Assembly: GCF_900129295.1 (NCBI RefSeq)
Contig: NZ_FQUU01000010.1
Location: 1-64,000, forward strand
Length of the DNA: 64,000 nucleotides
Origin: Flavisolibacter ginsengisoli DSM 18119
GTDB lineage: Bacteria; Bacteroidota; Bacteroidia; Chitinophagales; Chitinophagaceae
Direction of reading: 5' to 3'
This document shows, one piece after another, positions 1 through 64,000 of this stretch; within the stretch, counting starts at the first letter, position 1; each line of letters opens with the position of its first letter. The position numbers and the translations under genes were made by a program. The notes below the pieces were generated by a model. The model was given only the letters and a program-made list of their open reading frames with translations, was not told where the DNA came from and made no database searches.

Positions 1-153
1 TGCATAGGTCCACACCTTTGACTGCGGATTGTCACTAGTATTAAATACTATGGGCAATGAAGTCAGGTTGGTTACAGATGAAAAACCAGGTTGAGCAAAT
101 ATTCTATATGCTGTTAGGATGGCGCATAGAAAAAAGAGTGAAATGTTTTTCAT
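1..153 (-). CDS. N-terminal fragment of a secreted protein (cut by window edge)
   Basis: The minus-strand reading frame opens with ATG at 153 and stays open to base 1, giving 51 residues. It begins with a clear signal peptide (Lys then a Leu/Phe/Ala-rich core, cleavage likely after the IFAQ stretch near residue 21). The mature start contains PQSKVWTY, a pattern I associate with secreted Bacteroidota proteins of unknown role. It lies downstream of the aminotransferase gene on the same strand, so it may be the last seen gene of the polysaccharide locus or a separate unit. The function cannot be told from this fragment. Confidence 0.6.
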   Translation of the reverse strand, partial: MKNISLFFLCAILTAYRIFAQPGFSSVTNLTSLPIVFNTSDNPQSKVWTYA

Positions 154-280
154 AACAAGTTTTTATTAACAGAGATTCTGAGAAGTGATATAATCGAATG
201 CAGAGACAAAGCATTCTTATTTAAACGGTATTACTCTGTTTATATTCAGCAGATTAATGTAGCAAAAAACAGTTCCTTTC

Positions 281-1384
281 TTATTTATAAAAACTAAGTA
301 TTGATTCAGCTATATAACTAATTTGATCGTATTTGAGTTCGGGGTAAAGCGGTAATGAAAGTATTTGTTCCTTATAATGATAACTTACCGGGAAGTCCTT
401 GCGTTTGTGTTGCAAATAACTATATGCTTCTAAAAATGGCAACGGACTGGGATAATGAATTGCTGTTTCTATACCTTTTTTACTGAGGTAATTTTGTAAG
501 TCATTTCTTTTTTTTACGCGAATTACATATAAATGGAATGAATGTACCGAATTGTCGCGTACTAATGGTGTTATTACATGATCGTTATTTTGAAAGATCT
601 GAGAGTAGCAGGCAGCATTTTCTATTCTCTTTGCTGTCCATTCTTCAATATGATCAAGTTTAACTGAAAGAATTGCTGCCTGCAATCCATCCAGTCTCGA
701 ATTAATTCCTTCCATCTTATGTTTGTGTTTGACAAGGGCTCCATGGCGGGCAAACATTTTGCACTTCAGTGCCAGTTCGTCATCATCAGTAATTAAACCA
801 CCGGCATCACCATATGCTCCCAGATTTTTACCAGGATAAAAACTAAATGAGCCGGCAATTCCAAATGTTCCAGCTTTCTTGTTTTTGTATTTTGAAAAAT
901 GAGATTGAGCACAATCTTCAATTACATGCAAATTATACTTGTCTGCTATTGATTTTATCTTTTCAATTTCACACATTTGTCCGTAAAGGTGAACAGGTAT
1001 GATTGCCTTGGTTCTTGATGTAATTTTTTCTTCGATCCTGGTTTCATCAATTGTATAGTAATCAGGATCAATATCAACAAAAACAGGTTTGGCTCCGCAT
1101 TGTGTAATCGTTTCAGAAGTAGATATCCAGCTATTGGCAACGGTTATTACTTCATCACCTGGTCCAATACCCAATGATTTCATAATTATATAAAGCGAAT
1201 CTGTGCCATTAGCTGTAGATACAAAATGTTTGACTCCATATTTCCTGGCGAACTTTTCTTCAAATTCAATAATATATTTACCACCAATAAAAGCCGTTTC
1301 CTCAATTACATTACCTATTGCAGTGTCAATAGAGACCTTCAAATTCTTATACTGAGTTTTTAGATCTACAAAGGGTATTGTCAT
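281..1384 (-). CDS. DegT/DnrJ/EryC1/StrS-family sugar aminotransferase
   Basis: This is a PLP-dependent aminotransferase that turns a keto group of a nucleotide-activated sugar into an amino group, usually with glutamate as donor, in the cytoplasm. At 367 residues it has normal family length. The PLP-binding lysine is K186 in the FYPGKNLGAYGDAGG segment, the ANGTDSL loop near residue 60 contacts the cofactor phosphate, and EDCAQ near 156 supplies the aspartate that pairs with the pyridine nitrogen. It lies 21 bases after the hexapeptide acyltransferase on the same strand. Together with the Gfo/Idh oxidoreductase further upstream these form an oxidise-aminate-acylate series like WbpB/WbpE/WbpD or FdtB/FdtC. 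The exact sugar is not determined. Family certain, substrate inferred. Confidence 0.9.
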   Translation of the reverse strand: MTIPFVDLKTQYKNLKVSIDTAIGNVIEETAFIGGKYIIEFEEKFARKYGVKHFVSTANGTDSLYIIMKSLGIGPGDEVITVANSWISTSETITQCGAKPVFVDIDPDYYTIDETRIEEKITSRTKAIIPVHLYGQMCEIEKIKSIADKYNLHVIEDCAQSHFSKYKNKKAGTFGIAGSFSFYPGKNLGAYGDAGGLITDDDELALKCKMFARHGALVKHKHKMEGINSRLDGLQAAILSVKLDHIEEWTAKRIENAACYSQIFQNNDHVITPLVRDNSVHSFHLYVIRVKKRNDLQNYLSKKGIETAIHYPSPLPFLEAYSYLQHKRKDFPVSYHYKEQILSLPLYPELKYDQISYIAESILSFYK

Positions 1385-1405
1385 AATGCTTGTATTTATT
1401 TGTTC

Positions 1406-1882
1406 TTAGAAACTTGTATTAATAGTTCTTAGAAATTTGGCTGGATTGCCAACATAGATGCCTGGCTTTTCAATATTCCTTGTTACCACTGCTCCCGCGC
1501 CAATGATTACATGATCGCAAATGATAACTGGTAAAATTGTTGCATTACTGCCAATGGAAACATGGTTTCCGATATGGGTTTCTTTCCATAGCTCTTTATT
1601 TCCCCCTGCAGGGCCCCCTTTTTGGAACAGGTCATTTATAAACATAACACCATGGCCAATGAAGCAATTATTACCAATGGTGATTAATTCACATATGAAA
1701 GTATGTGATTGTATTTTACAATTATTTCCAATGGATACGTTTTTTTGTATTTCCACAAATGGACCGATAAAACAATTATTACCGATAGTACAACCGTAGA
1801 GGTTAACAGGTTGCACAATATTTACATCTTTACCTAATTGAACATTATTGATTGATACAATTGATAACGCTGGACTTTCCAT
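1406..1882 (-). CDS. Left-handed beta-helix (hexapeptide repeat) sugar N-acyltransferase
   Basis: The 158-residue protein is built mostly of hexapeptide repeats (IGNNCF, IGNNCK, IGNHVS, IGSNAT, IIGAGAV), which fold into the left-handed parallel beta-helix of trimeric acyltransferases. The end, YVGNPAKFLR, is the usual last turn of the family, and the length fits WbpD/WlbB/FdtC-like enzymes. It probably acetylates the amino sugar made by the aminotransferase that follows 21 bases later. No serine acetyltransferase N-domain is present, which argues against CysE. Substrate and acyl donor are inferred from context only. Confidence 0.85.
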   Translation of the reverse strand: MESPALSIVSINNVQLGKDVNIVQPVNLYGCTIGNNCFIGPFVEIQKNVSIGNNCKIQSHTFICELITIGNNCFIGHGVMFINDLFQKGGPAGGNKELWKETHIGNHVSIGSNATILPVIICDHVIIGAGAVVTRNIEKPGIYVGNPAKFLRTINTSF

Positions 1883-2176
1883 GAACCAAGAGTTGTAATG
1901 ATTGTATAAATAACGGAACGGATTTTTCCTTTAGTTGATTAAAATCTATATTTTGAAATAATATTTATCCTAAACTGTTAATGTGGAAGCAGTTAGCGAA
2001 ATACACGAATATTTTCAAGGGATGCTTTAAGGGAAATGGCACAATAGTTGAAAAGAAATGTGAAATTTAAAAAGTTGAGTCTGGTTTAACTTACCAGTCT
2101 AAAAAAACTAAGTAACTATTAAAAAAGAACTTCTGTTATTTATTAATTCCTATTAAAAATCTTAAAAGCATTTCCA

Positions 2177-3661
2177 ATGAAAAACCTAACTGGGGTATTT
2201 TACACACCTAGCATTATGTCTATTAGCCTGATTGTACTTATTACTTTATTTTCTTGCAGCAAAACGGATACGCTGAGATCTGGAGAATCCGGGATGTCGC
2301 AAGAAAGTTTGATGAGTGCAAGTGCTTCGAGCAAAGCAAATTTATCTTCTTTAACTTTCACAGGAACGAAACTTGCTTTCCCCGAGGCAACGGGTTTTGC
2401 TAAAGAGTCAAGAGGCGCCTATGCAAAATATGAACAAACGGGCAATACAGCCGACCTTCCGAAAGTTTTGTATGTCGATAATTTAAATAATTCAGGAACG
2501 GGTTCATTGAGAACAGCTTTAACAGCAACCTATCCTCGGATTGTGATTTTTAGGGTAGGGGGCACCATTGCTTTATCCTCCACTATATCTATTACATCTC
2601 CTTATATAACAATTGCTGGATATACCGCTCCAGGTGGTGGAATATGTATAAAAGGAGCAACCATTTGGGTTATGACTTCTGAGGTTATTATAAGAAATAT
2701 AAGAGTTAGAAATGGGGTTTGGGCAGCTCCCGATCATGGAACAGACGGGATAAGTATATCGGCACAAGGAACGAAGATTAAAAATGTAATAATTGATCAT
2801 TGTTCTGTTTCATGGGCCTCCGATGAACAAATTGGTATAAACGGAACTAAAGGAGGAATTGAAAATGTTACTGTTCAAAACTCCATCCTTGCAGAAGGCT
2901 TTTTAGGACATGCATTTGGCATACTTTGTAATGGTAAATTAGGCGATACTTATCACATAACGAATGTAAGCATTCATAGGAACCTCTTTGTCAGTACAGA
3001 AGGCAGAACTCCAAGATTTGGTGAATATGTTACCGGGACTGTCATAAATAATCTGGTGCATAACTGGGGATCAAAAGCAAGTGAATATGTTGACGGCACA
3101 AAAGGCGATATTCTCTACAATAAATTTAAACCTGGCAAAAACACTTCTTCCGGTGGATTGAAGAAAACCATTGAAATCATATGGGATGGCTCTACCCAAA
3201 AATCGGCTGTATATGTTGCCGGAAATGGTAGCGTACCTCCCTTACTGTATGGATATCCCTCAGGATCAACACTTGCTAACTCGTTAGCTAACAGTGCTTA
3301 TTACAATAGTTCAATTTATGGATTTACACCTATATCAGATTTGTCTTCCCTTGAAAGCAATTTACTGCCAACAGTTGGAGCTTTCCCCAGAGATGCTGCA
3401 GATGCCAGATTTGTCAGTCAATATATAAATGGTACTGGCTCGATTCCCACTTCTGCAGGCACATATCCTACATTGAAAAGTGCTGTTTATCCAGCCAATA
3501 ATTCCGGAATACATACAGCATGGTTAGTGAAAAAAGGTTATGCAGCTAGCGAAACTGCTGCAAGTGCATTAACCCAGTCTTATCTGATTAATCCAGCTAA
3601 CGGAAAGAACGGCTATTCAATTTTGGAAGAGTTTATGAATGATGCAGCTTTGTATAATTGA
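2177..3661 (+). CDS. Pectate-lyase-like polysaccharide lyase, lipoprotein
   Basis: The 494-residue protein starts with a lipoprotein signal peptide ending in the lipobox LFSC (C27) and so is probably anchored in an outer membrane. Residues ~95-330 form a right-handed beta-helix of the pectate-lyase superfamily: LYVDNLNNSGTGSLRTAL, then FRVGGTI, then ITIAGYTAPGGGICIKG, then IIDHCSVSWASDEQ, which are core strings of PL1-like bacterial lyases. Family members cleave uronic-acid polymers by beta-elimination. It is the only plus-strand gene inside a minus-strand polysaccharide locus, a position like that of AlgL in alginate clusters. It may trim or release the polymer made here, or degrade a foreign pectin-like glycan. 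A hairpin terminator follows the stop. Substrate is not shown by the sequence. Confidence 0.8.
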   Translation: MKNLTGVFYTPSIMSISLIVLITLFSCSKTDTLRSGESGMSQESLMSASASSKANLSSLTFTGTKLAFPEATGFAKESRGAYAKYEQTGNTADLPKVLYVDNLNNSGTGSLRTALTATYPRIVIFRVGGTIALSSTISITSPYITIAGYTAPGGGICIKGATIWVMTSEVIIRNIRVRNGVWAAPDHGTDGISISAQGTKIKNVIIDHCSVSWASDEQIGINGTKGGIENVTVQNSILAEGFLGHAFGILCNGKLGDTYHITNVSIHRNLFVSTEGRTPRFGEYVTGTVINNLVHNWGSKASEYVDGTKGDILYNKFKPGKNTSSGGLKKTIEIIWDGSTQKSAVYVAGNGSVPPLLYGYPSGSTLANSLANSAYYNSSIYGFTPISDLSSLESNLLPTVGAFPRDAADARFVSQYINGTGSIPTSAGTYPTLKSAVYPANNSGIHTAWLVKKGYAASETAASALTQSYLINPANGKNGYSILEEFMNDAALYN

Positions 3662-3716
3662 TTAGTGAGTGCTACACTGCCAGTGGCAATTCAAGAATGA
3701 TTTCGTATTGTAAATG

Positions 3717-3761
3717 TGAATAGTGTATTAGGATAATTATTTTAATGCACTATTCATTTTT
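3717..3761 (+). terminator. Rho-independent terminator after the lyase gene
   Basis: A 14-bp stem (arms 3717-3730 and 3743-3756, one T-G pair) with a 12-nt loop is followed by five T and then C. It lies 55 bases past the lyase stop and before the convergent Gfo/Idh gene. Confidence 0.7.
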
Positions 3762-3807
3762 CATTTTAAAAAAATATTTCTACTTATCATAACAACCAGT
3801 AATAAAA

Positions 3808-4911
3808 TTATGGCCTAACTATTTTGACACTTGGTGTTTCTTTTAGGATATCAATACCAGATTTACCGAAGATCATTTTATGGTTGCTATTTAACATGAA
3901 TTCTTCCCTTTCAATGCTAGCATATATTTTTTCAATAAAGTCAACAGTTTTTATTGCTTCATTACCATCGACTGCAATTGTTCCATTGCGATCAATTACA
4001 TCAAGTACATTTTCTATTATCTTATCATGATTTGACATAGATCCCTGGTAGTCTCCATAGTTATTGGCGGGGTTTCCCATGGGAATATCATCTATTTTAT
4101 AAAAATCAATGTTTTGGTATTCCAATTCATTTAAATATTGCCCACCAACTTTAATTGTACCTTTTTCCCCAAATAATGTAATGCTTCCTTCCATATTTTT
4201 ATTAAAGGAATTGATAGTAAAATTCATAGTTCCTATTACACCTGATTCGAAACTGGCAATTGCTGTTATAGTGTCATCAAATTCTATTGTTTCCCGATGA
4301 TGAAAATTATTTGCATATGCTCTTACAGCTTTGGGTTTTCCAAGAACCCACAAGAACAAATCAATAAAGTGAGAGAATTGAGTATATAAAATTCCTCCAT
4401 CCAAATCTACTGTGCCTTTCCAATCTGAATTATTGAAGTATTTTTTGTCCCTGTTCCAGAAACAATTCAGCTGCGCAGAATATATTTTACCCAACAGGTT
4501 TCTATCCAGGACTTCTTTTAATTTAATAATTGGTGGATTAAATCTGTTTTGTTTAACAACAAATAGATGCCTGTGAAATTTTTTTGCCACAGAAATCATT
4601 TTGTGACAATCAATTGTTTTAAGCGCCATAGGTTTTTCAACAACAACATGCTTTCCTGCCTGCAGGCATTTTATTGCATGTTCACAATGAAACCCATTTG
4701 GAGAACAAATATTGATCACATCCGATTCAAAGTCGTTCTCTAATAAGTCATTAATAACATAAAATTTCTTAACATTCGGAAAGTCATTCGCAAAGCTTTC
4801 TAATGCTGCTGGGTTATTGTCGCATACAGCAACAAGTTCCCCATTTTTAATAATATGCTCAGCATGCCTATGGGCGATTCTTCCAGCCCCAATTAAACTA
4901 AACTTTACCAT
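3808..4911 (-). CDS. Gfo/Idh/MocA-family sugar oxidoreductase
   Basis: This is a 367-residue NAD(P)-dependent oxidoreductase. The N-terminal Rossmann fold shows LIGAGRIAHRH near residues 6-16, and the family signature HVVVEKPMAL (with the catalytic-type EKP) lies near 90-100. The C-terminal alpha/beta domain includes DGGILYTQFSHFIDLFLW. In sugar loci such proteins oxidise a ring hydroxyl, often C3 of a UDP-linked aminosugar acid (WbpB/WlbA type), to feed a DegT aminotransferase and an acyltransferase, both found downstream here. It begins three bases after the sugar transferase stop, so the two are cotranscribed. The 3-dehydrogenase role is an inference from this trio. Confidence 0.85.
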   Translation of the reverse strand: MVKFSLIGAGRIAHRHAEHIIKNGELVAVCDNNPAALESFANDFPNVKKFYVINDLLENDFESDVINICSPNGFHCEHAIKCLQAGKHVVVEKPMALKTIDCHKMISVAKKFHRHLFVVKQNRFNPPIIKLKEVLDRNLLGKIYSAQLNCFWNRDKKYFNNSDWKGTVDLDGGILYTQFSHFIDLFLWVLGKPKAVRAYANNFHHRETIEFDDTITAIASFESGVIGTMNFTINSFNKNMEGSITLFGEKGTIKVGGQYLNELEYQNIDFYKIDDIPMGNPANNYGDYQGSMSNHDKIIENVLDVIDRNGTIAVDGNEAIKTVDFIEKIYASIEREEFMLNSNHKMIFGKSGIDILKETPSVKIVRP

Positions 4912-4913
4912 GA

Positions 4914-5978
4914 TTAAGCGCTTTTAATTTTGTTAGTAATTATATTGCTAAAGGCTTTAAATAGGTAGTTTATATCTGTAGAGAAGGGATGTTTTTCTTT
5001 ATCTTCTAAATATATTTTTTCTGATTCTATGTATTGCTTTACTTCCTGTTTAAGCAAGGCTACATACGGGGGGACACATCCTGGTTTGTACTTTAGCCTC
5101 TTTTCTTTTAAATCCTGGGGGTATTCTGCCAAAAACCTTGTACTTAATGGACGTACGCCAACTAAACCCATTTCACCTTTTATTACATTTATAAGCTGAG
5201 GTAGTTCATCTAACCAATACCTGCGCATAAATCTTCCCCAGGAAGTAATTCTGAAATCATGGGCAGGCTTTCCAATTTCTGAATAGCCATTTAGCTTTAA
5301 AATATAGTCTTGCAAATATTCAGCATAGGGATGCATCGTTCTAAATTTATACACACCGATCACTTTCCCATTCTTTCCGATTCGTGGCATTTTATATAAA
5401 AGGCTATAGCTTGGTTTCATATCAAAGCTTGGCTCTTTTATTTTTTTTGTCACGATATAAGTTAACCCATTAATGTTTTGATGGTCTACGATTTCAAAAC
5501 CGCAACATACTATTCGTCCCAGTGCTTCTGCCTTAGAAAGTAATCTTCCTTTTCCTTTTGTAATGGCAAAGTATATTTTTTTAAGTCCCTTTATTTTCGG
5601 GCAAGCTCTCAGGAATATAAATTCCAGGGCGAAATATATGTTTCGGATAACCGGAACTTTATTAATAAACATTTTCTGTCTCCTGACGGTAAATGTCTCT
5701 ACGCAAGCAATGAATATGTCACCATTTTTTAATTTGGCATTTACCCCATCAAAAAACTTATTGATATATCTTATATCGTTGATCCTGCTAAGGTTAACTA
5801 TTGCGTTTACTTTTGGACTGTTCAATATTTTAGAAATATTCGTTGTCGAGATAAGCAGCGTGTTATCTGATCTTAAATCAACAAATTTTGAGATGTAAGT
5901 GTATTCTTCACATCCCCTGGACTGTGCAATCTTTATATTTTGATACTGGGTATGCGCAGTTGAATTCTGATAATTCAT
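4914..5978 (-). CDS. Priming sugar-phosphate transferase with atypical N-terminal region
   Basis: The C-terminal half (residues ~185-354) is a bacterial sugar transferase domain (Pfam Bac_transf): KFRTMHPYAEYLQ, then WGRFMRRYWLDELPQLINV with the catalytic Asp-Glu pair, then KGEMGLVGVRPLS and KPGC. These enzymes place the first sugar-1-phosphate on undecaprenyl phosphate. The N-terminal ~180 residues are not the usual four transmembrane helices plus CoA-binding-like domain. They show one hydrophobic stretch near residues 115-130 and strings such as NLSRINDIRYINKF, ITKGKGRLLSKAEALGR and CCGFEIVD, which recur in Bacteroidota versions of this enzyme and look like a degenerate methyltransferase-type fold. 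It lies between the dehydrogenase and the Gfo/Idh gene. Confidence 0.85.
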   Translation of the reverse strand: MNYQNSTAHTQYQNIKIAQSRGCEEYTYISKFVDLRSDNTLLISTTNISKILNSPKVNAIVNLSRINDIRYINKFFDGVNAKLKNGDIFIACVETFTVRRQKMFINKVPVIRNIYFALEFIFLRACPKIKGLKKIYFAITKGKGRLLSKAEALGRIVCCGFEIVDHQNINGLTYIVTKKIKEPSFDMKPSYSLLYKMPRIGKNGKVIGVYKFRTMHPYAEYLQDYILKLNGYSEIGKPAHDFRITSWGRFMRRYWLDELPQLINVIKGEMGLVGVRPLSTRFLAEYPQDLKEKRLKYKPGCVPPYVALLKQEVKQYIESEKIYLEDKEKHPFSTDINYLFKAFSNIITNKIKSA

Positions 5979-6155
5979 GAAACCTCATTAATTTTTAATT
6001 AATAAAGCAGATTTCAGGTTGATCTTTTTCGTAAGCGTATGCTTCAGTCTTTTTATAACCTTGTTTTAATAGGAAAAGGACAATATATAATGGTATACAA
6101 ATAAGAGCTGATTATATTTGAGATACGAACTACAAAAGGAGAAGTGGGATTTTGA

Positions 6156-7463
6156 TTACCAGCAAATGCCTTCATAATTAGGCAATGTTTCCATTTTATT
6201 TATTCTCATTAGATCTATGACGGTATGTTTTTTCTCTAATAAATGGTAATATGCATCTGCGTCAAAATCTCTGTGGTTTATTACAACAACATCATTTGAT
6301 TTTATTGTCATTTCCAGATCATCGCTAATTAGTTTAGACAGGTGGGGCAGGCGCTCATTTATAAATGACTTGTTGGCACCGATTAATTTAGACAGGTGAA
6401 CATTTTCATCATAAATTGTCAACCGATAACCTTTTCCGATCAACGTTTCTGCTAAATCTACACTAGGACTATAGCGTAAATCGTCTGTACCTTCTTTAAA
6501 ACTTAACCCAATAAAGCAAATATTCTTTTTTCCCGTTTTCGTAATTAGATCATAAGCAACTCTTTTTTGATGTTCATTGGAAGCCTCTATACAAGCCAAT
6601 ATTGGGGTGGATACATAATGGTCATGTGCTATGGTAGCAAAACCTTTTAAGTCTTTGGGGAGACAGGAGCCACCATAAGCAAATCCAGGTTTAAAATAGG
6701 CACAGGAAATGTTAAGCTTGTTGTCTTTACAAAACAAATCCATTACTTTATGAGAATCTATTGAGAGTGCCTTGCACACATTTCCTACTTCATTAGAAAA
6801 AGCAATTTTTAAAGCATGAAAGGAATTGTTTACATATTTAATTACTTCCGCCACTTCAATATCAGTAACTTCAATAGGGGCATCAAGGCAACTGTACAAT
6901 GAAGCGACTTTTTCTATAGCTAAATCATTGTCTCCGCCAATAACTGTAATGGCTGGGTGGTAATAATCGCTAACCGCAGACCCTTCTCTTAAAAATTCCG
7001 GATTGGAAACCACAGAAAAGTCTTCTCCTCTTTTTTTATTGGAGCGTTGTTCTATTATTTTTCCGATCTTTTGATTGGTGCCGGGCAATACTGTACTCCT
7101 GATAACCACAGTATGAAAACTGTTTTTTAAATTAATACAATCCCCGATTTCTTCAGCAGTTTTGTATATATATGATAAGTCTAAATGTCCATGATGTGAA
7201 GAAGGCGTCCCTACGCAAATAATGCTTAGCTCTGAATTCAATACGGCTTTTTTAGCGCAAACTGTAGCAGAAATATTTCCTTTTTCATATTCTTCTTTTA
7301 TGATTGTGTCAATGCCCATTTCTAAAATGGTGGCTTGGCCTTTATTGATTTGATCAACCTTAAATGGATTTACATCAACACCAATTACCTGGTGACCGTT
7401 TTTGGCTAGGCAACCCAAACTGACACATCCTACATAACCTAATCCGAAAATTGAAATTCTCAT
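6156..7463 (-). CDS. GDP-mannose 6-dehydrogenase (AlgD-like)
   Basis: The 435-residue protein belongs to the UDP-glucose/GDP-mannose dehydrogenase family, which oxidises C6 of a sugar nucleotide twice to a uronic acid. It has the NAD fold MRISIFGLGYVGCVS, the ICVGTPSS and RSTVLPGT loops, and the catalytic cysteine C267 in GFAYGGSCLPKDL. GLSFKEGTDDLRYSPS and the final EGICW match, from memory, Pseudomonas AlgD very closely, including the same last five residues, rather than UDP-glucose dehydrogenase or WbpA. The likely product is therefore GDP-mannuronate. A short gap separates it from the DUF354 gene upstream. Substrate assignment rests on remembered motifs and needs alignment. Confidence 0.85.
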   Translation of the reverse strand: MRISIFGLGYVGCVSLGCLAKNGHQVIGVDVNPFKVDQINKGQATILEMGIDTIIKEEYEKGNISATVCAKKAVLNSELSIICVGTPSSHHGHLDLSYIYKTAEEIGDCINLKNSFHTVVIRSTVLPGTNQKIGKIIEQRSNKKRGEDFSVVSNPEFLREGSAVSDYYHPAITVIGGDNDLAIEKVASLYSCLDAPIEVTDIEVAEVIKYVNNSFHALKIAFSNEVGNVCKALSIDSHKVMDLFCKDNKLNISCAYFKPGFAYGGSCLPKDLKGFATIAHDHYVSTPILACIEASNEHQKRVAYDLITKTGKKNICFIGLSFKEGTDDLRYSPSVDLAETLIGKGYRLTIYDENVHLSKLIGANKSFINERLPHLSKLISDDLEMTIKSNDVVVINHRDFDADAYYHLLEKKHTVIDLMRINKMETLPNYEGICW

Positions 7464-7482
7464 AGCATCATGTTTAAATGGC

Positions 7483-8517
7483 TCATTTACTTCTTTTATA
7501 TTTTTTTATGCTTTCTTTCATAAATAGTACCATATCATCCCATCTTTCTAAAAGTTGATTTCGAACTTTTATCTGTTTTAATTCATCGAATTTTTCATCT
7601 ATTGTTTGATTGATAACAGGTAAAGCTGTTTTTCCAGGTAAGTGTTTTAAAAAACCAATCTTTACTAGAATTTCATTGGCTTTCATTTTCCTTATTCCGC
7701 AGTATATACTTGGCACACCCAACATAGCGCCTTCTCTGGCCATGCTATCTCCCGAAGAGATTACTAATTTTGAGTAGAAGATTAGGGAATGGATGTTTTC
7801 TACCGGTTCATCCAATATAAGCCAATGACTTGGAAATTGTTCAGCAAGACATTTATCTTCCAGTGATAAAACTACTTTACAACTAGTTGATATTTCTTTT
7901 GAAAAATTGCAAATGATGGCATTTGCCTGGTTAAAATAATTGAACGATTTATTACTGACTTCTCTTACAAAAAGATATTCATAAGGAATTAGTCCGTACT
8001 TAAGAGGAATATTTATATCAGGGTTAAATCTCTTTGGACTTAAATAGCTCCATTCTTTTAAGCAATTGAAAATTGATATCTTGCTATTGGCTTTAACAAT
8101 AGGCGGGAAAAATAGTTGATCTGAAAACCTGGCATTTAGCTGGTTGATTCTCCTTCTTTCCGGATCATCGGAAAATTGTATTATAGGAGTTCCTGAAAAT
8201 TTGCAGGCGAAGGCTAAAGGAATACTACTTACAGCTAAGCATAAATTGTACTTATTTTTCCTGATGAGATTAAAGAAAGCAAGGCTTCGTTTTATATTTC
8301 CATTCCAAAGTATAGACCATCTGCTACCATTGCTGCTTCCTACCGGAATGGTATTAAATCCCGTATATTCAGATTGTATTATTTTCGCCAGCCTGCCTCT
8401 TTTTAAATAGCAAATGGTTATGTCCCAGTCTTCCTGCATTAACTCCTTTGAAAGACCTTTAAAAAGATTTAATTGTGCAGGGTGCTTAATATCGATCAGA
8501 ATTTTTTTTCCTGGCAT
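7483..8517 (-). CDS. DUF354 family GT-B-like protein
   Basis: The 344-residue protein opens with ILIDIKHPAQLNLFKGLSKEL, the hallmark of DUF354, a family with a two-domain GT-B-like architecture related to UDP-GlcNAc 2-epimerase and glycosyltransferases. Toward the C-terminus SSGDSMAREGAMLGVPSIY is the usual nucleotide-sugar loop. No transmembrane segment is seen. It sits 19 bases before the AlgD-like gene. The family is common in polysaccharide loci but its reaction has not been settled to my knowledge, so either glycosyl transfer or epimerisation is possible. Confidence 0.75.
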   Translation of the reverse strand: MPGKKILIDIKHPAQLNLFKGLSKELMQEDWDITICYLKRGRLAKIIQSEYTGFNTIPVGSSNGSRWSILWNGNIKRSLAFFNLIRKNKYNLCLAVSSIPLAFACKFSGTPIIQFSDDPERRRINQLNARFSDQLFFPPIVKANSKISIFNCLKEWSYLSPKRFNPDINIPLKYGLIPYEYLFVREVSNKSFNYFNQANAIICNFSKEISTSCKVVLSLEDKCLAEQFPSHWLILDEPVENIHSLIFYSKLVISSGDSMAREGAMLGVPSIYCGIRKMKANEILVKIGFLKHLPGKTALPVINQTIDEKFDELKQIKVRNQLLERWDDMVLFMKESIKKYKRSK

Positions 8518-8635
8518 ACCATAAAGTTTTATTGCCTATCAAAAAGGCTTGTATGGCTTTGGTATTGATACCCATATTAGTAATTAGTCTACCGATGCTA
8601 GGTGTCAACGATTTGAAGTTGTTTAAACAAGGAAT

Positions 8636-9577
8636 CTAACATTCATTTAAAACCTCGCTGTAGACGCCAAAAATCTTTTTAGAGATGATGTTGTTATCAA
8701 ACTTCTCAATTACAGGAAATCTATTTTGAATTCTTGCATTAGCTTGAGAAAGGAATTTAAGGCAGCGGACATACTCAGTTACAGTTTTTTGGATTATATA
8801 GCAATTATCAACTCCTGAGCAAATTAATCTTACTTCTCCCACATCATTGGAAATAACAGGGAGTGAGTTTAATATGGCCTCTTTTATAACCTGGGGACTT
8901 CCTTCAGTAAAACTGCACATAAGCATGACATCAGCAGCCTGCATAATATTTGTCACCTCGTTGCGGGTAAAACCTTTCATTTCTATAAACCTGACCTTCC
9001 TTTTAGTAACATTTGAAAATGCTTCTATTACTTTAAATGCAAATTGAGGGTCTTTTACTTTTCTATGAAAACCTGCTGAAAAAAGAATTACAAAATCGTT
9101 CTTTTCCCATCCTTTTTCAATCCTCGTATTTTCCCTCGAATCTAATTTTATATTCGTCTCTATTCCGCAAGGAATTATCGAGTATTTCTTTTTAAAGTAT
9201 TTCAACATTTTTTCTGACACTAAAATATTGTGCGAAGAAAACTGCGCTGCAAATAATGAATACTTCCGTTCCTTTGGTATATTGATATCACTTCCATGAA
9301 AAGTAATGATAATTTTAAGTTTTTTGAAAAACAGGTATTTATATAAAACTGCTACTAACGCCGATAGTCCACAGTGCACATGTATCAAGTCGACTCTATT
9401 TTTCCTGGTAAAATCAAACAATTTGATTACAGCTTTCAGGTAGCTACTAACCCCTCCGTGAGCTACCAAAAAATGACTGATTTCAACATTGTAATTTCTA
9501 ACCAGTGCATCGGCCTGCTCTTTTACATAGGGATATGGGTAACCTGTGTTGGACCTGCTGACAAATACAATCTTCAT
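8636..9577 (-). CDS. Glycosyltransferase, GT4 family
   Basis: The 313-residue protein is a short GT-B glycosyltransferase. The N-terminal half has VDLIHVHCGLSALVA and IITFHGSDINIPKERK. The C-terminal half has the donor-binding region CSFTEGSPQVIKEAILNSL, carrying the E-x7-E pattern, followed by PVISNDVGEVRLI. It would add one sugar from a nucleotide donor to the lipid-linked repeat unit at the inner face of the membrane. It is preceded by another putative transferase and followed by the DUF354 gene. Sugar and linkage cannot be predicted. Confidence 0.88.
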   Translation of the reverse strand: MKIVFVSRSNTGYPYPYVKEQADALVRNYNVEISHFLVAHGGVSSYLKAVIKLFDFTRKNRVDLIHVHCGLSALVAVLYKYLFFKKLKIIITFHGSDINIPKERKYSLFAAQFSSHNILVSEKMLKYFKKKYSIIPCGIETNIKLDSRENTRIEKGWEKNDFVILFSAGFHRKVKDPQFAFKVIEAFSNVTKRKVRFIEMKGFTRNEVTNIMQAADVMLMCSFTEGSPQVIKEAILNSLPVISNDVGEVRLICSGVDNCYIIQKTVTEYVRCLKFLSQANARIQNRFPVIEKFDNNIISKKIFGVYSEVLNEC

Positions 9578-9703
9578 TTCAGAAAAAATTTGTTTGCCTG
9601 TTATTTGTAAACTCTTTGATATAAAATTATTCAGGCTAACATCTCAGCGGTAAAAAAATAAATATGGAAGTGGCAAAATATCTGCTTTTAGATTTATTGG
9701 ACC

Positions 9704-10849
9704 TTAATAGTAATTTACCCTTGATCCTGAAGATTCTTCAAGAAAGGCTAATACACGGGCATCAATTTCAAGGAATGACATTTTATATTCATGAATTGCT
9801 CTCTGCACAATAGGAATGTAGTTTGTTATATTGCCTAACACACAATCTATGGTTTCTGTCAGATTATTGCCATCCCAATCTACAGGGATATATGTTTTAT
9901 AATTTTTATAGACATCTGGCCATGTTTCGATATGATCCATGTTGGGCTTAATAAGTACGCTATTGTTTATAATAGCCTCAAAATCTCTAAAGCAAATTTC
10001 ACCCCATCCAAAAGGGCTTAATACTGCTGCAACATTTTTTATTTCCCTATTATAAGCCCGGGGACTAATGCTTCCCATAATCACTTTTTCATGCTGTTTG
10101 CATCTTTGTAAAAAGGTTTTTCTTTGGTAGTCAATTGTGTTTGGCAAAGAATTATTTCCAAAACGGGCATGAATTTTTATTAACCTATTATCATAATTTG
10201 TAGGCTGGTCCATTAACCTGATCATTTTATTATAGCTATGAACATACCATGGCTTTAAAAATCTGGAAAGCCCGTGTCTGGTTATTTCTCTTGCAAGGCG
10301 TATCAGGTTTAAATGAGGAACAGGGTATATTCCGCAACCTAAATTCCATGAAACTCTTAGTTTATTTAATACCGATGGATCGCTTGGAATATCCCTTATT
10401 TTTACCTTATCATCATTGATACCATAATTTTGATTATAATAGTTTGTAAACAATTGGTTGCCGTACATTGGTTTTAAATAGTTACATCTTTCTTTCAATA
10501 ATTTTCCTTTGTAATATAAATCCACAAGATCCATGTATTCAAAATGAAGGCTGTCACTTCCTGCTCCATCATCCAGCATTATAACCCTGTCAAAGCGTTT
10601 TTTAAAGTCTTTAATTAGTTCTCTTTTTTTTTCGTCCTCGCCTATAAAACATCTATTTCCTTTAAAAACCCGAACCAGGATAGCGCATTTTCCTTCTGCA
10701 TGCATGGCTTCTTTTGAATCCTTATTCAAAAAATTGATATGATTGCTGAATTTGGAAACTAACAAAGGAAACAATGTATAAAGAGATTCGATTTTAGAGT
10801 TTGAATGAACTACATATATATCGTTTTTTGGCATAAACCCAGTTAGCAA
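9704..10849 (-). CDS. Putative glycosyltransferase, exostosin-like C-terminal half
   Basis: I do not recognise this 381-residue protein with certainty. It has no signal peptide. The C-terminal part LSPFGWGEICFRDFEAII, followed by LIKPNMDHIETWPDVYKN and IPVDWDGNNLTETID, resembles the donor-binding half of exostosin-like and other GT-B transferases, in which a conserved Glu-rich loop precedes a strand and helix. The N-terminal half is not typical. Its place between two GT4 genes in a polysaccharide operon supports a sugar-transfer role. An alternative is a glycan-modifying enzyme of another type. Confidence 0.6.
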   Translation of the reverse strand: MLTGFMPKNDIYVVHSNSKIESLYTLFPLLVSKFSNHINFLNKDSKEAMHAEGKCAILVRVFKGNRCFIGEDEKKRELIKDFKKRFDRVIMLDDGAGSDSLHFEYMDLVDLYYKGKLLKERCNYLKPMYGNQLFTNYYNQNYGINDDKVKIRDIPSDPSVLNKLRVSWNLGCGIYPVPHLNLIRLAREITRHGLSRFLKPWYVHSYNKMIRLMDQPTNYDNRLIKIHARFGNNSLPNTIDYQRKTFLQRCKQHEKVIMGSISPRAYNREIKNVAAVLSPFGWGEICFRDFEAIINNSVLIKPNMDHIETWPDVYKNYKTYIPVDWDGNNLTETIDCVLGNITNYIPIVQRAIHEYKMSFLEIDARVLAFLEESSGSRVNYY

Positions 10850-10900
10850 GATTATTCAAAACATATATTGGCCTGTTCAAAAAAATTGCTTTTTATCCTA

Positions 10901-12019
10901 TCAGTTTAATGCATCTTCATAAACCCTTTCAAAAGCTTTACCCATACTTTCCAGGGAAAAAGACTCTTCAACTATTCTTTTACTTAATTTTCCAAATGCT
11001 TCATATTTTTCCCGGTTGTTAATCAGGCCAATGATCAAATCGGAGATTTCTTCTTCGGTTTGATTTATAATCAAGTAGCCGTTTTCGTTATTTCTTATAA
11101 TTTCTTTTGTGCCCCCAGCTGCGGTAGCTATAACAGGCTTGGAGAGACTCATATATTCAATGATAGAATTGGAAATGCCTTCGCCATTTACAGAGAATAA
11201 AACACCAATTGTGCATGCATTTACAAGAGCTTCCACGTCATCAATTCTTTCCCGGATAAGAATTCTGGGATTTTGTGCGCTTAGCCGCAGCATTCTCTTA
11301 TATTCAGCATCACTTTTTTCATATCCTCCTGCTCCTATAAATGTTATATCGTTTCTTAGTTTTGTAACATGATTTGCTACTCTTAAAAAAAGGTCATAGT
11401 CTTTATATGGTGTAAATGATGCTGCCATTAGTACAGCAAAAGGAGTATGTATATTATACTTAGCCTTTACTTGTTCAACATCTGGTAAATTGTTGAACCT
11501 ATTCATATTAATACCATTATAAATCACCTTACTTTTATTTGCCGGTGGATTAAAGCTTTCCATACCGGCTTTGGAGTTGGAAAGGACAATCCTGGAAAAA
11601 TAAAAATTAAGCTTGTCTATTAAATTTAAACGAAACCATTTTGGTCTTTTCGTTGGAGCTCCTGTAATTTGGCTATTAACCAGGGGTATTTTTTGCCAGA
11701 CTACTGTCGGTAGAGTATAAAACGACTGCATGCGTCCCCAGGTATGAATGAGGTGAGGCTTAAAATGTTTGCAAACCTTGTAAAATTGAAAAAATACTGT
11801 AGGATCTTTTTTCTTCCATTTCTTTTTTAGGACCAGGTAAGGTATGTCTAATGTATAAAAACTCTGGTATTGAATTTCGTCCTTTGTTAATACTACTAAA
11901 AACTCAAAATCTGTTTTCTTTTTAAAATAAGTTAATAACTCTATTAACCTTCTTTCTTTTCCTCCGGAGCGCAAACTACCAATAAAAATTAGTACACGGA
12001 TTTTAGTGTTTTTATGCAT
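10901..12019 (-). CDS. Glycosyltransferase, GT4 family
   Basis: The 372-residue protein has a full GT4 layout. The N-terminus reads VLIFIGSLRSGGKERRLIEL, a glycine-rich acceptor-side loop. The middle has LIHTWGRMQSFY and QITGAPTKRP, and the C-terminal half has IYNGINMNRFN, VLMAASFTPYKDYDLFL and GEGISNSIIEYMSLSKPVI. The last string holds the E-x7-E motif that contacts the donor. The Lys/Arg-rich surface suggests peripheral attachment to the inner membrane. It lies between GT genes in the same orientation. Confidence 0.9.
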   Translation of the reverse strand: MHKNTKIRVLIFIGSLRSGGKERRLIELLTYFKKKTDFEFLVVLTKDEIQYQSFYTLDIPYLVLKKKWKKKDPTVFFQFYKVCKHFKPHLIHTWGRMQSFYTLPTVVWQKIPLVNSQITGAPTKRPKWFRLNLIDKLNFYFSRIVLSNSKAGMESFNPPANKSKVIYNGINMNRFNNLPDVEQVKAKYNIHTPFAVLMAASFTPYKDYDLFLRVANHVTKLRNDITFIGAGGYEKSDAEYKRMLRLSAQNPRILIRERIDDVEALVNACTIGVLFSVNGEGISNSIIEYMSLSKPVIATAAGGTKEIIRNNENGYLIINQTEEEISDLIIGLINNREKYEAFGKLSKRIVEESFSLESMGKAFERVYEDALN

Positions 12020-12094
12020 GGTTTAATAAATTTATCAGATCTTATTAAAAGCAACATATAATGAATGTCCTGCTGCAATTCAATAGTTTAACTG

Positions 12095-13207
12095 CTAATT
12101 CTTACTGAAAAAATTTATTAGTCTTTCTGACAAAATTCGGTAATCGTGTTGCTGAGCAACATAATCAAAAGCGTTGCATGACATTGCTTTATATGCTTCC
12201 GAGGTTAAGTGAAAATATTTTTTTTGCAGGTCCAAAGCGTCCTTGTAGACTATGCCAAGGTTATATTTTGTAATAATTGAATCAGGGTTCACGTTCTGAC
12301 TTGATAGAATAGGTGTTCTGACTGACATAGCTTCGAGAAACGTATTGCTAAAACCTTCGTAATGCGAGGTATTTAATAAGAATTTTGCTTTTGATAAAAA
12401 AGGTAAGACCTGATCCCTGTGCAAAAATCCTATAAATTTTACATTGGGTAGTTGTTTAAGCTTATCCAGATAATACTGCGTTTCCTTGTCACAATTACCC
12501 AACTCTTGACCTGCAATTTGAAATTGCTCTTCTTTCAGCAAATAGGCGATCTCGTATAATTGTTGAATATTTTTCTGATATTGATAAAGGCCCAGCCAGG
12601 CTATATATTTCCTTGCCGAATCATCACTTGAATTAAAATCATTTTTCAGGAAGATTGGGTTAGGGATCTTAATGGCTACTTTCCCCGGAAATTCTTTTTT
12701 AATGATGCTTAACTGGTAATCATTTTGGCATAGAATACAATAAGTTGAGTTAATTCCCATCCTTTGAAAAAACCGGTGCATGATGGAATAATTCCTGTAA
12801 AAGCGGTTATCTAATAAATAATCATTAGAGATCCGCAAGATGTATTTAATATTTAATTGTCGGCAAATTAAACCTAGTAAAAATGAGGTCCACCCTGGAA
12901 TCCCCTGGTAAAGGTAATCTGGGTGCGTGTGCTTTATTTTTTTGTAGATATATGGAAAACGATAATAGATCCATCTCAACCATCTGATGCCTTTTTGTTG
13001 GTCATACAATGGCACGAGATTAATATCATTGCATTCTTCCTTTAAAGGGCCATTATGTTTTATATTTGTCATTACATAAATATCCTGGCCTGCTTCTGAA
13101 AGACCTTTTATCCATCCGTAAGCTTGAACTGCTGCACCTCCGGAAGGTTTCTCCTCCTGTAACAGTAAGTTTATAATTTTATCGTCGTAAAATAAGAATC
13201 TTGCCAT
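12095..13207 (-). CDS. Glycosyltransferase, GT4 family
   Basis: I start this gene at the ATG whose complement is 13205-13207 (MARFLFYDDK), giving 370 residues. A longer version from 13279 would overlap the polymerase gene by 17 bases and add 24 residues that look unlike the family N-terminus. The protein has the GGAAVQAYGWIKGL loop near residue 24 and, in the C-terminal half, KYIAWLGLYQYQKNI, VKFIGFLHRDQVLPFL and HYEGFSNTFLEAM, typical of GT4 enzymes. It should act on the lipid-linked repeat unit. Donor and acceptor are unknown. Confidence 0.88.
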   Translation of the reverse strand: MARFLFYDDKIINLLLQEEKPSGGAAVQAYGWIKGLSEAGQDIYVMTNIKHNGPLKEECNDINLVPLYDQQKGIRWLRWIYYRFPYIYKKIKHTHPDYLYQGIPGWTSFLLGLICRQLNIKYILRISNDYLLDNRFYRNYSIMHRFFQRMGINSTYCILCQNDYQLSIIKKEFPGKVAIKIPNPIFLKNDFNSSDDSARKYIAWLGLYQYQKNIQQLYEIAYLLKEEQFQIAGQELGNCDKETQYYLDKLKQLPNVKFIGFLHRDQVLPFLSKAKFLLNTSHYEGFSNTFLEAMSVRTPILSSQNVNPDSIITKYNLGIVYKDALDLQKKYFHLTSEAYKAMSCNAFDYVAQQHDYRILSERLINFFSKN

Positions 13208-13262
13208 TGTTAAGAAAATTAGTAGCTTGTTTGTAATTGAACTGCCAAGCCTGTCTGGATAA

Positions 13263-14525
13263 TTACCCAGTAAATGCAAGAGTTTTCCCTGTGTCCTCTA
13301 CTTCTGCGTGATTAAATTCCTCTTTTGTTAAAGGCAGTTTGACTGCCAGAAATAAAAGTAGCATACATCCAATTTGTGTGTATCGGCCAGTTAAAGTGTA
13401 TGCAACAAAGGTTATCAGGCCAAACAAGATAATTAACCTATCAGCCTTTGTTTCTGCAGATTTCAAAGAACTATAAAAAACATTAAGGATCATTAGCAAA
13501 TAAAGGACGACACCTAAGATACCACTTGAGTGGGCTATGCTTGTTAAATCTCCATGAAGACTTCTGTCGTAAAATTTCCCATTGCCATAGTTACCTGCAC
13601 TATTAAAAAGTCCAAAACCAAACCAGGGACTGTATCTTTTATAAATGAACATATCTTCATATAAAAGATTATATTCAAAAATCCTTTTTTCATCATCCAG
13701 GCGGCGCTCATCTAAATTTCTAAGCTCGTATCTTTCATTAAAAGTTGATACAAAGCCGGTTTTAAGTAACACAAATGCTCCTAACAAAATGGCTAATCCG
13801 CCAAAAGCTAAAGCTTTCTTTGCATTTTGACTCAGCAGGATCAGCATAGCAATGACCACGCCTAATACGCTTAGGCTTATGACTGAACGTCTCACAGAAA
13901 GACCTATAAATGATAAGGCGATTATAGCTGCAATTAAATAAAGAAGATTATTTGCTTTCAATCCATTAAGAAAAACAATAAAAATTGCAATGGCAAGTAT
14001 GTTGAAATCTGTGGCATAAAGATTTCCATATAAAATACCACTGGTAATTCCATACATCGAATAAGCATTGTAGTGGAATAATGAAGATAGGACTACGTTT
14101 AATATAAAAATTATAAGTATGATAAATGCAGATTGAGACAATTCTATAAATATGATTTCTCTGGAATATTTTCTATATATAGAAGGAATAAGTGAAATTG
14201 TAATAAAAAGCCACATTACGTTAAACAGGTCTTGCCTGATCATTTGCAGATTTTCGGACTTGGTCATCAGAATAAAAAAATACACTAGGAGGTAAAAAGC
14301 AAACATGTTGTTTTTAAAGAAATCAATATTCTTCCTTATAAATTGTAATATCAGAATGGAGATGATCCCGTAATAAACAAATGTTGAGATAATATGGGTG
14401 GTAATGACAGTGTCTATAAAAAATAGCACTGGTAAGTAAACAATTCCCAACTCTTTTTTTATCACAAAGATGTAAATGGCAAATGCATAAAGGAAAACCT
14501 CTAACAATAAAAAGAAAGTATTCAT
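13263..14525 (-). CDS. O-antigen polymerase / ligase-like membrane protein (Wzy)
   Basis: The 420-residue protein is very hydrophobic with about ten predicted membrane spans and a larger loop near residues 265-315 (NERYELRNLDERR to YSPWFGFGLFNSAGNY). The pattern WFGFGLFNS followed later by AHSSGILGVVLYLLMI is characteristic of Wzy/WaaL proteins, where the loop histidine and arginines act in polymer transfer. It would polymerise repeat units on the periplasmic side after Wzx export. It is the only such gene in the locus, flanked by a GT4 gene and a P-loop kinase gene. Confidence 0.85.
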   Translation of the reverse strand: MNTFFLLLEVFLYAFAIYIFVIKKELGIVYLPVLFFIDTVITTHIISTFVYYGIISILILQFIRKNIDFFKNNMFAFYLLVYFFILMTKSENLQMIRQDLFNVMWLFITISLIPSIYRKYSREIIFIELSQSAFIILIIFILNVVLSSLFHYNAYSMYGITSGILYGNLYATDFNILAIAIFIVFLNGLKANNLLYLIAAIIALSFIGLSVRRSVISLSVLGVVIAMLILLSQNAKKALAFGGLAILLGAFVLLKTGFVSTFNERYELRNLDERRLDDEKRIFEYNLLYEDMFIYKRYSPWFGFGLFNSAGNYGNGKFYDRSLHGDLTSIAHSSGILGVVLYLLMILNVFYSSLKSAETKADRLIILFGLITFVAYTLTGRYTQIGCMLLLFLAVKLPLTKEEFNHAEVEDTGKTLAFTG

Positions 14526-14602
14526 TCTTTAAGGTTTAGAATAGATGATAAGCGTAAGTAAATAATTATATTAATGAAACTTTGGTGTTTCTTATAGGTG
14601 TT

Positions 14603-15412
14603 TTAACTCAACACAGAATTTATATAGCGAACATTTTCATCTATAGGTCTTTCTCCATCAATACAAAGTACTGGAATATTATTGCGGGTAAGTTTTTCAA
14701 TAATAATGCTAAATAAATACTGCCATTTTTCAGTTTCTGCAATTAATTCATTCTTATCTTTTCTGAAATGAGAGGCAATGATTTTTTTGCGATTGCAAAT
14801 CCGATCAATTATAATATTTGCATCAGTGGTATTAATGTAAATAACTGAAGAGGGTAATGGAATCAAATGTAAATATTCAGTAACTATTTCTGCCATCAAC
14901 TTTTCATTGTCTTGAAGGAGAAAAGATTTTTGCAAAAAGCCTTCATCTATTATACATGGCTTGCTGCTTATGCTATCAAATATTGCCTGATACCTGCAAA
15001 AATCTTTAAATAAAAAATAAGCTGACCTGAAGGATTTACCAATTTCTTTATCCATGCAAGAATTTATTCCTGAAAGGTGATTCCAAAAAAATAGACCTAA
15101 TTCTTTATGATCTTCTACGAATCGCAAGCCATAGTCTACCGGAATATCCCTGTTTCCATCTTTATTTGCAATCATATGGAATTGATATTGCAGCCAGATT
15201 TTAAATTCTGAAAGCTTTGGTTTGGGTGGGGCTAAAAGCCTGTTCTGATACACCCAATTTAAATTATTGTTCCAGGTTTTACATAATGACTTGTAAAATG
15301 TTGATTTGCCAATACCAGGTGGGCCTATAATTTCTATTGTCTTGGTTTTATGATTTATTGGCACTATTGGAGGCGACTTTAGATTCATTTTATGATTAGC
15401 AAGGCCAGGCAT
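14603..15412 (-). CDS. P-loop NTPase, kinase-like, in polysaccharide locus
   Basis: The 269-residue protein has a clean Walker A motif, IIGPPGIGKSTFYKSL, at about residues 28-43, and a likely Walker B/lid region with CIIDEGFLQKS. The sequence IIDRICNRKK near residue 210 resembles the LID arginines of nucleoside or dephospho-CoA kinases. A shorter start at M9 is possible. I cannot name its substrate. It shares the locus with a larger kinase-fusion protein, so the two may phosphorylate related small molecules or a glycan. Sulfotransferase folds also carry a P-loop-like motif, but the exact GKST favours ATP/GTP binding. Confidence 0.6.
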   Translation of the reverse strand: MPGLANHKMNLKSPPIVPINHKTKTIEIIGPPGIGKSTFYKSLCKTWNNNLNWVYQNRLLAPPKPKLSEFKIWLQYQFHMIANKDGNRDIPVDYGLRFVEDHKELGLFFWNHLSGINSCMDKEIGKSFRSAYFLFKDFCRYQAIFDSISSKPCIIDEGFLQKSFLLQDNEKLMAEIVTEYLHLIPLPSSVIYINTTDANIIIDRICNRKKIIASHFRKDKNELIAETEKWQYLFSIIIEKLTRNNIPVLCIDGERPIDENVRYINSVLS

Positions 15413-15454
15413 TTAGTTTCTTTTATTTAGAGATTTTTATCCAGCATAAAAAAG

Positions 15455-17035
15455 TTATTTCATTCTCATTAATTTAATCCGGGACAGGACATTCCAGGTT
15501 TCTTTTCTCATTGTTGGCTCCATACCCGTGAACCAAAATAAAACGGCGCTAAGAATTAAAGAAATACTGCCACCGCATAATAAATACAGCCAATTTGATA
15601 TAAATATATATTGTCCCGCATAAGTTGCCAGGGTAAAAAACAGTATTAAAATCAACAAAGGCTGAATTAATTGCCTGGTGAAAACAGGGGTATCATCTTT
15701 CATTTGCTTTTTCAAAAGCCTTGGGAATCCAATAGTGTAGAACATCCTGCCAAGCAAGGTGCTTATACATAATCCTACTATATAAAATTTGTTTACAAGT
15801 AAGAATGATAACAATATAGTAAGGGCAGAAGCACAGGCAGATAGCAATACTTTACTTTTCATGTTCAATGTGGCACTAATAATAAAACTATCTAATTGAA
15901 AAAAAACAACCTGGATAGAGATAAGGAGTATCAAAAGGTTTTCTATATTACCTGCATAGTGCTTTGTACCTACCCATAAGTGGATAAATGATTTATTAAG
16001 AAGCAATATTGCTACGCCTACAGATACCGACAGGAGCCAAACTATAGAAATCATTACCCTTCTCGCTTTTTTAACCTTATCATATTCTCCTTTTCCAAAG
16101 AGGCTGCAAATACCTGGAGTCATTCCTGTGATAACTGCAACCAATGCACCTTGCACGGCCAGGGATGAAAACATGGTAAGTGCATACTTTGAAACATAAA
16201 CTGTACCTGCTAAATAACCCAAAATAATTTTATCGCTACTTAAGAGAAACATCTTTATTGTTGTGAAGACCATAAACCAACCGCTTAGTTTACCGAAAGA
16301 TTTCACTTTTGAAAGATTGGTTTTACCAAGTGAAAACCATGGAATATTTTTTTTAAGGATAATATAGAAGGAGTATCCGGTTACTATTGAAACAAGGATC
16401 TGAACGCAGGACAATCCGATTAACCCAAATCCCCTGGTGATAGCCAAAACTTTCAAAGCACCCCCAAGAACAATAATTGCCGCACGTAGACCCATCCGTT
16501 TATACCCTAGGTTCATTCCACCTAATATCGCTTCAAACAGACCAAAAAACTTGTTTATTATTAAACATGAGATTAACAAGGCACAGGTAATCCTTATTAA
16601 ACTATAGTATTTTTCATCTGCCTGGGTAATATAAGGTGAATACCATGAAATGGCAGCTCCAATAATCAATGAAATAGGGAGCGTAATGGCTGTAACAATT
16701 AGAGCGGTTGTTATGTCAGTTTTAAATTCTTCTATCTCAGCTACATCTCTTTTATTTGCAAGAGTCCACTTTAATACCTGGGTTGCTCTTGTGTCAACTA
16801 TCTTTGTATAGCCAGTCATTTGCCCTAACATCTGCCATACACCATACATTGAGCTCCCAAGGCCCCTCACTATAAAAGGATTAATGATAAATCCTGTTAT
16901 CTGGGCTCCCGCATAATCAATTATACTGGATAAAGAATTAAGATAGGCACGTTGCTTAAGGTCTTCCTTTTTTTTTGGTTGCACTATTTTGTGAATGTCT
17001 TCCCCAGGTCGTAGAGCAATAGTTTCATTAATCAT
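15455..17035 (-). CDS. Polysaccharide flippase (Wzx/MOP superfamily)
   Basis: The 526-residue protein has about fourteen membrane spans as expected for the MOP (MATE/RfbX) fold. The first helix region has NSLSSIIDYAGAQITGFIIN, and GLGSSMYGVWQMLGQMTGY is the common Wzx opening with a Gly-rich turn and Trp. It should move undecaprenyl-linked repeat units across the inner membrane so that Wzy can polymerise them. It lies between the two kinase-like genes on the same strand. Its first ~30 residues are hydrophilic with a Lys-rich stretch. Confidence 0.88.
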   Translation of the reverse strand: MINETIALRPGEDIHKIVQPKKKEDLKQRAYLNSLSSIIDYAGAQITGFIINPFIVRGLGSSMYGVWQMLGQMTGYTKIVDTRATQVLKWTLANKRDVAEIEEFKTDITTALIVTAITLPISLIIGAAISWYSPYITQADEKYYSLIRITCALLISCLIINKFFGLFEAILGGMNLGYKRMGLRAAIIVLGGALKVLAITRGFGLIGLSCVQILVSIVTGYSFYIILKKNIPWFSLGKTNLSKVKSFGKLSGWFMVFTTIKMFLLSSDKIILGYLAGTVYVSKYALTMFSSLAVQGALVAVITGMTPGICSLFGKGEYDKVKKARRVMISIVWLLSVSVGVAILLLNKSFIHLWVGTKHYAGNIENLLILLISIQVVFFQLDSFIISATLNMKSKVLLSACASALTILLSFLLVNKFYIVGLCISTLLGRMFYTIGFPRLLKKQMKDDTPVFTRQLIQPLLILILFFTLATYAGQYIFISNWLYLLCGGSISLILSAVLFWFTGMEPTMRKETWNVLSRIKLMRMK

Positions 17036-17160
17036 TTAAAATTTATCCTTTAACATTATATATAAAAAGAGTTATGGAATGTTTTAGGATAGGATTTTTT
17101 AAAATCGGTTTCATCTTAATGTGAGAGCGATAAAAGTTATTTGATATTTGTAAATTCAAG

Positions 17161-18714
17161 TCAGGGCAAAGCATTCCATATTTCTTTTTTAATTGTTGAA
17201 AGTAGTTTTTCAAGTGGTTGTGCAGCATCCATTGTAATCACCTTGCAACATTCTGCCCATTGTATTTTTTTTGTACTTTCAATCTTTGCCTCTAGTATTT
17301 GCATTGGTGTTCCATTTGGCTTGCGTTCATTTAGCAATCTGGCATCTGCAATTAATTTAAATAGAATATCAGGAGGATTATTAGTTGCGAATTGATATGA
17401 TCTTGCTTCTTTCTTTGCAATAATTCTTAAAACCATATTTTTAGAAAAAGAAAGATGTTGGAGTAATGGGCCATCATTATAACCCATTATTTGATTTTGA
17501 GGAAATCTGTCACAAATAACCAGCATTCCATTTTTTTTTGCTGCTTGCATCAGCTTTAAATTCTTTCTCTTTTCGCTGGCTATAATAAGTGCATCAATAA
17601 ATTTTAATACGCTTGATAGGAAGCCTTTTTTCTTTTCAGCTTGACTTTTCTTTGATTCCACCCTTTGTTTCGGGATTTTTGGACGTAGTATAGTTTTTTT
17701 TAGGTTAGCTATTATTTTTCGCATCCATGATCTGTGGCCGTCGCCACTTCCAAAGTATATATTGTAAACATCTATCTTTTTTCCAAACGCAGATTCGATA
17801 TTGGCAATAATAGTTGACTTTCCTGATCCATCTGCGCCGACAACTGCCACAATAAGACCACCCCTGGGGTTGATGCGCTTCAAAATTATTGGAAGATGCA
17901 AAAGAGAGAAACACTTTTTATAAACTTTCAATAGGATCTCTCTTTGCCAACGTAATATATTAGCATGTAAAGAAGAAACTGATCTTTGATTTTTAAATTC
18001 CTTTTTTATGAAACCTGAAAGCTTTAAAATTTCCATTCGGTTAAAATCTTTCATAAGTATTTCATAGACAGGGAAGTAATCATAAAATATTTGTTTTAAT
18101 ACAGCTTTAATTTCCTCTTGTGTGCATCTTTGCTTTAGCCAATTGTATTCATTTAAAGTATTTCCTGTGTATAGTATTTCATTTGTTAAATACATTTTTA
18201 AAATATCCCTGTTCCTTAATTTTAAAGCCAGTCTGACATAAAGAAGTGTAAGCTCAAAAGCTGGTGCAATACGATAAATACCAAATGTTTTATCAAAAAC
18301 ACGGCTGCTCAGAATCGTATCCTCCAGGTTTAATTGATAACTTTTGAGGTAAACTTCCCCGAGAGTAAGCTTGAAATGGGCGTGCAGGTGAATGATTTTA
18401 CCAGACGAAAAATCAAGCGCAATGAAATCTTCTATATCCTTGTAATGTTTTTGTTTGGGTGCCTTAAATAATTTAAATCCAAGCCTTTTTAAAAGCGGCA
18501 TCAATATTTCTATTTGTTTCTGACTAAACAAAACATCTAAATCTGTATCTGCAGTCATGGAAGCATATAAGTGCTCATTACTTTTCCAATGGCAATATTT
18601 GATTCCATACTCATGAAGTGCATCAAAAAGCTTTTGGATCAATGCTAATTTCGACCCTGGTGTAATAGTTTCAATTTGCCTTTTTGAGGACGGCCCAGAC
18701 GTCACTTTTTCCAT
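17161..18714 (-). CDS. Fused nucleotidyltransferase-like and thymidylate-kinase-like protein
   Basis: The 517-residue protein joins two domains. Residues ~25-240 look like a minimal nucleotidyltransferase (GIKYCHWKSNEHL, then ADTDLDVLF with the acidic pair, D58 and D60), a layout shared with MNT-type folds and aminoglycoside nucleotidyltransferases. Residues ~285-517 hold a thymidylate-kinase-like P-loop domain with AVVGADGSGKSTII at 291-304, and a Walker B-like MLVICDRFPQ with an Asp-Arg pair as in dTMP kinases. Similar fusions recur in bacterial capsule loci but I know of no assigned reaction. It follows the epimerase and precedes the flippase. Activation or phosphorylation of a glycan precursor is a guess. 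Confidence 0.65.
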   Translation of the reverse strand: MEKVTSGPSSKRQIETITPGSKLALIQKLFDALHEYGIKYCHWKSNEHLYASMTADTDLDVLFSQKQIEILMPLLKRLGFKLFKAPKQKHYKDIEDFIALDFSSGKIIHLHAHFKLTLGEVYLKSYQLNLEDTILSSRVFDKTFGIYRIAPAFELTLLYVRLALKLRNRDILKMYLTNEILYTGNTLNEYNWLKQRCTQEEIKAVLKQIFYDYFPVYEILMKDFNRMEILKLSGFIKKEFKNQRSVSSLHANILRWQREILLKVYKKCFSLLHLPIILKRINPRGGLIVAVVGADGSGKSTIIANIESAFGKKIDVYNIYFGSGDGHRSWMRKIIANLKKTILRPKIPKQRVESKKSQAEKKKGFLSSVLKFIDALIIASEKRKNLKLMQAAKKNGMLVICDRFPQNQIMGYNDGPLLQHLSFSKNMVLRIIAKKEARSYQFATNNPPDILFKLIADARLLNERKPNGTPMQILEAKIESTKKIQWAECCKVITMDAAQPLEKLLSTIKKEIWNALP

Positions 18715-18885
18715 TCAGTTATAATTTATTTATTATTTCATTCGTGTCCTATTTACGAAAAGAAAACTTCAGTTGTTGAATATTGAAAAGGCATAGAAGT
18801 TTAATGATCATAAAAAAGTAGTTCATACAATTTTATGTAATCCTTGAAATGCTATTTGCTACAGGATAATAATAATTTTTACTTA

Positions 18886-19986
18886 TTATAGAGTAGTTAT
18901 GTCTGTTTCCATACCTACGGTTTTTTTCACTTTTTTAATTCCATAATATTTTTTATACCAGGTAATAAAATTTTTTAGTCCAGATTGTATTGTGGTATCC
19001 GGCCTATAGTTAAATTGGCTCGCCAAATCATGAATATCGGCCCATGTAGCCGTAACATCGCCAGGCTGCATACCTTCTAGTTCAATAATTGCTTTTTTGC
19101 CAAGGTTTCTTTCAAGCTCGTGTATAAAACTCATCAAATCAACCGGTTTATTGTTACCTATATTATAAATGCGATAGGGTACACATGAACAAGAAGGATC
19201 AGGTTGTTTGCCGTTCCACTCAGAGGATTTATAAGCAGGTTTTTCCAATACTTTTATTACCCCTGCTACAACATCATCAATATAGGTAAAGTCCCTTTTC
19301 ATTTTACCATTGTTAAATACATGGATAGGTTTGTTAGCCATGATAGCATTCGTAAAAATAAAACAGGCCATATCCGGTCGGCCCCACGGGCCATAGACAG
19401 TAAAAAATCGAAGTCCAGTAGTTGGTATGTTATATAGATAGCTATATGAATGAGCCATCAATTCATTTGCTTTTTTTGTGGCTGCATATAACGATACAGG
19501 ATGATTTACATTATGCTTAACAGAAAAAGGTATTTGTTCATTTAAGCCATATACACTTGAAGAACTTGCATATATTAAATGGCTGATTTTATAATTTCGG
19601 CACACTTCCAACACATTTAAAAAGCCAACAAGATTAGATTGTACATATGCATCTGGATTAAGTATGGAATACCTGACTCCAGCCTGGGCAGCTAAATTAA
19701 TAATGGCATCAAAATTAATTCTTTTGCAAATTGCCATTAGCTCCTGCTTGTCTTCAAGGTTTAACCTTACAAAACTATAATGATCATACTTGTTGCTATG
19801 TACTTCCTTATTCCAGCTAATTTTGATACGCTCAATGCCACTTTCAAGCAAACGATGGTATTTCAGGTTAATATCATAATACTCATTGATGTTATCAATG
19901 CCCAATACTTCATGCCCTTGTTTTAATAAGGCAATAGTTACATGAAAGCCAATGAATCCGGCGCTGCCTGTAATTAATATTTTCAT
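18886..19986 (-). CDS. NAD-dependent epimerase, UDP-glucuronate 4-epimerase type
   Basis: The 366-residue protein is an extended short-chain dehydrogenase/reductase. It has GSAGFIG at 7-13 for NAD binding, the serine-rich catalytic strand ASSSSVYG at 140-147, and the YAATK active site with Y167 and K171. The strings NLAAQAGVRYSI and RFFTVYGPWGRPDMA are diagnostic of the UDP-glucuronate 4-epimerase subgroup (LpsL/CapI type), which makes UDP-galacturonate. A C-terminal tail of about ten residues beyond the usual end is present. Together with the AlgD-like dehydrogenase it points to a uronic-acid-rich polymer, which matches a pectate-lyase-like enzyme in the same locus. Confidence 0.88.
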   Translation of the reverse strand: MKILITGSAGFIGFHVTIALLKQGHEVLGIDNINEYYDINLKYHRLLESGIERIKISWNKEVHSNKYDHYSFVRLNLEDKQELMAICKRINFDAIINLAAQAGVRYSILNPDAYVQSNLVGFLNVLEVCRNYKISHLIYASSSSVYGLNEQIPFSVKHNVNHPVSLYAATKKANELMAHSYSYLYNIPTTGLRFFTVYGPWGRPDMACFIFTNAIMANKPIHVFNNGKMKRDFTYIDDVVAGVIKVLEKPAYKSSEWNGKQPDPSCSCVPYRIYNIGNNKPVDLMSFIHELERNLGKKAIIELEGMQPGDVTATWADIHDLASQFNYRPDTTIQSGLKNFITWYKKYYGIKKVKKTVGMETDITTL

Positions 19987-20022
19987 TTGGAAATCACCCT
20001 ATTTGGTGTGGTAAGAAAGGTA

Positions 20023-20583
20023 TTACGAGTGAGTCTTATTAGCATCTGTTATTTTCGAGTATCTAATATGTGAATTGTTACTTTTTTTCACTACTTCAAG
20101 ATTAGATTTCTCAACTTCTACAGTCATCATATAGCCCAGAGAAGGAAGGATTACTTTCACTTTGTTTTTCCTCACCTCCGAAATGCTTCCCTGGTATTGC
20201 ATGAATGGACCCGAAGCAATGCGAACTACATCATTTATTCCTATATCTGTTCTTTCTAATTGAACATTCATATGTTCGCTCAAAAATTTTTTTATTGCTT
20301 CTATTTCTTCGTCTCTTATAACTGCAGGCTTATTAAGCCAATAAACAAATTTTATAACCCCATCAGTTTCCTTCACCTTAATCATTTCCTCAATAGCTAT
20401 TTGTACAAATACATAACTTTTAAACAATGGTTCATGCACAATCTTTTTTCGATCGCTCCATTGGTGTGATACCCTGTTAAGAGGGCAATAAGTAACAACA
20501 TCTTTCTGAACCAAGGCTCCGGCTATTTTTTTTTCCCATCGAGGCCTTGTATAAATAGCATACCATTTTTTACTAAGTATCAT
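20023..20583 (-). CDS. NusG-like (UpxY/RfaH-type) antiterminator
   Basis: The 186-residue protein has an NGN domain beginning KKWYAIYTRPRWEKKIAGAL, then VSHQWSDRKKIVHEPLFKSYVFV, as in NusG paralogues, and a KOW-like end near IASGPFMQYQGSISEVRKNKVKV. It matches Bacteroidota UpxY-type regulators, which bind the nascent transcript or RNA polymerase at one polysaccharide operon and let it read through to the distal genes. The locus it precedes is almost 20 kb long and read in one direction, which explains the need. It follows the Wzc-like gene by 140 bases and starts the biosynthetic part of the locus. Confidence 0.88.
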   Translation of the reverse strand: MILSKKWYAIYTRPRWEKKIAGALVQKDVVTYCPLNRVSHQWSDRKKIVHEPLFKSYVFVQIAIEEMIKVKETDGVIKFVYWLNKPAVIRDEEIEAIKKFLSEHMNVQLERTDIGINDVVRIASGPFMQYQGSISEVRKNKVKVILPSLGYMMTVEVEKSNLEVVKKSNNSHIRYSKITDANKTHS

Positions 20584-20723
20584 ATGGAAAGCTTGAGAAG
20601 TGTTATTTTAAGTCAGGCTTCGCCCAACTCAGTTACATAGTATAACTGAAACAGATTTTTGTAAAACTTTTTTGGGAAACGATTTAGGATTTTTTTATAG
20701 GAATAGGTGCTGGAGAAAATGTT

Positions 20724-23060
20724 TTATGTATTGTTTACCATGCTTCCAACCTTGTAAGTTTTCTTTCCATAGATATTTTTGCTTCCATATCCAAATCCAT
20801 ATCCATAGTTTTTATTTAAAAAACCTCTGGGCTTAATACCATTGAAAATAATGGATATATTTTTCAGTGTACCACTCTTATTGCTTTCATCCAATGATTC
20901 TACCATGCCTTTTGTAGTAAGTCCGTGCCTTATCACAAACAAAGTGGAATCTGCGTATTCTGATAATATATAAGCATCTACAATTGGATCAATAGGGCTT
21001 GCATCCATAATAATAAAATCAAAGTTACTATCCAGATATTCAAACAAGTTTTCAAGGTCTGCATTTAGCAATAATTCTGTTGGATTAATTGTTGAAAAAC
21101 CAACTGGTATGATATATAGCTCGTTATTACCCGTATGATAGATAATTTCATTTAGCGGTTGTTTGCTATTTTCCAGGAATTGGGATATACCTTTTTCTCC
21201 TGTTAGCTTATACAATGCTGAAGTTTTGGGATTGCGCAAATCAAAATCTAAAAGCAAAACTTTTTTTCCTGATCCTGCAAGGCTTAAAGCGAGATTATTG
21301 GATATAAAACTTTTCCCTTCACCCGCAATGCTTGACGTAATTAAGATCTTTTTATTTTTCTGATGCCTTCCATTTAAGCCACTTGAAATCCTGAGCTGGC
21401 GAAATTGTTCTATACAACCTAATTGCCTGTTATTGTTATTACTTAAAATTATCGGATTTCCACCCTTGATATTCATTACCTCACCGACTATAGGAATTGT
21501 AGTTAAGCTTTCAATATCAGAACGAAAAAGAATTTTATTGGTTAGATGTTCTCTTCCGCTAACTATACCAAACCCAATAAATAAGGCCAATGTAAGTGCC
21601 GTTAAATAAACGAGCATTTTTTTGGGACTTATGGGCTCAAGTGAAGCACTTGCGAAGTTAATTGTTTTGCTGTCAGGTATAACTGCCGTATAGGTTAATG
21701 CGGCTTCTTCTCTTTTTTGTAATAAAAACGAATATGCAACATTTTTAATAGTTTGCTGACGGCTTATATCTAATAGCTCTCTTTCTTTTTGAGGAATGGT
21801 CTGGAGCATAGAGACATACGTACTTGTTCCAGAGTTGAGATTAGCTTTACTTGCCTGTAAACTCATCCTTTGATTTTGTATATTCTCTAAAATTGCGGGG
21901 CGCATATTATCAATTTCCGCTTCCAAGGAAAACATTGCAGGGTTACCCCCAGGGATAGTTTTTTTTAACCGTTCATATTGCATTTGAGAATCGTATAGCT
22001 TTTGCAATAACGAAGAAAGAAGTGGATCTTTAACACCCACTACTGATGGCACTATGCCTATTTGATTATTTTTAGAAAGTACGTATTTTTCAACCTCATT
22101 CAGCATCGCCAGTTGCATGTTAATATCTGTCATTTTACGGTCATTATCGCCTACATTTTGTAAATAAAGCTTTCCTTGTTCGCTTAAATCAACAACACCT
22201 TTTTGATTTCTGAATTTTTGAAGGCGGTTCTCTATCGAATCCAGTTCTTTTGCCACGTTTGAAATACGTCCTTCTATAAATGAAAGTGTATTGGCTGCTA
22301 AAACATTTTTTTCCTTTGCTGCAGATCTATAATATGCCTGGATCAAAGTATTTAATATATTTTCACCTCTTTCAGGCACTTCATCCATTATTGCTAGGTC
22401 AATTACAGTTGATAACTTGCTGGCAGCAATGACACGTAGATTCGTAACAAGACTGTTAAGAACCATTTTGGGATTGTTTAAGGAAAAATATAGTGGGTTT
22501 GTAGAAGCTGTCTTTAAATTTAAATTTCTTGTAATCCTTGCTACACCAAATGGAGTAGATATCCACTTATTTAAAGAATACATTTTTCCTTCTATCGCCA
22601 CCGTATTATTTCCCTTATTATAAACAAAGTCAATTCTATCTGTGTCCTGTATATTATTTGGATATTCTAATTCAATAGTAACTGGAGAAGAAGTGTAAGC
22701 GGACCGTGATACAATTGGACCATCTTCGAAGATTGGTGCATATAAATGCAAACTGTCTATTACCTCGTTCAGCAATTCACCTGACTGAATAACTTCAACT
22801 TCATTATCAACAGTTTTATTTGAAGTAATATTTAGTGCCTCCAGTATTTTTGATTCGTCAGCACCTTTTTTTTCGTCCTTTATAAGGATATTAGCTGAAA
22901 TTTGATAAACTGGCTTCGCGATGTAATGCAAGTACATATAAGCGGCAGTGCCGGCCAGAATAAGCAATAATGCAAAAAGCGGCCAATAGGGCAAATACCT
23001 ATACATGAATGCTTCAACCGCATTCTTTTCTTTTTCAGTAGCATGTCTTTTAGGTTCCAT
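20724..23060 (-). CDS. Polysaccharide chain-length determinant with BY-kinase domain (Wzc-like)
   Basis: The 778-residue inner-membrane protein has a first transmembrane helix at about 26-46, a periplasmic Wzz region with long coiled-coil, and a second transmembrane helix near 481-501. The cytoplasmic BY-kinase domain has Walker A SSIAGEGKS (576-584), Walker A-prime VLLLDFDLR (601-609) and Walker B IIMDASP (683-689). The tail carries five tyrosines (752, 754, 758, 764, 769), the autophosphorylation cluster of Wzc. Cycles of tail phosphorylation control polymer length and export through the Wza-like pore encoded just upstream. Family and role are well supported. Confidence 0.92.
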   Translation of the reverse strand: MEPKRHATEKEKNAVEAFMYRYLPYWPLFALLLILAGTAAYMYLHYIAKPVYQISANILIKDEKKGADESKILEALNITSNKTVDNEVEVIQSGELLNEVIDSLHLYAPIFEDGPIVSRSAYTSSPVTIELEYPNNIQDTDRIDFVYNKGNNTVAIEGKMYSLNKWISTPFGVARITRNLNLKTASTNPLYFSLNNPKMVLNSLVTNLRVIAASKLSTVIDLAIMDEVPERGENILNTLIQAYYRSAAKEKNVLAANTLSFIEGRISNVAKELDSIENRLQKFRNQKGVVDLSEQGKLYLQNVGDNDRKMTDINMQLAMLNEVEKYVLSKNNQIGIVPSVVGVKDPLLSSLLQKLYDSQMQYERLKKTIPGGNPAMFSLEAEIDNMRPAILENIQNQRMSLQASKANLNSGTSTYVSMLQTIPQKERELLDISRQQTIKNVAYSFLLQKREEAALTYTAVIPDSKTINFASASLEPISPKKMLVYLTALTLALFIGFGIVSGREHLTNKILFRSDIESLTTIPIVGEVMNIKGGNPIILSNNNNRQLGCIEQFRQLRISSGLNGRHQKNKKILITSSIAGEGKSFISNNLALSLAGSGKKVLLLDFDLRNPKTSALYKLTGEKGISQFLENSKQPLNEIIYHTGNNELYIIPVGFSTINPTELLLNADLENLFEYLDSNFDFIIMDASPIDPIVDAYILSEYADSTLFVIRHGLTTKGMVESLDESNKSGTLKNISIIFNGIKPRGFLNKNYGYGFGYGSKNIYGKKTYKVGSMVNNT

Positions 23061-23090
23061 ACTTCTATTAATTAATGAAAATGAATAAAA

Positions 23091-23879
23091 TCATCTGGTT
23101 AGCCTGTCAATAACGATGGCAAAAAAGGATAAGCCACTTAACATGGCTGGCAGCCATTGCTTGGATGTACTGGTACTTGCAACCCTTGATTTATTAGGCG
23201 CTACATATACAATATCATTCGATTTTAAATAATAGTAAGGAGATGTAAGTAGCTCCTCATCGTTTAAATTAATTCTTTTGGCAATTCTTTTTCCTCCTCC
23301 CTCTTCTTCATGAATAATTAAAACATTATCACGTTGCGCATAAAGTGTAAGATCGCCAGCAATGCCTAAAGCTTCCAGCACAGTGATTTTTTCACCAGGT
23401 ACATTAATCACTGTAGGGTGGGCTACTTCACCAAGCACAGTTACTTTATAATTTAAATAGCGGATATTAACAACAGGATCGTAAAGAAGGTTTTTTTCTA
23501 TAAGTCCTTTGGTTATAACTTCCTTTAACTGTTTTTTTGTTAAACCTGAAGCTTTGAGGGTTCCTAACATTGGGAATTGAATGTTACCATCCTGATCTAC
23601 TAAAAAACCAGACACTTGTGATACAGTGCCTGAATTTACAGGTCCTTGTGCAGATGATATTGTATATAAGTTAAACTGCTGATTTGCCTCAGCATTAATA
23701 CTGCTAACAACAATACTCAACAAATCATTTTTTTGGATAACTGGCTCCAGGCTTTGCACTTTATATTGAATCTCTGCATCTGATAAACCATTAAAATAGG
23801 TTGCTTTCTTTGTATTAACACAAGAAAGAAAGATTGGCAAAATGAGCAGCAGTGGCAAATGAATTTTTGTAATAGTCAT
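23091..23879 (-). CDS. Polysaccharide export lipoprotein (Wza-like, BexD/CtrA family)
   Basis: The 262-residue protein has a lipoprotein signal with lipobox IFLSC (C20). Its polysaccharide export domain begins QKNDLLSIVVSS, followed by FLVDQDGNIQFPMLGTLKASGLTKKQL, and an SLBB-like segment around VTVLGEVAHPTVINVPGEKITVLEAL. A final hydrophobic stretch near residues 242-258 could be a membrane anchor, as in many Bacteroidota versions. It is the first gene of the minus-strand locus, 30 bases before the Wzc-like gene, and would form the outer-membrane exit channel. Confidence 0.92.
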   Translation of the reverse strand: MTITKIHLPLLLILPIFLSCVNTKKATYFNGLSDAEIQYKVQSLEPVIQKNDLLSIVVSSINAEANQQFNLYTISSAQGPVNSGTVSQVSGFLVDQDGNIQFPMLGTLKASGLTKKQLKEVITKGLIEKNLLYDPVVNIRYLNYKVTVLGEVAHPTVINVPGEKITVLEALGIAGDLTLYAQRDNVLIIHEEEGGGKRIAKRINLNDEELLTSPYYYLKSNDIVYVAPNKSRVASTSTSKQWLPAMLSGLSFFAIVIDRLTR

Positions 23880-24177
23880 TTTGGTATGGTTAGTTTTGAT
23901 GAGTAATAAATTTCCAATTAAATGGACACTTGATTAATCACTTCTATAATTTCAAAGTGTTAATTGGGCAATTTGATGCGCTTGTTCTTTCATACAGCAC
24001 CACAATTGCCTAATAGCCCATTTTAGGGCACGGAGGTATTAAAATATCATAAGTGTTTTATTGCTAAACTATTAGAACAACTCTGCACTTTCTCATTTGA
24101 TTCTATATTTAAAATTAAAATGCTATTTGATATTTGGTTTGCCCATTTTTGCCCAGAAATAGAGCAGTTAACTTTCG

Positions 24178-25371
24178 TTATATTTTAAAGCATTCTTCTT
24201 GCTTAACTACAAGTTTTTTAAACCCTGTTTGTTGAACCAGGTATTGTACTTGTTTTTGCAGGAATTCTTTTTTTTGAAAAGTTCCTTTTTGTAATAAGTA
24301 TAAAATTGAATTAAAATGCCTCGAAAGAAAATAGAAATTTTCTGTATTTATGCTTCCGAGTATATCTTTTGCTTTTTCCCGCTTTCCAATGTTGGCCAAT
24401 GCAATTGCCTGAAAAAGATAGATAGATTCAAATAACCTTAAATCAACATTAGGCGGAACATGATAATTCCTTTTCTTCAAGGCTTCGGTAATGTAAAAAA
24501 GTGCCTCTTCATATTGATTGGTAAGCACCAGTGCTTCTGATAAAACATATTCAAAATATGGAAAGTTTTGGTGAACAAACTTTGAATATCGTATGTTATC
24601 GTAAAATTCTCTTGTTTGTATTAAAATTGCTTCCGTTTCATTCGAGGATATCTCGCACTTATATAATTGCGTTGCAAAAAACCTGGCACTGATAAAAGGA
24701 TGAATGTTTTCATCTACAGAATGTCGAAGTACTTCCTGGTAATGGTTTTCAACTCCTTCATCATTCATTGTAAGCCAACTTTGCAAACAAAGCAGAGAAT
24801 GTCCTAATAACTGCGCTTCAACTGTTTTCTTTTCATTAAGGTAGTAGTGTAATCCCTTTCCATAAAATGAATTAAGCTTGTCAATGTTGATAAATTGCTC
24901 GTAATAAAATACCTGTCCACTGGCTGTTTTTGCAATTTCACGTTGGAATGTGTCAATCATTGCAGGCCAATGTTCAAGGTTATTTATTATTTTATGGATA
25001 AGCTGGATGTATGTGATGTCATTGGTACTTTTAACTTCAAAGTCTCTGAAAAGTAAAACCAAAAAATTCACAAAACTGTTGTCTTGATTTTCGTTATTGC
25101 AAGGTTTATTCTTTTTCGAATTTGTAAAATCACTAAATGAAGAATAGCCACAATATTTAGACAATAAATCTAAAGTAAATAGCGAAGGCTGATATTTACT
25201 TTTCATTAAATCAAAAAGTCGTCTTAAAGTATTTAAACTTGTGCTAGATTGTGTTTTTAGATAAATGTCATTGCACAATAAATTGCAGTCAGCAGCAGTT
25301 AAAATTTTCCTTCCGACAATTCGTTCTACTTCTTCCTTAAGCAAAGTCAAATCATAATAGTCGATACACAT
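24178..25371 (-). CDS. Putative HTH/TPR-type regulator, Bacteroidota family
   Basis: I do not know a named function for this 397-residue protein. The N-terminal ~90 residues read as a small helical DNA-binding-like module, with CNDIYLKTQSSTSLNTLRRLF followed by PSLFTLDLLSKYCGYSSFSDF, a pattern I associate with Bacteroidota proteins of regulatory type. The rest is helical and resembles TPR repeats (for example AEALVLTNQYEEALFYITEAL-like strings near residue 290). It is on the minus strand just upstream of the Wza-like gene across a 298-base gap. It may control the polysaccharide locus. Enzymatic motifs are not seen. Confidence 0.5.
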   Translation of the reverse strand: MCIDYYDLTLLKEEVERIVGRKILTAADCNLLCNDIYLKTQSSTSLNTLRRLFDLMKSKYQPSLFTLDLLSKYCGYSSFSDFTNSKKNKPCNNENQDNSFVNFLVLLFRDFEVKSTNDITYIQLIHKIINNLEHWPAMIDTFQREIAKTASGQVFYYEQFINIDKLNSFYGKGLHYYLNEKKTVEAQLLGHSLLCLQSWLTMNDEGVENHYQEVLRHSVDENIHPFISARFFATQLYKCEISSNETEAILIQTREFYDNIRYSKFVHQNFPYFEYVLSEALVLTNQYEEALFYITEALKKRNYHVPPNVDLRLFESIYLFQAIALANIGKREKAKDILGSINTENFYFLSRHFNSILYLLQKGTFQKKEFLQKQVQYLVQQTGFKKLVVKQEECFKI

Positions 25372-25834
25372 ACGAAAAGTTTTTTAAACTCTGTGTGATC
25401 TTCATTTAGCTCGGACTATGTGAAATTGTGCTTAAGGTTTTTCAATTGATATTTACTTAGCCTAAATAAAAAAACCAGTATGTAGTTTAATAATGATCCT
25501 GGCAAAATGATAATGAAATTATATAGGGAGAATGAGTGGTTATTCGTAGCCTTGAATAATTTAAAGGTACATCAATTGCTTAATAGATAAAAAATATTTT
25601 ATACATATTTTTTAAAAAGCATTGCAAAACTCATCTATTCTATGGATAGCTACCTTCATTCTTTTTTTACCAGCTATACTTATAATTTGATTTTGCCTAA
25701 ATAGATTATTAATGCAAATTACTGAAGGGCTACTTAATCATTAAATGCACTCAACAAAATAGTGCGTATTGAATGCACTTCACATTTAATATTTTATATT
25801 TAATATAATAATTACTCCATCAAACTAACTGCAA
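25372..25834. other. 463-base AT-rich intergenic region
   Basis: This gap separates divergent genes (regulator on minus, oxidoreductase on plus), so it should hold both promoters. It is strongly AT-rich with poly-A/T runs. I found no good Bacteroidota -7 box (TAnnTTTG) and no hairpin or RNA gene. Confidence 0.5.
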
Positions 25835-27220
25835 ATGGAAACAATTTGTATTCTTGGTGCAGGTACATACGGCTCGTATCTTGCAAATGCTATTTCGAAA
25901 AAATTTCCTCAGTCTATAATTAAGCTAGTAGAAGTTGGAGATAGTAAAACTAAAAATGAAGAAAAAGCAGGCTTTTTATCTTTCGTTAAATCCGGGTTTT
26001 ATGATGGAATAAAGAAAGGCAGATATTTTGGACTAGGGGGAACTTCAGCACGATGGGCAGGACAATTATTATTTTTTTCGGAAAATGATTGTCCTGGCGA
26101 TAAGAGAATGCAAGTTATTAAGCACGCCAATATCCATTATAAAGACCAAGTACTAAGGCATTTTTTTAAGAAAATTCCAGATTTAAAAGATTATGAAATT
26201 AAAAAAGGGTTGTTTTTTAAACAAGGAATTTGGCTGAAATTTAGCCAAAGAAATTTTTTTACTTATTTTAAAATAAAAGCGAAGCAAAATGTTCAGATAA
26301 TAAAGGACACAAGGATAGTAAGGTTGAATGTTGATAACAGTCGCCTGGTAAGTGTGTCTATAAAAAACGGTTCCAAACATGAGGATTTGAAAGCTGACAA
26401 GTTTTACCTTACTTGTGGTGCTTTTGAAAGCCTCCGTTTACTTGGAGTATCGGGAATATATAATCTGGAAAAAACAACATTGGGCTTTCGTGATCGTATT
26501 AGCATGCGAGGCTTTACAGTACTTGGCACAAAAACCAAAATATTCGACGCTGACTTTCAACATAAGATTGTTAATAATTCTTTACTTACCTCTCGAATTA
26601 TTGGTGACGTAAGTGGATCCTCCTTTTACATGAAGGCAATTTTTAATGGACAGTTCGCTATTTGGCGCCAATTCAAAAATATCTTCTCCTCAAAAAATTC
26701 CTTCTCTGTGAGGGAATTGCTAAAAGGGCTTGCCAGTATTCATCATGTTTTCCCATTTGCATTTAATTATTTATACCACAAAAAGCTTTATGTATATAAA
26801 ACCTGGGAAATCTTTGTTGACATTGAGTTAGATGAAAATGATAATAAAATTAGTTTATCCAAGGAAACTGACAAATTTGGTGAGTTGGGCCTTGACATTT
26901 ATTTTAATATTCCAGATTCAACCAAAGAAAAAATAAAAAAAGCCAAAGCAATTGTAAGGGATATTTTAATTCAAAATAACCTTAAATACAAAGAGACAGA
27001 TGACACAATTGGCATTGATAATTTAAGAGATACGCTTCATCCATATAATCTATACAATTCGCAAAAAGAATTAACTTTTGAGGAAACATTTAACCCTGTT
27101 AGCAATTTATTTGTATTGCATACAGGAATACTAAGTCGGGTGGGTGGTATCAATCCAACGGCAACATTATTATGCCTTATTGAAAAGCATGTGACGGAAG
27201 ATTTAATTCCGGGTAATTAA
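25835..27220 (+). CDS. GMC-like FAD-dependent oxidoreductase
   Basis: The 461-residue protein starts with a dinucleotide-binding motif, CILGAGTYGSYLANAISK, near residues 5-22 and an acidic residue 18-20 positions later (VEVGD). FGLGGTSARWAGQL near residue 68 is typical of GMC oxidoreductases in the flavin-contact region. The C-terminus has NPTATLLCLIEKHV, also common in that family, which oxidises alcohols or sugars with FAD. The gene ends with TAA at 27218-27220, and an alcohol dehydrogenase remnant begins at the next base in the same frame. Its low GC, like the polysaccharide locus and unlike the next genes, suggests that it came with that locus. Substrate unknown. Confidence 0.7.
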   Translation: METICILGAGTYGSYLANAISKKFPQSIIKLVEVGDSKTKNEEKAGFLSFVKSGFYDGIKKGRYFGLGGTSARWAGQLLFFSENDCPGDKRMQVIKHANIHYKDQVLRHFFKKIPDLKDYEIKKGLFFKQGIWLKFSQRNFFTYFKIKAKQNVQIIKDTRIVRLNVDNSRLVSVSIKNGSKHEDLKADKFYLTCGAFESLRLLGVSGIYNLEKTTLGFRDRISMRGFTVLGTKTKIFDADFQHKIVNNSLLTSRIIGDVSGSSFYMKAIFNGQFAIWRQFKNIFSSKNSFSVRELLKGLASIHHVFPFAFNYLYHKKLYVYKTWEIFVDIELDENDNKISLSKETDKFGELGLDIYFNIPDSTKEKIKKAKAIVRDILIQNNLKYKETDDTIGIDNLRDTLHPYNLYNSQKELTFEETFNPVSNLFVLHTGILSRVGGINPTATLLCLIEKHVTEDLIPGN

Positions 27221-28174
27221 GTAGGAACAGGTGTACAAAAATTGAATGTAGGTGACCATGTAATGGTACCATTTAACATTGCCTGTGGAGCTTGTCCCTT
27301 TTGCCAGCAGGAGCTTTTTGGGAACTGCCATGAATCAAATTCTGAAGCAACTGCTGTGGGTGGCATCTTTGGCTATTCACATACAGCAGGGGGCTATGAT
27401 GGAGGGCAAGCCGAATATGTCCGGGTGCCGTATGCTGATGTTGGCCCAACGATCATTCCTGAAGGTATGGACCTTGATGATGCTGTAATGCTTACAGACG
27501 TTACCCCCACTGGTTACCAGGCAGCAGAAATGGGAGGTATTCAAAAAGGCGATACTGTAGTAGTGTTTGGTGCCGGTCCGGTAGGTATTATGGCAGCTCG
27601 CTGCGCCTGGTTCTTTGGCGCTGGACGTGTGATCATCATTGACCACCTTGATTACCGCCTGGAATTTGCCAAAAGTTATGCCTACTGTGAAGCCTATAAT
27701 TTTAAAGACATGGAAGACCCTGTTGTATTTTTAAAAAGAACAACCGGTTGGCTTGGTGCAGATGTATGTATTGATGCGGTAGGTTGTGAAGCGGCAGGCA
27801 ATGTGGTTCAAAGCCTGGTAGGTCGGAAATTGCCGCTGACAGGTGGTTCAGCCACAGCTCTTCACTGGGCTATTAATTCAGTTAAAAAAGGTGGCATTGT
27901 TTCTATTGTGGGAGTGTATGGGCCATTAGACGCCCTGGTACCTATAGGTAATGTGGTGAATAAAGGAATTACCATTCGGGCGAACCAGGCATCTGTGAAA
28001 CGTTTGATGCCGAAACTGATCGATCATGTTATGGCTGGGCGATTGAACCCAAAAGGTCTTATATCACATCGTATTCCATTGGAAGAAGTAGCTGAAGGCT
28101 ATCATATTTTTTCAGCTAAACGTGACAATTGTATTAAACCAGTATTAATTCCTCCATCCGCATCGGCGGCATAA
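27221..28174 (+). pseudogene. 5'-truncated zinc-dependent alcohol dehydrogenase
   Basis: From 27221 the frame reads VGTGVQKLNVGDHVMVPF and runs to 28174 without a stop, about 317 codons. Intact family members begin ~75-80 residues earlier. The missing part holds two catalytic zinc ligands (the CGSD cysteine and the GHE histidine). The structural zinc site C-x2-C-x2-C-x7-C (CGACPFCQQELFGNC) and the NAD motif VFGAGPVGIMAA are kept. No ATG lies at the front; only TTG at 27242 could start it. The upstream GMC gene stop abuts it exactly in the same frame. Likely a non-functional remnant, although the rest is not decayed, so the event looks recent or the product still has some use. Confidence 0.8.
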
Positions 28175-28184
28175 AAAGTATTAT

Positions 28185-28733
28185 ATGGAAAATAAAATTG
28201 AACCTGCAACAACAATTGAATCCACAATGGATAGGGAAATAGCCAACCAGTATAAGAATATTCCCGGTTGGGGTATGGATGCAGATCCTCTTAATAATCC
28301 AACCTATCCAATAAAACACTATAATGGTGCGGACCATGAACGGCTTAATTACCAAAAGCCAGAGCAACAGCCGGTAACTGTCGAAGTGCTTCAATCAATA
28401 GAGCGTCCTGGACTTAGCCGTGTATTTGGTACTTCAACACCTCCCCAGGGATTAAGTGGTGTCATTCGCCGTTTTGCTTTTCGCTATAGCGAATCTACTT
28501 ATGCGCACTGGGTACCCCTGGTGATGGCTGATCGTATTGGGGTAGTGGAGGGCATCATTGATGACCTAAAGCATGGAATTGTTCCTAACATTTTTGCAGA
28601 AAAAGGTTGGAAGGCGGAATGGAAATACAACCGTAAAGGTTTAATTAAAAATGTTGCAACAGGTGTTGTGGTTGCTGCTGCTTTGGCTTTGTTATTAAAG
28701 AATATCAATAAAAGATCTGCCAAAGCCTTCTAA
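28185..28733 (+). CDS. Conserved hypothetical protein with C-terminal membrane anchor
   Basis: The 182-residue protein has no family I recognise. Residues 20-80 are Pro/Asn-rich (NIPGWGMDADPLNNPTYP), the centre has TYAHWVPLVMADRIGVVEGI, and residues ~150-170 (VATGVVVAAALALLLKNI) form one transmembrane helix followed by a positive tail. It begins 11 bases after the alcohol dehydrogenase remnant, so both were likely one operon. A strong terminator follows. It may have lost its partner function through the damage upstream. Confidence 0.6.
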   Translation: MENKIEPATTIESTMDREIANQYKNIPGWGMDADPLNNPTYPIKHYNGADHERLNYQKPEQQPVTVEVLQSIERPGLSRVFGTSTPPQGLSGVIRRFAFRYSESTYAHWVPLVMADRIGVVEGIIDDLKHGIVPNIFAEKGWKAEWKYNRKGLIKNVATGVVVAAALALLLKNINKRSAKAF

Positions 28734-28782
28734 CGAAATAAATAGTTTTTTAATTAGAGAATACCTGGCATCAATTTCAAAT

Positions 28783-28822
28783 AAAAAGACCCCGCCCCAG
28801 GCAATAAGGCGGGGTCTTTTTA
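28783..28822. terminator. Bidirectional rho-independent terminator
   Basis: A perfect GC-rich stem (AAAAAGACCCCGCC and its complement) around an 11-nt loop ends in T5 on the plus strand and in an equal run on the minus strand. It lies between two convergent genes and can stop both. Confidence 0.9.
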
Positions 28823-28830
28823 TTGGGATA

Positions 28831-29106
28831 TCAATTACCCGTTGATTTAAGGTATTCTATTATCTTTTTTTCTTCAGCGTCAGTAATGTTAGCCCTTACC
28901 TTCATATGCTTGCCAACAATATCCCAGTTAACCGCATTGAGTTCACCCGGCCCGGGAGCATTATGACAGCGACCACAGTTCTCACCCCACAGTTGAGTGC
29001 CTGTTTTATCATTTACCTTTTGGGAAACTGTGCAGCTATTTAGTAAAAACATGACAGAAATAAAACTCAACACCAATATAAAAGATAAGAGAATATATTT
29101 TTTCAT
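28831..29106 (-). CDS. Small c-type cytochrome lipoprotein
   Basis: I use the ATG at 29104-29106 (MKKYILLSF), since the longer version from 29127 overlaps the upstream gene and delays the signal peptide. The 91-residue product has a lipoprotein signal (LLNSC) and one heme-binding CGRCH motif after a short linker, the minimum for a class I c-type cytochrome. The distal region VGKHMKVRANITDAEEKKI offers the methionine ligand. It lies 10 bases after the outer-membrane barrel gene and shares an operon with it and another cytochrome. It probably carries electrons in the periplasm or at the outer membrane. Confidence 0.75.
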   Translation of the reverse strand: MKKYILLSFILVLSFISVMFLLNSCTVSQKVNDKTGTQLWGENCGRCHNAPGPGELNAVNWDIVGKHMKVRANITDAEEKKIIEYLKSTGN

Positions 29107-29116
29107 TGCAATGATT

Positions 29117-30244
29117 TTAAAATCCAAAAACTACCTGTGCTATAAATAGGTTGGGCTCATCTTTCTCAGTCTGGTAGGTCAGTTTTAAAAGGCTGTTCCA
29201 GTGCAACCAATAATCCAGTGAAACTGCAAACTGGTGTGTATCACTGCCACCCCATGGGGCATCCGCCGGACGCTTAAACTCCGAGTATCTTGCTGCCAGC
29301 TCAAGATTGTGAATGAATGTATTATGCACATGTGATGGACGCAGGGTTGCCGTTGCATAAAAAGCTGAAGGTGAATTGGTAAAGCTGTAAAGACTGCTGT
29401 CTGCCTTATAATAGCTGACCTGGTCAGTCTTCTGGTGCTTCCATTCTCCAATTAACCTCAGGTCACTTTGTAAAGGAGTCAAATGTGTATAATAGTTCAG
29501 GTCAACCGCCTGCATGTTAAGGCTGACATTTTCAAAAGGACTACCCAGGTCCCCGGTTTTTTTCTTATGCTGGAATGAAAATCCCAGTTCCAGGCTTGAA
29601 TTGGATAGGGGAAGAACTGCCAGCCTGCCACCAATGGCTTTACCGTTGTTATTGCCTATGTATCCTTCATAATCAAACTGGCCTGCATTTTCAGGATCTG
29701 TCAGTAGGATAGGTCCATTTGAAACATATACATCATAACTTATTTTTGAATCGCCTATACCAAATCCTCCCAATGCGCCAACACCTACTTCATTCATAGC
29801 CCCAATACCACCGTCGCCAAAGCCTACGGGATCAGTTGGAAAACGGTTGATAAAACCCTCACCCATCCGACCCCTGTAAGCACCAAACTTGGGCAAAAAT
29901 CTTCCTGCATGTAGAGTAAGATATGGGTTGACGAAATAACACATATTAGCATATTCAAGACCTATGTCCAGTGATCCCTCGCCGGTTTCAAATTCAGGTT
30001 CGGCTTCTACAAAAAGCTTTTCTGATATCTGCCAGAGAAAAATGGGTTTGAAATTCAGATCACCAAACTGTTTTGTGTTTTTGTTGGAAGTATAGGTCAT
30101 TTCTGCATTTCCAAAAACCGCAAAATTGTTTTGACCTGAATAGGAGGAAGAGGATTGAACCGGCTGGTTATTTTCTGTTGTATTTTGTGCCTGTAATAAC
30201 TGGCTGATGAGCAAACCTGCTAATGGTAGCAATAACTTCTTCAT
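29117..30244 (-). CDS. Outer-membrane beta-barrel protein (porin-like)
   Basis: The 375-residue protein has a signal peptide (MKKLLLPLAGLLISQLLQAQ) and then alternating beta-strand pattern through its length, ending in LFIAQVVFGF with a C-terminal aromatic residue as outer-membrane barrels require. The sequence LTLHAGRFLPKFGAYRGRMGEGF resembles phosphate/anion-selective porin-like proteins. It lies between two c-type cytochromes, with a 2-base gap to the upstream one, suggesting an operon. A porin-cytochrome unit or a substrate channel for an oxidation are both possible. Confidence 0.7.
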   Translation of the reverse strand: MKKLLLPLAGLLISQLLQAQNTTENNQPVQSSSSYSGQNNFAVFGNAEMTYTSNKNTKQFGDLNFKPIFLWQISEKLFVEAEPEFETGEGSLDIGLEYANMCYFVNPYLTLHAGRFLPKFGAYRGRMGEGFINRFPTDPVGFGDGGIGAMNEVGVGALGGFGIGDSKISYDVYVSNGPILLTDPENAGQFDYEGYIGNNNGKAIGGRLAVLPLSNSSLELGFSFQHKKKTGDLGSPFENVSLNMQAVDLNYYTHLTPLQSDLRLIGEWKHQKTDQVSYYKADSSLYSFTNSPSAFYATATLRPSHVHNTFIHNLELAARYSEFKRPADAPWGGSDTHQFAVSLDYWLHWNSLLKLTYQTEKDEPNLFIAQVVFGF

Positions 30245-30246
30245 GG

Positions 30247-30651
30247 CTAACTCTTTTTTTCTTTGGCTAAAGTGCGTATATAATTTACTACCTCCCAGCG
30301 CTGGGTGGGTGTTAATGTAGTTTTATAAGTAGGCATAGGCCTGTTGCCCTCAGTGATGATCCAGTATAATGCTCCATCTCTTTGTTTTTGCACAAAATCA
30401 GAGGTATGATCGGCAGGTGGTTTGGCAAGACCTGGTGCAGCAATGCCATCACCTTTTCCTTTATTGCCATGGCAGGTTACGCAAAACCTTGTATAGATCT
30501 TTTTGCCCTCTGTGATGGATGAAATATCTCCTTTAATAGGATTTGATATGGTATCCGCGTAGGCAGGAGTTGGAAATTTGCGCTGTGAATATGTTGTATT
30601 CAGGGAAATGGTAAATAGGAGCAGAGCAATGAAATTTTTATACGGAAGCAT
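30247..30651 (-). CDS. c-type cytochrome (class I)
   Basis: The 134-residue protein has a signal peptide ending near TTYS and one heme motif, CVTCHGNKGKGDG, in the classical class I setting. GNRPMPTYKTTLTPTQRWEV carries the distal methionine. It is the first gene of a three-gene minus-strand operon with an outer-membrane barrel and a smaller cytochrome lipoprotein. It should act in periplasmic electron transfer. Redox partner is unknown. Confidence 0.85.
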   Translation of the reverse strand: MLPYKNFIALLLFTISLNTTYSQRKFPTPAYADTISNPIKGDISSITEGKKIYTRFCVTCHGNKGKGDGIAAPGLAKPPADHTSDFVQKQRDGALYWIITEGNRPMPTYKTTLTPTQRWEVVNYIRTLAKEKKS

Positions 30652-30840
30652 ATAAAAAAATTTCGGTTAGCTCCTGTAAGGTATTTCAATTTCAAACTCA
30701 GGAAAATGATTAAAATCATTATATGCTATTGCATGAATTGAAAGCTGGACAGTAATGGGTGGGGAAAATTGGTTTTGTAAATAAAATTAACCGTGGCAGT
30801 TTCATTGCTTGCCACCCTAAGGAATTTCTCTAAACTGAAG

Positions 30841-31128
30841 CTATCGAATTAAAACAACTGTACCTTTTTTTACTTTTTCTTTTTCACCTTCCAACTGGTA
30901 ATGGCATGTCCAGATGAAAACATTTATATCCTGTGTTTTCTGACGATAGGTTCCGTCCCAACCCTTGTTACGTTCCGATGTTTCATATACTATCTCACCC
31001 CACCTATTATAGATGGTTAATCTAAAGCTTTTTATATTACCAAAGACCATCGTTCTGAATACATCATTAAAGTTTCTAAGAGAAAAAAACAGTCCCTGGT
31101 AATCAAATATAAGTTTCCCTATGAGCAT
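30841..31128 (-). pseudogene. Orphan type-B T9SS C-terminal domain (CHU_C-like remnant)
   Basis: The 95 codons match only the C-terminal sorting domain that sends gliding-motility-associated proteins through the type IX secretion system: FRLTIYNRWGEIVYET, KGWDGTYRQKTQD, VFIWTCHYQLEGE, KKGTVVLIR. The start of the domain, normally PNGDGLNDVFRP, is degraded to SLRNFNDVFRT, and no signal peptide or passenger domain precedes it. It is therefore the tail of a large secreted protein that was otherwise lost. It lies 24 bases after the 337-residue gene stop. Confidence 0.75.
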
Positions 31129-31152
31129 CTTTAAATAATGAACCTAAACATT

Positions 31153-32166
31153 TCAATGTAGCTCTTGCCTATGTAAATTCTGCAGAGTTGAGCTATCAAT
31201 ACTTACCTTACCACTATCTTTAACTTGCCTGGTTAAAGATTCCGTTTGGTAGATATTCATTTGCGTTTGAGGTGCTTTGTATTCATTAGTCGTATGCTCA
31301 CAACCTCCTGAAGCCAGGGCTCTTATTACCATAATAATAATCCATACAACCCACCAGTAACCCCGAAAGTTTGAAGAGTTGGATGAACCTGTATACACAG
31401 AATGATTAGATACAATCGTTCCCCTAAGGTTTTCAGGTGTGTCTTCAAGTGTTACAAGTTGTTCACTCATCTGCCTGCAATCATTTCGATATTTTTTCTG
31501 TATGGCCACCCCAAGATTAACCAGTTGAACGATCAGCTCATTCTTAATATCATAAAATTCATCGGGTAGATTGTTAAACATTCCATGCCAGTCAGTATCA
31601 ATCCACCAGGAGATTTTGGGCCGCATCATTTTATAGTTCTCAAGGTTGGTATTGCGAAGCAGCCTCAGATTTTCATCTAAGAAAATACGCAAGGGGCGAA
31701 AAGCTTCTTCCCGTTCCGGAGCTTGAAGTAATTCCTCTATACGCAATAATTCCCCCATTTCAGCCAGGTCACCTCCAGCGAGTAAAGTGCGTGATACGTA
31801 ATTGAAAGGACCAACAATATAGGGTGATAAAAATTTATCAAATTCCCCATTGTTCCAAAATGGCCGAAAACCATCCCGGATGGTGGCAGCATTATATGTA
31901 TTATTCTCAAGCAATTGCAATAGCTCTGGCACACTCCATATTTGTTTATGAAATGATAACCGTCCTGGAAAATCCGGATGCTCTATTTCTTCAAAAACAT
32001 CCTGGCGGGTATAAGTATATCCATCTACTTCAATAAAACCCCCTTGCGCAATGCCGAATTCTGCCTGCAATTGCTTCCTTACCCTGGATAAATAAAAATC
32101 ATTGCCAGTGGAAATATCACAGTAATTAAACAGCCTGATAATAGATATGTATTGCTTATTAGCCAA
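31153..32166 (-). CDS. Unknown single-span membrane protein linked to Hsp70
   Basis: I do not recognise the family of this 337-residue protein. Residues 1-260 are soluble and helical (for example GFIEVDGYTYTRQDVFEEIE and a Trp-rich ISWWIDTDWHGM). Residues ~268-287 (GYWWVVWIIIMVIRALAS) form one transmembrane helix, followed by a 45-residue tail. It overlaps the end of the Hsp70 gene by 8 bases, so translation is probably coupled. It may be a client or membrane anchor for the chaperone. Topology is not determined. Confidence 0.6.
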   Translation of the reverse strand: MANKQYISIIRLFNYCDISTGNDFYLSRVRKQLQAEFGIAQGGFIEVDGYTYTRQDVFEEIEHPDFPGRLSFHKQIWSVPELLQLLENNTYNAATIRDGFRPFWNNGEFDKFLSPYIVGPFNYVSRTLLAGGDLAEMGELLRIEELLQAPEREEAFRPLRIFLDENLRLLRNTNLENYKMMRPKISWWIDTDWHGMFNNLPDEFYDIKNELIVQLVNLGVAIQKKYRNDCRQMSEQLVTLEDTPENLRGTIVSNHSVYTGSSNSSNFRGYWWVVWIIIMVIRALASGGCEHTTNEYKAPQTQMNIYQTESLTRQVKDSGKVSIDSSTLQNLHRQELH

Positions 32167-34696
32167 TGCCTGTTCCTTTGAATGCCTGATTAATATTGTC
32201 TTTTATTGTTACCATGAGGTGTGTCAAACTGAAAACCTGCCGCCTGAATTCTGGATATTTTTCTTTTTCAAGTGATGCATCAGCCATTTTCATCAAAGAC
32301 CGGGCAGCGGGATAGTCTTTGTAAGATTCAGCCGGAAGCTCCCTCCACATAATATACCGGCTGATAAGAAAGCTGGTGGTATTACAAAGTGCATCCCAAT
32401 GCAGGTCATCAAGCTGTTTTAACTTGTTGGCTATAAACGAAACGTTTTTGGAGCGGATAAAAGAATTCTCGCTCTGCTCTATTTTTTGAAACTTCTTCAG
32501 CATTTCCTGCTTTTCAAAATCACAGGTGTTTATGGTTTCCATCACTCTTTCTTTGGCTTCAAAATATTCCTCCACCAGCATGGCTATTCTTTCATTGCCG
32601 CCCAGTTTATCCGATGCCTGTGAAACCCGCATGATTTTTTCAGCAATGACATATTTCTCATCCGATTTATCATTGCTCTTTAATTTGAACAATCGCTCTT
32701 TAACGGATTGCAGGTCTTCCAGTAATGCATTTGCTTTTATTTCCCAGGCGTCATTCTCATTATATTGAAATTGCCTTATGGTTTGTATAAGTTCATTTTC
32801 CAGTAAATTGTATTGTTCACGCAAGCGCTCCAGGTTGATCTGCTTCTCTGAGATAGAGAAAACGTTATTAAACTCCTGCTGCGTCATCACCAGGAAAATA
32901 GAAGTTTCCAATACCCTTGAATCCGTAATGTGAAGTTGGATCTCAATGTCAGAACCTTTGATCAGGTCAGTCTTCAAATCCTTGCCTGAAATTTCTATAC
33001 ATCCTATTGTTAAATTGGATGAAGGGCGTGCACTTTTATCCCCCTCCAGGATGTTTATTATGATAGCATCCTTTGAGCCTTTGCTTATCGTTTTGGAAAT
33101 TTCCCGGTATATAGTTCTTTTTTGAGGCAATACAGAGTTGCGTTCAAAAATGGCTTCAAGCTTCGTAGTCTTATTTTCTACATCATCAATCTCTAAAGAT
33201 ATGTCATAAGGTAAAGGCTGACCTCCAATCGTATACTTGCCCTGCGTGATGCTTATTTCCCTGGAAAGAGATTTTATTTCTTCATACCTGTTATCATATA
33301 CTGAAAGTGTAAAATGGTTGGTTACAGATGGAAGTAAAGGAAGAAACTCGGTTTTTTTGGCTTTCAAACCAACAAAACCAGAATCAAAGCCCCCATCCGC
33401 ACGGATAATGCGGAAGAATTTATTTTCATAAGCACCTTCGCAAAACAGTAATAAGACTTCTTCTTTGTCACGACTTGATTTTGAGTAAGATGTTTCAATG
33501 TGCAGTTCGGGCTCAATAAAATCAACAGTGGAAAGAATTTCGCTGGCAATTGCTTCAGCGCTGATAATTTCATTTTGTCCTGAAGATTCATAGTATTTAT
33601 TGGCTGCATACCAGGCAGCTCCAGCAACAATTGAAGTAGTAGGGTCAGAAGAAAAATTAAGGGGAATGCCTGTCTGCAAAGCCAGTTGCTCTCTCACCTG
33701 GGGCACATAGGTGCTGCCACCAACCAATACCAGCTGGTTAATATCTTTTGAAGATAGCCGGTTATTTTCCAATACATTTTTTACCAGCCTAACGGTTTCA
33801 TTAATCAGGGGTAGAAATATTTCATCGGTCTTTTCCCTGGTTATTGGAATGGAAAACTCATATCGTTTGTTATTGAGTTCTGCACTGAACTCCACAAAAA
33901 CTGACTTAGAGTAGGAGAGTTCTTTCTTCGCTTCTTCTGCATAATACAGGATCTCGTAATACAGTTTTTCATACTTGCCATGCTTCACTCTGAACTCTTC
34001 TTCAAAGTCTTCAATGCCTGTCCGGAGAATGATTTCGGGTACAATTATTTTTTCAATAATGGCAAAATCAAAATCAGCACCTCCCAGGAAATTATTTCCT
34101 TCATGATCCACAATTTTCAATTCCTGGTCTGTTGCCTGTACAAGGGCTGCGTCAAACGTACCCCCACCAAGATCATATACAAGCCAGTAGCCATCCTTTT
34201 GAAGGTCTTCAGGAAATTGATTGAAGAAAGCCAGGCTGGCAGCAATCGGTTCCTGTAAAAGAAAGATTTCTTTAAAGCCCGCCGCTTGCCCTGCTTTTAA
34301 AGTGGCGTTGCTCTGCATCGTATCAAAAGAGGCAGGAATTGTGATGACGCAGGCTTCCGGGGTTTCGCCTGTATAAATAAAATTTTTGAGTTCTTTCAAT
34401 ACCAGTTCTGATAACTGTACAGGAGTAATATTGTCATCAATATTTACGACATAATATCTTTCGTCAGTGCCCATCTTGCGTTTGAAGTTGCCAAACACAT
34501 TGACAGGGTCCTTGGTCAAATATTCCCTTGCTTTATCACCTACCAGTATCCGCTCAGGGCGGTAGGCTACCACAGATGCTAATGTTTCTTTCTGTCCAAC
34601 CGGATTTTTAAATACCACCACCTTATTGCCATCGTATTTGGCAATAAGTGAATTCGTGGTCCCCAGGTCGATGCCAAAGTTTACGGGCTTCATCAT
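32159..34696 (-). CDS. Long Hsp70-family chaperone (DnaK-like)
   Basis: The 845-residue protein has a full Hsp70 ATPase domain in residues ~1-375: FGIDLGTTNSLIAKY (phosphate 1), EPIAASLAF, LVYDLGGGTFDAAL (phosphate 2), and LVLVGGSTYVPQVREQL (adenosine). A substrate-binding-like beta domain follows at about 400-590. Then ~250 residues of helices replace the short DnaK lid, and the EEVD/EEVK-type tail of housekeeping DnaK is absent. It is about 200 residues longer than DnaK. It lies in an operon with a GrpE-like small gene upstream (3-base gap) and a membrane protein downstream (overlap). It is unlikely to be the main cellular DnaK. No J-domain protein is present. Confidence 0.85.
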   Translation of the reverse strand: MMKPVNFGIDLGTTNSLIAKYDGNKVVVFKNPVGQKETLASVVAYRPERILVGDKAREYLTKDPVNVFGNFKRKMGTDERYYVVNIDDNITPVQLSELVLKELKNFIYTGETPEACVITIPASFDTMQSNATLKAGQAAGFKEIFLLQEPIAASLAFFNQFPEDLQKDGYWLVYDLGGGTFDAALVQATDQELKIVDHEGNNFLGGADFDFAIIEKIIVPEIILRTGIEDFEEEFRVKHGKYEKLYYEILYYAEEAKKELSYSKSVFVEFSAELNNKRYEFSIPITREKTDEIFLPLINETVRLVKNVLENNRLSSKDINQLVLVGGSTYVPQVREQLALQTGIPLNFSSDPTTSIVAGAAWYAANKYYESSGQNEIISAEAIASEILSTVDFIEPELHIETSYSKSSRDKEEVLLLFCEGAYENKFFRIIRADGGFDSGFVGLKAKKTEFLPLLPSVTNHFTLSVYDNRYEEIKSLSREISITQGKYTIGGQPLPYDISLEIDDVENKTTKLEAIFERNSVLPQKRTIYREISKTISKGSKDAIIINILEGDKSARPSSNLTIGCIEISGKDLKTDLIKGSDIEIQLHITDSRVLETSIFLVMTQQEFNNVFSISEKQINLERLREQYNLLENELIQTIRQFQYNENDAWEIKANALLEDLQSVKERLFKLKSNDKSDEKYVIAEKIMRVSQASDKLGGNERIAMLVEEYFEAKERVMETINTCDFEKQEMLKKFQKIEQSENSFIRSKNVSFIANKLKQLDDLHWDALCNTTSFLISRYIMWRELPAESYKDYPAARSLMKMADASLEKEKYPEFRRQVFSLTHLMVTIKDNINQAFKGTGIG

Positions 34697-34699
34697 AGC

Positions 34700-35017
34700 T
34701 TAATTCTCCACAAGCACCACTCCCTTTTGCAGCAATAATACCTTTCCTTCTTTTTGCTGGTAAATAACAGGTTTGATGGTACGGCTTATTTTCAGTTTTG
34801 AACCAATACTGCCACTTATGCTGGCTTCATAATCTGTTCTTGTTTCGGAATAAGTTTCCCCGGTAGGGTCATGCACCAGGTAGCCTTCTTCTTCAAAAAT
34901 GTTATGCAGGCGTTTAAAATTGCGATCAAAATCGATGGCAATGCCTTTTTCCTTCATTTTCGCCTGGATTTCAAATATTTGATTAATGATAGGGACAGGG
35001 TTTACCATCGTAAACAA
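34700..35017 (-). CDS. Small GrpE-like protein, first gene of the Hsp70 operon
   Basis: The 105-residue protein begins with a helical stretch (INQIFEIQAKMKEKG) and ends with short beta strands, KLKISRTIKPVIYQQKEGKV and LLLQKGVVLVEN. GYLVHDPTGETYSETRTDYEA resembles the start of the GrpE beta domain (DP-x-G-x-x-x-D-x-x-x-x-EA). Position just before an Hsp70 gene, 3 bases away, supports a nucleotide-exchange role. It lacks the long dimerising coiled coil of true GrpE. A second start at M4 is possible. The GrpE link is my inference, not a family match. Confidence 0.55.
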   Translation of the reverse strand: MFTMVNPVPIINQIFEIQAKMKEKGIAIDFDRNFKRLHNIFEEEGYLVHDPTGETYSETRTDYEASISGSIGSKLKISRTIKPVIYQQKEGKVLLLQKGVVLVEN

Positions 35018-35281
35018 TTGATTGATAAGCTGTGAAAATAATACTCAGGTCTCAGAACGCAAATTTTCTCATTCAATAGTCTTCAGAAATCCCTTATTGG
35101 TATTGAACCTTCTTCCGAAAGCTAAAGAAATAACGAAAGGGCGCTGTTTGAAACAATTTGTAAGATGCTAAAAAACTTCATGGCTGGTAATGATAAAAAG
35201 TCGTTTACTATACCTTGTATTGCATAAAGCCAGCCTTGGCCTGATCAAATAGTTTCTGTCTGGTACAAAAAATAAATATGC

Positions 35282-35914
35282 TTACAGTTTCTTAAATGGA
35301 ACCAGTACAGAAAGCCTTGTATTTTTTAAAATATTAGAGGAGTTGGAATAAGTATCAATTGGTTTCAAAATGATATCAAGATTGCCTTTAAGTTCTATAA
35401 TAGCCGGACCGAAATTATATTGTGCCCCTGCACTCATATGAAATCCCCATAGAAACCGCTTTTCAGTATAGAAATTATCTTTATTCATATCGTCTTTATT
35501 GGAGTAGGCAGTTTTTTCCATTGCTAAGGCAAATCCCCCTCCAACAAAGGGTAAGAACTTCTTTTCTTTCACATCTCCGCCAAAAACAGTTTTGAAGCCT
35601 ATTTGTGAATAAATGTATTTATAAGCCGCCAGTACATCTGGTTCTCTGGTGATATTGCCATTAGCATCAAAACTACTGGCGCCTTCTATTAATCTTGAAT
35701 GCGTAAAATAGGATACATCCACAAAAACCGACTGGCGCATACCGTCATCAACGTATTCATATTTTATGTTTGGACACCATCCTTTAAATAGTTGCATGGA
35801 ACCAGGAACATTGAATGTACCATAGCCGGCTCCTAAAATGGATTGGGCTGATGCAGCACTCGATAAGAAAAATAAAGCGGAAATAAGTAGCCCTAAGCGA
35901 TTAAATTGTTTCAT
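35282..35914 (-). CDS. Outer-membrane beta-barrel protein
   Basis: I take M4 (35912-35914) as start, since MKQFNRLGLLISALFFLSS is a clean signal peptide; a start at 35923 is also possible. The mature part of about 190 residues alternates polar and apolar residues (YEYVDDGMRQSVFVDVSYF, FHMSAGAQYNFGPAIIELKG) as in small Bacteroidota outer-membrane barrels. The last residues RLSVLVPFKKL lack a terminal Phe. Role unknown. It stands alone between the Hsp70 operon and a two-component pair. Confidence 0.6.
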   Translation of the reverse strand: MKQFNRLGLLISALFFLSSAASAQSILGAGYGTFNVPGSMQLFKGWCPNIKYEYVDDGMRQSVFVDVSYFTHSRLIEGASSFDANGNITREPDVLAAYKYIYSQIGFKTVFGGDVKEKKFLPFVGGGFALAMEKTAYSNKDDMNKDNFYTEKRFLWGFHMSAGAQYNFGPAIIELKGNLDIILKPIDTYSNSSNILKNTRLSVLVPFKKL

Positions 35915-36229
35915 AGGATGCATAAGTATAAATCAAGTAAAGTTTGGATGTGCTGAGTATTGAAATAAAAATTATAGTTAGTGCCAGTACAGAAATGGAA
36001 AAGCCTAACTATAAGTTGCTAAAACTAATCCATCGACTAATTGCTGCAAGATTTAAATAAATGGAGATATTGCCAAACGGAAAAATACCAGGGAAAACCA
36101 CGTGAAATGTCCTGGCATGCCACTACATACAATTTCAAATAAGGTTAGGGCTGAGGGGTGACCTTGCATGCAGCAATTTCATACAAATAGCTGCATCCTC
36201 ATCACCAGGATAAATATATAGTTCCCCTC
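35915..36229. other. 315-base intergenic region
   Basis: Between the outer-membrane barrel and the LytTR regulator, both on minus. It should carry the barrel promoter. I see no RNA gene, strong hairpin or repeat in it. Confidence 0.4.
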
Positions 36230-36940
36230 TTAACCAAATCTATTGGCATCAATAGAATTAAAGAAAACAGATTTATAGGTGTCACCAATTGGAATAATAT
36301 GTTTCCCGATAAATATTCTGTTACGTTCTATGACCTCGATCTTATTCAGGGCAACAATAAAAGATTTATGTACCCTCATAAACAGGTTGGCTGGTAGTTC
36401 GTTTTCAAGGTTTTTCAAATTCTCCAGTACTATCAGCTTCTCGGTGTTGGTTTGCAGGCTTATATAATCCCTTAAACCTTCAATAAACAGGATGTCTTCC
36501 AAGGGAAGCCGCACTAAACGGTTGTCTGTTTTACAAAAAATAAAATCTTTTTGCTTAACCTCATTGGCAGGCGCTGCCTGCTTGGTAGAAAAGTAATCCC
36601 TTGCTTTTGATGCTGCTTTCAGGAACCTTTCATAAGTAATTGGTTTTAATAAATAATCCAGGACATTATGCTCATAACCGTCCAGGGCATATTCTCCATA
36701 TGCCGTTGTCAAAATATACCTGCACTTTTCCCCGGCAATTTTCATCAATTGAATACCTGTTAATTCTTTCATTTGTATATCCGAAAAAACCAGGTCAACC
36801 TTATTTTCCTGCAGAAAATTAATTGCTTCAATGGGCCTTGTGGTACTAAAGATCAACTCCAGGAAGGGCGTTTTATTCACATAGTCCTCTATCAATGCCA
36901 GTGCCCAGGGCTCATCATCTATGACAATGCATTTTATCAT
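36230..36940 (-). CDS. LytTR-type response regulator
   Basis: The 236-residue protein has a receiver domain (residues 1-120) with the acidic pocket at DDE (8-10), phosphoacceptor D54 in VFSDIQM and conserved K99. The C-terminal LytTR DNA-binding domain is recognised by FIFCKTDNRLVRLPLEDILF, followed by VHKSFIVALNKIEVIERNRI. Such regulators bind direct repeats near promoters. It follows its histidine kinase with no gap (36940/36941), so the two form one operon and one signalling pair. Confidence 0.92.
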   Translation of the reverse strand: MIKCIVIDDEPWALALIEDYVNKTPFLELIFSTTRPIEAINFLQENKVDLVFSDIQMKELTGIQLMKIAGEKCRYILTTAYGEYALDGYEHNVLDYLLKPITYERFLKAASKARDYFSTKQAAPANEVKQKDFIFCKTDNRLVRLPLEDILFIEGLRDYISLQTNTEKLIVLENLKNLENELPANLFMRVHKSFIVALNKIEVIERNRIFIGKHIIPIGDTYKSVFFNSIDANRFG

Positions 36941-37966
36941 TTATAAATTTATTTCAAGTTCTGCATGGTAATACGATCCGTCAATACCAGTGTTAAAACA
37001 ATGGTTATCCGGATATAGTAAGTTTAATCTTCGCTTTAAATTGCTCAATCCCGTTCCGGTACTATCTGCATTATGGGTGTCATTTATTTTATTTCTGCAG
37101 CTATAGGTAAGTTTGTCCTCTTCAATCCTTAAATTGATTTCAATGGGCTGATGCTGTTCATCTGCAACACCATACTTGAATGCATTTTCAACAAAAGGAA
37201 GCAGGATAAAAGGAGCGATCTCCTTTCTTTTTGGGTCTCCGGTTATAGTCATATTTACCGCACCCCCGCCGGTATAACGCAATGCATTGAGATCAATTGA
37301 ACTCCTCAAATACTCTATTTCCTTTTCCAGCTCCACTTTTTCCTTTGCCAGTTCTGTTGTCATGTAGCGCATTAGTTCGCCCAATTTTTGAATGGCCGGC
37401 AGGGCTTTTTCAGATTTATGGTATACCAGCGAATAAATATTATTGATGGTATTGAACAGGAAATGCGGGTTGATTTGCCCACGCAAAAAATTTATTTCAG
37501 CTTCTGCCTGTTGTTTTTGCAGTTCATTCCTGGCCTCGATTATTTTGGCATTATTCACCACCAACCAGATCAAAGAAGCGCTTATAATATATTTTCCACC
37601 AAAATAAATATTATCAAATACATAGTACACCAGGCTTGTACCGGCGGTGTAGTTTCTCAGTCCTAAAAAATGGGGGTATACCAGTTCTTCAACAAAGTAG
37701 CGGAGTATAATATAGATCAGCAATGAAATAATAGACCAGAGAACAACAGATCCTATTTGCCTTTTGCTTTTAAACAGCTTTGGCATTACCAGGAAGTATT
37801 GGAAATAAAAGGTTGTGGCACCAACTATAAATTGAGAAATAAATAATGGTTTAAACAGTTTCATCAATTCAACAGGTTCGCGCCGCAGGTACCAATAAAC
37901 GAGAGGTGAGAATAGGAACCAGGTCCAATACACGATGTGTATTATTTTTTCATACCGTTTTGCCAT
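36941..37966 (-). CDS. LytS-type sensor histidine kinase
   Basis: The 341-residue protein has four hydrophobic segments in residues ~8-140, then the His_kinase domain of the LytS/AlgZ type, LRGQINPHFLFNTINNI, with the phosphorylated H168. The ATP lid is near residue 290-310 (TGTGLSNLKRRLNLLYPD). No extracellular sensor domain is seen, so the membrane part likely senses the signal. It should phosphorylate the LytTR regulator encoded by the next gene. The opposite-strand TonB-receptor-like gene across a 165-base gap may be the target. Confidence 0.9.
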   Translation of the reverse strand: MAKRYEKIIHIVYWTWFLFSPLVYWYLRREPVELMKLFKPLFISQFIVGATTFYFQYFLVMPKLFKSKRQIGSVVLWSIISLLIYIILRYFVEELVYPHFLGLRNYTAGTSLVYYVFDNIYFGGKYIISASLIWLVVNNAKIIEARNELQKQQAEAEINFLRGQINPHFLFNTINNIYSLVYHKSEKALPAIQKLGELMRYMTTELAKEKVELEKEIEYLRSSIDLNALRYTGGGAVNMTITGDPKRKEIAPFILLPFVENAFKYGVADEQHQPIEINLRIEEDKLTYSCRNKINDTHNADSTGTGLSNLKRRLNLLYPDNHCFNTGIDGSYYHAELEINL

Positions 37967-38131
37967 TTGCTAAAATTATTCATTCTTTTTCTTGCCTTTA
38001 TTTTAATCTGCAAACACCCTATTATCATCTGCAAAACCCTCAATTGCCTTTGTCGGACATAACCAGGTGTTTGCAGAAAAGGCAATAATTGTTTTTTTGA
38101 ACTACGCTTCCTTTGGCAAAAATCAGCCAAA

Positions 38132-40528
38132 ATGAAACTCCTGATCTTCATACTATTTACGTTCACCTGTTCTGCCATTTGTGCGCAGCAGGTATCTATT
38201 AGGGGCCAGGTACTGGACCCCGTTCAAAAGGGAATTAACGCAGCAAACATTATAATAAGTGACACTTCCTTTAAACCGGTTAAGGGAACCACTTCGGTTG
38301 CCGATGGTACATTTAATCTGGAAAAGCTCCACCCGGGTTCATACACGATTGCTATTACCTCAGTGGGTTACAATACTTCCAGTATAAAAGTAAACCTGCA
38401 AAAGGATACGGTTATTCATTTAACCCTTATTCCCTCGGCTAAATCACTAAAGGAGGTAGTAGTGACTTCTTCAAAAAAGCTTTTTGAAATGAAGCCGGAT
38501 AAAATTGTAATGAATGTGGAGGGGAACGCACTGGCAGTGGGTAACAGCGTTTTTGATGTTATCCGTAAAGGGCCGGCTGTATCCGTAGATAAAGATGATA
38601 ACCTTTTAATGAAGCGCGGGGCTGTTGCCATTTTCATAAATGGAAAACAAAGCTTTTTGTCAGGCACACAACTCACGGAATATTTAAAAAATCTCCCGTC
38701 CGAAACGGTGGCCTCCATAGAATTTATCACTAATCCCGGCAATAAATACCCGGCTGAAGGGAACAGTGGAATTATCAATATACGCTTGAAGAAGAATACC
38801 TTATTTGGAACAAATGGACAGGCATCTGTAGGCCTGGGCTATGGACGGTATCCCAAATGCAGAACTTCGCTTAACCTGAACCACCGGAGTAAAGTTCTGA
38901 ACATCTTTGGTAGCAGCAATATCTCCTACAGTAGATCCTACAATGAATTAACTTATAACAGCAGGATCACTAATGGCACCGAAATAACCTACCAGGACAG
39001 GAATAATTATTGGAACCCAAGATCCTTGTGGCAGAGTTATAAGGCAGGGCTGGATTATAATATCAGTGAAAAAACTTTAGTAGGCGTTGTCCTCAACCTC
39101 GATAAGGAAAAAGATACAGTTGTAACCACAAATACATCTTCCTTTAGCGAATACCGGAAAGTATTGCAAAGGAGAATTGAAAGCGTAAAAAAGCAAAGAG
39201 AGCAATTGAATGCATGGAGTGCAAACATCAACTTTAAAAGAACCATGGATACATTAGGTACAGAGTGGACTGCAGATGTTGACTATTCAATGTATAACCG
39301 AAAAGAACATAGCCTTAACGAGAATGCTTTCCTGGATGAAAACAACCTGAAGTCGAGAAATGATTTTGTGTTTTTTAATCAGCAACCAGCCCGTGTTCAA
39401 CTCATAGCTCTTAAATCTGATTATTCAAGGATCATAAGTAACACCGCAAAATTTGAATTTGGCTTTAAATTCAGCAAAGTAAATACTGACAATAACCTGG
39501 TTTCTGATACGCTTGCTTCCCGGGGTTGGGAACCAGATCTCAATGTATCAAACCATTTTTTATTAGATGAAGCAATAACAGCAGGTTATGTTATCTATTC
39601 TGGTAAGTTGAAGGAAATGGAATACCAATTCGGTTTGCGATCAGAGTATACAGCCACAAAAGGGAATTCTAAGACCTATGGCCAAATCACAAAGCGCAGT
39701 TATCTTGGTCTTTTCCCTACAGCTTTTGTAAGAAAAAAAATAAATGATAACAATGACCTTTCTTTCAGCTATGCCAGGAGGGTTAGCCGGCCAGGTTATA
39801 ATAGCCTGAATCCATTTGTAAGTTACATTGACCCCTACACCAGGTTCGAAGGAAATCCACAATTGAATGCAGCTTATAGTAATAATTTTGAACTAAAGCA
39901 TAGCTATAAGCAATGGCTTGTTTCTTCCTTTTCGTATTACTCAGTCACCGGTAATATTATTAATACAATTTTACAGGACAACATAACAAAGGTTATTGTT
40001 AACAAGTCCCAAAATGCAGGGAAGTCGTCAGCGTTCAGGTTTGATGTAATGGCATCAACTACCTGGAGATGGTGGTCGGCCTCTACCAATATAGGGCTAG
40101 GTTATAGTCATGGTGTTTCCACGCTTCCTGGTTATTCCTATGATTCAAAATCTTTTACGGGTGAGTTCTCCACCAATCATAGCTTCACCCTTCCCCGCAG
40201 TATTAAATTGATGCTGGATGGTTATTATAGTTTGCCGGAGGTAAGTGGATTGGCGCACCTGGAATCATCTTATGCTGTTAACCTGGGGGTACAGAAATCT
40301 TTCTGTGAAAATAAAGTCACGGTCAGGATAAATGCCAGCTCACTCTTTGGCCCCCACCAATACCGGGCACATTATTTAGGTAGCGGTTTAGATATACGCT
40401 GGGTTAATGAATGGGAGGGAAGACGCATCAACCTGAATATCAGCTACAAATTTGGAAATCAAAAACTAAAGGATTCCCGGAAAAAAAGGGATGCGCTGGA
40501 AGATGAGAAGGGTAGGGTTAATTTTTAA
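38132..40528 (+). CDS. TonB-dependent-receptor-like outer-membrane protein
   Basis: The 798-residue protein has a signal peptide (LLIFILFTFTCSAICAQQ), a carboxypeptidase-regulatory-like domain in residues ~22-100 (VSIRGQVLDPVQKGINAANI, VTSVGY-like repeats), then a plug region with IFINGKQSFLSGTQLTEYLKN and a barrel to the end. It belongs to the Bacteroidota outer-membrane beta-barrel group often annotated as TonB receptors but with no clear TonB box. It ends in a Lys/Arg/Glu-rich tail after the last strand rather than in Phe. It starts 165 bases from the divergent histidine kinase. Substrate unknown. Confidence 0.8.
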   Translation: MKLLIFILFTFTCSAICAQQVSIRGQVLDPVQKGINAANIIISDTSFKPVKGTTSVADGTFNLEKLHPGSYTIAITSVGYNTSSIKVNLQKDTVIHLTLIPSAKSLKEVVVTSSKKLFEMKPDKIVMNVEGNALAVGNSVFDVIRKGPAVSVDKDDNLLMKRGAVAIFINGKQSFLSGTQLTEYLKNLPSETVASIEFITNPGNKYPAEGNSGIINIRLKKNTLFGTNGQASVGLGYGRYPKCRTSLNLNHRSKVLNIFGSSNISYSRSYNELTYNSRITNGTEITYQDRNNYWNPRSLWQSYKAGLDYNISEKTLVGVVLNLDKEKDTVVTTNTSSFSEYRKVLQRRIESVKKQREQLNAWSANINFKRTMDTLGTEWTADVDYSMYNRKEHSLNENAFLDENNLKSRNDFVFFNQQPARVQLIALKSDYSRIISNTAKFEFGFKFSKVNTDNNLVSDTLASRGWEPDLNVSNHFLLDEAITAGYVIYSGKLKEMEYQFGLRSEYTATKGNSKTYGQITKRSYLGLFPTAFVRKKINDNNDLSFSYARRVSRPGYNSLNPFVSYIDPYTRFEGNPQLNAAYSNNFELKHSYKQWLVSSFSYYSVTGNIINTILQDNITKVIVNKSQNAGKSSAFRFDVMASTTWRWWSASTNIGLGYSHGVSTLPGYSYDSKSFTGEFSTNHSFTLPRSIKLMLDGYYSLPEVSGLAHLESSYAVNLGVQKSFCENKVTVRINASSLFGPHQYRAHYLGSGLDIRWVNEWEGRRINLNISYKFGNQKLKDSRKKRDALEDEKGRVNF

Positions 40529-40547
40529 AACTTAGGTCGTCGTGCAT

Positions 40548-40581
40548 AGGAAGAAAGTTGTTGACAGCAGGCTTTCTTCCT
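40548..40581. terminator. Possible weak terminator between convergent genes
   Basis: Perfect 10-bp arms (40548-40557 and 40572-40581) with a 14-nt loop lie between the stops of two convergent genes. No T run follows on either strand, so the terminator role is uncertain. Confidence 0.4.
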
Positions 40582-40599
40582 CCCGGACAAATAGTTTTT

Positions 40600-41325
40600 C
40601 TATTTGGAACCCCCGGTTAATTTTGTGATCATAGCGGTGATTACAGAGGCCAATACCAGTAAAATCCACCAGCTAATACGTTTGGTTTTGCTATCCAGGT
40701 TCTTGTTTTGCCGGATTTTGATAAAGCTCCAGGTCATAAGTCCAAGCAATGCAGTTCCTGCCAGGCCAACAACGACTTTATTACTGACAGTATAAACTAC
40801 AAACATAAGTCCGGGTGCCAGGAGACCAATTAAAACCTGGTATTTCTCTTTGAAACTGGCAGCCGCTTTATTTGTTACCTGATGAATATCGTTTAACAGG
40901 CTTTCAAGTTGGGCGTAATTATCAATCTGTGCCGGAACAACAATAATGTCAGATGGATCTTTGCCCTTGATTAAAAAGCTTCCATTTTTCAGTTTTGCTA
41001 TTTCCCTAATGTCACTGAAGTAAATGGAAATTGTGGGTGTGTTTAATTGTTCGCGTATAATCAGGTTATTGGTAATGTTCAATGTATAGCTATCAAGCAG
41101 CGATTTCTGCCTGTTTACTCCCCTGTAAATTCCAAACCCTACCGCCAGAAAGGCAAAAGGTATGATAAAGGGCAAAATATTAACGTTGTTAGCCTGGTTC
41201 TTTGAATTAATAGTGCTGATCAGAATTCCAACGATTACAGCTATCAGCATTAATGGAATTGTCCTGATAAGCATTTGCTTTCTGATAGCATTAAATCCTC
41301 CCGGTCTGATTGAAAAATTTTGCAT
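40600..41325 (-). CDS. Membrane protein with PH-like central domain
   Basis: The 241-residue protein has two transmembrane helices near 20-40 and 50-66, a soluble middle part (~78-150: SYTLNITNNLIIREQLNTP, ISIYFSDIREIAKL, FLIKGKDPSDIIVVP) that reads like a bacterial PH domain, then two to three further helices at 162-240. Similar layouts occur in proteins of unknown role. It is a single minus-strand gene between a receptor and another unknown. No enzyme motif is seen. Confidence 0.6.
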   Translation of the reverse strand: MQNFSIRPGGFNAIRKQMLIRTIPLMLIAVIVGILISTINSKNQANNVNILPFIIPFAFLAVGFGIYRGVNRQKSLLDSYTLNITNNLIIREQLNTPTISIYFSDIREIAKLKNGSFLIKGKDPSDIIVVPAQIDNYAQLESLLNDIHQVTNKAAASFKEKYQVLIGLLAPGLMFVVYTVSNKVVVGLAGTALLGLMTWSFIKIRQNKNLDSKTKRISWWILLVLASVITAMITKLTGGSK

Positions 41326-41394
41326 AGTTGATTAAAGCTTACTGCCAAATGAGAACATCGGTATCTGTTTTTGTAATACGTATAAACTATTTGC

Positions 41395-42066
41395 CTATTC
41401 CCTTCTTACCCAATCGGCCTTGATCCTTTCTGTTGGCATTAGAAGTGTTGTCCTTAGGCCTTTAAATTCATCAACCACATGCCCTAAAAAGCAAATAGGT
41501 ATCTCGTAGTCTTTGGGAAAGGTACCTGCAAACACCGCCTGCCATTTAAAATCTCCTGTTTCATGAATAAACAATTCCTTGTCCTCCTCACTAACAGGCT
41601 CGCTGATAATAAACGTTACTACTTCAGGCTTTTTCTTTTTTTGTTTTGCCTGCTTGTTAAAGGCCCTGTGCGCTGCTTCCCTCAGTAGTATAGGAAGGAG
41701 CAACTCAAAGTCTTCCTTACTTACTGACAGGCATTGGAGCGAGTCCAAATATTCAAAGAGCCTGCGCAGTACTTCTTCATCCTCCAGGTGCTGGTGAATC
41801 AGGGCAATACCTTTATTCCTGCAAAGACTGCAAAGTGTTTGGCTTTTAAAGGCAGGCAAGGCATAGCGGTACACGAGGGACCAAAGGGTATTGCTTGTTC
41901 CAAAGCGATCGGAGCTAGCCCGGGAGGGTGCAAAGGCTTTATCAGTCTTAAAACGATGGGTGTCTACCCCGGTTTTGGCGCGGGCACGGTATTCACCTTT
42001 CTCTTCATAAAAGCTCACATTATCTACAGTGCCTATTGCTTTTATGGAACTGGTTTGATTAGGCAT
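41395..42066 (-). CDS. Conserved Bacteroidota hypothetical protein
   Basis: The 223-residue protein starts with IGTVDNVSFYEEKGEYRARA followed by KTDKAFAPSRASSDRFGTSN. I associate this pattern (sequence G-x-x-x-x-x-S-F-Y-x-x-x-x-x-Y, then a variable Lys/Arg-rich helix) with a common Bacteroidota family of unknown function. The middle is helical and Lys-rich, and the end has VVTFIISEPVSEEDKELFI. No signal peptide or membrane span is seen. It borders the cassette region on its left. Role unknown. Confidence 0.5.
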   Translation of the reverse strand: MPNQTSSIKAIGTVDNVSFYEEKGEYRARAKTGVDTHRFKTDKAFAPSRASSDRFGTSNTLWSLVYRYALPAFKSQTLCSLCRNKGIALIHQHLEDEEVLRRLFEYLDSLQCLSVSKEDFELLLPILLREAAHRAFNKQAKQKKKKPEVVTFIISEPVSEEDKELFIHETGDFKWQAVFAGTFPKDYEIPICFLGHVVDEFKGLRTTLLMPTERIKADWVRRE

Positions 42067-42592
42067 AGGGTCGTTTTACCTGTAAATATTAAAATAATCA
42101 TGCATTTATGCAAGTGTTCCAAGGGGTTTTTACCACAATCCTAGCTAAGAGCACCTTTAAAAGATTGGTTATCAAGGCTACTAACTTTATGGCAGCGGCA
42201 TACCAACCCCCTGTTCTAGGCATGGATACTCCGTGCAAGCACGGAGTATCCATGCCATAGCTATGGTTGAAATAGGGAGGAGTTATGTAAGTAGAATGGA
42301 GTAAAGGGTAGGTGACTCTGCCTTTTGTAAAATGCAATTATTTCGGGATGTTTCCTCATCTCTTCTAATCCAATATTTTCTCATAATCTCACATTTCACA
42401 ATATCTATGTTTCTTTTGAAAGGAAAATTGAATAAAGGATTTATTGTCATTGACCAGCATCCAAGCCAGCTATGGCATCCATTGTATTGTTTCCTGAATA
42501 ATAAAACCATTGACAAGCATCTGCCCAGACTTTTTTTAATTCATTCCTCAGATTATTAAATTGATCCTAAACAGTTAGGCTTTTAGCTGACT
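42067..42592. other. 526-base non-coding stretch with palindromes
   Basis: Between the hypothetical gene and the left boundary repeat of the ubiquitin-like cassette. It holds a perfect 38-base palindrome (listed separately) and a 12-base one at 42255-42266. Short frames here have no coding features I can support. Confidence 0.5.
42219..42256. repeat. Perfect 18-bp inverted repeat with 2-nt spacer
   Basis: Arms 42219-42236 and 42239-42256 are exact complements (GGCATGGATACTCCGTGC) with AA between. No T run follows. It would form a very stable hairpin or cruciform. A second palindrome (42255-42266, CCATAGCTATGG) overlaps its right end by two bases. Confidence 0.8.
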
Positions 42593-42687
42593 AAGGAGGC
42601 CGTTCTCTTTGGGTAAGACCAAGTATTTTGGATCATGGAATAATTTAGTTAGAATAGTTTTTTATTTGGCAGTGGTGAAAGCATACA
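42593..42687 (+). repeat. Left boundary repeat of the cassette
   Basis: This 95-base stretch is an imperfect inverted copy of 47775-47875. Shared blocks are AAGGAGGCCG, CTTTGGGTAAGACCA, TGGATCATG-AATAAT and, at the inner end, AGTGG-GAAAGCAT-CA. A core block of the same repeat is also present at 47650-47684. Confidence 0.75.
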
Positions 42688-42776
42688 CCTTCAAGATGTG
42701 GCACGCCTAGGACTGGATCCCTTACTTGCTGAGGTTCAATTTTTATTGTAAGAAGTGTGTCAAATGAAATTTACAA

Positions 42777-43502
42777 TTATTGAACTTCAATAATAATAAT
42801 ATTTTTATCTTTAATCCACTGCCATACTAATGAAACATTTTGTTGCACAAACCTTCCTTTTTCTTTGGACCAAGCATAGAATTTAGAAAAAAGCAATTCT
42901 TCAGAAAAAGGTTCACTCTTCTCCAAGATTTCAAAATAACAGGCTGCAAGGGTGGCAGCTATTTCAGTAAAATCAGTTTTCTTATCCTTAAATAAATCAA
43001 TAACGTATTGAATTGAATGAGCTGTTTGATCAAAGTATCTTTGGTAATAAGGCTTGTACTTTTCACATCCCTCCAGAGGGATATAAGTTGAACGGTATAT
43101 AGAATCTTTCTTTTCTTTTTCTACTCGAAACCATTTTTGTTTTTGAAACTCTTTTTCTATGGAATGCATGAATTTATTATCAAAGGGGCCTGCTGCAAAT
43201 TTCTCATATCGGTGCAGAGTATGGAGGTTAGCCACATGTTCACATAGATATACTAGTTTTTGAAATTTTACACGTCCAAAAGTAGGCTGTGCATGTAGGT
43301 CTGACGCAATTTTCGCGGCAAGCACGGCCCGTTTAAAATATTCAGCACTTTTCTCCGCTTTTTGTTTTTTTTGATACTCCTCCAATATCTCACGCTGTTT
43401 TAATTCTTCCACTGTACTTGGAGAAATTAAGCCTGCTAACATTAGTCCTTTCTCAAAATCTTCCATTGAGAAAGGACTACTTTCATTATTGGTAGATTTC
43501 AT
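42777..43502 (-). CDS. Panacea/DUF4065-like protein
   Basis: The 241-residue protein has, near residues 95-140, VKFQKLVYLCEHVANLHTLH then YEKFAAGPFDNKFMHSIEKEF, the pattern of the Panacea/SocA (DUF4065) fold used in antitoxins and in proteins that deliver substrates or bind toxins. The N-terminal ~75 residues are a helical, Lys/Glu-rich stretch. It overlaps the end of the sigma factor gene by 17 bases, so both are translated from one transcript. It may act as an anti-sigma or antitoxin-like partner. That role is a guess from context. Confidence 0.6.
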   Translation of the reverse strand: MKSTNNESSPFSMEDFEKGLMLAGLISPSTVEELKQREILEEYQKKQKAEKSAEYFKRAVLAAKIASDLHAQPTFGRVKFQKLVYLCEHVANLHTLHRYEKFAAGPFDNKFMHSIEKEFQKQKWFRVEKEKKDSIYRSTYIPLEGCEKYKPYYQRYFDQTAHSIQYVIDLFKDKKTDFTEIAATLAACYFEILEKSEPFSEELLFSKFYAWSKEKGRFVQQNVSLVWQWIKDKNIIIIEVQ

Positions 43503-44124
43503 TTATGGCTTTTTTAATTTTTGAAATTGCACGTTCTCTTATTTTTCGAATAGTTGCCTTTTGAACACCCAAATCCTCAGACAGTTCCTCGGTAACCTCA
43601 TCAGGTAAATAGCAGTAATGTTTTTTGTACTCCAGATCTTTCAGAACCACAGCTTGTTCTTTTTTGTTCAATTGGCTAAATATGTATTCGGCATTTTCTT
43701 TTATATTTTGAAGTTTTTCGGGATTCTGCTCAAACTGGTCCGTTTCAATAAGATCCTCAAAGTATGTCCTTCGGTGGACAGTTTGTAGATGATGATCGCG
43801 TACTTTTTTGCGGTGGTGGTCACGGAATAAGTTTGTGGCTATTTGATATAGATAGACTAGGATGGCTTTTTTGGGATCCTTAACGTCTTTTCGCTCTTTA
43901 AAGGTTCCCGATCTACGGGCATTTTCTAGGGTTTTATGCGCAATTTCCTGTCCAATGTGCAGATCCAGCTTTTTGATTTGGCACTTACGCTTACATTCCT
44001 GTTTTACATCGGGTAGGAAGCGCTTTACAAACTCAGTAAAGCACCGATCGTCACCTGGTTCGTTACACAAAGCAACAAATAAATCTACATCTGATAGCAC
44101 TTTATACGGGGCCTGATCAATCAA
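43486..44124 (-). CDS. Sigma-70 family (ECF-like) RNA polymerase sigma factor
   Basis: The 212-residue protein has a sigma region 2-like part (ILVYLYQIATNLFRDHHRKKV near residues 88-108, the pattern of 2.2-2.4 with core binding and -10 melting) and a region 4-like helix-turn-helix at the end (LSEDLGVQKATIRKIRERAI). Between them is an acidic linker. This makes it an alternative sigma factor of normal ECF length. It is transcribed away from the ubiquitin-like operon, with two inverted repeats between them, so it may control that operon and itself. A Panacea-like gene follows by overlap. Confidence 0.8.
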   Translation of the reverse strand: MIDQAPYKVLSDVDLFVALCNEPGDDRCFTEFVKRFLPDVKQECKRKCQIKKLDLHIGQEIAHKTLENARRSGTFKERKDVKDPKKAILVYLYQIATNLFRDHHRKKVRDHHLQTVHRRTYFEDLIETDQFEQNPEKLQNIKENAEYIFSQLNKKEQAVVLKDLEYKKHYCYLPDEVTEELSEDLGVQKATIRKIRERAISKIKKAINEIYQ

Positions 44125-44145
44125 TGGTCTAAATATTATACTACA

Positions 44146-44174
44146 AAGCGTGACACTTTTGGCCTGTCACGCTT
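44146..44174. promoter_or_regulatory. Perfect 10-bp inverted repeat in divergent promoter region
   Basis: Arms AAGCGTGACA (44146-44155) and TGTCACGCTT (44165-44174) surround a 9-nt loop. It lies 22 bases before the sigma factor start and 79 before the ubiquitin-like gene, so it is a candidate operator. No T run suggests a terminator in either direction. Confidence 0.6.
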
Positions 44175-44190
44175 CCGCGTATTACTGATG

Positions 44191-44211
44191 TAGCAAGATA
44201 TTTATTTGCTA
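44191..44211. promoter_or_regulatory. Second inverted repeat, 6-bp arms and 9-nt loop
   Basis: Arms TAGCAA (44191-44196) and TTGCTA (44206-44211) again have a 9-nt spacer. It includes TTTATTTG (44201-44208), one base off the Bacteroidota -7 consensus TAnnTTTG, 45 bases before the ubiquitin-like gene. Candidate promoter/operator. Confidence 0.4.
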
Positions 44212-44252
44212 TTATATAAAAAAATAATATCACAAATTAAAATTTTAAAAGC

Positions 44253-44588
44253 ATGAATGAACATGTACACAACAATGCTCCAGATCAAGGTGTTTCTAAT
44301 TCTGGCAATGGTGGTGGTAGCGGCCATCCAAATCAAATCACGGTCAATATCCGCTATCAAAGCGAGACGGTGCAGGTGACCATCAATCAAAATGAATCCA
44401 TTAACGCCTTGCTGGAACAGGCCATTAAAGCCACTGAAAATAATAGTGTTGATAAAGACAGGCTGCAATTAAAACTCGGTGGAACTGTGCTAGACCTAAA
44501 AAATAAGGTAAGCGATTACGCCATTCAAGAAGGTGTTACCCTGGTGCTCTCTTTAACTGCCGGAGGTGGTGGAAATTATAGCTTATAA
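44253..44588 (+). CDS. Ubiquitin-like protein with C-terminal Gly tail
   Basis: The 111-residue protein has a disordered Asn/Gly-rich N-terminus (1-27) and then a beta-grasp domain at ~29-102: ITVNIRYQSETVQVTINQNE, then LLEQAIKAT, LQLKLGGTVLDL, VTLVLSLTAGGGG. The four glycines (104-107) followed by NYSL show a pro-form whose last residues must be removed to expose a terminal Gly-Gly for activation. The JAB peptidase encoded two genes on can do this. The E1 encoded fourth would adenylate it. It is a YukD-type bacterial ubiquitin homologue by pattern. Target proteins are unknown. Confidence 0.8.
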   Translation: MNEHVHNNAPDQGVSNSGNGGGSGHPNQITVNIRYQSETVQVTINQNESINALLEQAIKATENNSVDKDRLQLKLGGTVLDLKNKVSDYAIQEGVTLVLSLTAGGGGNYSL

Positions 44589-44597
44589 TAGCCGGTT

Positions 44598-45167
44598 ATG
44601 AGTGATACACAATTTGTAGATCCGGTAGTGACTCAACAAAAATTCACAGAAGAATTAGAACGGTTTCGACAGCTTAAAGAAGAATACCGTAGTAAAGGGG
44701 TACTGCTTTTAGAAGAAGCGTACCCTAATCTTTATTTTGCCTTTACTGCTCCTTCTCTGAATCCAGTACCGATTGTCTTTGCAGTCTGTATCAATTTTAT
44801 CAATTATGATGTAGAACCTCTTTCTGTACGGTTCGTGCATCCTGTTACCCTACAACACGTCCTCTTCACCCAAATGCAGACAAGGTTTTTTAGAAATATT
44901 AATGGACCGGCGCCGCAGGCATTACTTCAAGCACAGAGCGATCAAGTTCCTTTTTTTTGTATACCAGGTGTGCGCGAATACCACAAGCATACATTTCATA
45001 ACGGAGACTCCTGGTTTTTATATAGAAAAAATGGCGGGGAGGGCTCTTTATGCTTTTTATTAGATAATCTGCAGCTTTATGGAACGAGCGCTATCAACTC
45101 CTATCTATTTCAATTTAATTTTCAAATGCCGAACATTAACCTTGGCATAAATCAATACCCAACTTAA
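44598..45167 (+). CDS. CEHH metal-binding-type protein of ubiquitin-like operons
   Basis: The 189-residue protein carries C121, E127, H129 and H131 (also H134) in the string FFCIPGVREYHKHTFHNGDSW. This C-E-H-H pattern is the signature of Metal_CEHH, a predicted metal-binding domain known from Ub-like/E1/JAB neighbourhoods and suggested to be related to the E2 fold. N-terminal strings such as LLLEEAYPNLYFAFTAPSLN fit a two-layer alpha/beta fold. I do not see the usual E2 HPN-type motif plus a lone catalytic cysteine. It starts 9 bases after the Ubl stop. It could be a modified E2-like transferase, a substrate adaptor or a metal-dependent enzyme. Confidence 0.7.
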   Translation: MSDTQFVDPVVTQQKFTEELERFRQLKEEYRSKGVLLLEEAYPNLYFAFTAPSLNPVPIVFAVCINFINYDVEPLSVRFVHPVTLQHVLFTQMQTRFFRNINGPAPQALLQAQSDQVPFFCIPGVREYHKHTFHNGDSWFLYRKNGGEGSLCFLLDNLQLYGTSAINSYLFQFNFQMPNINLGINQYPT

Positions 45168-45668
45168 ATGAACAGTGAACCGATCGGCTTAATGCATATA
45201 AAGACTGTATTTATACCACAGGAGTTTGTTGATGCCATCTATAAAGAATTTCAAGTCACCGGTAGTAAAGGGTATGAACGACTGGCATTACTTGCTGGCA
45301 GCAAGAAGGGAAAAGAATTTATTGTAACCAATCTTATTTATCCGGCCCAAGAGCTTCACAGGAGTAGATTTGGTGTTTCTTTTTATGTATCTGGAGCGGA
45401 GCTAGGGCGTCTTTGGGACTGGCTCTATGGAAACAAACGCATCCTGATAGCGCAGGTACATTCTCATCCTACAGAAGCTTATCACTCAAAAGCTGATGAT
45501 GATATGGCTATTATTACCACTTTTGGTGGCCTATCATTAGTCGTACCTGATTTTGGAAATAGTGATCAGAGCTTTGAAGGGAGTGCCATTTTCCGTCTCC
45601 AACCGGAAAGTGGATGGACTGAATTGACGAAAGAGCAGATCAATCATTTACTTAAAATTACCCAGTAA
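45168..45668 (+). CDS. JAB/MPN-domain (JAMM) isopeptidase
   Basis: The 166-residue protein is a single JAB domain. The JAMM site reads H98-S-H100-P then S107 and D110, with a six-residue spacer before the serine rather than the textbook seven. The upstream glutamate is E37 in GYERLALLAG. Zinc-dependent JAB enzymes cleave after the C-terminal Gly of ubiquitin-like proteins, here most likely maturing the AGGGG-NYSL precursor or removing it from targets. The ATG directly follows the CEHH stop, and its own stop overlaps the E1 start, so the genes are translated together. Confidence 0.85.
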   Translation: MNSEPIGLMHIKTVFIPQEFVDAIYKEFQVTGSKGYERLALLAGSKKGKEFIVTNLIYPAQELHRSRFGVSFYVSGAELGRLWDWLYGNKRILIAQVHSHPTEAYHSKADDDMAIITTFGGLSLVVPDFGNSDQSFEGSAIFRLQPESGWTELTKEQINHLLKITQ

Positions 45669-47200
45669 TGGCCCTAGCCAATTTCTTTGATAAAATAAGC
45701 CTTGGAGCTGCCCAGCGTATTAAAAATTACGATCGCAGTTCCTTTGAAAATAAGTTACTAGCTACCCGCCTAGCAATTGTTTATAGCGACAATGCGGTAC
45801 AGACTAATGAAGGAAAGTTTGCGCTCGATCTGGCGGTACGCATTTTAGCCCGTCTTTATCCAAATATTCAGTTTGTTGACCATTCATCAGACGGGTATGG
45901 CAGTACTATTACAAAAGAGCTCAAAGCCACATCCTTTCGCATCAATCCGGTTCTTAACGTAAATGAAGTCGAAGCGCCTGATATTACCCTCGTAATTGGC
46001 TCTGTTGATGACCGGCAAGTTGGAGGACAATGTTTTTTTACAGGGTCTTCTGGTTGGAAAGCCACCTTTTCAACTCAATCATCAATGAATTGTGCCGATA
46101 CCCAAAACCCCTTTGGCGCAGCAGCTTCGGTTTGTATAGCAGCCGCTAATATCTTTCGCTTCCTTTTTGCTGAGGAGCTTGGTCACCCCTCCTTGGATAG
46201 GGAGGTCTGCTTTTCAGTGTTTTCCCAACAAATCAATGCAATAAATAAAGAGGAGCCCGCGCTGCCCGCTGATATAACCTTAGGTTTTACCTTGGTAGGC
46301 ACAGGTGCTATTGGTAACTCAATTCTGTGGTGCTTGCTTCAGTTACCAACACTCAAAGGCTTTCTCAATCTAATCGATGACCAAGAAGTAAGCCTTACTA
46401 ATTTACAGCGCTATGCATTAATGGAACAAGAACATGTACGCAAAAGCAAAGTAGTGGAGCTTGAAAAAATGTTTACTCGTTTTCCGAATCTTACTGTTAA
46501 TCCTTTTTTAAATAAATGGCAGGAAATAATTGCTACTCTGCGACCAAATGACTTAGAGCTTATGGCAGTAGCTCTGGATTCTAAAGAGCAACGCCTGTTA
46601 ATTCAAAGTACGCTGCCTAAAAAAATTATTAATGCCTGGACTTCTCAGCAGGACATTGGTGTATCCCGTCATTTCAACTTTGCTGAAAATGTTTGTCTTG
46701 CCTGTTTATATATTCCTAAACAAAAGCAAAAAAGTGAGTCTGTAAAAATCGCTGAATCCCTTAAACTTCCCGAAGAATTAGTCCGAAACTATATTGCCAA
46801 TTCTATTATGGTAGATGAAGGGTTTATTTTCATGGTAGCCAAAAGTCTAAGCATTCCTGTAGATCAATTGCGTTCTTTAATTGGTAAACCTGTGCAGGTG
46901 TTTTACTCTGAAGGTATTTGTGGGGAACGGATCATAAGATCTAGTAGTGCCAGTGGCCATCAGGATCTAGAGGTGCCACTGGCCCATGAGTCGTTTTTGG
47001 CTGGTATATTAGCTGCCGCAGAAATCATTATAGAATCGGCGCAATTGCGTTTAAATAAAATTGAGCCGTTAACGAAAATAAACCTGCTTATGCCATTACA
47101 TAATTTCTTAAAAGAAGATGAAGAAAAAAATTTACAAGCTCGTTGTATTTGCACCGAACCAATTTTTGTTAAACGTTTTAAGACAAAATGGAGTTTATAA
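45668..47200 (+). CDS. E1-like ThiF-family ubiquitin-activating enzyme
   Basis: The 510-residue protein has an N-terminal ~200-residue domain of unknown fold, then a ThiF/E1 adenylation domain: FTLVGTGAIGNSILWCLLQL with the nucleotide loop at 211-216, LIDDQEVSLTNLQRYALM with the acidic and Arg residues that bind ATP, and a later Lys/Arg helix. Cysteines at 343/346 (CLAC) and 493/495 (CIC) likely hold a structural zinc. C418 in EGICGERI is a candidate catalytic cysteine. It shares one base with the JAB stop (TAATG). It would adenylate the Ubl tail and may transfer it through a thioester. No separate E2 follows. Confidence 0.8.
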   Translation: MALANFFDKISLGAAQRIKNYDRSSFENKLLATRLAIVYSDNAVQTNEGKFALDLAVRILARLYPNIQFVDHSSDGYGSTITKELKATSFRINPVLNVNEVEAPDITLVIGSVDDRQVGGQCFFTGSSGWKATFSTQSSMNCADTQNPFGAAASVCIAAANIFRFLFAEELGHPSLDREVCFSVFSQQINAINKEEPALPADITLGFTLVGTGAIGNSILWCLLQLPTLKGFLNLIDDQEVSLTNLQRYALMEQEHVRKSKVVELEKMFTRFPNLTVNPFLNKWQEIIATLRPNDLELMAVALDSKEQRLLIQSTLPKKIINAWTSQQDIGVSRHFNFAENVCLACLYIPKQKQKSESVKIAESLKLPEELVRNYIANSIMVDEGFIFMVAKSLSIPVDQLRSLIGKPVQVFYSEGICGERIIRSSSASGHQDLEVPLAHESFLAGILAAAEIIIESAQLRLNKIEPLTKINLLMPLHNFLKEDEEKNLQARCICTEPIFVKRFKTKWSL

Positions 47201-47649
47201 AAATTTATACGTTTTAAGTAACAATAGTATTAAAACATTTAAAACTTTTAAAGTGCCGAAACATAATTATCAAGCAAGATTAGAAAAACTACGTTCTAGA
47301 AGAATAGATATCGTTCTAAATAAAGCTTTCTTAGCCGAATCATTTAATCGTTCTATTCTTCCTAGACTGTCCGCTATGTATTCGAAGCCATGAATGCGAT
47401 CTTATCTTTTGGGACCTGAAATTATCCGTTTAAGTGTTGAAGTAGATAGGGGAAGATTAGTCTATCGAGAAAAAGGTAAAGATAGAAGTATGTCTTATAA
47501 GAGAGTAAAGAAATGGCTAATTTGAACTTCACACATGATAGACCACAAGTTCCAGGTTGGTTGTTTTAAATTTAATTAGTTGTCCCCTAAAAAAGATAAA
47601 ACTATAGTCAAGCAATCGCCCAGGTACTTTTTTAATTCAAGCCTCAGAA
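47201..47649. other. 449-base stretch after the E1 gene, possible gene debris
   Basis: Between the E1 stop and the first right repeat copy. A small frame at 47394-47525 encodes 43 residues with GRLVYREKGKDRSMSYKRVK, which look protein-like, and an AT-rich frame overlaps the E1 end at 47118-47393. I cannot support either as a real gene. The stretch may be decayed coding DNA. Confidence 0.35.
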
Positions 47650-47684
47650 ATATTTCATGATCCAAAATAGTTGGTCTTACCCAA
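47650..47684 (-). repeat. Extra partial copy of the boundary repeat
   Basis: The 35 bases match the core of the boundary repeat (ATTTCATGATCC, then TGGTCTTACCCAA) in the same orientation as 47775-47875. Its right flank differs from the other copies and is GC-rich. Confidence 0.7.
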
Positions 47685-47774
47685 GGCCTTCGCGCCACTT
47701 CGTTTCGCTGGGCTTTTCTGTTTGTCCGTAGTTTGAAAGCATGCAGCAAATTATTTCAAGCTCAATTTTGTCAA

Positions 47775-47875
47775 TGCATGCTTTCTCCACTCCCAAACAT
47801 AAAAGCCCTCTCTTTTTATTGGATTATTTCATGATCCAGGAATATGTGGTCTTACCCAAAGACCTCGGCCTCCTT
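47775..47875 (-). repeat. Right boundary repeat of the cassette
   Basis: The reverse complement of this 101-base stretch aligns along its whole length with 42593-42687, with long exact blocks at both ends and in the middle. It lies about 100 bases before the tRNA-Leu gene end. An 11-bp inverted repeat, GAAAGCATGCA at 47735-47745 and TGCATGCTTTC at 47775-47785, joins it to the neighbouring sequence. Confidence 0.75.
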
Positions 47876-47930
47876 CGTCGGCCTCGGGGCTTTTTATTTG
47901 TTCCTGCCTGCGGACAAGCCCGCGCCAGTC

Positions 47931-47968
47931 CCAAATAAAAAGCCCCATCTCACTGCGTGAGACGGGGT
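47931..47968 (-). terminator. Terminator of the tRNA-Leu gene
   Basis: On the minus strand an 11-bp stem (CCCCGTCTCAC with GTGAGATGGGG, one G-T pair) around GCA is followed by CTTTTTATTT. It begins six bases after the tRNA end. Confidence 0.85.
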
Positions 47969-47973
47969 CTTTG

Positions 47974-48055
47974 TGCCCGGGACTGGATTCGAACCAGCAC
48001 ACCTCGCGGCGCCGCCACCTGAAGACGGTGCGTCTACCAATTTCGCCACCCGGGC
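47974..48055 (-). tRNA. tRNA-Leu (CAG anticodon)
   Basis: The 82-base minus-strand sequence folds with acceptor GCCCGGG/CCCGGGC plus discriminator A, a D arm containing TTGGTAGACGC, an anticodon loop TTCAGGT giving CAG, a long variable arm typical of class II leucine tRNAs, and a T arm with GGTTCGAATCC. CCA is not encoded and must be added by the CCA enzyme. It is an obvious place for integration of mobile DNA and borders the ubiquitin-like cassette. Confidence 0.95.
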
Positions 48056-48093
48056 AGGGGAGTGCAAATATAGCTTTCCTGCCTAATCCAACA

Positions 48094-49023
48094 TCAAACC
48101 ACCTCCACTTTTTTCGTTTTTACAACCAATAATAATACACCAGCTAATACCAAAAGAGTACCTATGATCTGTAACAGGAATATTTTCTCGCCCAAAAAAT
48201 AATGAGCTTGTAATATGGTTGATACCGGTCCTATGCTGGATATAATGGCCACCTTGGTTGACCCAACCTTTTTCATAGCATAGGATAACATATAAGTTGG
48301 TATCACGGTAGCTATTAAAGCCAGTGCAATACCATACCACCATAAGCTCATACCTGACTGCAATAAATCATATTGCCCACGGACCAGGTAATGAACAAAC
48401 ACACCAGCCGTTGAAGACAAAAGTGCATAGGAAGTAAATTTATTGGCGCCTATCCTTGGGATCATTTTGCCGCTTCCGGCTATATATACTGAATAGGTAA
48501 TGGAGCAAAGAAAAACCAATAACGTTCCGAGGAAGAAATGAGGGTTAGAAGTATCTACATTCAGCTCACCATAATAGGCTATTCCAATTCCGATATAGGT
48601 AAGCACAAGTGCTGCTCCTTCATTACGCCGGATAGGCTCCTTGAATACAAAAGCATTGATCAAAACGGCAAACGATGGATACAGGAATAAAATAAGCCTC
48701 TCCAGTCCGGCAGATATATATTGCAACCCTATAAAATCAAAAAGACTGCTCAGGTAATAACCAAATAAACCAAGACCAATTGTATACATCCATTCCTTTC
48801 GTGACAATTGCACATTTTCCGGGTTTTTTGTAATAAGGATAGCAGCCAGAAGGTAAAAAGGTAAGGAGAACACCATGCGCAGGGTAAGCAGCGTCAGTGC
48901 ATCAACCTTTACATCTGCAAATGCCAGCTTTACTATGATCGCTTTGGTGGAAAATAGAATCGCACCAAAAAAGGCTACCAATATTCCAATAAACCCTGCG
49001 GGCAGGTTTCCATCTTTATCCAT
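48094..49023 (-). CDS. EamA/DMT-family transporter
   Basis: I use M11 (ATG at 49021-49023), because the longer frame from 49053 would start inside the terminator of dapD. The protein of 309 residues has ten membrane spans in two five-helix EamA repeats, the second beginning near VLTYIGIGIAYYGEL, and ends in hydrophobic GVLLLVVKTKK. Such proteins export amino acids or metabolites through the inner membrane. It stands alone after dapD. Substrate unknown. Confidence 0.85.
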   Translation of the reverse strand: MDKDGNLPAGFIGILVAFFGAILFSTKAIIVKLAFADVKVDALTLLTLRMVFSLPFYLLAAILITKNPENVQLSRKEWMYTIGLGLFGYYLSSLFDFIGLQYISAGLERLILFLYPSFAVLINAFVFKEPIRRNEGAALVLTYIGIGIAYYGELNVDTSNPHFFLGTLLVFLCSITYSVYIAGSGKMIPRIGANKFTSYALLSSTAGVFVHYLVRGQYDLLQSGMSLWWYGIALALIATVIPTYMLSYAMKKVGSTKVAIISSIGPVSTILQAHYFLGEKIFLLQIIGTLLVLAGVLLLVVKTKKVEVV

Positions 49024-49027
49024 ACAT

Positions 49028-49051
49028 AAAAAACCCCGCTGCTGCGGGGCC
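49028..49051 (-). terminator. Terminator after dapD
   Basis: Minus-strand stem with 6-bp core GCGGGG/CCCCGC (49034-49039 and 49044-49049) around four bases is followed by a run of T. It ends dapD and lies at the start of the EamA gene. Confidence 0.8.
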
Positions 49052-49056
49052 AATTA

Positions 49057-49869
49057 TTAAACAGCTACATTAAAATCTCTTAAAGCATCATTGAGGCTCG
49101 TTTTCAGATCGGTGCTTTCTTTTCTTTTGCCAATGATCAGTGCACAACTCACATTGTATTCTCCGGCGGGGAATTTTTTATTATAACTTCCTGGTATCAC
49201 CACGCTGCGTGCAGGCACCACACCTTTTGTTTCTACGGGCTCACTGCCGCTGACATCAATGATCTTTGTCGACTGCGTCAATACTACATTGGCACCCAGC
49301 ACAGCTTCCTTCTCCACGCGAACACCTTCTACAACAATACACCTGCTGCCAATGAAACAACCATCTTCAATGATCACGGGAGAAGCCTGCAAAGGCTCCA
49401 GCACACCACCAATGCCTACACCACCACTCAGGTGCACACCTTTACCTATCTGCGCACAACTGCCTACAGTCGCCCAGGTATCCACCATTGTTCCTTCATC
49501 CACGTAAGCGCCAATATTTACATAGGAAGGCATCAACACCACATTCCTGGCCACATAGGCACCATAACGGGCCACGGCATGAGGCACAGCCCTGACACCC
49601 AGTTCCTTGTAATTCTTTTTCAACAGCATCTTATCGTAAAACTCAAATGGCTCCATACTCCATGTCTGCATCGGCTGGATGCCAAAATATAAGAGGATGG
49701 CCTGCTTCACCCACTCATTCACCTTCCAGCCATTCTCAGTTGGCTCCGCCACGCGTAACCTTCCTTTGTCCACTTCTTCTATCACCGCCCTTATGTCATC
49801 CTGTATGGCCTGGTAAGTCAGCATTTCACGCTTTTGCCATGCTTGTTCAATAGACTCTCTTAACTTCAT
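49057..49869 (-). CDS. dapD: 2,3,4,5-tetrahydropyridine-2,6-dicarboxylate N-succinyltransferase
   Basis: The 270-residue protein is a trimeric left-handed beta-helix enzyme that transfers succinyl from succinyl-CoA to tetrahydrodipicolinate in the lysine and diaminopimelate pathway. The N-terminal helical domain ends with PMQTWSMEPFEFYDKM. The hexapeptide region holds the family signature YVNIGAYVDEGTMVDTWATV, followed by SCAQIGKGVHLSGGVGIGG, and the end has PARSVVIPGSYNKKFP. All parts are intact and length is normal. It ends with the hairpin terminator listed above. Confidence 0.95.
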   Translation of the reverse strand: MKLRESIEQAWQKREMLTYQAIQDDIRAVIEEVDKGRLRVAEPTENGWKVNEWVKQAILLYFGIQPMQTWSMEPFEFYDKMLLKKNYKELGVRAVPHAVARYGAYVARNVVLMPSYVNIGAYVDEGTMVDTWATVGSCAQIGKGVHLSGGVGIGGVLEPLQASPVIIEDGCFIGSRCIVVEGVRVEKEAVLGANVVLTQSTKIIDVSGSEPVETKGVVPARSVVIPGSYNKKFPAGEYNVSCALIIGKRKESTDLKTSLNDALRDFNVAV

Positions 49870-49935
49870 CGAAATTTTTTTGCAAACTTAACTGAACTGG
49901 AGTAATTGCTCATTACAACCTTCTAATAAACAGGA

Positions 49936-51075
49936 ATGAAAATTGGCTTTGACGGAAAGAGAGCTTTCCACAATACCACGGGGCTGGGAAATTATAGCCG
50001 CACCCTCATCAGGGGCCTGGCAACCTGGTACCCCGAACACGAGTATTACCTGTTCAATCCAAAACCTTCACGAAAATTTTCCAAACCGGTATTCCCGCAA
50101 GTTCATGAAGTATTGCCTGCAGGATTGATCAATAAAACCTTTTCTTCCGCCTGGCGAAGTAGTTGGGTTAAGAAAGACCTGGAGCAATTGGGTATTCAGT
50201 TATACCATGGCTTAAGCCATGAGATACCACACGGCATTCAGCATACCGCTATACGATCTGTGGTTACTATTCATGACCTTATCTTTGAAAGATACCCGGA
50301 ACAATTTGGAAAGATCAATGTGCTGATATACCGCCACAAGTTTCAATACTCCTGCCGCAATGCCAACCACATTATAGCCATCAGTCAACAAACCAAACAG
50401 GATATTATAGACTGGTATGGCATAAGCGAAGAAAAGATTGATGTATGTTATCAAAGTTGCGATCCTGTTTTTGCCGAGGTCATCGCAGAATCAGAAAAGC
50501 AACGTACCAGGAAGCGATATAACCTGCCGCAGCAGTTTTTCCTGTATGTGGGTTCCATTATTGAACGAAAAAATTTGCTGGGCATATGCCAGGCAATGTA
50601 TATTAATGGTAATAGTTCTCTGCCATTGGTAGTGATAGGAGATGGACGTGCCTATAAGCAAAAGGTAAAGGAATATATACATGAAAAAGGGTTGTCATCG
50701 CAGGTCATTTTTCTTTCAGAAACCCAGCCAATAGGTAAAGACACGAGAGAACTGGCTACTATTTACCAGTTGTCCACGGCCCTTGTTTATCCTTCCTGTT
50801 TTGAAGGTTTTGGCATACCGGTATTGGAAGCCATGTGGTCTGGAGTTCCCGTGATCACCTCCTCGGTTTCCTGTCTTCCGGAAACAGGAGGCGAAGCAGC
50901 ATTGTATGTCGATCCTTCCAATCCTGAATCAATGGCTGGTGCCATGAAACGCATCCAGGATAATGAAGATTTGCGTAGGGAAATGATCATCCTTGGCCAC
51001 CGCCAGGCAGAAAATTTTACACTGGAAAAATGCACCGATGAAATTATGCGGGTGTATAAAAAATTGATGAAATGA
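49936..51075 (+). CDS. Glycosyltransferase, GT4 family
   Basis: The 379-residue protein starts with IGFDGKRAFHNTTGLGNYSR, where the first loop binds the acceptor side. The C-terminal half has FLYVGSIIERKNLLGICQAM, LPLVVIGDG and SCFEGFGIPVLEAMWSGVPV with the E-x7-E pattern, followed by EAALYVDPSNPE, as in GT4 mannosyl- or glucosyltransferases. It ends in a 4-base overlap (ATGA) with tsaC, so the two are cotranscribed. It is outside the polysaccharide locus and probably serves another cell glycan. Confidence 0.9.
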   Translation: MKIGFDGKRAFHNTTGLGNYSRTLIRGLATWYPEHEYYLFNPKPSRKFSKPVFPQVHEVLPAGLINKTFSSAWRSSWVKKDLEQLGIQLYHGLSHEIPHGIQHTAIRSVVTIHDLIFERYPEQFGKINVLIYRHKFQYSCRNANHIIAISQQTKQDIIDWYGISEEKIDVCYQSCDPVFAEVIAESEKQRTRKRYNLPQQFFLYVGSIIERKNLLGICQAMYINGNSSLPLVVIGDGRAYKQKVKEYIHEKGLSSQVIFLSETQPIGKDTRELATIYQLSTALVYPSCFEGFGIPVLEAMWSGVPVITSSVSCLPETGGEAALYVDPSNPESMAGAMKRIQDNEDLRREMIILGHRQAENFTLEKCTDEIMRVYKKLMK

Positions 51076-51647
51076 CTAAAGCATTTGAAAAAGATATTGA
51101 AGAAAGCCTTCGCATAATGAAAGAAGGTGGTGTGATCCTTTATCCCACAGATACTATCTGGGGATTGGGATGTGATGCCACGAATTCCGAAGCTGTAAAA
51201 AGGATCTATAATATTAAAAAGCGGGATGATTCCAAAAGCATGATCATACTGGTTGCAGATGAAAGGGAATTAATGCAGTATGTGGCGGCCCCCGATCCAC
51301 AGGTTTTTGACTTCATTCAAGAACAAACCAGGCCCACCACCATCATTTTTGATCATGCCATTGGGCTGCCCGATAACCTGGTGGCAGAGGATGGGTCCAT
51401 AGCCATACGCCTGGTACAGGATGAGTTTTGCCGGCATTTGATAAAGCGTTTACGCCATCCCGTTGTTTCGACTTCGGCTAACATTAGTGGTCAGTCATCA
51501 CCACAATCTTTCAATGATATTGCCCCGGAGATAAAAACTGCCGTTGATTATATTGTTGATTGGAGACAGAAGGATACCAGGCCCACCCAACCTTCCCGCA
51601 TTATCAAATGGATGGGAAATGGTGAATTTAATGTGATCCGGGAATGA
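51072..51647 (+). CDS. tsaC: L-threonylcarbamoyladenylate synthase (YrdC/Sua5-type)
   Basis: The 191-residue protein is a YrdC domain with GGVILYPTDTIWGLGCDA near residues 15-32, then IKKRDDSKSMIILV and a later VSTSANISGQSSP. It makes threonylcarbamoyl-AMP from threonine, bicarbonate and ATP, the first step of t6A at position 37 of tRNAs reading ANN. The long C-terminal Sua5 domain is absent, so it is TsaC-sized. The start overlaps the previous stop. It is the first of three tRNA-maturation genes close together here. Confidence 0.9.
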   Translation: MTKAFEKDIEESLRIMKEGGVILYPTDTIWGLGCDATNSEAVKRIYNIKKRDDSKSMIILVADERELMQYVAAPDPQVFDFIQEQTRPTTIIFDHAIGLPDNLVAEDGSIAIRLVQDEFCRHLIKRLRHPVVSTSANISGQSSPQSFNDIAPEIKTAVDYIVDWRQKDTRPTQPSRIIKWMGNGEFNVIRE

Positions 51648-51730
51648 GGAAAAGATTTGGACCCGTAATATTGATAAGGGTAGCTAGTTTGTTTCAATAG
51701 ATTAATATACTAACCGATCCATCTTTCTAA

Positions 51731-51786
51731 TCAACCTTTCAACTTTTCAACCTTTCAACCTTTCAACATTTCAACACGTCAACTTT
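51731..51786 (+). repeat. 8-bp tandem repeat, seven units
   Basis: The pentamer TCAAC occurs at 51731, 51739, 51747, 51755, 51763, 51771 and 51779, exactly eight bases apart, with the next three bases mostly CTT or TTT. It lies between tsaC and cca, ending 64 bases before the cca start. Confidence 0.85.
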
Positions 51787-51850
51787 CAATTCCCAGCCTT
51801 ACAACTAGTCTATTGTTCCACCAATTACCCATTACAATATCTTTGCGCCG

Positions 51851-53272
51851 ATGGATATTCAATGCAGTGATAAAGAATTGGAGATATTAAAAAAGGTGGC
51901 ACAGGCCGCGGCGGCCTTGAACTATCCCTGTTATTTAATTGGCGGATTTGTACGGGACAAGATCCTTGACCGGCCAACTAAGGATGCAGATTTTGTCTGT
52001 GCCGGCGATGGATTGGAACTGGCCAGGGTAGCAGCTTCTCTTTTCAAACCACTTCCTAAAGTTTCCTATTTTAAAAATTTTGGTACGGCACAATTTAAAA
52101 TGCCTGATGGCTTTGACCTGGAGTTTGTAGGCGCCCGGCGGGAAAGCTACCGTTCCCATTCACGCAAACCTGATGTAGAAGCAGGTACACTGGAAGAGGA
52201 TCAGAACCGTAGGGATTTTACCATCAATGCTTTAGCCATAAGCCTGAACCAGGACAATTTTGGTACGCTGATCGATCCTTTTCATGGCTTGGAGGATATG
52301 AAGCAGGGTTTGATACGTACGCCAATGGATCCTGCTCAAACCTTCAGTGATGATCCCTTGCGGATGATGAGGGCAATTCGCTTTGCCACACAATTACATT
52401 TCCGTATTTATCCTGAGACCTTCCATGCCATTAAGAAAAATGCGGAACGCATCAGCATTGTTTCCCAGGAGCGCATCACTGATGAACTGAACAAGATCAT
52501 CATGACGCCTAAGCCATCCATAGGATTTAAATTATTAATGGAAAGCAACCTGTTGTCCATGATATTCCCACAAATGGTAGAATTGGCAGGAGCTGAATTT
52601 ATAGAAGGCAAGGGGCATAAAGATAATTTTTACCATACACTGCAGGTACTGGATAATGTAGCAGAGAAATCTGACAACCTCTGGTTGCGTTGGGCTGCTA
52701 TCTTGCATGATATAGCCAAACCTGCCACCAAGCGGTTTGAAGATGGCTTTGGTTGGACCTTCCACGGGCATGAAGTGGTAGGGGGCAGGATGGTGCCTAA
52801 GATCTTTAATAAACTGAAGCTTCCCTTAGGCGAACCCATGAAATACGTCAAAAAGCTGGTAGAGTTGCACCTGCGTCCTATCTCTTTAACCAAAGAAAAT
52901 ATTACCGACTCCGCAGTACGTCGCCTGCTTTTCGATGCAGGTGAAGAAATAGAAGACCTGATGATCCTGTGCAACAGTGATATTACTTCAAAGAATAAGG
53001 TCAAGGTGAAGAGATACATTGAGAATTTTGAAATGGTGCGCAAGCGATGCAAGGAAGTGGAGGAAAAGGATCATATACGGCAATGGCAACCACCTATTAC
53101 TGGTGAGATCATTATGGAAACTTTCGGCATTTCCCCTTCAAAACCTGTTGGTATCATTAAGGATGCCATTAAGGATGCTATACTTGATGGCGAAATACCC
53201 AATGAATATGAAAAGGCCTATCAATTCATGTTGCAGAAGGGTGCCGAGTGTGGTTTAGTTCCGGTTAAATAA
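51851..53272 (+). CDS. cca: CCA-adding tRNA nucleotidyltransferase with HD domain
   Basis: The 473-residue protein has a class II nucleotidyltransferase head with [21 protein letters not shown], where the DxD (D45, D47) binds Mg, then [10 protein letters not shown]. An HD domain follows with the HD pair near residue 286 ([14 protein letters not shown]) and another His in GHEVVGG. This is the usual bacterial CCA/poly(A)-polymerase family layout. It adds or repairs the CCA end, which matters since tRNA-Leu here lacks an encoded CCA. Strict division between CCA enzyme and poly(A) polymerase cannot be made by eye. Confidence 0.88.
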
Positions 53273-53317
53273 GCCGTTTTGGCTATATTTGGGGTTTATT
53301 GAATGTGAAATCACACT

Positions 53318-53887
53318 ATGGCTATACTGAAATTCAGAGTATATTTTGAAGAAGACGACAGCGTATACCGGGATATTGCTATCAGGCATAAACAGAGTTT
53401 TTTAAACCTGCATGAAGCTATTCTAAAAGCTTTTGAATTCGATTCTAAACACCAGGCAACATTCTACCGCAGCAATGACCAGTGGCAGCGGGGAAGAGAG
53501 ATCACCCTTGAACCTTATGACAAACAATACCGGGCTGCTCCCTTATTAATGAAGGAGACAACCATTGGTTCAGAAATAAAAGATACCAACCAGCGTTTTA
53601 TCTATACTTATGATTTCACAAAAGGGTGGACCTTCCTGATTGAATTGATCAATGTATCAAAGGAAGAGAATCCCAAGCTTACTTATCCTGCCATGGTACG
53701 CAAGGAAGGTATTGCACCCAGTCAGTATGGAACCAAAAGTCTGCTTGGTGAACGCTTTGCCGATGTAGAAGAAAAGTATGACCTGACCAAGGGTGCTGAA
53801 GGATTTGGTGAAGAAGGAGAGGAGGGCGTTGATGACCAGGAAGCAAGTGCAGATGATACGGGTACAGACACAGGTGATGAATTTTAA
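53318..53887 (+). CDS. pRiA4b ORF-3-like domain protein
   Basis: The 189-residue protein resembles the plasmid pRiA4b ORF-3 family (Pfam PF07929): ILKFRVYFEEDDSVYRDIAI at the start, then AFEFDSKHQATFYRS, then FIYTYDFTKGWTFLIELINV near the middle. The tail (~155-189) is highly acidic (GEEGEEGVDDQE and on), likely disordered. The family is found in plasmids, transposons and chromosomes with no clear role. Here it sits between cca and miaA on the same strand, with a terminator after it. No mobile element is seen around it. Confidence 0.75.
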   Translation: MAILKFRVYFEEDDSVYRDIAIRHKQSFLNLHEAILKAFEFDSKHQATFYRSNDQWQRGREITLEPYDKQYRAAPLLMKETTIGSEIKDTNQRFIYTYDFTKGWTFLIELINVSKEENPKLTYPAMVRKEGIAPSQYGTKSLLGERFADVEEKYDLTKGAEGFGEEGEEGVDDQEASADDTGTDTGDEF

Positions 53888-53915
53888 GTCCTTTAATAAA
53901 ATCTGAACATTTTAT

Positions 53916-53948
53916 AATAACTCTGTCAGTGGCAGGGTTATTCTTTTA
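53916..53948 (+). terminator. Rho-independent terminator
   Basis: A 10-bp stem (53916-53925 and 53933-53942, one T-G pair) around a 7-nt loop is followed by CTTTTA. It ends the pRiA4b-like gene, seven bases before the miaA start. Confidence 0.65.
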
Positions 53949-53954
53949 TAGACC

Positions 53955-54866
53955 ATGGCAACAAAGAACAAAACGCTTATTGTTATTGCAGGTCCTACGG
54001 CAGTTGGTAAAACTGCTGTTGCTATTGACATCGCCCGCCATTTGCAAACAGAGATCATTTCAGCCGACAGCCGCCAATGCTACCGCGAATTGAATATTGG
54101 TGTGGCCCGTCCCTCGGAAGAGGAATTGTCTGCAGTGAAACATCATTTCATTGCCTCGCACTCCATACATGAAAAAGTAAACGCTGTAACATTTGAGCAA
54201 TATGCGCTTGCTGCCCTTGACAACATATACCGGGACCGTGATATTGCAGTGGTAGTGGGCGGTACAGGCCTCTACATAAAGGCCTTGCTGGAAGGTATGG
54301 ATGAAATACCTGGAGTGCCGGAGATATTGCATAATGAATTGATCCATGAATACAATAAAAATGGACTTGAGTGGTTGCAGGACCAGGTTAGGACATTAGA
54401 TCCTGCATTTTATGAAAAGGGAGAGATTCAAAACCCACAGCGTTTATTGCGTGCACTGGAAGTATGGAAGGCAACTGGCAGGTCGCTCATGGATTTTCGC
54501 AAAGGAGAAAAAACACCCCGTTACTTCGACGTCATTAAGATTGGCCTGCAATTACCCCAGGCAGACCTGCACCATAATATTAATAAAAGGGTGGAGGCAA
54601 TGATGGAACATGGATTGTTGGAGGAAGTGCGGTTGCTGATACCATGGCAACACCTGAATGCGCTGCAAACTGTTGGATATAGAGAACTTTTTGATCATTT
54701 CAATGGTGAAATTTCATTGACTGGAGCTATCGAACGGATAAAGATCTCAACCCGGCAATATGCAAAGCGGCAGCTTACATGGTTTAGAAAAGACAATGAG
54801 TATCATTGGTGTTTACCTGGCGTTACCCATGTACAGAGCTATTTGCGAAGCATTTCGGTCTCCTGA
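53955..54866 (+). CDS. miaA: tRNA dimethylallyltransferase
   Basis: The 303-residue enzyme transfers a dimethylallyl group to N6 of A37 in tRNAs reading UNN codons. It has the P-loop IAGPTAVGKTAVA (13-20 core) and DSRQCYRELNIGVARPS near 38-54, the motif that contacts the tRNA and diphosphate. A later AVVVGGTGLYIKALLEGM and RLLRALEVWKATGRS complete the family set, with QYAKRQLTWFRKD near the end. Length is normal. Its 3' end overlaps the convergent sensor kinase by 28 bases. Confidence 0.95.
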   Translation: MATKNKTLIVIAGPTAVGKTAVAIDIARHLQTEIISADSRQCYRELNIGVARPSEEELSAVKHHFIASHSIHEKVNAVTFEQYALAALDNIYRDRDIAVVVGGTGLYIKALLEGMDEIPGVPEILHNELIHEYNKNGLEWLQDQVRTLDPAFYEKGEIQNPQRLLRALEVWKATGRSLMDFRKGEKTPRYFDVIKIGLQLPQADLHHNINKRVEAMMEHGLLEEVRLLIPWQHLNALQTVGYRELFDHFNGEISLTGAIERIKISTRQYAKRQLTWFRKDNEYHWCLPGVTHVQSYLRSISVS

Positions 54867-56623
54867 AGATTATCCTGCACTTCATTGTCTTCCCTTTTGT
54901 GCAGTTTTTGATTTTGTGGAACAATTATATAGAAACAGGCACCCTTATTTTCTTCAGCTTTCGCATAGATCAATCCATTATGATTCTCTATTACTTTTTT
55001 ACAAAGAGCCAATCCAATTCCGGATCCCGGGTACGCCTGCCTGTCATTCAATCTTTTGAACAAGCCGAATATCTGGTCTGAATATTCAGAACTGAATCCA
55101 ATACCATTATCCTGGAATTTGATCTCATAATAGGTTGATTCCCCGGGTAGCCCACGCGCTCCTTTTTCAATATCATTCAATTCTTTACTGGTGATCATAA
55201 TTTGTGGAGAAACTCCTTCCCGGGCAAACTTGAATGAATTGTTGACAAGGTTGTAAAACAACTGGGTCATTTGAAGCGGAATAGCTTCAATTATGGGTAG
55301 GGTATTTGATTCAATGCTTCCTCCTGTCTGGCTGATAGTCAGATCAAAATCCGAACGCACTCCTTCCAGTATCTTATTAAGGTCTGTCTGTTCATAAAGA
55401 TCCTCTTTTCGCATGCTGGAGAAGCTTAAAATATCCCTGATCAAAACAGACATGCGTTCTGCTGACCGCATGATCTTGTCCAGCTGTATCTTCCCTTTTT
55501 CATCCAGGTGTTCCGATTGAGTTTCCTGGAGGTAACTTCCAAAGGCTCTTATCTTTCGCAAAGGCTCCTGCAGGTCATGACTGGCTACATAGGCATATTG
55601 CTCCAGCTCCTTATTCGAGCGCTCCAGTTGAGTAATGTTGTCCTTTAGTTCTTCCTCATACTTTTTGAGCTGGGTAATATCCTGGAACGAAGCTGTTAGT
55701 CCATCACCCATTTTTACAAGCGATACCAGTAACCATCGTTGCGTTTGACCATCTTCAAAATAGGCTTCAAAAACAGAGGATTGACCTGATTCCACAACTT
55801 CTACGTATTGCTCAAATAGGTTTATATCTTTTACCGAAGTACGAAATGCTTTAATATTATTTCCCATCACTTTGCTGGCATTAATGCCTATCAGTGTTTC
55901 TATTGCCTTGTTGGCAAAAGCCAGGCTGAAATCTGTGATAACACCGTCCTTTCTTAAAGCCTTATAATTGACTATTCCATTTTGAGAGGTATTCAGAACA
56001 GATTCAAGAAATCCTTCCAGCCATAGTCTCTTTTGAGAAAGAAATAATGTAGAAATAAAAGTGGAGATAATAATGGTAACGGCCAGTAGTGCAAAGACAA
56101 CGCTTACTATATTGTTGGCGCGCATCGAATCTTTCAGCTTTGCATTCCTGCTTACCAGCAATTCATTTTCATGGGCAACACCCCTGTTGATGATCTCGTG
56201 AATATCAAATAAATAATCCAGGCGCCAGGCTTCCCCGGATTGAATGATCTCGGCGATGTTCTTCTGTAATATGGTGTATATCTGCCCGCTGATCATGGTT
56301 GATAAGGAATCTACCAGCCGCGTTTGTTCCTTGTTATCCTTAACAAGGATTTTTAGTTCCGCCAGTTCACCATTGATCTGTAAACCCTCATTCTTATACA
56401 GCTTATAGAAATTATTCTCAGGTATAGAGTCGTAAGTGGGACTGTAGATCTCAGCGCTTTTAAAATGATTGGAAAGCCGTTCAAATAAGGTTATAACATT
56501 CCGCGTATGATTGACCGCATTATTATATTCCTTCATGTTATCAAAACTCATGCGGTTTAAAATGATCACCACTATCAACAATATGAATGAAATACCAAAA
56601 GCATAAAAAGTTCTTTTACTCAT
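54839..56623 (-). CDS. PAS-containing sensor histidine kinase
   Basis: The 594-residue protein has a transmembrane helix at ~8-23, a periplasmic helical region (~28-170) like a CHASE3 sensor, a second helix at ~171-195, a PAS domain at ~205-320, HisKA with H349 (YAYVASHDLQEPLRKI), and an ATPase domain: N box near 458-462, G1 DNGIGF (505-510), G2 GSGIGLAL (533-540). It should phosphorylate a response regulator that is not next to it. Both signalling and ATP sites are intact. It overlaps miaA at its end. Confidence 0.9.
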   Translation of the reverse strand: MSKRTFYAFGISFILLIVVIILNRMSFDNMKEYNNAVNHTRNVITLFERLSNHFKSAEIYSPTYDSIPENNFYKLYKNEGLQINGELAELKILVKDNKEQTRLVDSLSTMISGQIYTILQKNIAEIIQSGEAWRLDYLFDIHEIINRGVAHENELLVSRNAKLKDSMRANNIVSVVFALLAVTIIISTFISTLFLSQKRLWLEGFLESVLNTSQNGIVNYKALRKDGVITDFSLAFANKAIETLIGINASKVMGNNIKAFRTSVKDINLFEQYVEVVESGQSSVFEAYFEDGQTQRWLLVSLVKMGDGLTASFQDITQLKKYEEELKDNITQLERSNKELEQYAYVASHDLQEPLRKIRAFGSYLQETQSEHLDEKGKIQLDKIMRSAERMSVLIRDILSFSSMRKEDLYEQTDLNKILEGVRSDFDLTISQTGGSIESNTLPIIEAIPLQMTQLFYNLVNNSFKFAREGVSPQIMITSKELNDIEKGARGLPGESTYYEIKFQDNGIGFSSEYSDQIFGLFKRLNDRQAYPGSGIGLALCKKVIENHNGLIYAKAEENKGACFYIIVPQNQKLHKREDNEVQDNLQETEMLRK

Positions 56624-56775
56624 TTGCTGACGCTTCTTTAGATCTTAAACCAAGAGGATAAATACAAAGGGAAATATTTTAGTATTTCAATAGCCTGGAA
56701 ACCTTAAACCAATAAAATTATGTAAAGAACGGTTGTAAGTTTCATGGTAATGAGGTTTCTTTATCTTTTTATTCT

Positions 56776-57648
56776 ATGAAACAACTAATCCTTACTACTT
56801 GTCTTTATCTCTTTTCCCTGTGTGTCTATTCACAGGATTCAACTTCTCTTAGCAAAATGCAGGCCGGCATCCAATTGAACACCATACCTTACCTGTCCGT
56901 CAATAATTCAGATACATTTTACAGTAATTCCCTGGTGGTGGCACCATTTATACGTTATTATTACCAGGGGTTTGGAGTGAAATATGCGCCCTATTTTATC
57001 ACTGGTGGCAGCAAGCCGGGTATCTACATGCAAACGGTTACTGCAGGCTACGAGCAATACAATAAGGAACATATCAACCTTGACCTTTCCTATACCCATT
57101 TTTTCTTTTCCGGCAATAGTACCATTCCTTACACACCATTAAATAATGAACTCTATGGTTTTATTAGTTTAAAAAAACCATGGCTGGCACCTTTATTAAG
57201 CGTTGACCTTGGCTTTGGTAAAGATGAATCAGGCCAGGAACAGGCAGGTCTTAATGCTGCTGCAGGCCTCAGTCATAGCTTTACCAGTAATGGCACGCAT
57301 TTGTTTTCCTCTATTGAAATTGATCCCTCCCTGTTGGTAAATGGATCAGCCAATGATTTTTATTCTTTTCTTACTTCTTCTAAATACATCACCCATAATA
57401 AAAATTATGGAAACTACATAAAGACCAATGGACGGGCCAGAAGACAGACTGGAGGTGGTTCTACGGGCTCACAATCAACAACAAAGGCAGGTAGCCCGTT
57501 TGTATTCAGTAATATGGAGTTGAATGTCTATTCAGATCTTACAGCACACCATTTCGAGATCATACCTGTTGCCAGCTTGTATTTTCCCTTAGAAAAAACA
57601 TTACCGGTTTCAGGTTACTGGGAATTGAAACTGGCCTATGATTTTTAA
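56776..57648 (+). CDS. Secreted outer-membrane-like hypothetical protein
   Basis: The 290-residue protein has a signal peptide (MKQLILTTCLYLFSLCVYS) and beta-rich sequence typical of an outer-membrane barrel of 10-14 strands, with a final WELKLAYDF ending in Phe. Residues ~215-240 are a Gly/Ser/Thr-rich loop. I do not recognise a family. Its stop overlaps the next convergent gene by 4 bases. Role unknown. Confidence 0.6.
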   Translation: MKQLILTTCLYLFSLCVYSQDSTSLSKMQAGIQLNTIPYLSVNNSDTFYSNSLVVAPFIRYYYQGFGVKYAPYFITGGSKPGIYMQTVTAGYEQYNKEHINLDLSYTHFFFSGNSTIPYTPLNNELYGFISLKKPWLAPLLSVDLGFGKDESGQEQAGLNAAAGLSHSFTSNGTHLFSSIEIDPSLLVNGSANDFYSFLTSSKYITHNKNYGNYIKTNGRARRQTGGGSTGSQSTTKAGSPFVFSNMELNVYSDLTAHHFEIIPVASLYFPLEKTLPVSGYWELKLAYDF

Positions 57649-59186
57649 AACTTGAAGCCTACCGTACCAACTATATTGCTTGCTGTATTTTTTAGATTGG
57701 CTGCATAATAAGGAGCGCTTTCAAGCCTGTATGCATAATTCACATCCTTATTGATAGCATAAATATAAGTAAGGTCAATAAAAAAACCTTTGTTGCGGTA
57801 ACCAAGTCCGCCGCTTAGGTTCATCTTGCTTCCATTTTCACCTTTGATATCCTGGTAAGGATTACTATAATAAGATGCTCCCAACCTTGCCATAATGGTC
57901 GTGAATTTTAATTCACCACCCACCCTGAAGTTAAAAGCGCCTTTATAAGCCTTGTCAATTGCATTATTCAGGGATTTCAGGTAATTCTTTGTGGTTTCAT
58001 CGCTGTTATTATCAGCGTCCGGCTGAAAAGAAGATGCCTTATAATTGACATACTCAACATCAGCAGTTATAAATCCTCTTTGTTTTGTCACATCCTGTAT
58101 CTCACGTATTACATACGATATGCTTCCAATAACCTTGTACGGAGTTACCAGCAGGTATTTGAATTCAGAAGGCTGGTCATTCATATAGCTTTTTGAATTA
58201 TCCTTCCAGGCACTGTCTGCAGGAACATCATCATTCACTACTACTGAGGCCTCATAATTATCCGTGAGGGAATAAAAGGTGGGTGTGTGCACGGCCAGGC
58301 CTAATCTCCAGGCTTCAGCAGGTTTGTAAATAACACCTGCCTTCAGGTTTACACCCACTCCTGATGTATGCAGTTTGTCTGTAAACATGCCATAATCAAA
58401 ATGGTTATTGGGATTAGTTGTGGCATCTGCTTCCACAAATTCAGATTCTTTTTTATAATTAAGGATAGGGACACCAAAGCTTCCCCCTATCATGATCTTA
58501 TCCTTAAGGTTCACGGCCATTCCAAAAGAAAATTCATTAATGCCTCCACGGTTTTTAATTGACTGTTGCTGCAACAATCCAGTGGCTACCGGGGCGCTTG
58601 TTTCAAATCGGTTTATTTGTCCTGAACTGTTCTTTACAGCATCTACCCAATAGGTATTGTATGCAAGACTGGCACCTAAAGGAAATTCCGTTTCAACTCT
58701 TGAATCTTTGATGCCGCTGTTGTTTAATTCTTCAGCAAATTTCTGTGCAAAGGAGCTTTGCGTGTTTTTCCCCTTGTATATGATATCACTGTTGAAATCA
58801 GCTGTATGATTAAAAGCTATACTGAATGATGTATTTCGCACATTGCCCCGGCCATCGCCACTACCCATAACAAACCCTGTTGTTCCCAAAGCGAACCTTT
58901 GGGTTTTATCCTGGTCCGTAGTACCCAGGTAAGTGCCTTTGGTCTTTCCGGATTGGTAAAGAGGGGTAATGATAAAATCACCTGTTTTGAAAAAAGCAAG
59001 CCCGGCAGGGTTCACATAATTGGCTGTGATATCGCCTCCCAGGGAGCCCATAGCGCCACCTATAGCTTGTGTACGTGCACTTCCTCCTGGTGTATACCAT
59101 GAAAAGCGAAGTGCATCAGCAGGCTCCTGTGCCATTACAGCAGCGCAGCAAATGATACCATGTATAAAGAGTACTGTTTTCTTCAT
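57645..59186 (-). CDS. FadL/OmpP1-like outer-membrane transport protein
   Basis: I use the start M13 (ATG at 59184-59186), giving a signal peptide, MKKTVLFIHGIICCAAVMAQ. Residues after it, LRFSWYTPGGSARTQAIGGA followed by SLGGDITANYVNPAGLAFF, are the FadL/OmpP1 (and PorV-like) N-terminal signature that plugs the barrel. The rest alternates barrel strands to a final VGTVGFKF. Such proteins pass hydrophobic compounds or serve the type IX system. Which one applies is not clear, as the length of ~513 residues suits both. Confidence 0.8.
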   Translation of the reverse strand: MKKTVLFIHGIICCAAVMAQEPADALRFSWYTPGGSARTQAIGGAMGSLGGDITANYVNPAGLAFFKTGDFIITPLYQSGKTKGTYLGTTDQDKTQRFALGTTGFVMGSGDGRGNVRNTSFSIAFNHTADFNSDIIYKGKNTQSSFAQKFAEELNNSGIKDSRVETEFPLGASLAYNTYWVDAVKNSSGQINRFETSAPVATGLLQQQSIKNRGGINEFSFGMAVNLKDKIMIGGSFGVPILNYKKESEFVEADATTNPNNHFDYGMFTDKLHTSGVGVNLKAGVIYKPAEAWRLGLAVHTPTFYSLTDNYEASVVVNDDVPADSAWKDNSKSYMNDQPSEFKYLLVTPYKVIGSISYVIREIQDVTKQRGFITADVEYVNYKASSFQPDADNNSDETTKNYLKSLNNAIDKAYKGAFNFRVGGELKFTTIMARLGASYYSNPYQDIKGENGSKMNLSGGLGYRNKGFFIDLTYIYAINKDVNYAYRLESAPYYAANLKNTASNIVGTVGFKF

Positions 59187-59280
59187 AATAAAGCGTTTTA
59201 TAATAGGGTTCTTCCAGGACAAAGCAATCTAATAAGGCCACCTAAAAGGTACCTTTAGGATAAAAAGGCATTGATTCATT

Positions 59281-59958
59281 TTAATTTCTTCCCCTGGTAG
59301 CATTACCCCTGCTGCTGCCGGAACTTCCGGAAGAAGAACTGCCTGATGAAGAGGAGTTGCTGTTTGATGGCGCACTATAGGTTTTTGAATTACCTGAACT
59401 GCTGCCAGAACTGCCAAATACTTCACGTAAAAAACTTCCGGCGTTCGTACCGCTGTTCTTGTAATTATTATTGTTGCTGGCCGGTGCAGAATAAGTACGG
59501 GGAACACTGGAGGTGAACCCTTTTGGATTATTCGGTTGCACAGGTGTGTCAAAAACACGCAGGTTAAAAGTGCGCGGTTTATTGTAAACAGTGGCTTTAG
59601 GGTTGTAAACAACTACCGTGTTGCAATTATAATATGGATTATACAATACATTCCAGTAACCTACGGTATTCCAGGAATTGTAATATAAATAAGGATTGGA
59701 AGGATAATAACCATAGTAATAATTATCATCCAGAGTAGACCATCTGCGGTCACGAACCTTCATGCGTAGATAACGGTCGTCACGGTATTCATCTTCATTC
59801 TGATACATCCGGTCATCCTGCTTTTCTACACGCACATATTCATCTTGCTGGCGTGCAGGAGAAAAATAAACATCATCAGGCGTTTGTCCTGTTTTGTATG
59901 CTGAAGTACAACTGGCGAAAACAAATACAAGGGAAAAGAAAGGTATATATGATTTCAT
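59281..59958 (-). CDS. Low-complexity lipoprotein
   Basis: Using the ATG at 59956-59958 the product has 225 residues with a lipobox FASC. The middle is rich in Asp, Tyr, Asn and Arg (DDNYYYGYYPSNPYLYYNSW). The C-terminus from ~180 is Ser/Gly/Asn-rich and repetitive. It is likely surface exposed. No known domain is seen. It precedes the FadL-like gene on the same strand with a 94-base gap. Confidence 0.65.
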   Translation of the reverse strand: MKSYIPFFSLVFVFASCTSAYKTGQTPDDVYFSPARQQDEYVRVEKQDDRMYQNEDEYRDDRYLRMKVRDRRWSTLDDNYYYGYYPSNPYLYYNSWNTVGYWNVLYNPYYNCNTVVVYNPKATVYNKPRTFNLRVFDTPVQPNNPKGFTSSVPRTYSAPASNNNNYKNSGTNAGSFLREVFGSSGSSSGNSKTYSAPSNSNSSSSGSSSSGSSGSSRGNATRGRN

Positions 59959-60157
59959 GGCAGATGATTTAGAGGTTAATATTACTTTTGCCATCTCACA
60001 GTAAATTTCTACAATTTGCTGTTAATTAAAAGATAATTGTATTACTGATTTTTCTGGTCTTTGTTTCCGCTTCAAAGTTCTGAAATGTTTTCCAGCTTAC
60101 CATCAGTGTTACAGAATAAACAAGACTAAAAAGAGAGAATAAATTATAAACAAAAGT

Positions 60158-61633
60158 ATGAGCAAAGAGATCACTTCAAGGGAACAGGATTACTCGCAAT
60201 GGTACAATGACCTGGTAATAAAAGGAAGCCTGGCAGATTATTCCGCTGTCAGGGGCTGTATGGTGATCAAACCTTATGGTTTTGCCCTCTGGGAAAACAT
60301 GAGGGATGCACTGGATAAAATGTTCAAGGATACAGGACATGTCAATGCTTATTTCCCATTGTTCATACCCAAAAGCTTCCTGAGCAAGGAAGCTGCCCAC
60401 GTGGAAGGATTTGCCAAGGAATGTGCCGTGGTGACGCATTACCGTTTGATGAATGATCCTAATGGTGGTGGCATTGTGGTAGATCCTGAAGCCAAACTTG
60501 AGGAAGAACTGATCGTGCGTCCTACCAGTGAGACCATTATCTGGAATACTTATAAAGACTGGATTCAGTCATACCGCGACCTGCCCATATTGGTCAACCA
60601 GTGGGCTAATGTGGTGCGCTGGGAAATGCGTACAAGGCTATTCCTCCGTACAGCAGAATTCCTCTGGCAGGAAGGTCATACCGCCCATGCCACTCCTGAA
60701 GAAGCAATTGCAGAAACAAGGCAGATGCTGGAAGTATACGCCACCTTCGCCGAAGAGTTCATGGCCTTGCCGGTGATCCGTGGCGTTAAGACGGAAAGCG
60801 AACGTTTTGCAGGTGCAGTGGATACCTATTGCATTGAAGCGCTCATGCAGGATGGTAAGGCCCTGCAGGCAGGTACCTCTCACTTCCTTGGGCAGAACTT
60901 TGCCAAAGCATTCGACGTAAAATTCCTGAGTAAGGAAAACCAGTTGGAATACGTCTGGGCTACCAGTTGGGGTGTAAGCACCCGTTTGATCGGTGCCCTG
61001 GTAATGGCGCACAGTGATGATGATGGACTGGTATTACCTCCTAAGATCGCCCCACTGCAGGTTGTCATAGTGCCTATCTATAAAGGTGATGAACAAAAAG
61101 CACAGATAGGTGCTAAAGCTGATGAAATAATGAAAGGATTAAAGGCCCTCGGTATCAGGGTGAAATATGATGATAATGACAATGCACGTCCCGGGTGGAA
61201 GTTTGCCGAGCATGAGTTGAAAGGTGTTCCGGTTCGTTTGGCACTGGGGGCCCGCGATCTGGCCAATAACCTTGTAGAAGTAGCCAGGAGAGATACGAAA
61301 GCAAAAGAATCCATATCACTGGATGGGGTAGTGGAGCACATTGAAAAGCTGTTGGTCGATATACAACAAAGCATGTACAATAAAGCTGCTGCCTATAGGG
61401 AAGAACATATTACGAAGGTGGATAGCTGGGAAGAATTTGAAAAGGTATTGGATGAAAAAGGTGGTTTTGTATCCGCTCATTGGGACGGCACTGCTGAAAC
61501 CGAAGATGCCATCAAAGAAAAGACTAAGGCTACCATTCGTTGCATTCCTTTGAATAATACCCAGGAAGATGGAAAGTGCATTCTTACCGGCAAACCTTCC
61601 AAGGAGCGGGTGCTCTTTGCAAGGGCTTATTAA
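60158..61633 (+). CDS. proS: Prolyl-tRNA synthetase (short, ProS type 3)
   Basis: The 491-residue class II synthetase charges tRNA-Pro. Motif 2 is seen in [20 protein letters not shown], preceded by [12 protein letters not shown]. Motif 3 lies near [20 protein letters not shown]. The anticodon-binding domain begins near residue 300 ([15 protein letters not shown]). The length fits the archaeal-type ProS, which lacks the ~180-residue editing insertion of E. coli ProS. The gene stands alone on the plus strand. Confidence 0.95.
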
Positions 61634-61814
61634 GAAAGAGTCGGAAGCCAGGAGTCTGTAGTCGGGAGTCATGAGCAGTCTATAAAATTGTTGCCTGTTC
61701 TATATCTGTCATTACATTGTTTGTGGTTGAAAAATTTATTCATTAGCCATTTTACGATCTTCAGTTCAGAGCTCAACCTTCTTTGCAATACAATATTCCT
61801 ATTGATTTGATCTT

Positions 61815-61857
61815 ATCCCGCAAGTCTTCCTGGATATTCCCAGGCGGCTTGCGGGAT
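61815..61857 (+). repeat. Large stem-loop, 43 bases
   Basis: Outer arms ATCCCGCAAG (61815-61824) and CTTGCGGGAT (61848-61857) are exact complements. Inside, CCTGG (61829-61833) pairs with CCAGG (61840-61844) around six bases. No T run follows, so it may be a structured RNA or repeat, not a simple terminator. Confidence 0.7.
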
Positions 61858-62164
61858 TATTGTATGCTTCCTTCCCAGTTCATGATATCACTGGCAGCCA
61901 TTATTGTATCATATTTTAAGAAGCAGCTGTCTTTCTTCAATATAGACTCCCGATAAATAATAATCCTTTCTATGCCTGGTAGTCAGGTAAAAAGGATCTT
62001 CCTCGTCTTGTCAACAATGACTGGGTAAAATACTAAAAAAATTAGCACTTCCTATCAATACTGGACTATTTTTTTATCCACCTGGTATCTTAGGTCATTT
62101 CGGGGTGATACTTAAAGAATATAAGAAAGTTGCAGGGCCAATGTAAAAACCAAGCAATTGATGG

Positions 62165-62250
62165 GATGTCCCGAAGATATCCCGAGGATATCCCGAGGAT
62201 AAGCCGACGATAAGCCGACTCTAATAGGGTCGGGATATCCTCGGGATATC
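62165..62250. repeat. 11-bp tandem array with 21-bp inverted copy
   Basis: Five adjacent 11-base units: GATGTCCCGAA, GATATCCCGAG twice, GATAAGCCGAC twice (62165-62219). Bases 62230-62250 are the exact reverse complement of 62176-62196, giving a 21-bp perfect stem whose 33-base loop contains the two GATAAGCCGAC units. Confidence 0.85.
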
Positions 62251-62887
62251 TATGGCTTATGCATGGGTTAACAATGGAAGATGATGCAACCTGGTATAGG
62301 TTGACTATAGAATCCTTGGAAGAAAAGCAGAGCTATGGAACACGGATTTTGGGGATAATTTCATTGCTTAACCGGCAATTGCTCCCGGGTCAAACGGCTA
62401 GTGTCGAGCTGGGAAATTTTGAGATATAAACCTTAACCCTGCTTTTGTTTAGTCATAGGCTTGAAACTGTAGGTCTTAAATATGAATATCTTATGTAAGG
62501 TTATTGGTATTCAGAACAAAAACCATTTTTCCTTCAAATAGCAATTAGATAAGTTTTAACCAATTTATCTATCATACCTGCGTTATAGTGAAGAGATAAA
62601 GCTATTTCGTGTATTTGCGCAATCATTTCCATAATGGCAATTATCATGTTTTTAGCTCTATTTCTTTCGTAACTTTAAAAGAACGAAAAGGCCATAGTTA
62701 TAGCAGGGCTTTAATTGCTTGATTGGAATTTCTCCAGCTTGTGGACAATGACCCACACAATGATACTCAAGGATCCTATCCTTAATAAACCACAGCAGCT
62801 AACTGCAGGCACTAATTTCTGTGAACGGAATATGTTTTAAGCCAGGCATTCCTACAATTTGATTTCTTGATATAAAAACGATACGTT

Positions 62888-63091
62888 ATGACATCATCAA
62901 TTAAGTGGATCGTATTATGCCTGATGTTTGCGGTTATTTCAATATGGTTATATACAGCCATTGATAGTAACTGGTCTCAGGAGAATCACGCGAGCATCTG
63001 GTTGACAATTTGCTTTTTCCTTTCCGCAGTAGCTACAATTTTATGTGGCTTCAGTGCTATAGAAAATAACGATGAACTGGCAAGGAAATAA
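62888..63091 (+). CDS. Small two-span membrane protein
   Basis: The 67-residue product has two hydrophobic helices, IVLCLMFAVISIWLYTAI (8-25) and ASIWLTICFFLSAVATILC (~35-53), with a short polar tail. The ATG has AT-rich sequence before it and no strong ribosome site, normal for this phylum. I know of no family. It could be real or spurious, but two clean helices and the isolated position favour real. Confidence 0.5.
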   Translation: MTSSIKWIVLCLMFAVISIWLYTAIDSNWSQENHASIWLTICFFLSAVATILCGFSAIENNDELARK

Positions 63092-63238
63092 GCAAGCCAG
63101 GTATTCCATGTATTTTGTGTCGATACACCCTGGGAGGAAATGAATCTATACTTTTCACTGGCCTAAAAGGTAACGGTGAGGCCGGGGTGTAATATTTTAT
63201 TGCAGTATTGGCAATAAACTTCTTAAAAGCTGGTTATT

Positions 63239-64000
63239 TTAATGTGACACCAGGTAATTATAATCCTTCAGCAATACCTCGAGGAAGTCGAAAGGAGAGA
63301 GTGGGGTTTCGATTTTTAAATGGGTCTTTATCTTATTGCTGGCCATTTCTGCCAGGTTGTAATCATGCCGCTTCTTGGCTGAATCCAGTATCCCCTTCAA
63401 TGCATTGATATCCCTGTCGCTGAGCTGCATGACCTGTGGGAAGGAAGGTACATAGGTATTTTCCACTTCAAGGAAAACAGTGTCTGAAATAGATCCTTTT
63501 TTGGTAACACTGATCACGAGTGTATGGGCCAGCAGGTCGCCCAATCTCTGGCCTTTGGCTGAATTGACCAGGATGATATCTATGAACAAAAGCACCATGG
63601 GAATGCCTATCTTCCAGAGGTAATCGAAATCGCCTTCCTTTGCTGCCACAGGTGCAAATAGCATTACCACTACCACCATGTAATCTGATGTACGAATGAG
63701 CCAACGGATGACATATTGCCCTATGGCAGGCTGACCACCATTCTCATTGACCACCTTCAGGCGCATGATCCTTTTTCCAATGCTTTGGCCATTCATGGTG
63801 ATCTCGCAAACCAGGTGATAGAAAAGATATGGCACTATGAGTAACATGATCATTGCCCAAAGCATATTTTCTGATCCCCTTCCGGCAAACCAGATAAGCA
63901 CCCGTGCAGCTACTACCAGGTACATTACTAATACTATAGAATCAAGCAACCAGGCCAGCAACCGCTTGTAAAAAGGTGCTGCTTCAAATTCAAGGTCAAT
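63239..64000 (-). CDS. RDD family membrane protein (5' end beyond the window)
   Basis: The frame is open to the window edge, so the true start lies beyond 64000; the first visible codons give IDLEFEAAPFYKRLLAWLL, which is the normal RDD opening where Arg, Asp, Asp residues mark the helices. QSIGKRIMRLKVVNENGGQP near residue 85 is the RDD signature. Four hydrophobic helices are present in the first ~155 visible residues, then a soluble tail of ~95 with a Lys/Asp-rich helix. Role unknown; some RDD proteins are linked to ion exchange. Confidence 0.75.
   Translation of the reverse strand: MDLEFEAAPFYKRLLAWLLDSIVLVMYLVVAARVLIWFAGRGSENMLWAMIMLLIVPYLFYHLVCEITMNGQSIGKRIMRLKVVNENGGQPAIGQYVIRWLIRTSDYMVVVVMLFAPVAAKEGDFDYLWKIGIPMVLLFIDIILVNSAKGQRLGDLLAHTLVISVTKKGSISDTVFLEVENTYVPSFPQVMQLSDRDINALKGILDSAKKRHDYNLAEMASNKIKTHLKIETPLSPFDFLEVLLKDYNYLVSH

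Follow-up and report, generated by a model that had tools for sequence, protein, structure and literature searches.

The operon at positions 44253-47200 of the window (the whole 64,000-nucleotide stretch of DNA that we analyzed) is very probably a ubiquitin-like conjugation operon of the BilABCD type, carried by a genome of Bacteroidota type, with products that would run a cycle of transfer of a ubiquitin-like protein (Ubl). The initial annotation described four genes here with junctions of 9, 0, and minus-1 bases, in that order, and we found these as four intact open reading frames on the plus strand (Table 1). It also proposed a Ubl-conjugation pathway, which homology to a solved pathway bears out, and reported no recognizable E2, which was mistaken. 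All four proteins matched BilA, BilB, BilC, and BilD of one solved pathway (PDB 8tyx-8tz0) in a search against the sequences of solved structures, and the "missing" E2 is therefore the CEHH protein encoded by the second gene. BilB, an E2, is marked by a conserved C-E-H-H motif, so the operon reads Ubl-E2-DUB-E1, four genes on one strand, as in BilABCD. The solved BilABCD (8tyx, 8tyy, 8tyz, and 8tz0), which we take to come from Ensifer aridi, was reportedly described by Chambers et al. 2024.

Table 1. Positions in the window of the operon genes and of nearby features.
Feature	Position	Strand	Remarks
ECF-sigma-like gene, divergent	43486..44124	-	TIGR02937 6.4e-9, 35.6 bits, under the 42.9 cut-off
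Inverted repeat AAGCGTGACA / TGTCACGCTT	44146..44174		perfect, 10-bp arms, 9-nt spacer
Ubl gene (BilA-like)	44253..44588	+	111 aa; intact ORF
E2 gene (BilB-like; Pfam "Metal_CEHH")	44598..45167	+	189 aa; intact ORF
JAMM peptidase gene (BilC-like DUB)	45168..45668	+	166 aa; intact ORF
E1 gene (BilD-like)	45668..47200	+	510 aa; intact ORF
tRNA-Leu (CAG)	47973..48055	-	3' end faces the cassette; outside the system

The operon is a divergent copy within the known BilABCD family, of a kind that is already explained, in an unusual host. The computed support covers gene order, homology, the predicted folds of E1 and E2, and the catalytic residues. Compared with the solved BilABCD, all four components are alike by sequence and E1 and E2 also by predicted fold, the catalytic residues are alike, and the Ubl is short in both (98-100 aa in the solved chains); the differences are the identity of the window proteins in the structure matches (32-40% for E1 and E2) and the Bacteroidota-type host. 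We infer the activities, the targets, and the phage defense that are discussed below.

The first gene encodes a Ubl with a single beta-grasp domain and an N-terminal arm rich in Gly and Ser. The protein matched the Pfam families DUF2604 (2.8e-32) and ubiquitin (4.4e-6), and BilA chain 8tyz_B among sequences of solved structures (6.1e-8). Three ubiquitin-repeat chains scored above BilA, because many weak repeats sum; BilA was thus not the best match, unlike the situation for the other three proteins. BilA is described with two Ubl domains (PMC11354881), as in ISG15, and we found one DUF2604 domain in the 111 aa of the window protein. However, the solved BilA chains have only 98-100 aa, indicating that members of that subtype need not have two Ubl domains.

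The Ubl has a conserved C-terminal Gly followed by an unusually long tail. The predicted mature end is Gly107, conserved in 64 of 64 aligned rows (62 loci from the genome scan described below, the window, and one relative, G029), and is followed by NYSL. These four residues past the terminal Gly are unusual among the 62 relatives, whose open reading frames have zero to three: none in 14, one in 45, two in 2, and three in 1. Since 14 of them stop at the Gly itself, trimming is not necessary in all members.

The third protein is homologous to the peptidase BilC, by which BilA is processed (PMC11354881). Its best match among sequences of solved structures was BilC chain 8tyx_B (2.1e-28), and it matched the PADLOC BilC model at 1e-15. 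The Pfam match to Prok-JAB (2.5e-5) was slightly below cut-off (24.6 bits against 25) and was the single match to this family in the whole genome. Residues E37, H98, H100, S107, and D110 are each present in 64 of 64 aligned rows and D111 in 61 of 64; we take these conserved residues to be the JAMM motif.

Ubl conjugation by the operon is very likely, judging from homology. In the cycle that we propose, the JAB peptidase would cut NYSL off the Ubl and expose Gly107, the C-terminal ThiF-type domain of E1 would adenylate Gly107, and the Ubl would be loaded onto Cys418 of E1, moved to Cys121 of the CEHH protein (the E2), and then passed on to target proteins. The JAB peptidase may also take the Ubl off again.

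Phage defense is the likely function of the operon, by analogy with known systems. In the ISG15-like system of Collimonas, the Ubl is reportedly attached to the central tail fiber of the phage, giving defective particles (PMC11364771), and bacterial systems of this kind appear to be mainly anti-phage (PMC12687455); a 2026 review lists the mechanism of ISG15-like systems as unknown (PMC12926258). By the Collimonas analogy, the most likely purpose would be the tagging of a phage structural protein, leading to defective progeny virions. The copy of the operon in R. etli adjoins TIR and caspase-family genes. A literature search joining bacterial ISG15 with Bacteroidota returned no paper, a weak negative from a search that covered a small share of papers.

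The same chemistry could instead serve a housekeeping or stress role, which we regard as rather unlikely. There are copies on plasmids of rhizobia, and two of the scanned loci sit on records titled chromosome, both of which would fit such a role. Against it are the sporadic occurrence of the operon, its site downstream of a tRNA gene where relatives hold varied DNA, and the reports that known systems of this kind are anti-phage (PMC12687455, PMC11364771). Metal_CEHH was present in 2 of 98 relatives (the window's own genome and G029) and in 1 of 395 sampled genomes of the phylum (the window's own), and E1, with an E-value limit of 1e-15, in 2 of 148 relatives. Such systems seem to be rare in this bacterial group. 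On plasmids, E1 matched 18 records (13 with at least 80% coverage) and E2 matched 12, all from rhizobia only. Carriage by phages found no support: there was no match to E1 in 50,697 phage records, and none in viral contigs searched with the E1 and with the E2 alignment. As to the host, its genome has 57 matches to the type-IX sorting tail, 55 of them above cut-off, and two of 14 control genomes had matches, one above cut-off; this tail is presumably a marker of a Bacteroidota-type host.

The genomic site is consistent with acquisition at a tRNA hotspot, a fit that does not prove it. The operon is downstream of the tRNA-Leu gene, a possible insertion landmark. Fifteen other genomes of the genus have dapD, and we fetched 11 of these loci (two of which span only 3.5 and 6.8 kb). 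Nine of the 11 have a tRNA-Leu (CAG) gene near dapD, and none of the 11 carries Bil genes. Among eight post-tRNA stretches that we compared, two pairs had genes in common and the rest did not. One post-tRNA open reading frame, in G010, reads like a serine recombinase. In G015, the other flank, marked by a TonB-type protein with 75% identity, is separated from dapD by about 2.4 Mb. As to the ends of a possible mobile element, the tRNA-Leu stretch (47961-48070) is present only once in the window, and we saw no att-like repeat. Diverged inverted repeats (42586-42687 with 47775-47882, 76%; 42609-42645 with 47648-47684, 92%) flank the sigma-like, DarG-like, and Bil genes and look terminator-like; a search of the genome with the stretch 42560-42700 gave just two further matches at E up to 0.01, both among these repeats.

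The fourth protein is homologous to the E1 BilD over its full length. Its best match among sequences of solved structures was BilD chain 8tyz_A (7e-84 over residues 1-508), and in Pfam it matched ThiF (3e-9) and, at the N-terminus (residues 40-168), Prok-E2_C (1e-17). BilD has two adenylation domains, one inactive and one active, and its E1 cysteine is Cys417 (PMC11354881). C418 of the window protein aligns with this residue and is present in 63 of the 63 rows that reach the position (the E1 of L061 is cut by a contig end). We therefore predict an N-terminal inactive adenylation domain, a C-terminal ThiF-type adenylation domain, and Cys418 as the catalytic residue. The E1 model (pLDDT 87.5, pTM 0.86, from 30 rows) matched BilD 8tz0_A at 9.4e-48 (TM 0.91/0.92) and, with a poorer fit, 8tyz_A at 3.6e-49 (TM 0.79/0.81). 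Listed below the three BilD chains were eukaryotic E1s for ISG15, NEDD8, ubiquitin, or FAT10.

The structure match bears directly on whether the E2 could be the N-terminus of E1, in an E1-E2 fusion with the CEHH protein as an accessory. The Prok-E2_C match and the name "E2 ligase fold family C" point that way, as did the proposal of Iyer et al. 2006 (row 6c, PMC1779556). Despite the Pfam match, the model showed no E2 fold at the N-terminus: the whole E1 superposes on BilD 8tz0_A, the N-terminus of which is an inactive adenylation domain (PMC11354881), indicating that this part of the window protein is a BilD-type adenylation-like domain and not the E2 that the name Prok-E2_C suggests. In the model, predicted strands and helices appear to alternate over residues 35-166, unlike an E2, and the operon encodes a separate E2 homolog. 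An E1-E2 fusion is thus highly improbable.

The separate E2 is the second protein, a homolog of BilB. It matched Metal_CEHH in Pfam (8.9e-38), and its best match among sequences of solved structures was BilB chain 8tyz_C (6.1e-34 over residues 2-175). The conserved CEHH motif of BilB is Cys138, Glu144, His146, and His151, of which Cys138 and His151 serve catalysis, and Glu144 and His146 are structural (PMC11354881). C121, E127, H129, and H134 of the window protein align with these residues with identical spacing, and Cys121 is the predicted catalytic cysteine, together with Glu127, His129, and His134. Each of the four residues was present in 64 of 64 aligned rows (the 62 loci, the window, and G029), a count that is partly built in for E127 and H129, both of which were required by the scan pattern, so that for the 62 scanned loci only the conservation of C121 and H134 is independent.

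The predicted fold of the second protein is that of BilB. The model was built from a 31-row alignment (mean pLDDT 83.2, pTM 0.82) and is weak at about residues 131-150 (pLDDT about 70) and over much of 161-189, lowest at 171-180. The lack of any E2-like or metal fold in this 189-residue protein would have counted against the initial annotation, and the model had three matches in the PDB at E up to 0.001, all of them solved BilB chains; the best was 8tz0_C (E = 1.2e-14, TM 0.71 by query and 0.91 by target). Eukaryotic E2s were in the list with insignificant scores only (UbcH7, E = 0.12), so the fold test shows a BilB fold, and the identity as an E2 depends on BilB. The earlier idea that the CEHH protein does the transfer job holds by homology to BilB, and the accompanying idea of a metal-binding stand-in without an E2 does not, CEHH being an E2 motif. 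We give next to no credence to the view that the pathway lacks an E2 and that the CEHH protein binds metal and is the transfer factor or adaptor: the Pfam name of the family is still "Predicted metal binding domain" and "putative metal-binding protein" is the annotation in 10 of the 12 plasmid records with E2 matches, but the protein matches the solved E2 in homology and fold, and its CEHH residues fall on the catalytic Cys and His and on the Glu and His that are structural hydrogen-bonders in BilB (PMC11354881).

The apparent absence of an E2 is due to a family name, Metal_CEHH, that predates the structure. The label "E2 ligase fold family C protein" is on 11 of the 18 plasmid records that matched E1, and Prok-E2_C also matches the NGR234 E1 (1.9e-77). 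The origin of both labels is visible in row 6c of Iyer et al. 2006, "Multidomain E2 + E1 protein, JAB, and predicted metal binding protein," with NGR234 as the prototype (PMC1779556). The operon type was thus already predicted in 2006, with the roles assigned differently: that row had the E2 in the E1 N-terminus and another operon protein as predicted metal-binding (PMC1779556). The pNGR234a homologs are 37%, 36%, and 35% identical to the window E2, JAB, and E1, and 29% identical to the Ubl.

One detection model also passes over the E2. The PADLOC models for BilD (4.7e-15) and BilA (6.9e-5) matched the window proteins, as did that for BilC. In contrast, the BilB model did not match the window E2 up to E = 1 or the NGR234 E2 up to E = 0.1, which places these E2s beyond its coverage; this subtype seems to escape it. 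We take the PADLOC Bil models to be built on Collimonas-like systems. The window operon shares with these the set of Ubl, E2, JAB, and E1, and differs in the unmatched BilB model and in the single Ubl domain of its BilA.

The four genes occur together far beyond the window. A genome-contig scan with a single E2 sequence returned nothing, and when the query was an alignment of five E2s, 69 pattern matches yielded 62 loci. These were chiefly from Mesorhizobium and other rhizobia, with five from Actinomycetota, two from Acidobacteria, one from Myxococcales, and a few others; none had a Bacteroidota organism in the title, in a scan that may omit the window's own genome. Ubl, E2, JAB, and E1 were in this order on one strand in all 62 of the fetched loci that have the second gene, an association that exceeds chance.

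The window proteins are distant from all of these relatives, with only 16-41% identity per protein to the 63 other aligned rows. In an E1 tree (65 rows, L061 excluded), the window E1 forms a long branch of its own beside 61 other BilD-side rows, and its exact position is unsure because of warnings for a long branch and odd composition. A 100/100 branch separates these from G029, L112, and L113, the E1s of which are of the E1-N type (PF14463). These three have the CEHH motif, the JAB residues, and the four-gene order in common with the window, and differ from it in the E1 N-terminus (PF14463) and in a Ubl that has no DUF2604 match.

The genes upstream raise the question of regulation. The stretch between the operon and its divergent sigma-like neighbor holds the inverted repeat, a possible operator. 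A genome search for the 8-bp core arms, allowing no mismatch and a spacer of 5-15, returned this one site alone, and the repeat forms a hairpin (z-score of the stretch, -2.31). A PADLOC scan of the two nearest upstream genes showed that one neighbor has a domain common to DarG and type I restriction subunits (MTase_I, 6.1e-29). Within the family, 2 of 146 genomes encode the sigma-like protein and 6 of 146 the DarG-like protein, both counts including the window's own. We reject the pair as a general part of the system, as there were no matches at E up to 1e-4 around the 62 Bil loci (flanks of up to about 6 kb on each side, some shortened by contig ends). Five Bil operons are described with CapK/CapS regulators upstream (PMC13373217), whereas the divergent neighbor in the window is the ECF-sigma-like gene. 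A regulatory link of the sigma-like gene or the palindrome to the operon is speculation, and we think it quite doubtful that, within the BilB-CEHH type, the operon is a deep Bacteroidota branch in its own right, induced by infection or stress through these two elements. If it were, the Bil system here would be under sigma control and would have targets of its own.

The finding corrects a misleading label. Pfam and plasmid annotations call the E2 metal-binding and the E1 an "E2 ligase fold," and because both proteins are misassigned, such operons appear to lack an E2. The finding also puts the BilB-CEHH type on a deep branch with a host of Bacteroidota type, which is useful for asking how these pathways spread.

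CEHH operons of a second class were found at three loci: L006, in the related genome G029, and the fetched loci L112 and L113. In all three, the E1 carried a match to PF14463 (E1-N), and no DUF2604 match was found in the Ubl by domain search. In the Ubl of G029 the N-terminal arm is long, charged and coiled-coil-like, and the last residues are GGGGYE; the match of PADLOC BilB to the G029 E2 was weak (0.0057).

In the window, the Bil genes, the divergent sigma-like gene and the DarG-like gene, which overlaps the sigma-like gene, are flanked on both sides by diverged repeats. A search with the stretch 42560-42700, containing the left copy, found no further match in the genome beyond the right-hand copies (E up to 0.01). 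Four of the five other family-level matches of the DarG-like protein lie inside ORFs of 634-715 aa.

Features of the window and of locus L006
Feature	Position	Strand	Description
Inverted repeat	42219-42256		perfect, 18 bp, 2-nt spacer; terminator- or operator-like
Diverged repeats	42586-42687, 47648-47725, 47775-47882		~40-100 bp, mainly inverted
DarG-like protein gene	42777-43502	-	likeness to the C-terminal parts of both DarG and type I restriction subunits
Second-class CEHH operon, L006 (G029)	3066-5751		

The Pfam names of PF14455 and PF14459 are misleading today, because the 'Metal_CEHH' family matches the E2 (BilB) and 'Prok-E2_C' maps to the adenylation-type N-terminal part of the E1 (BilD).
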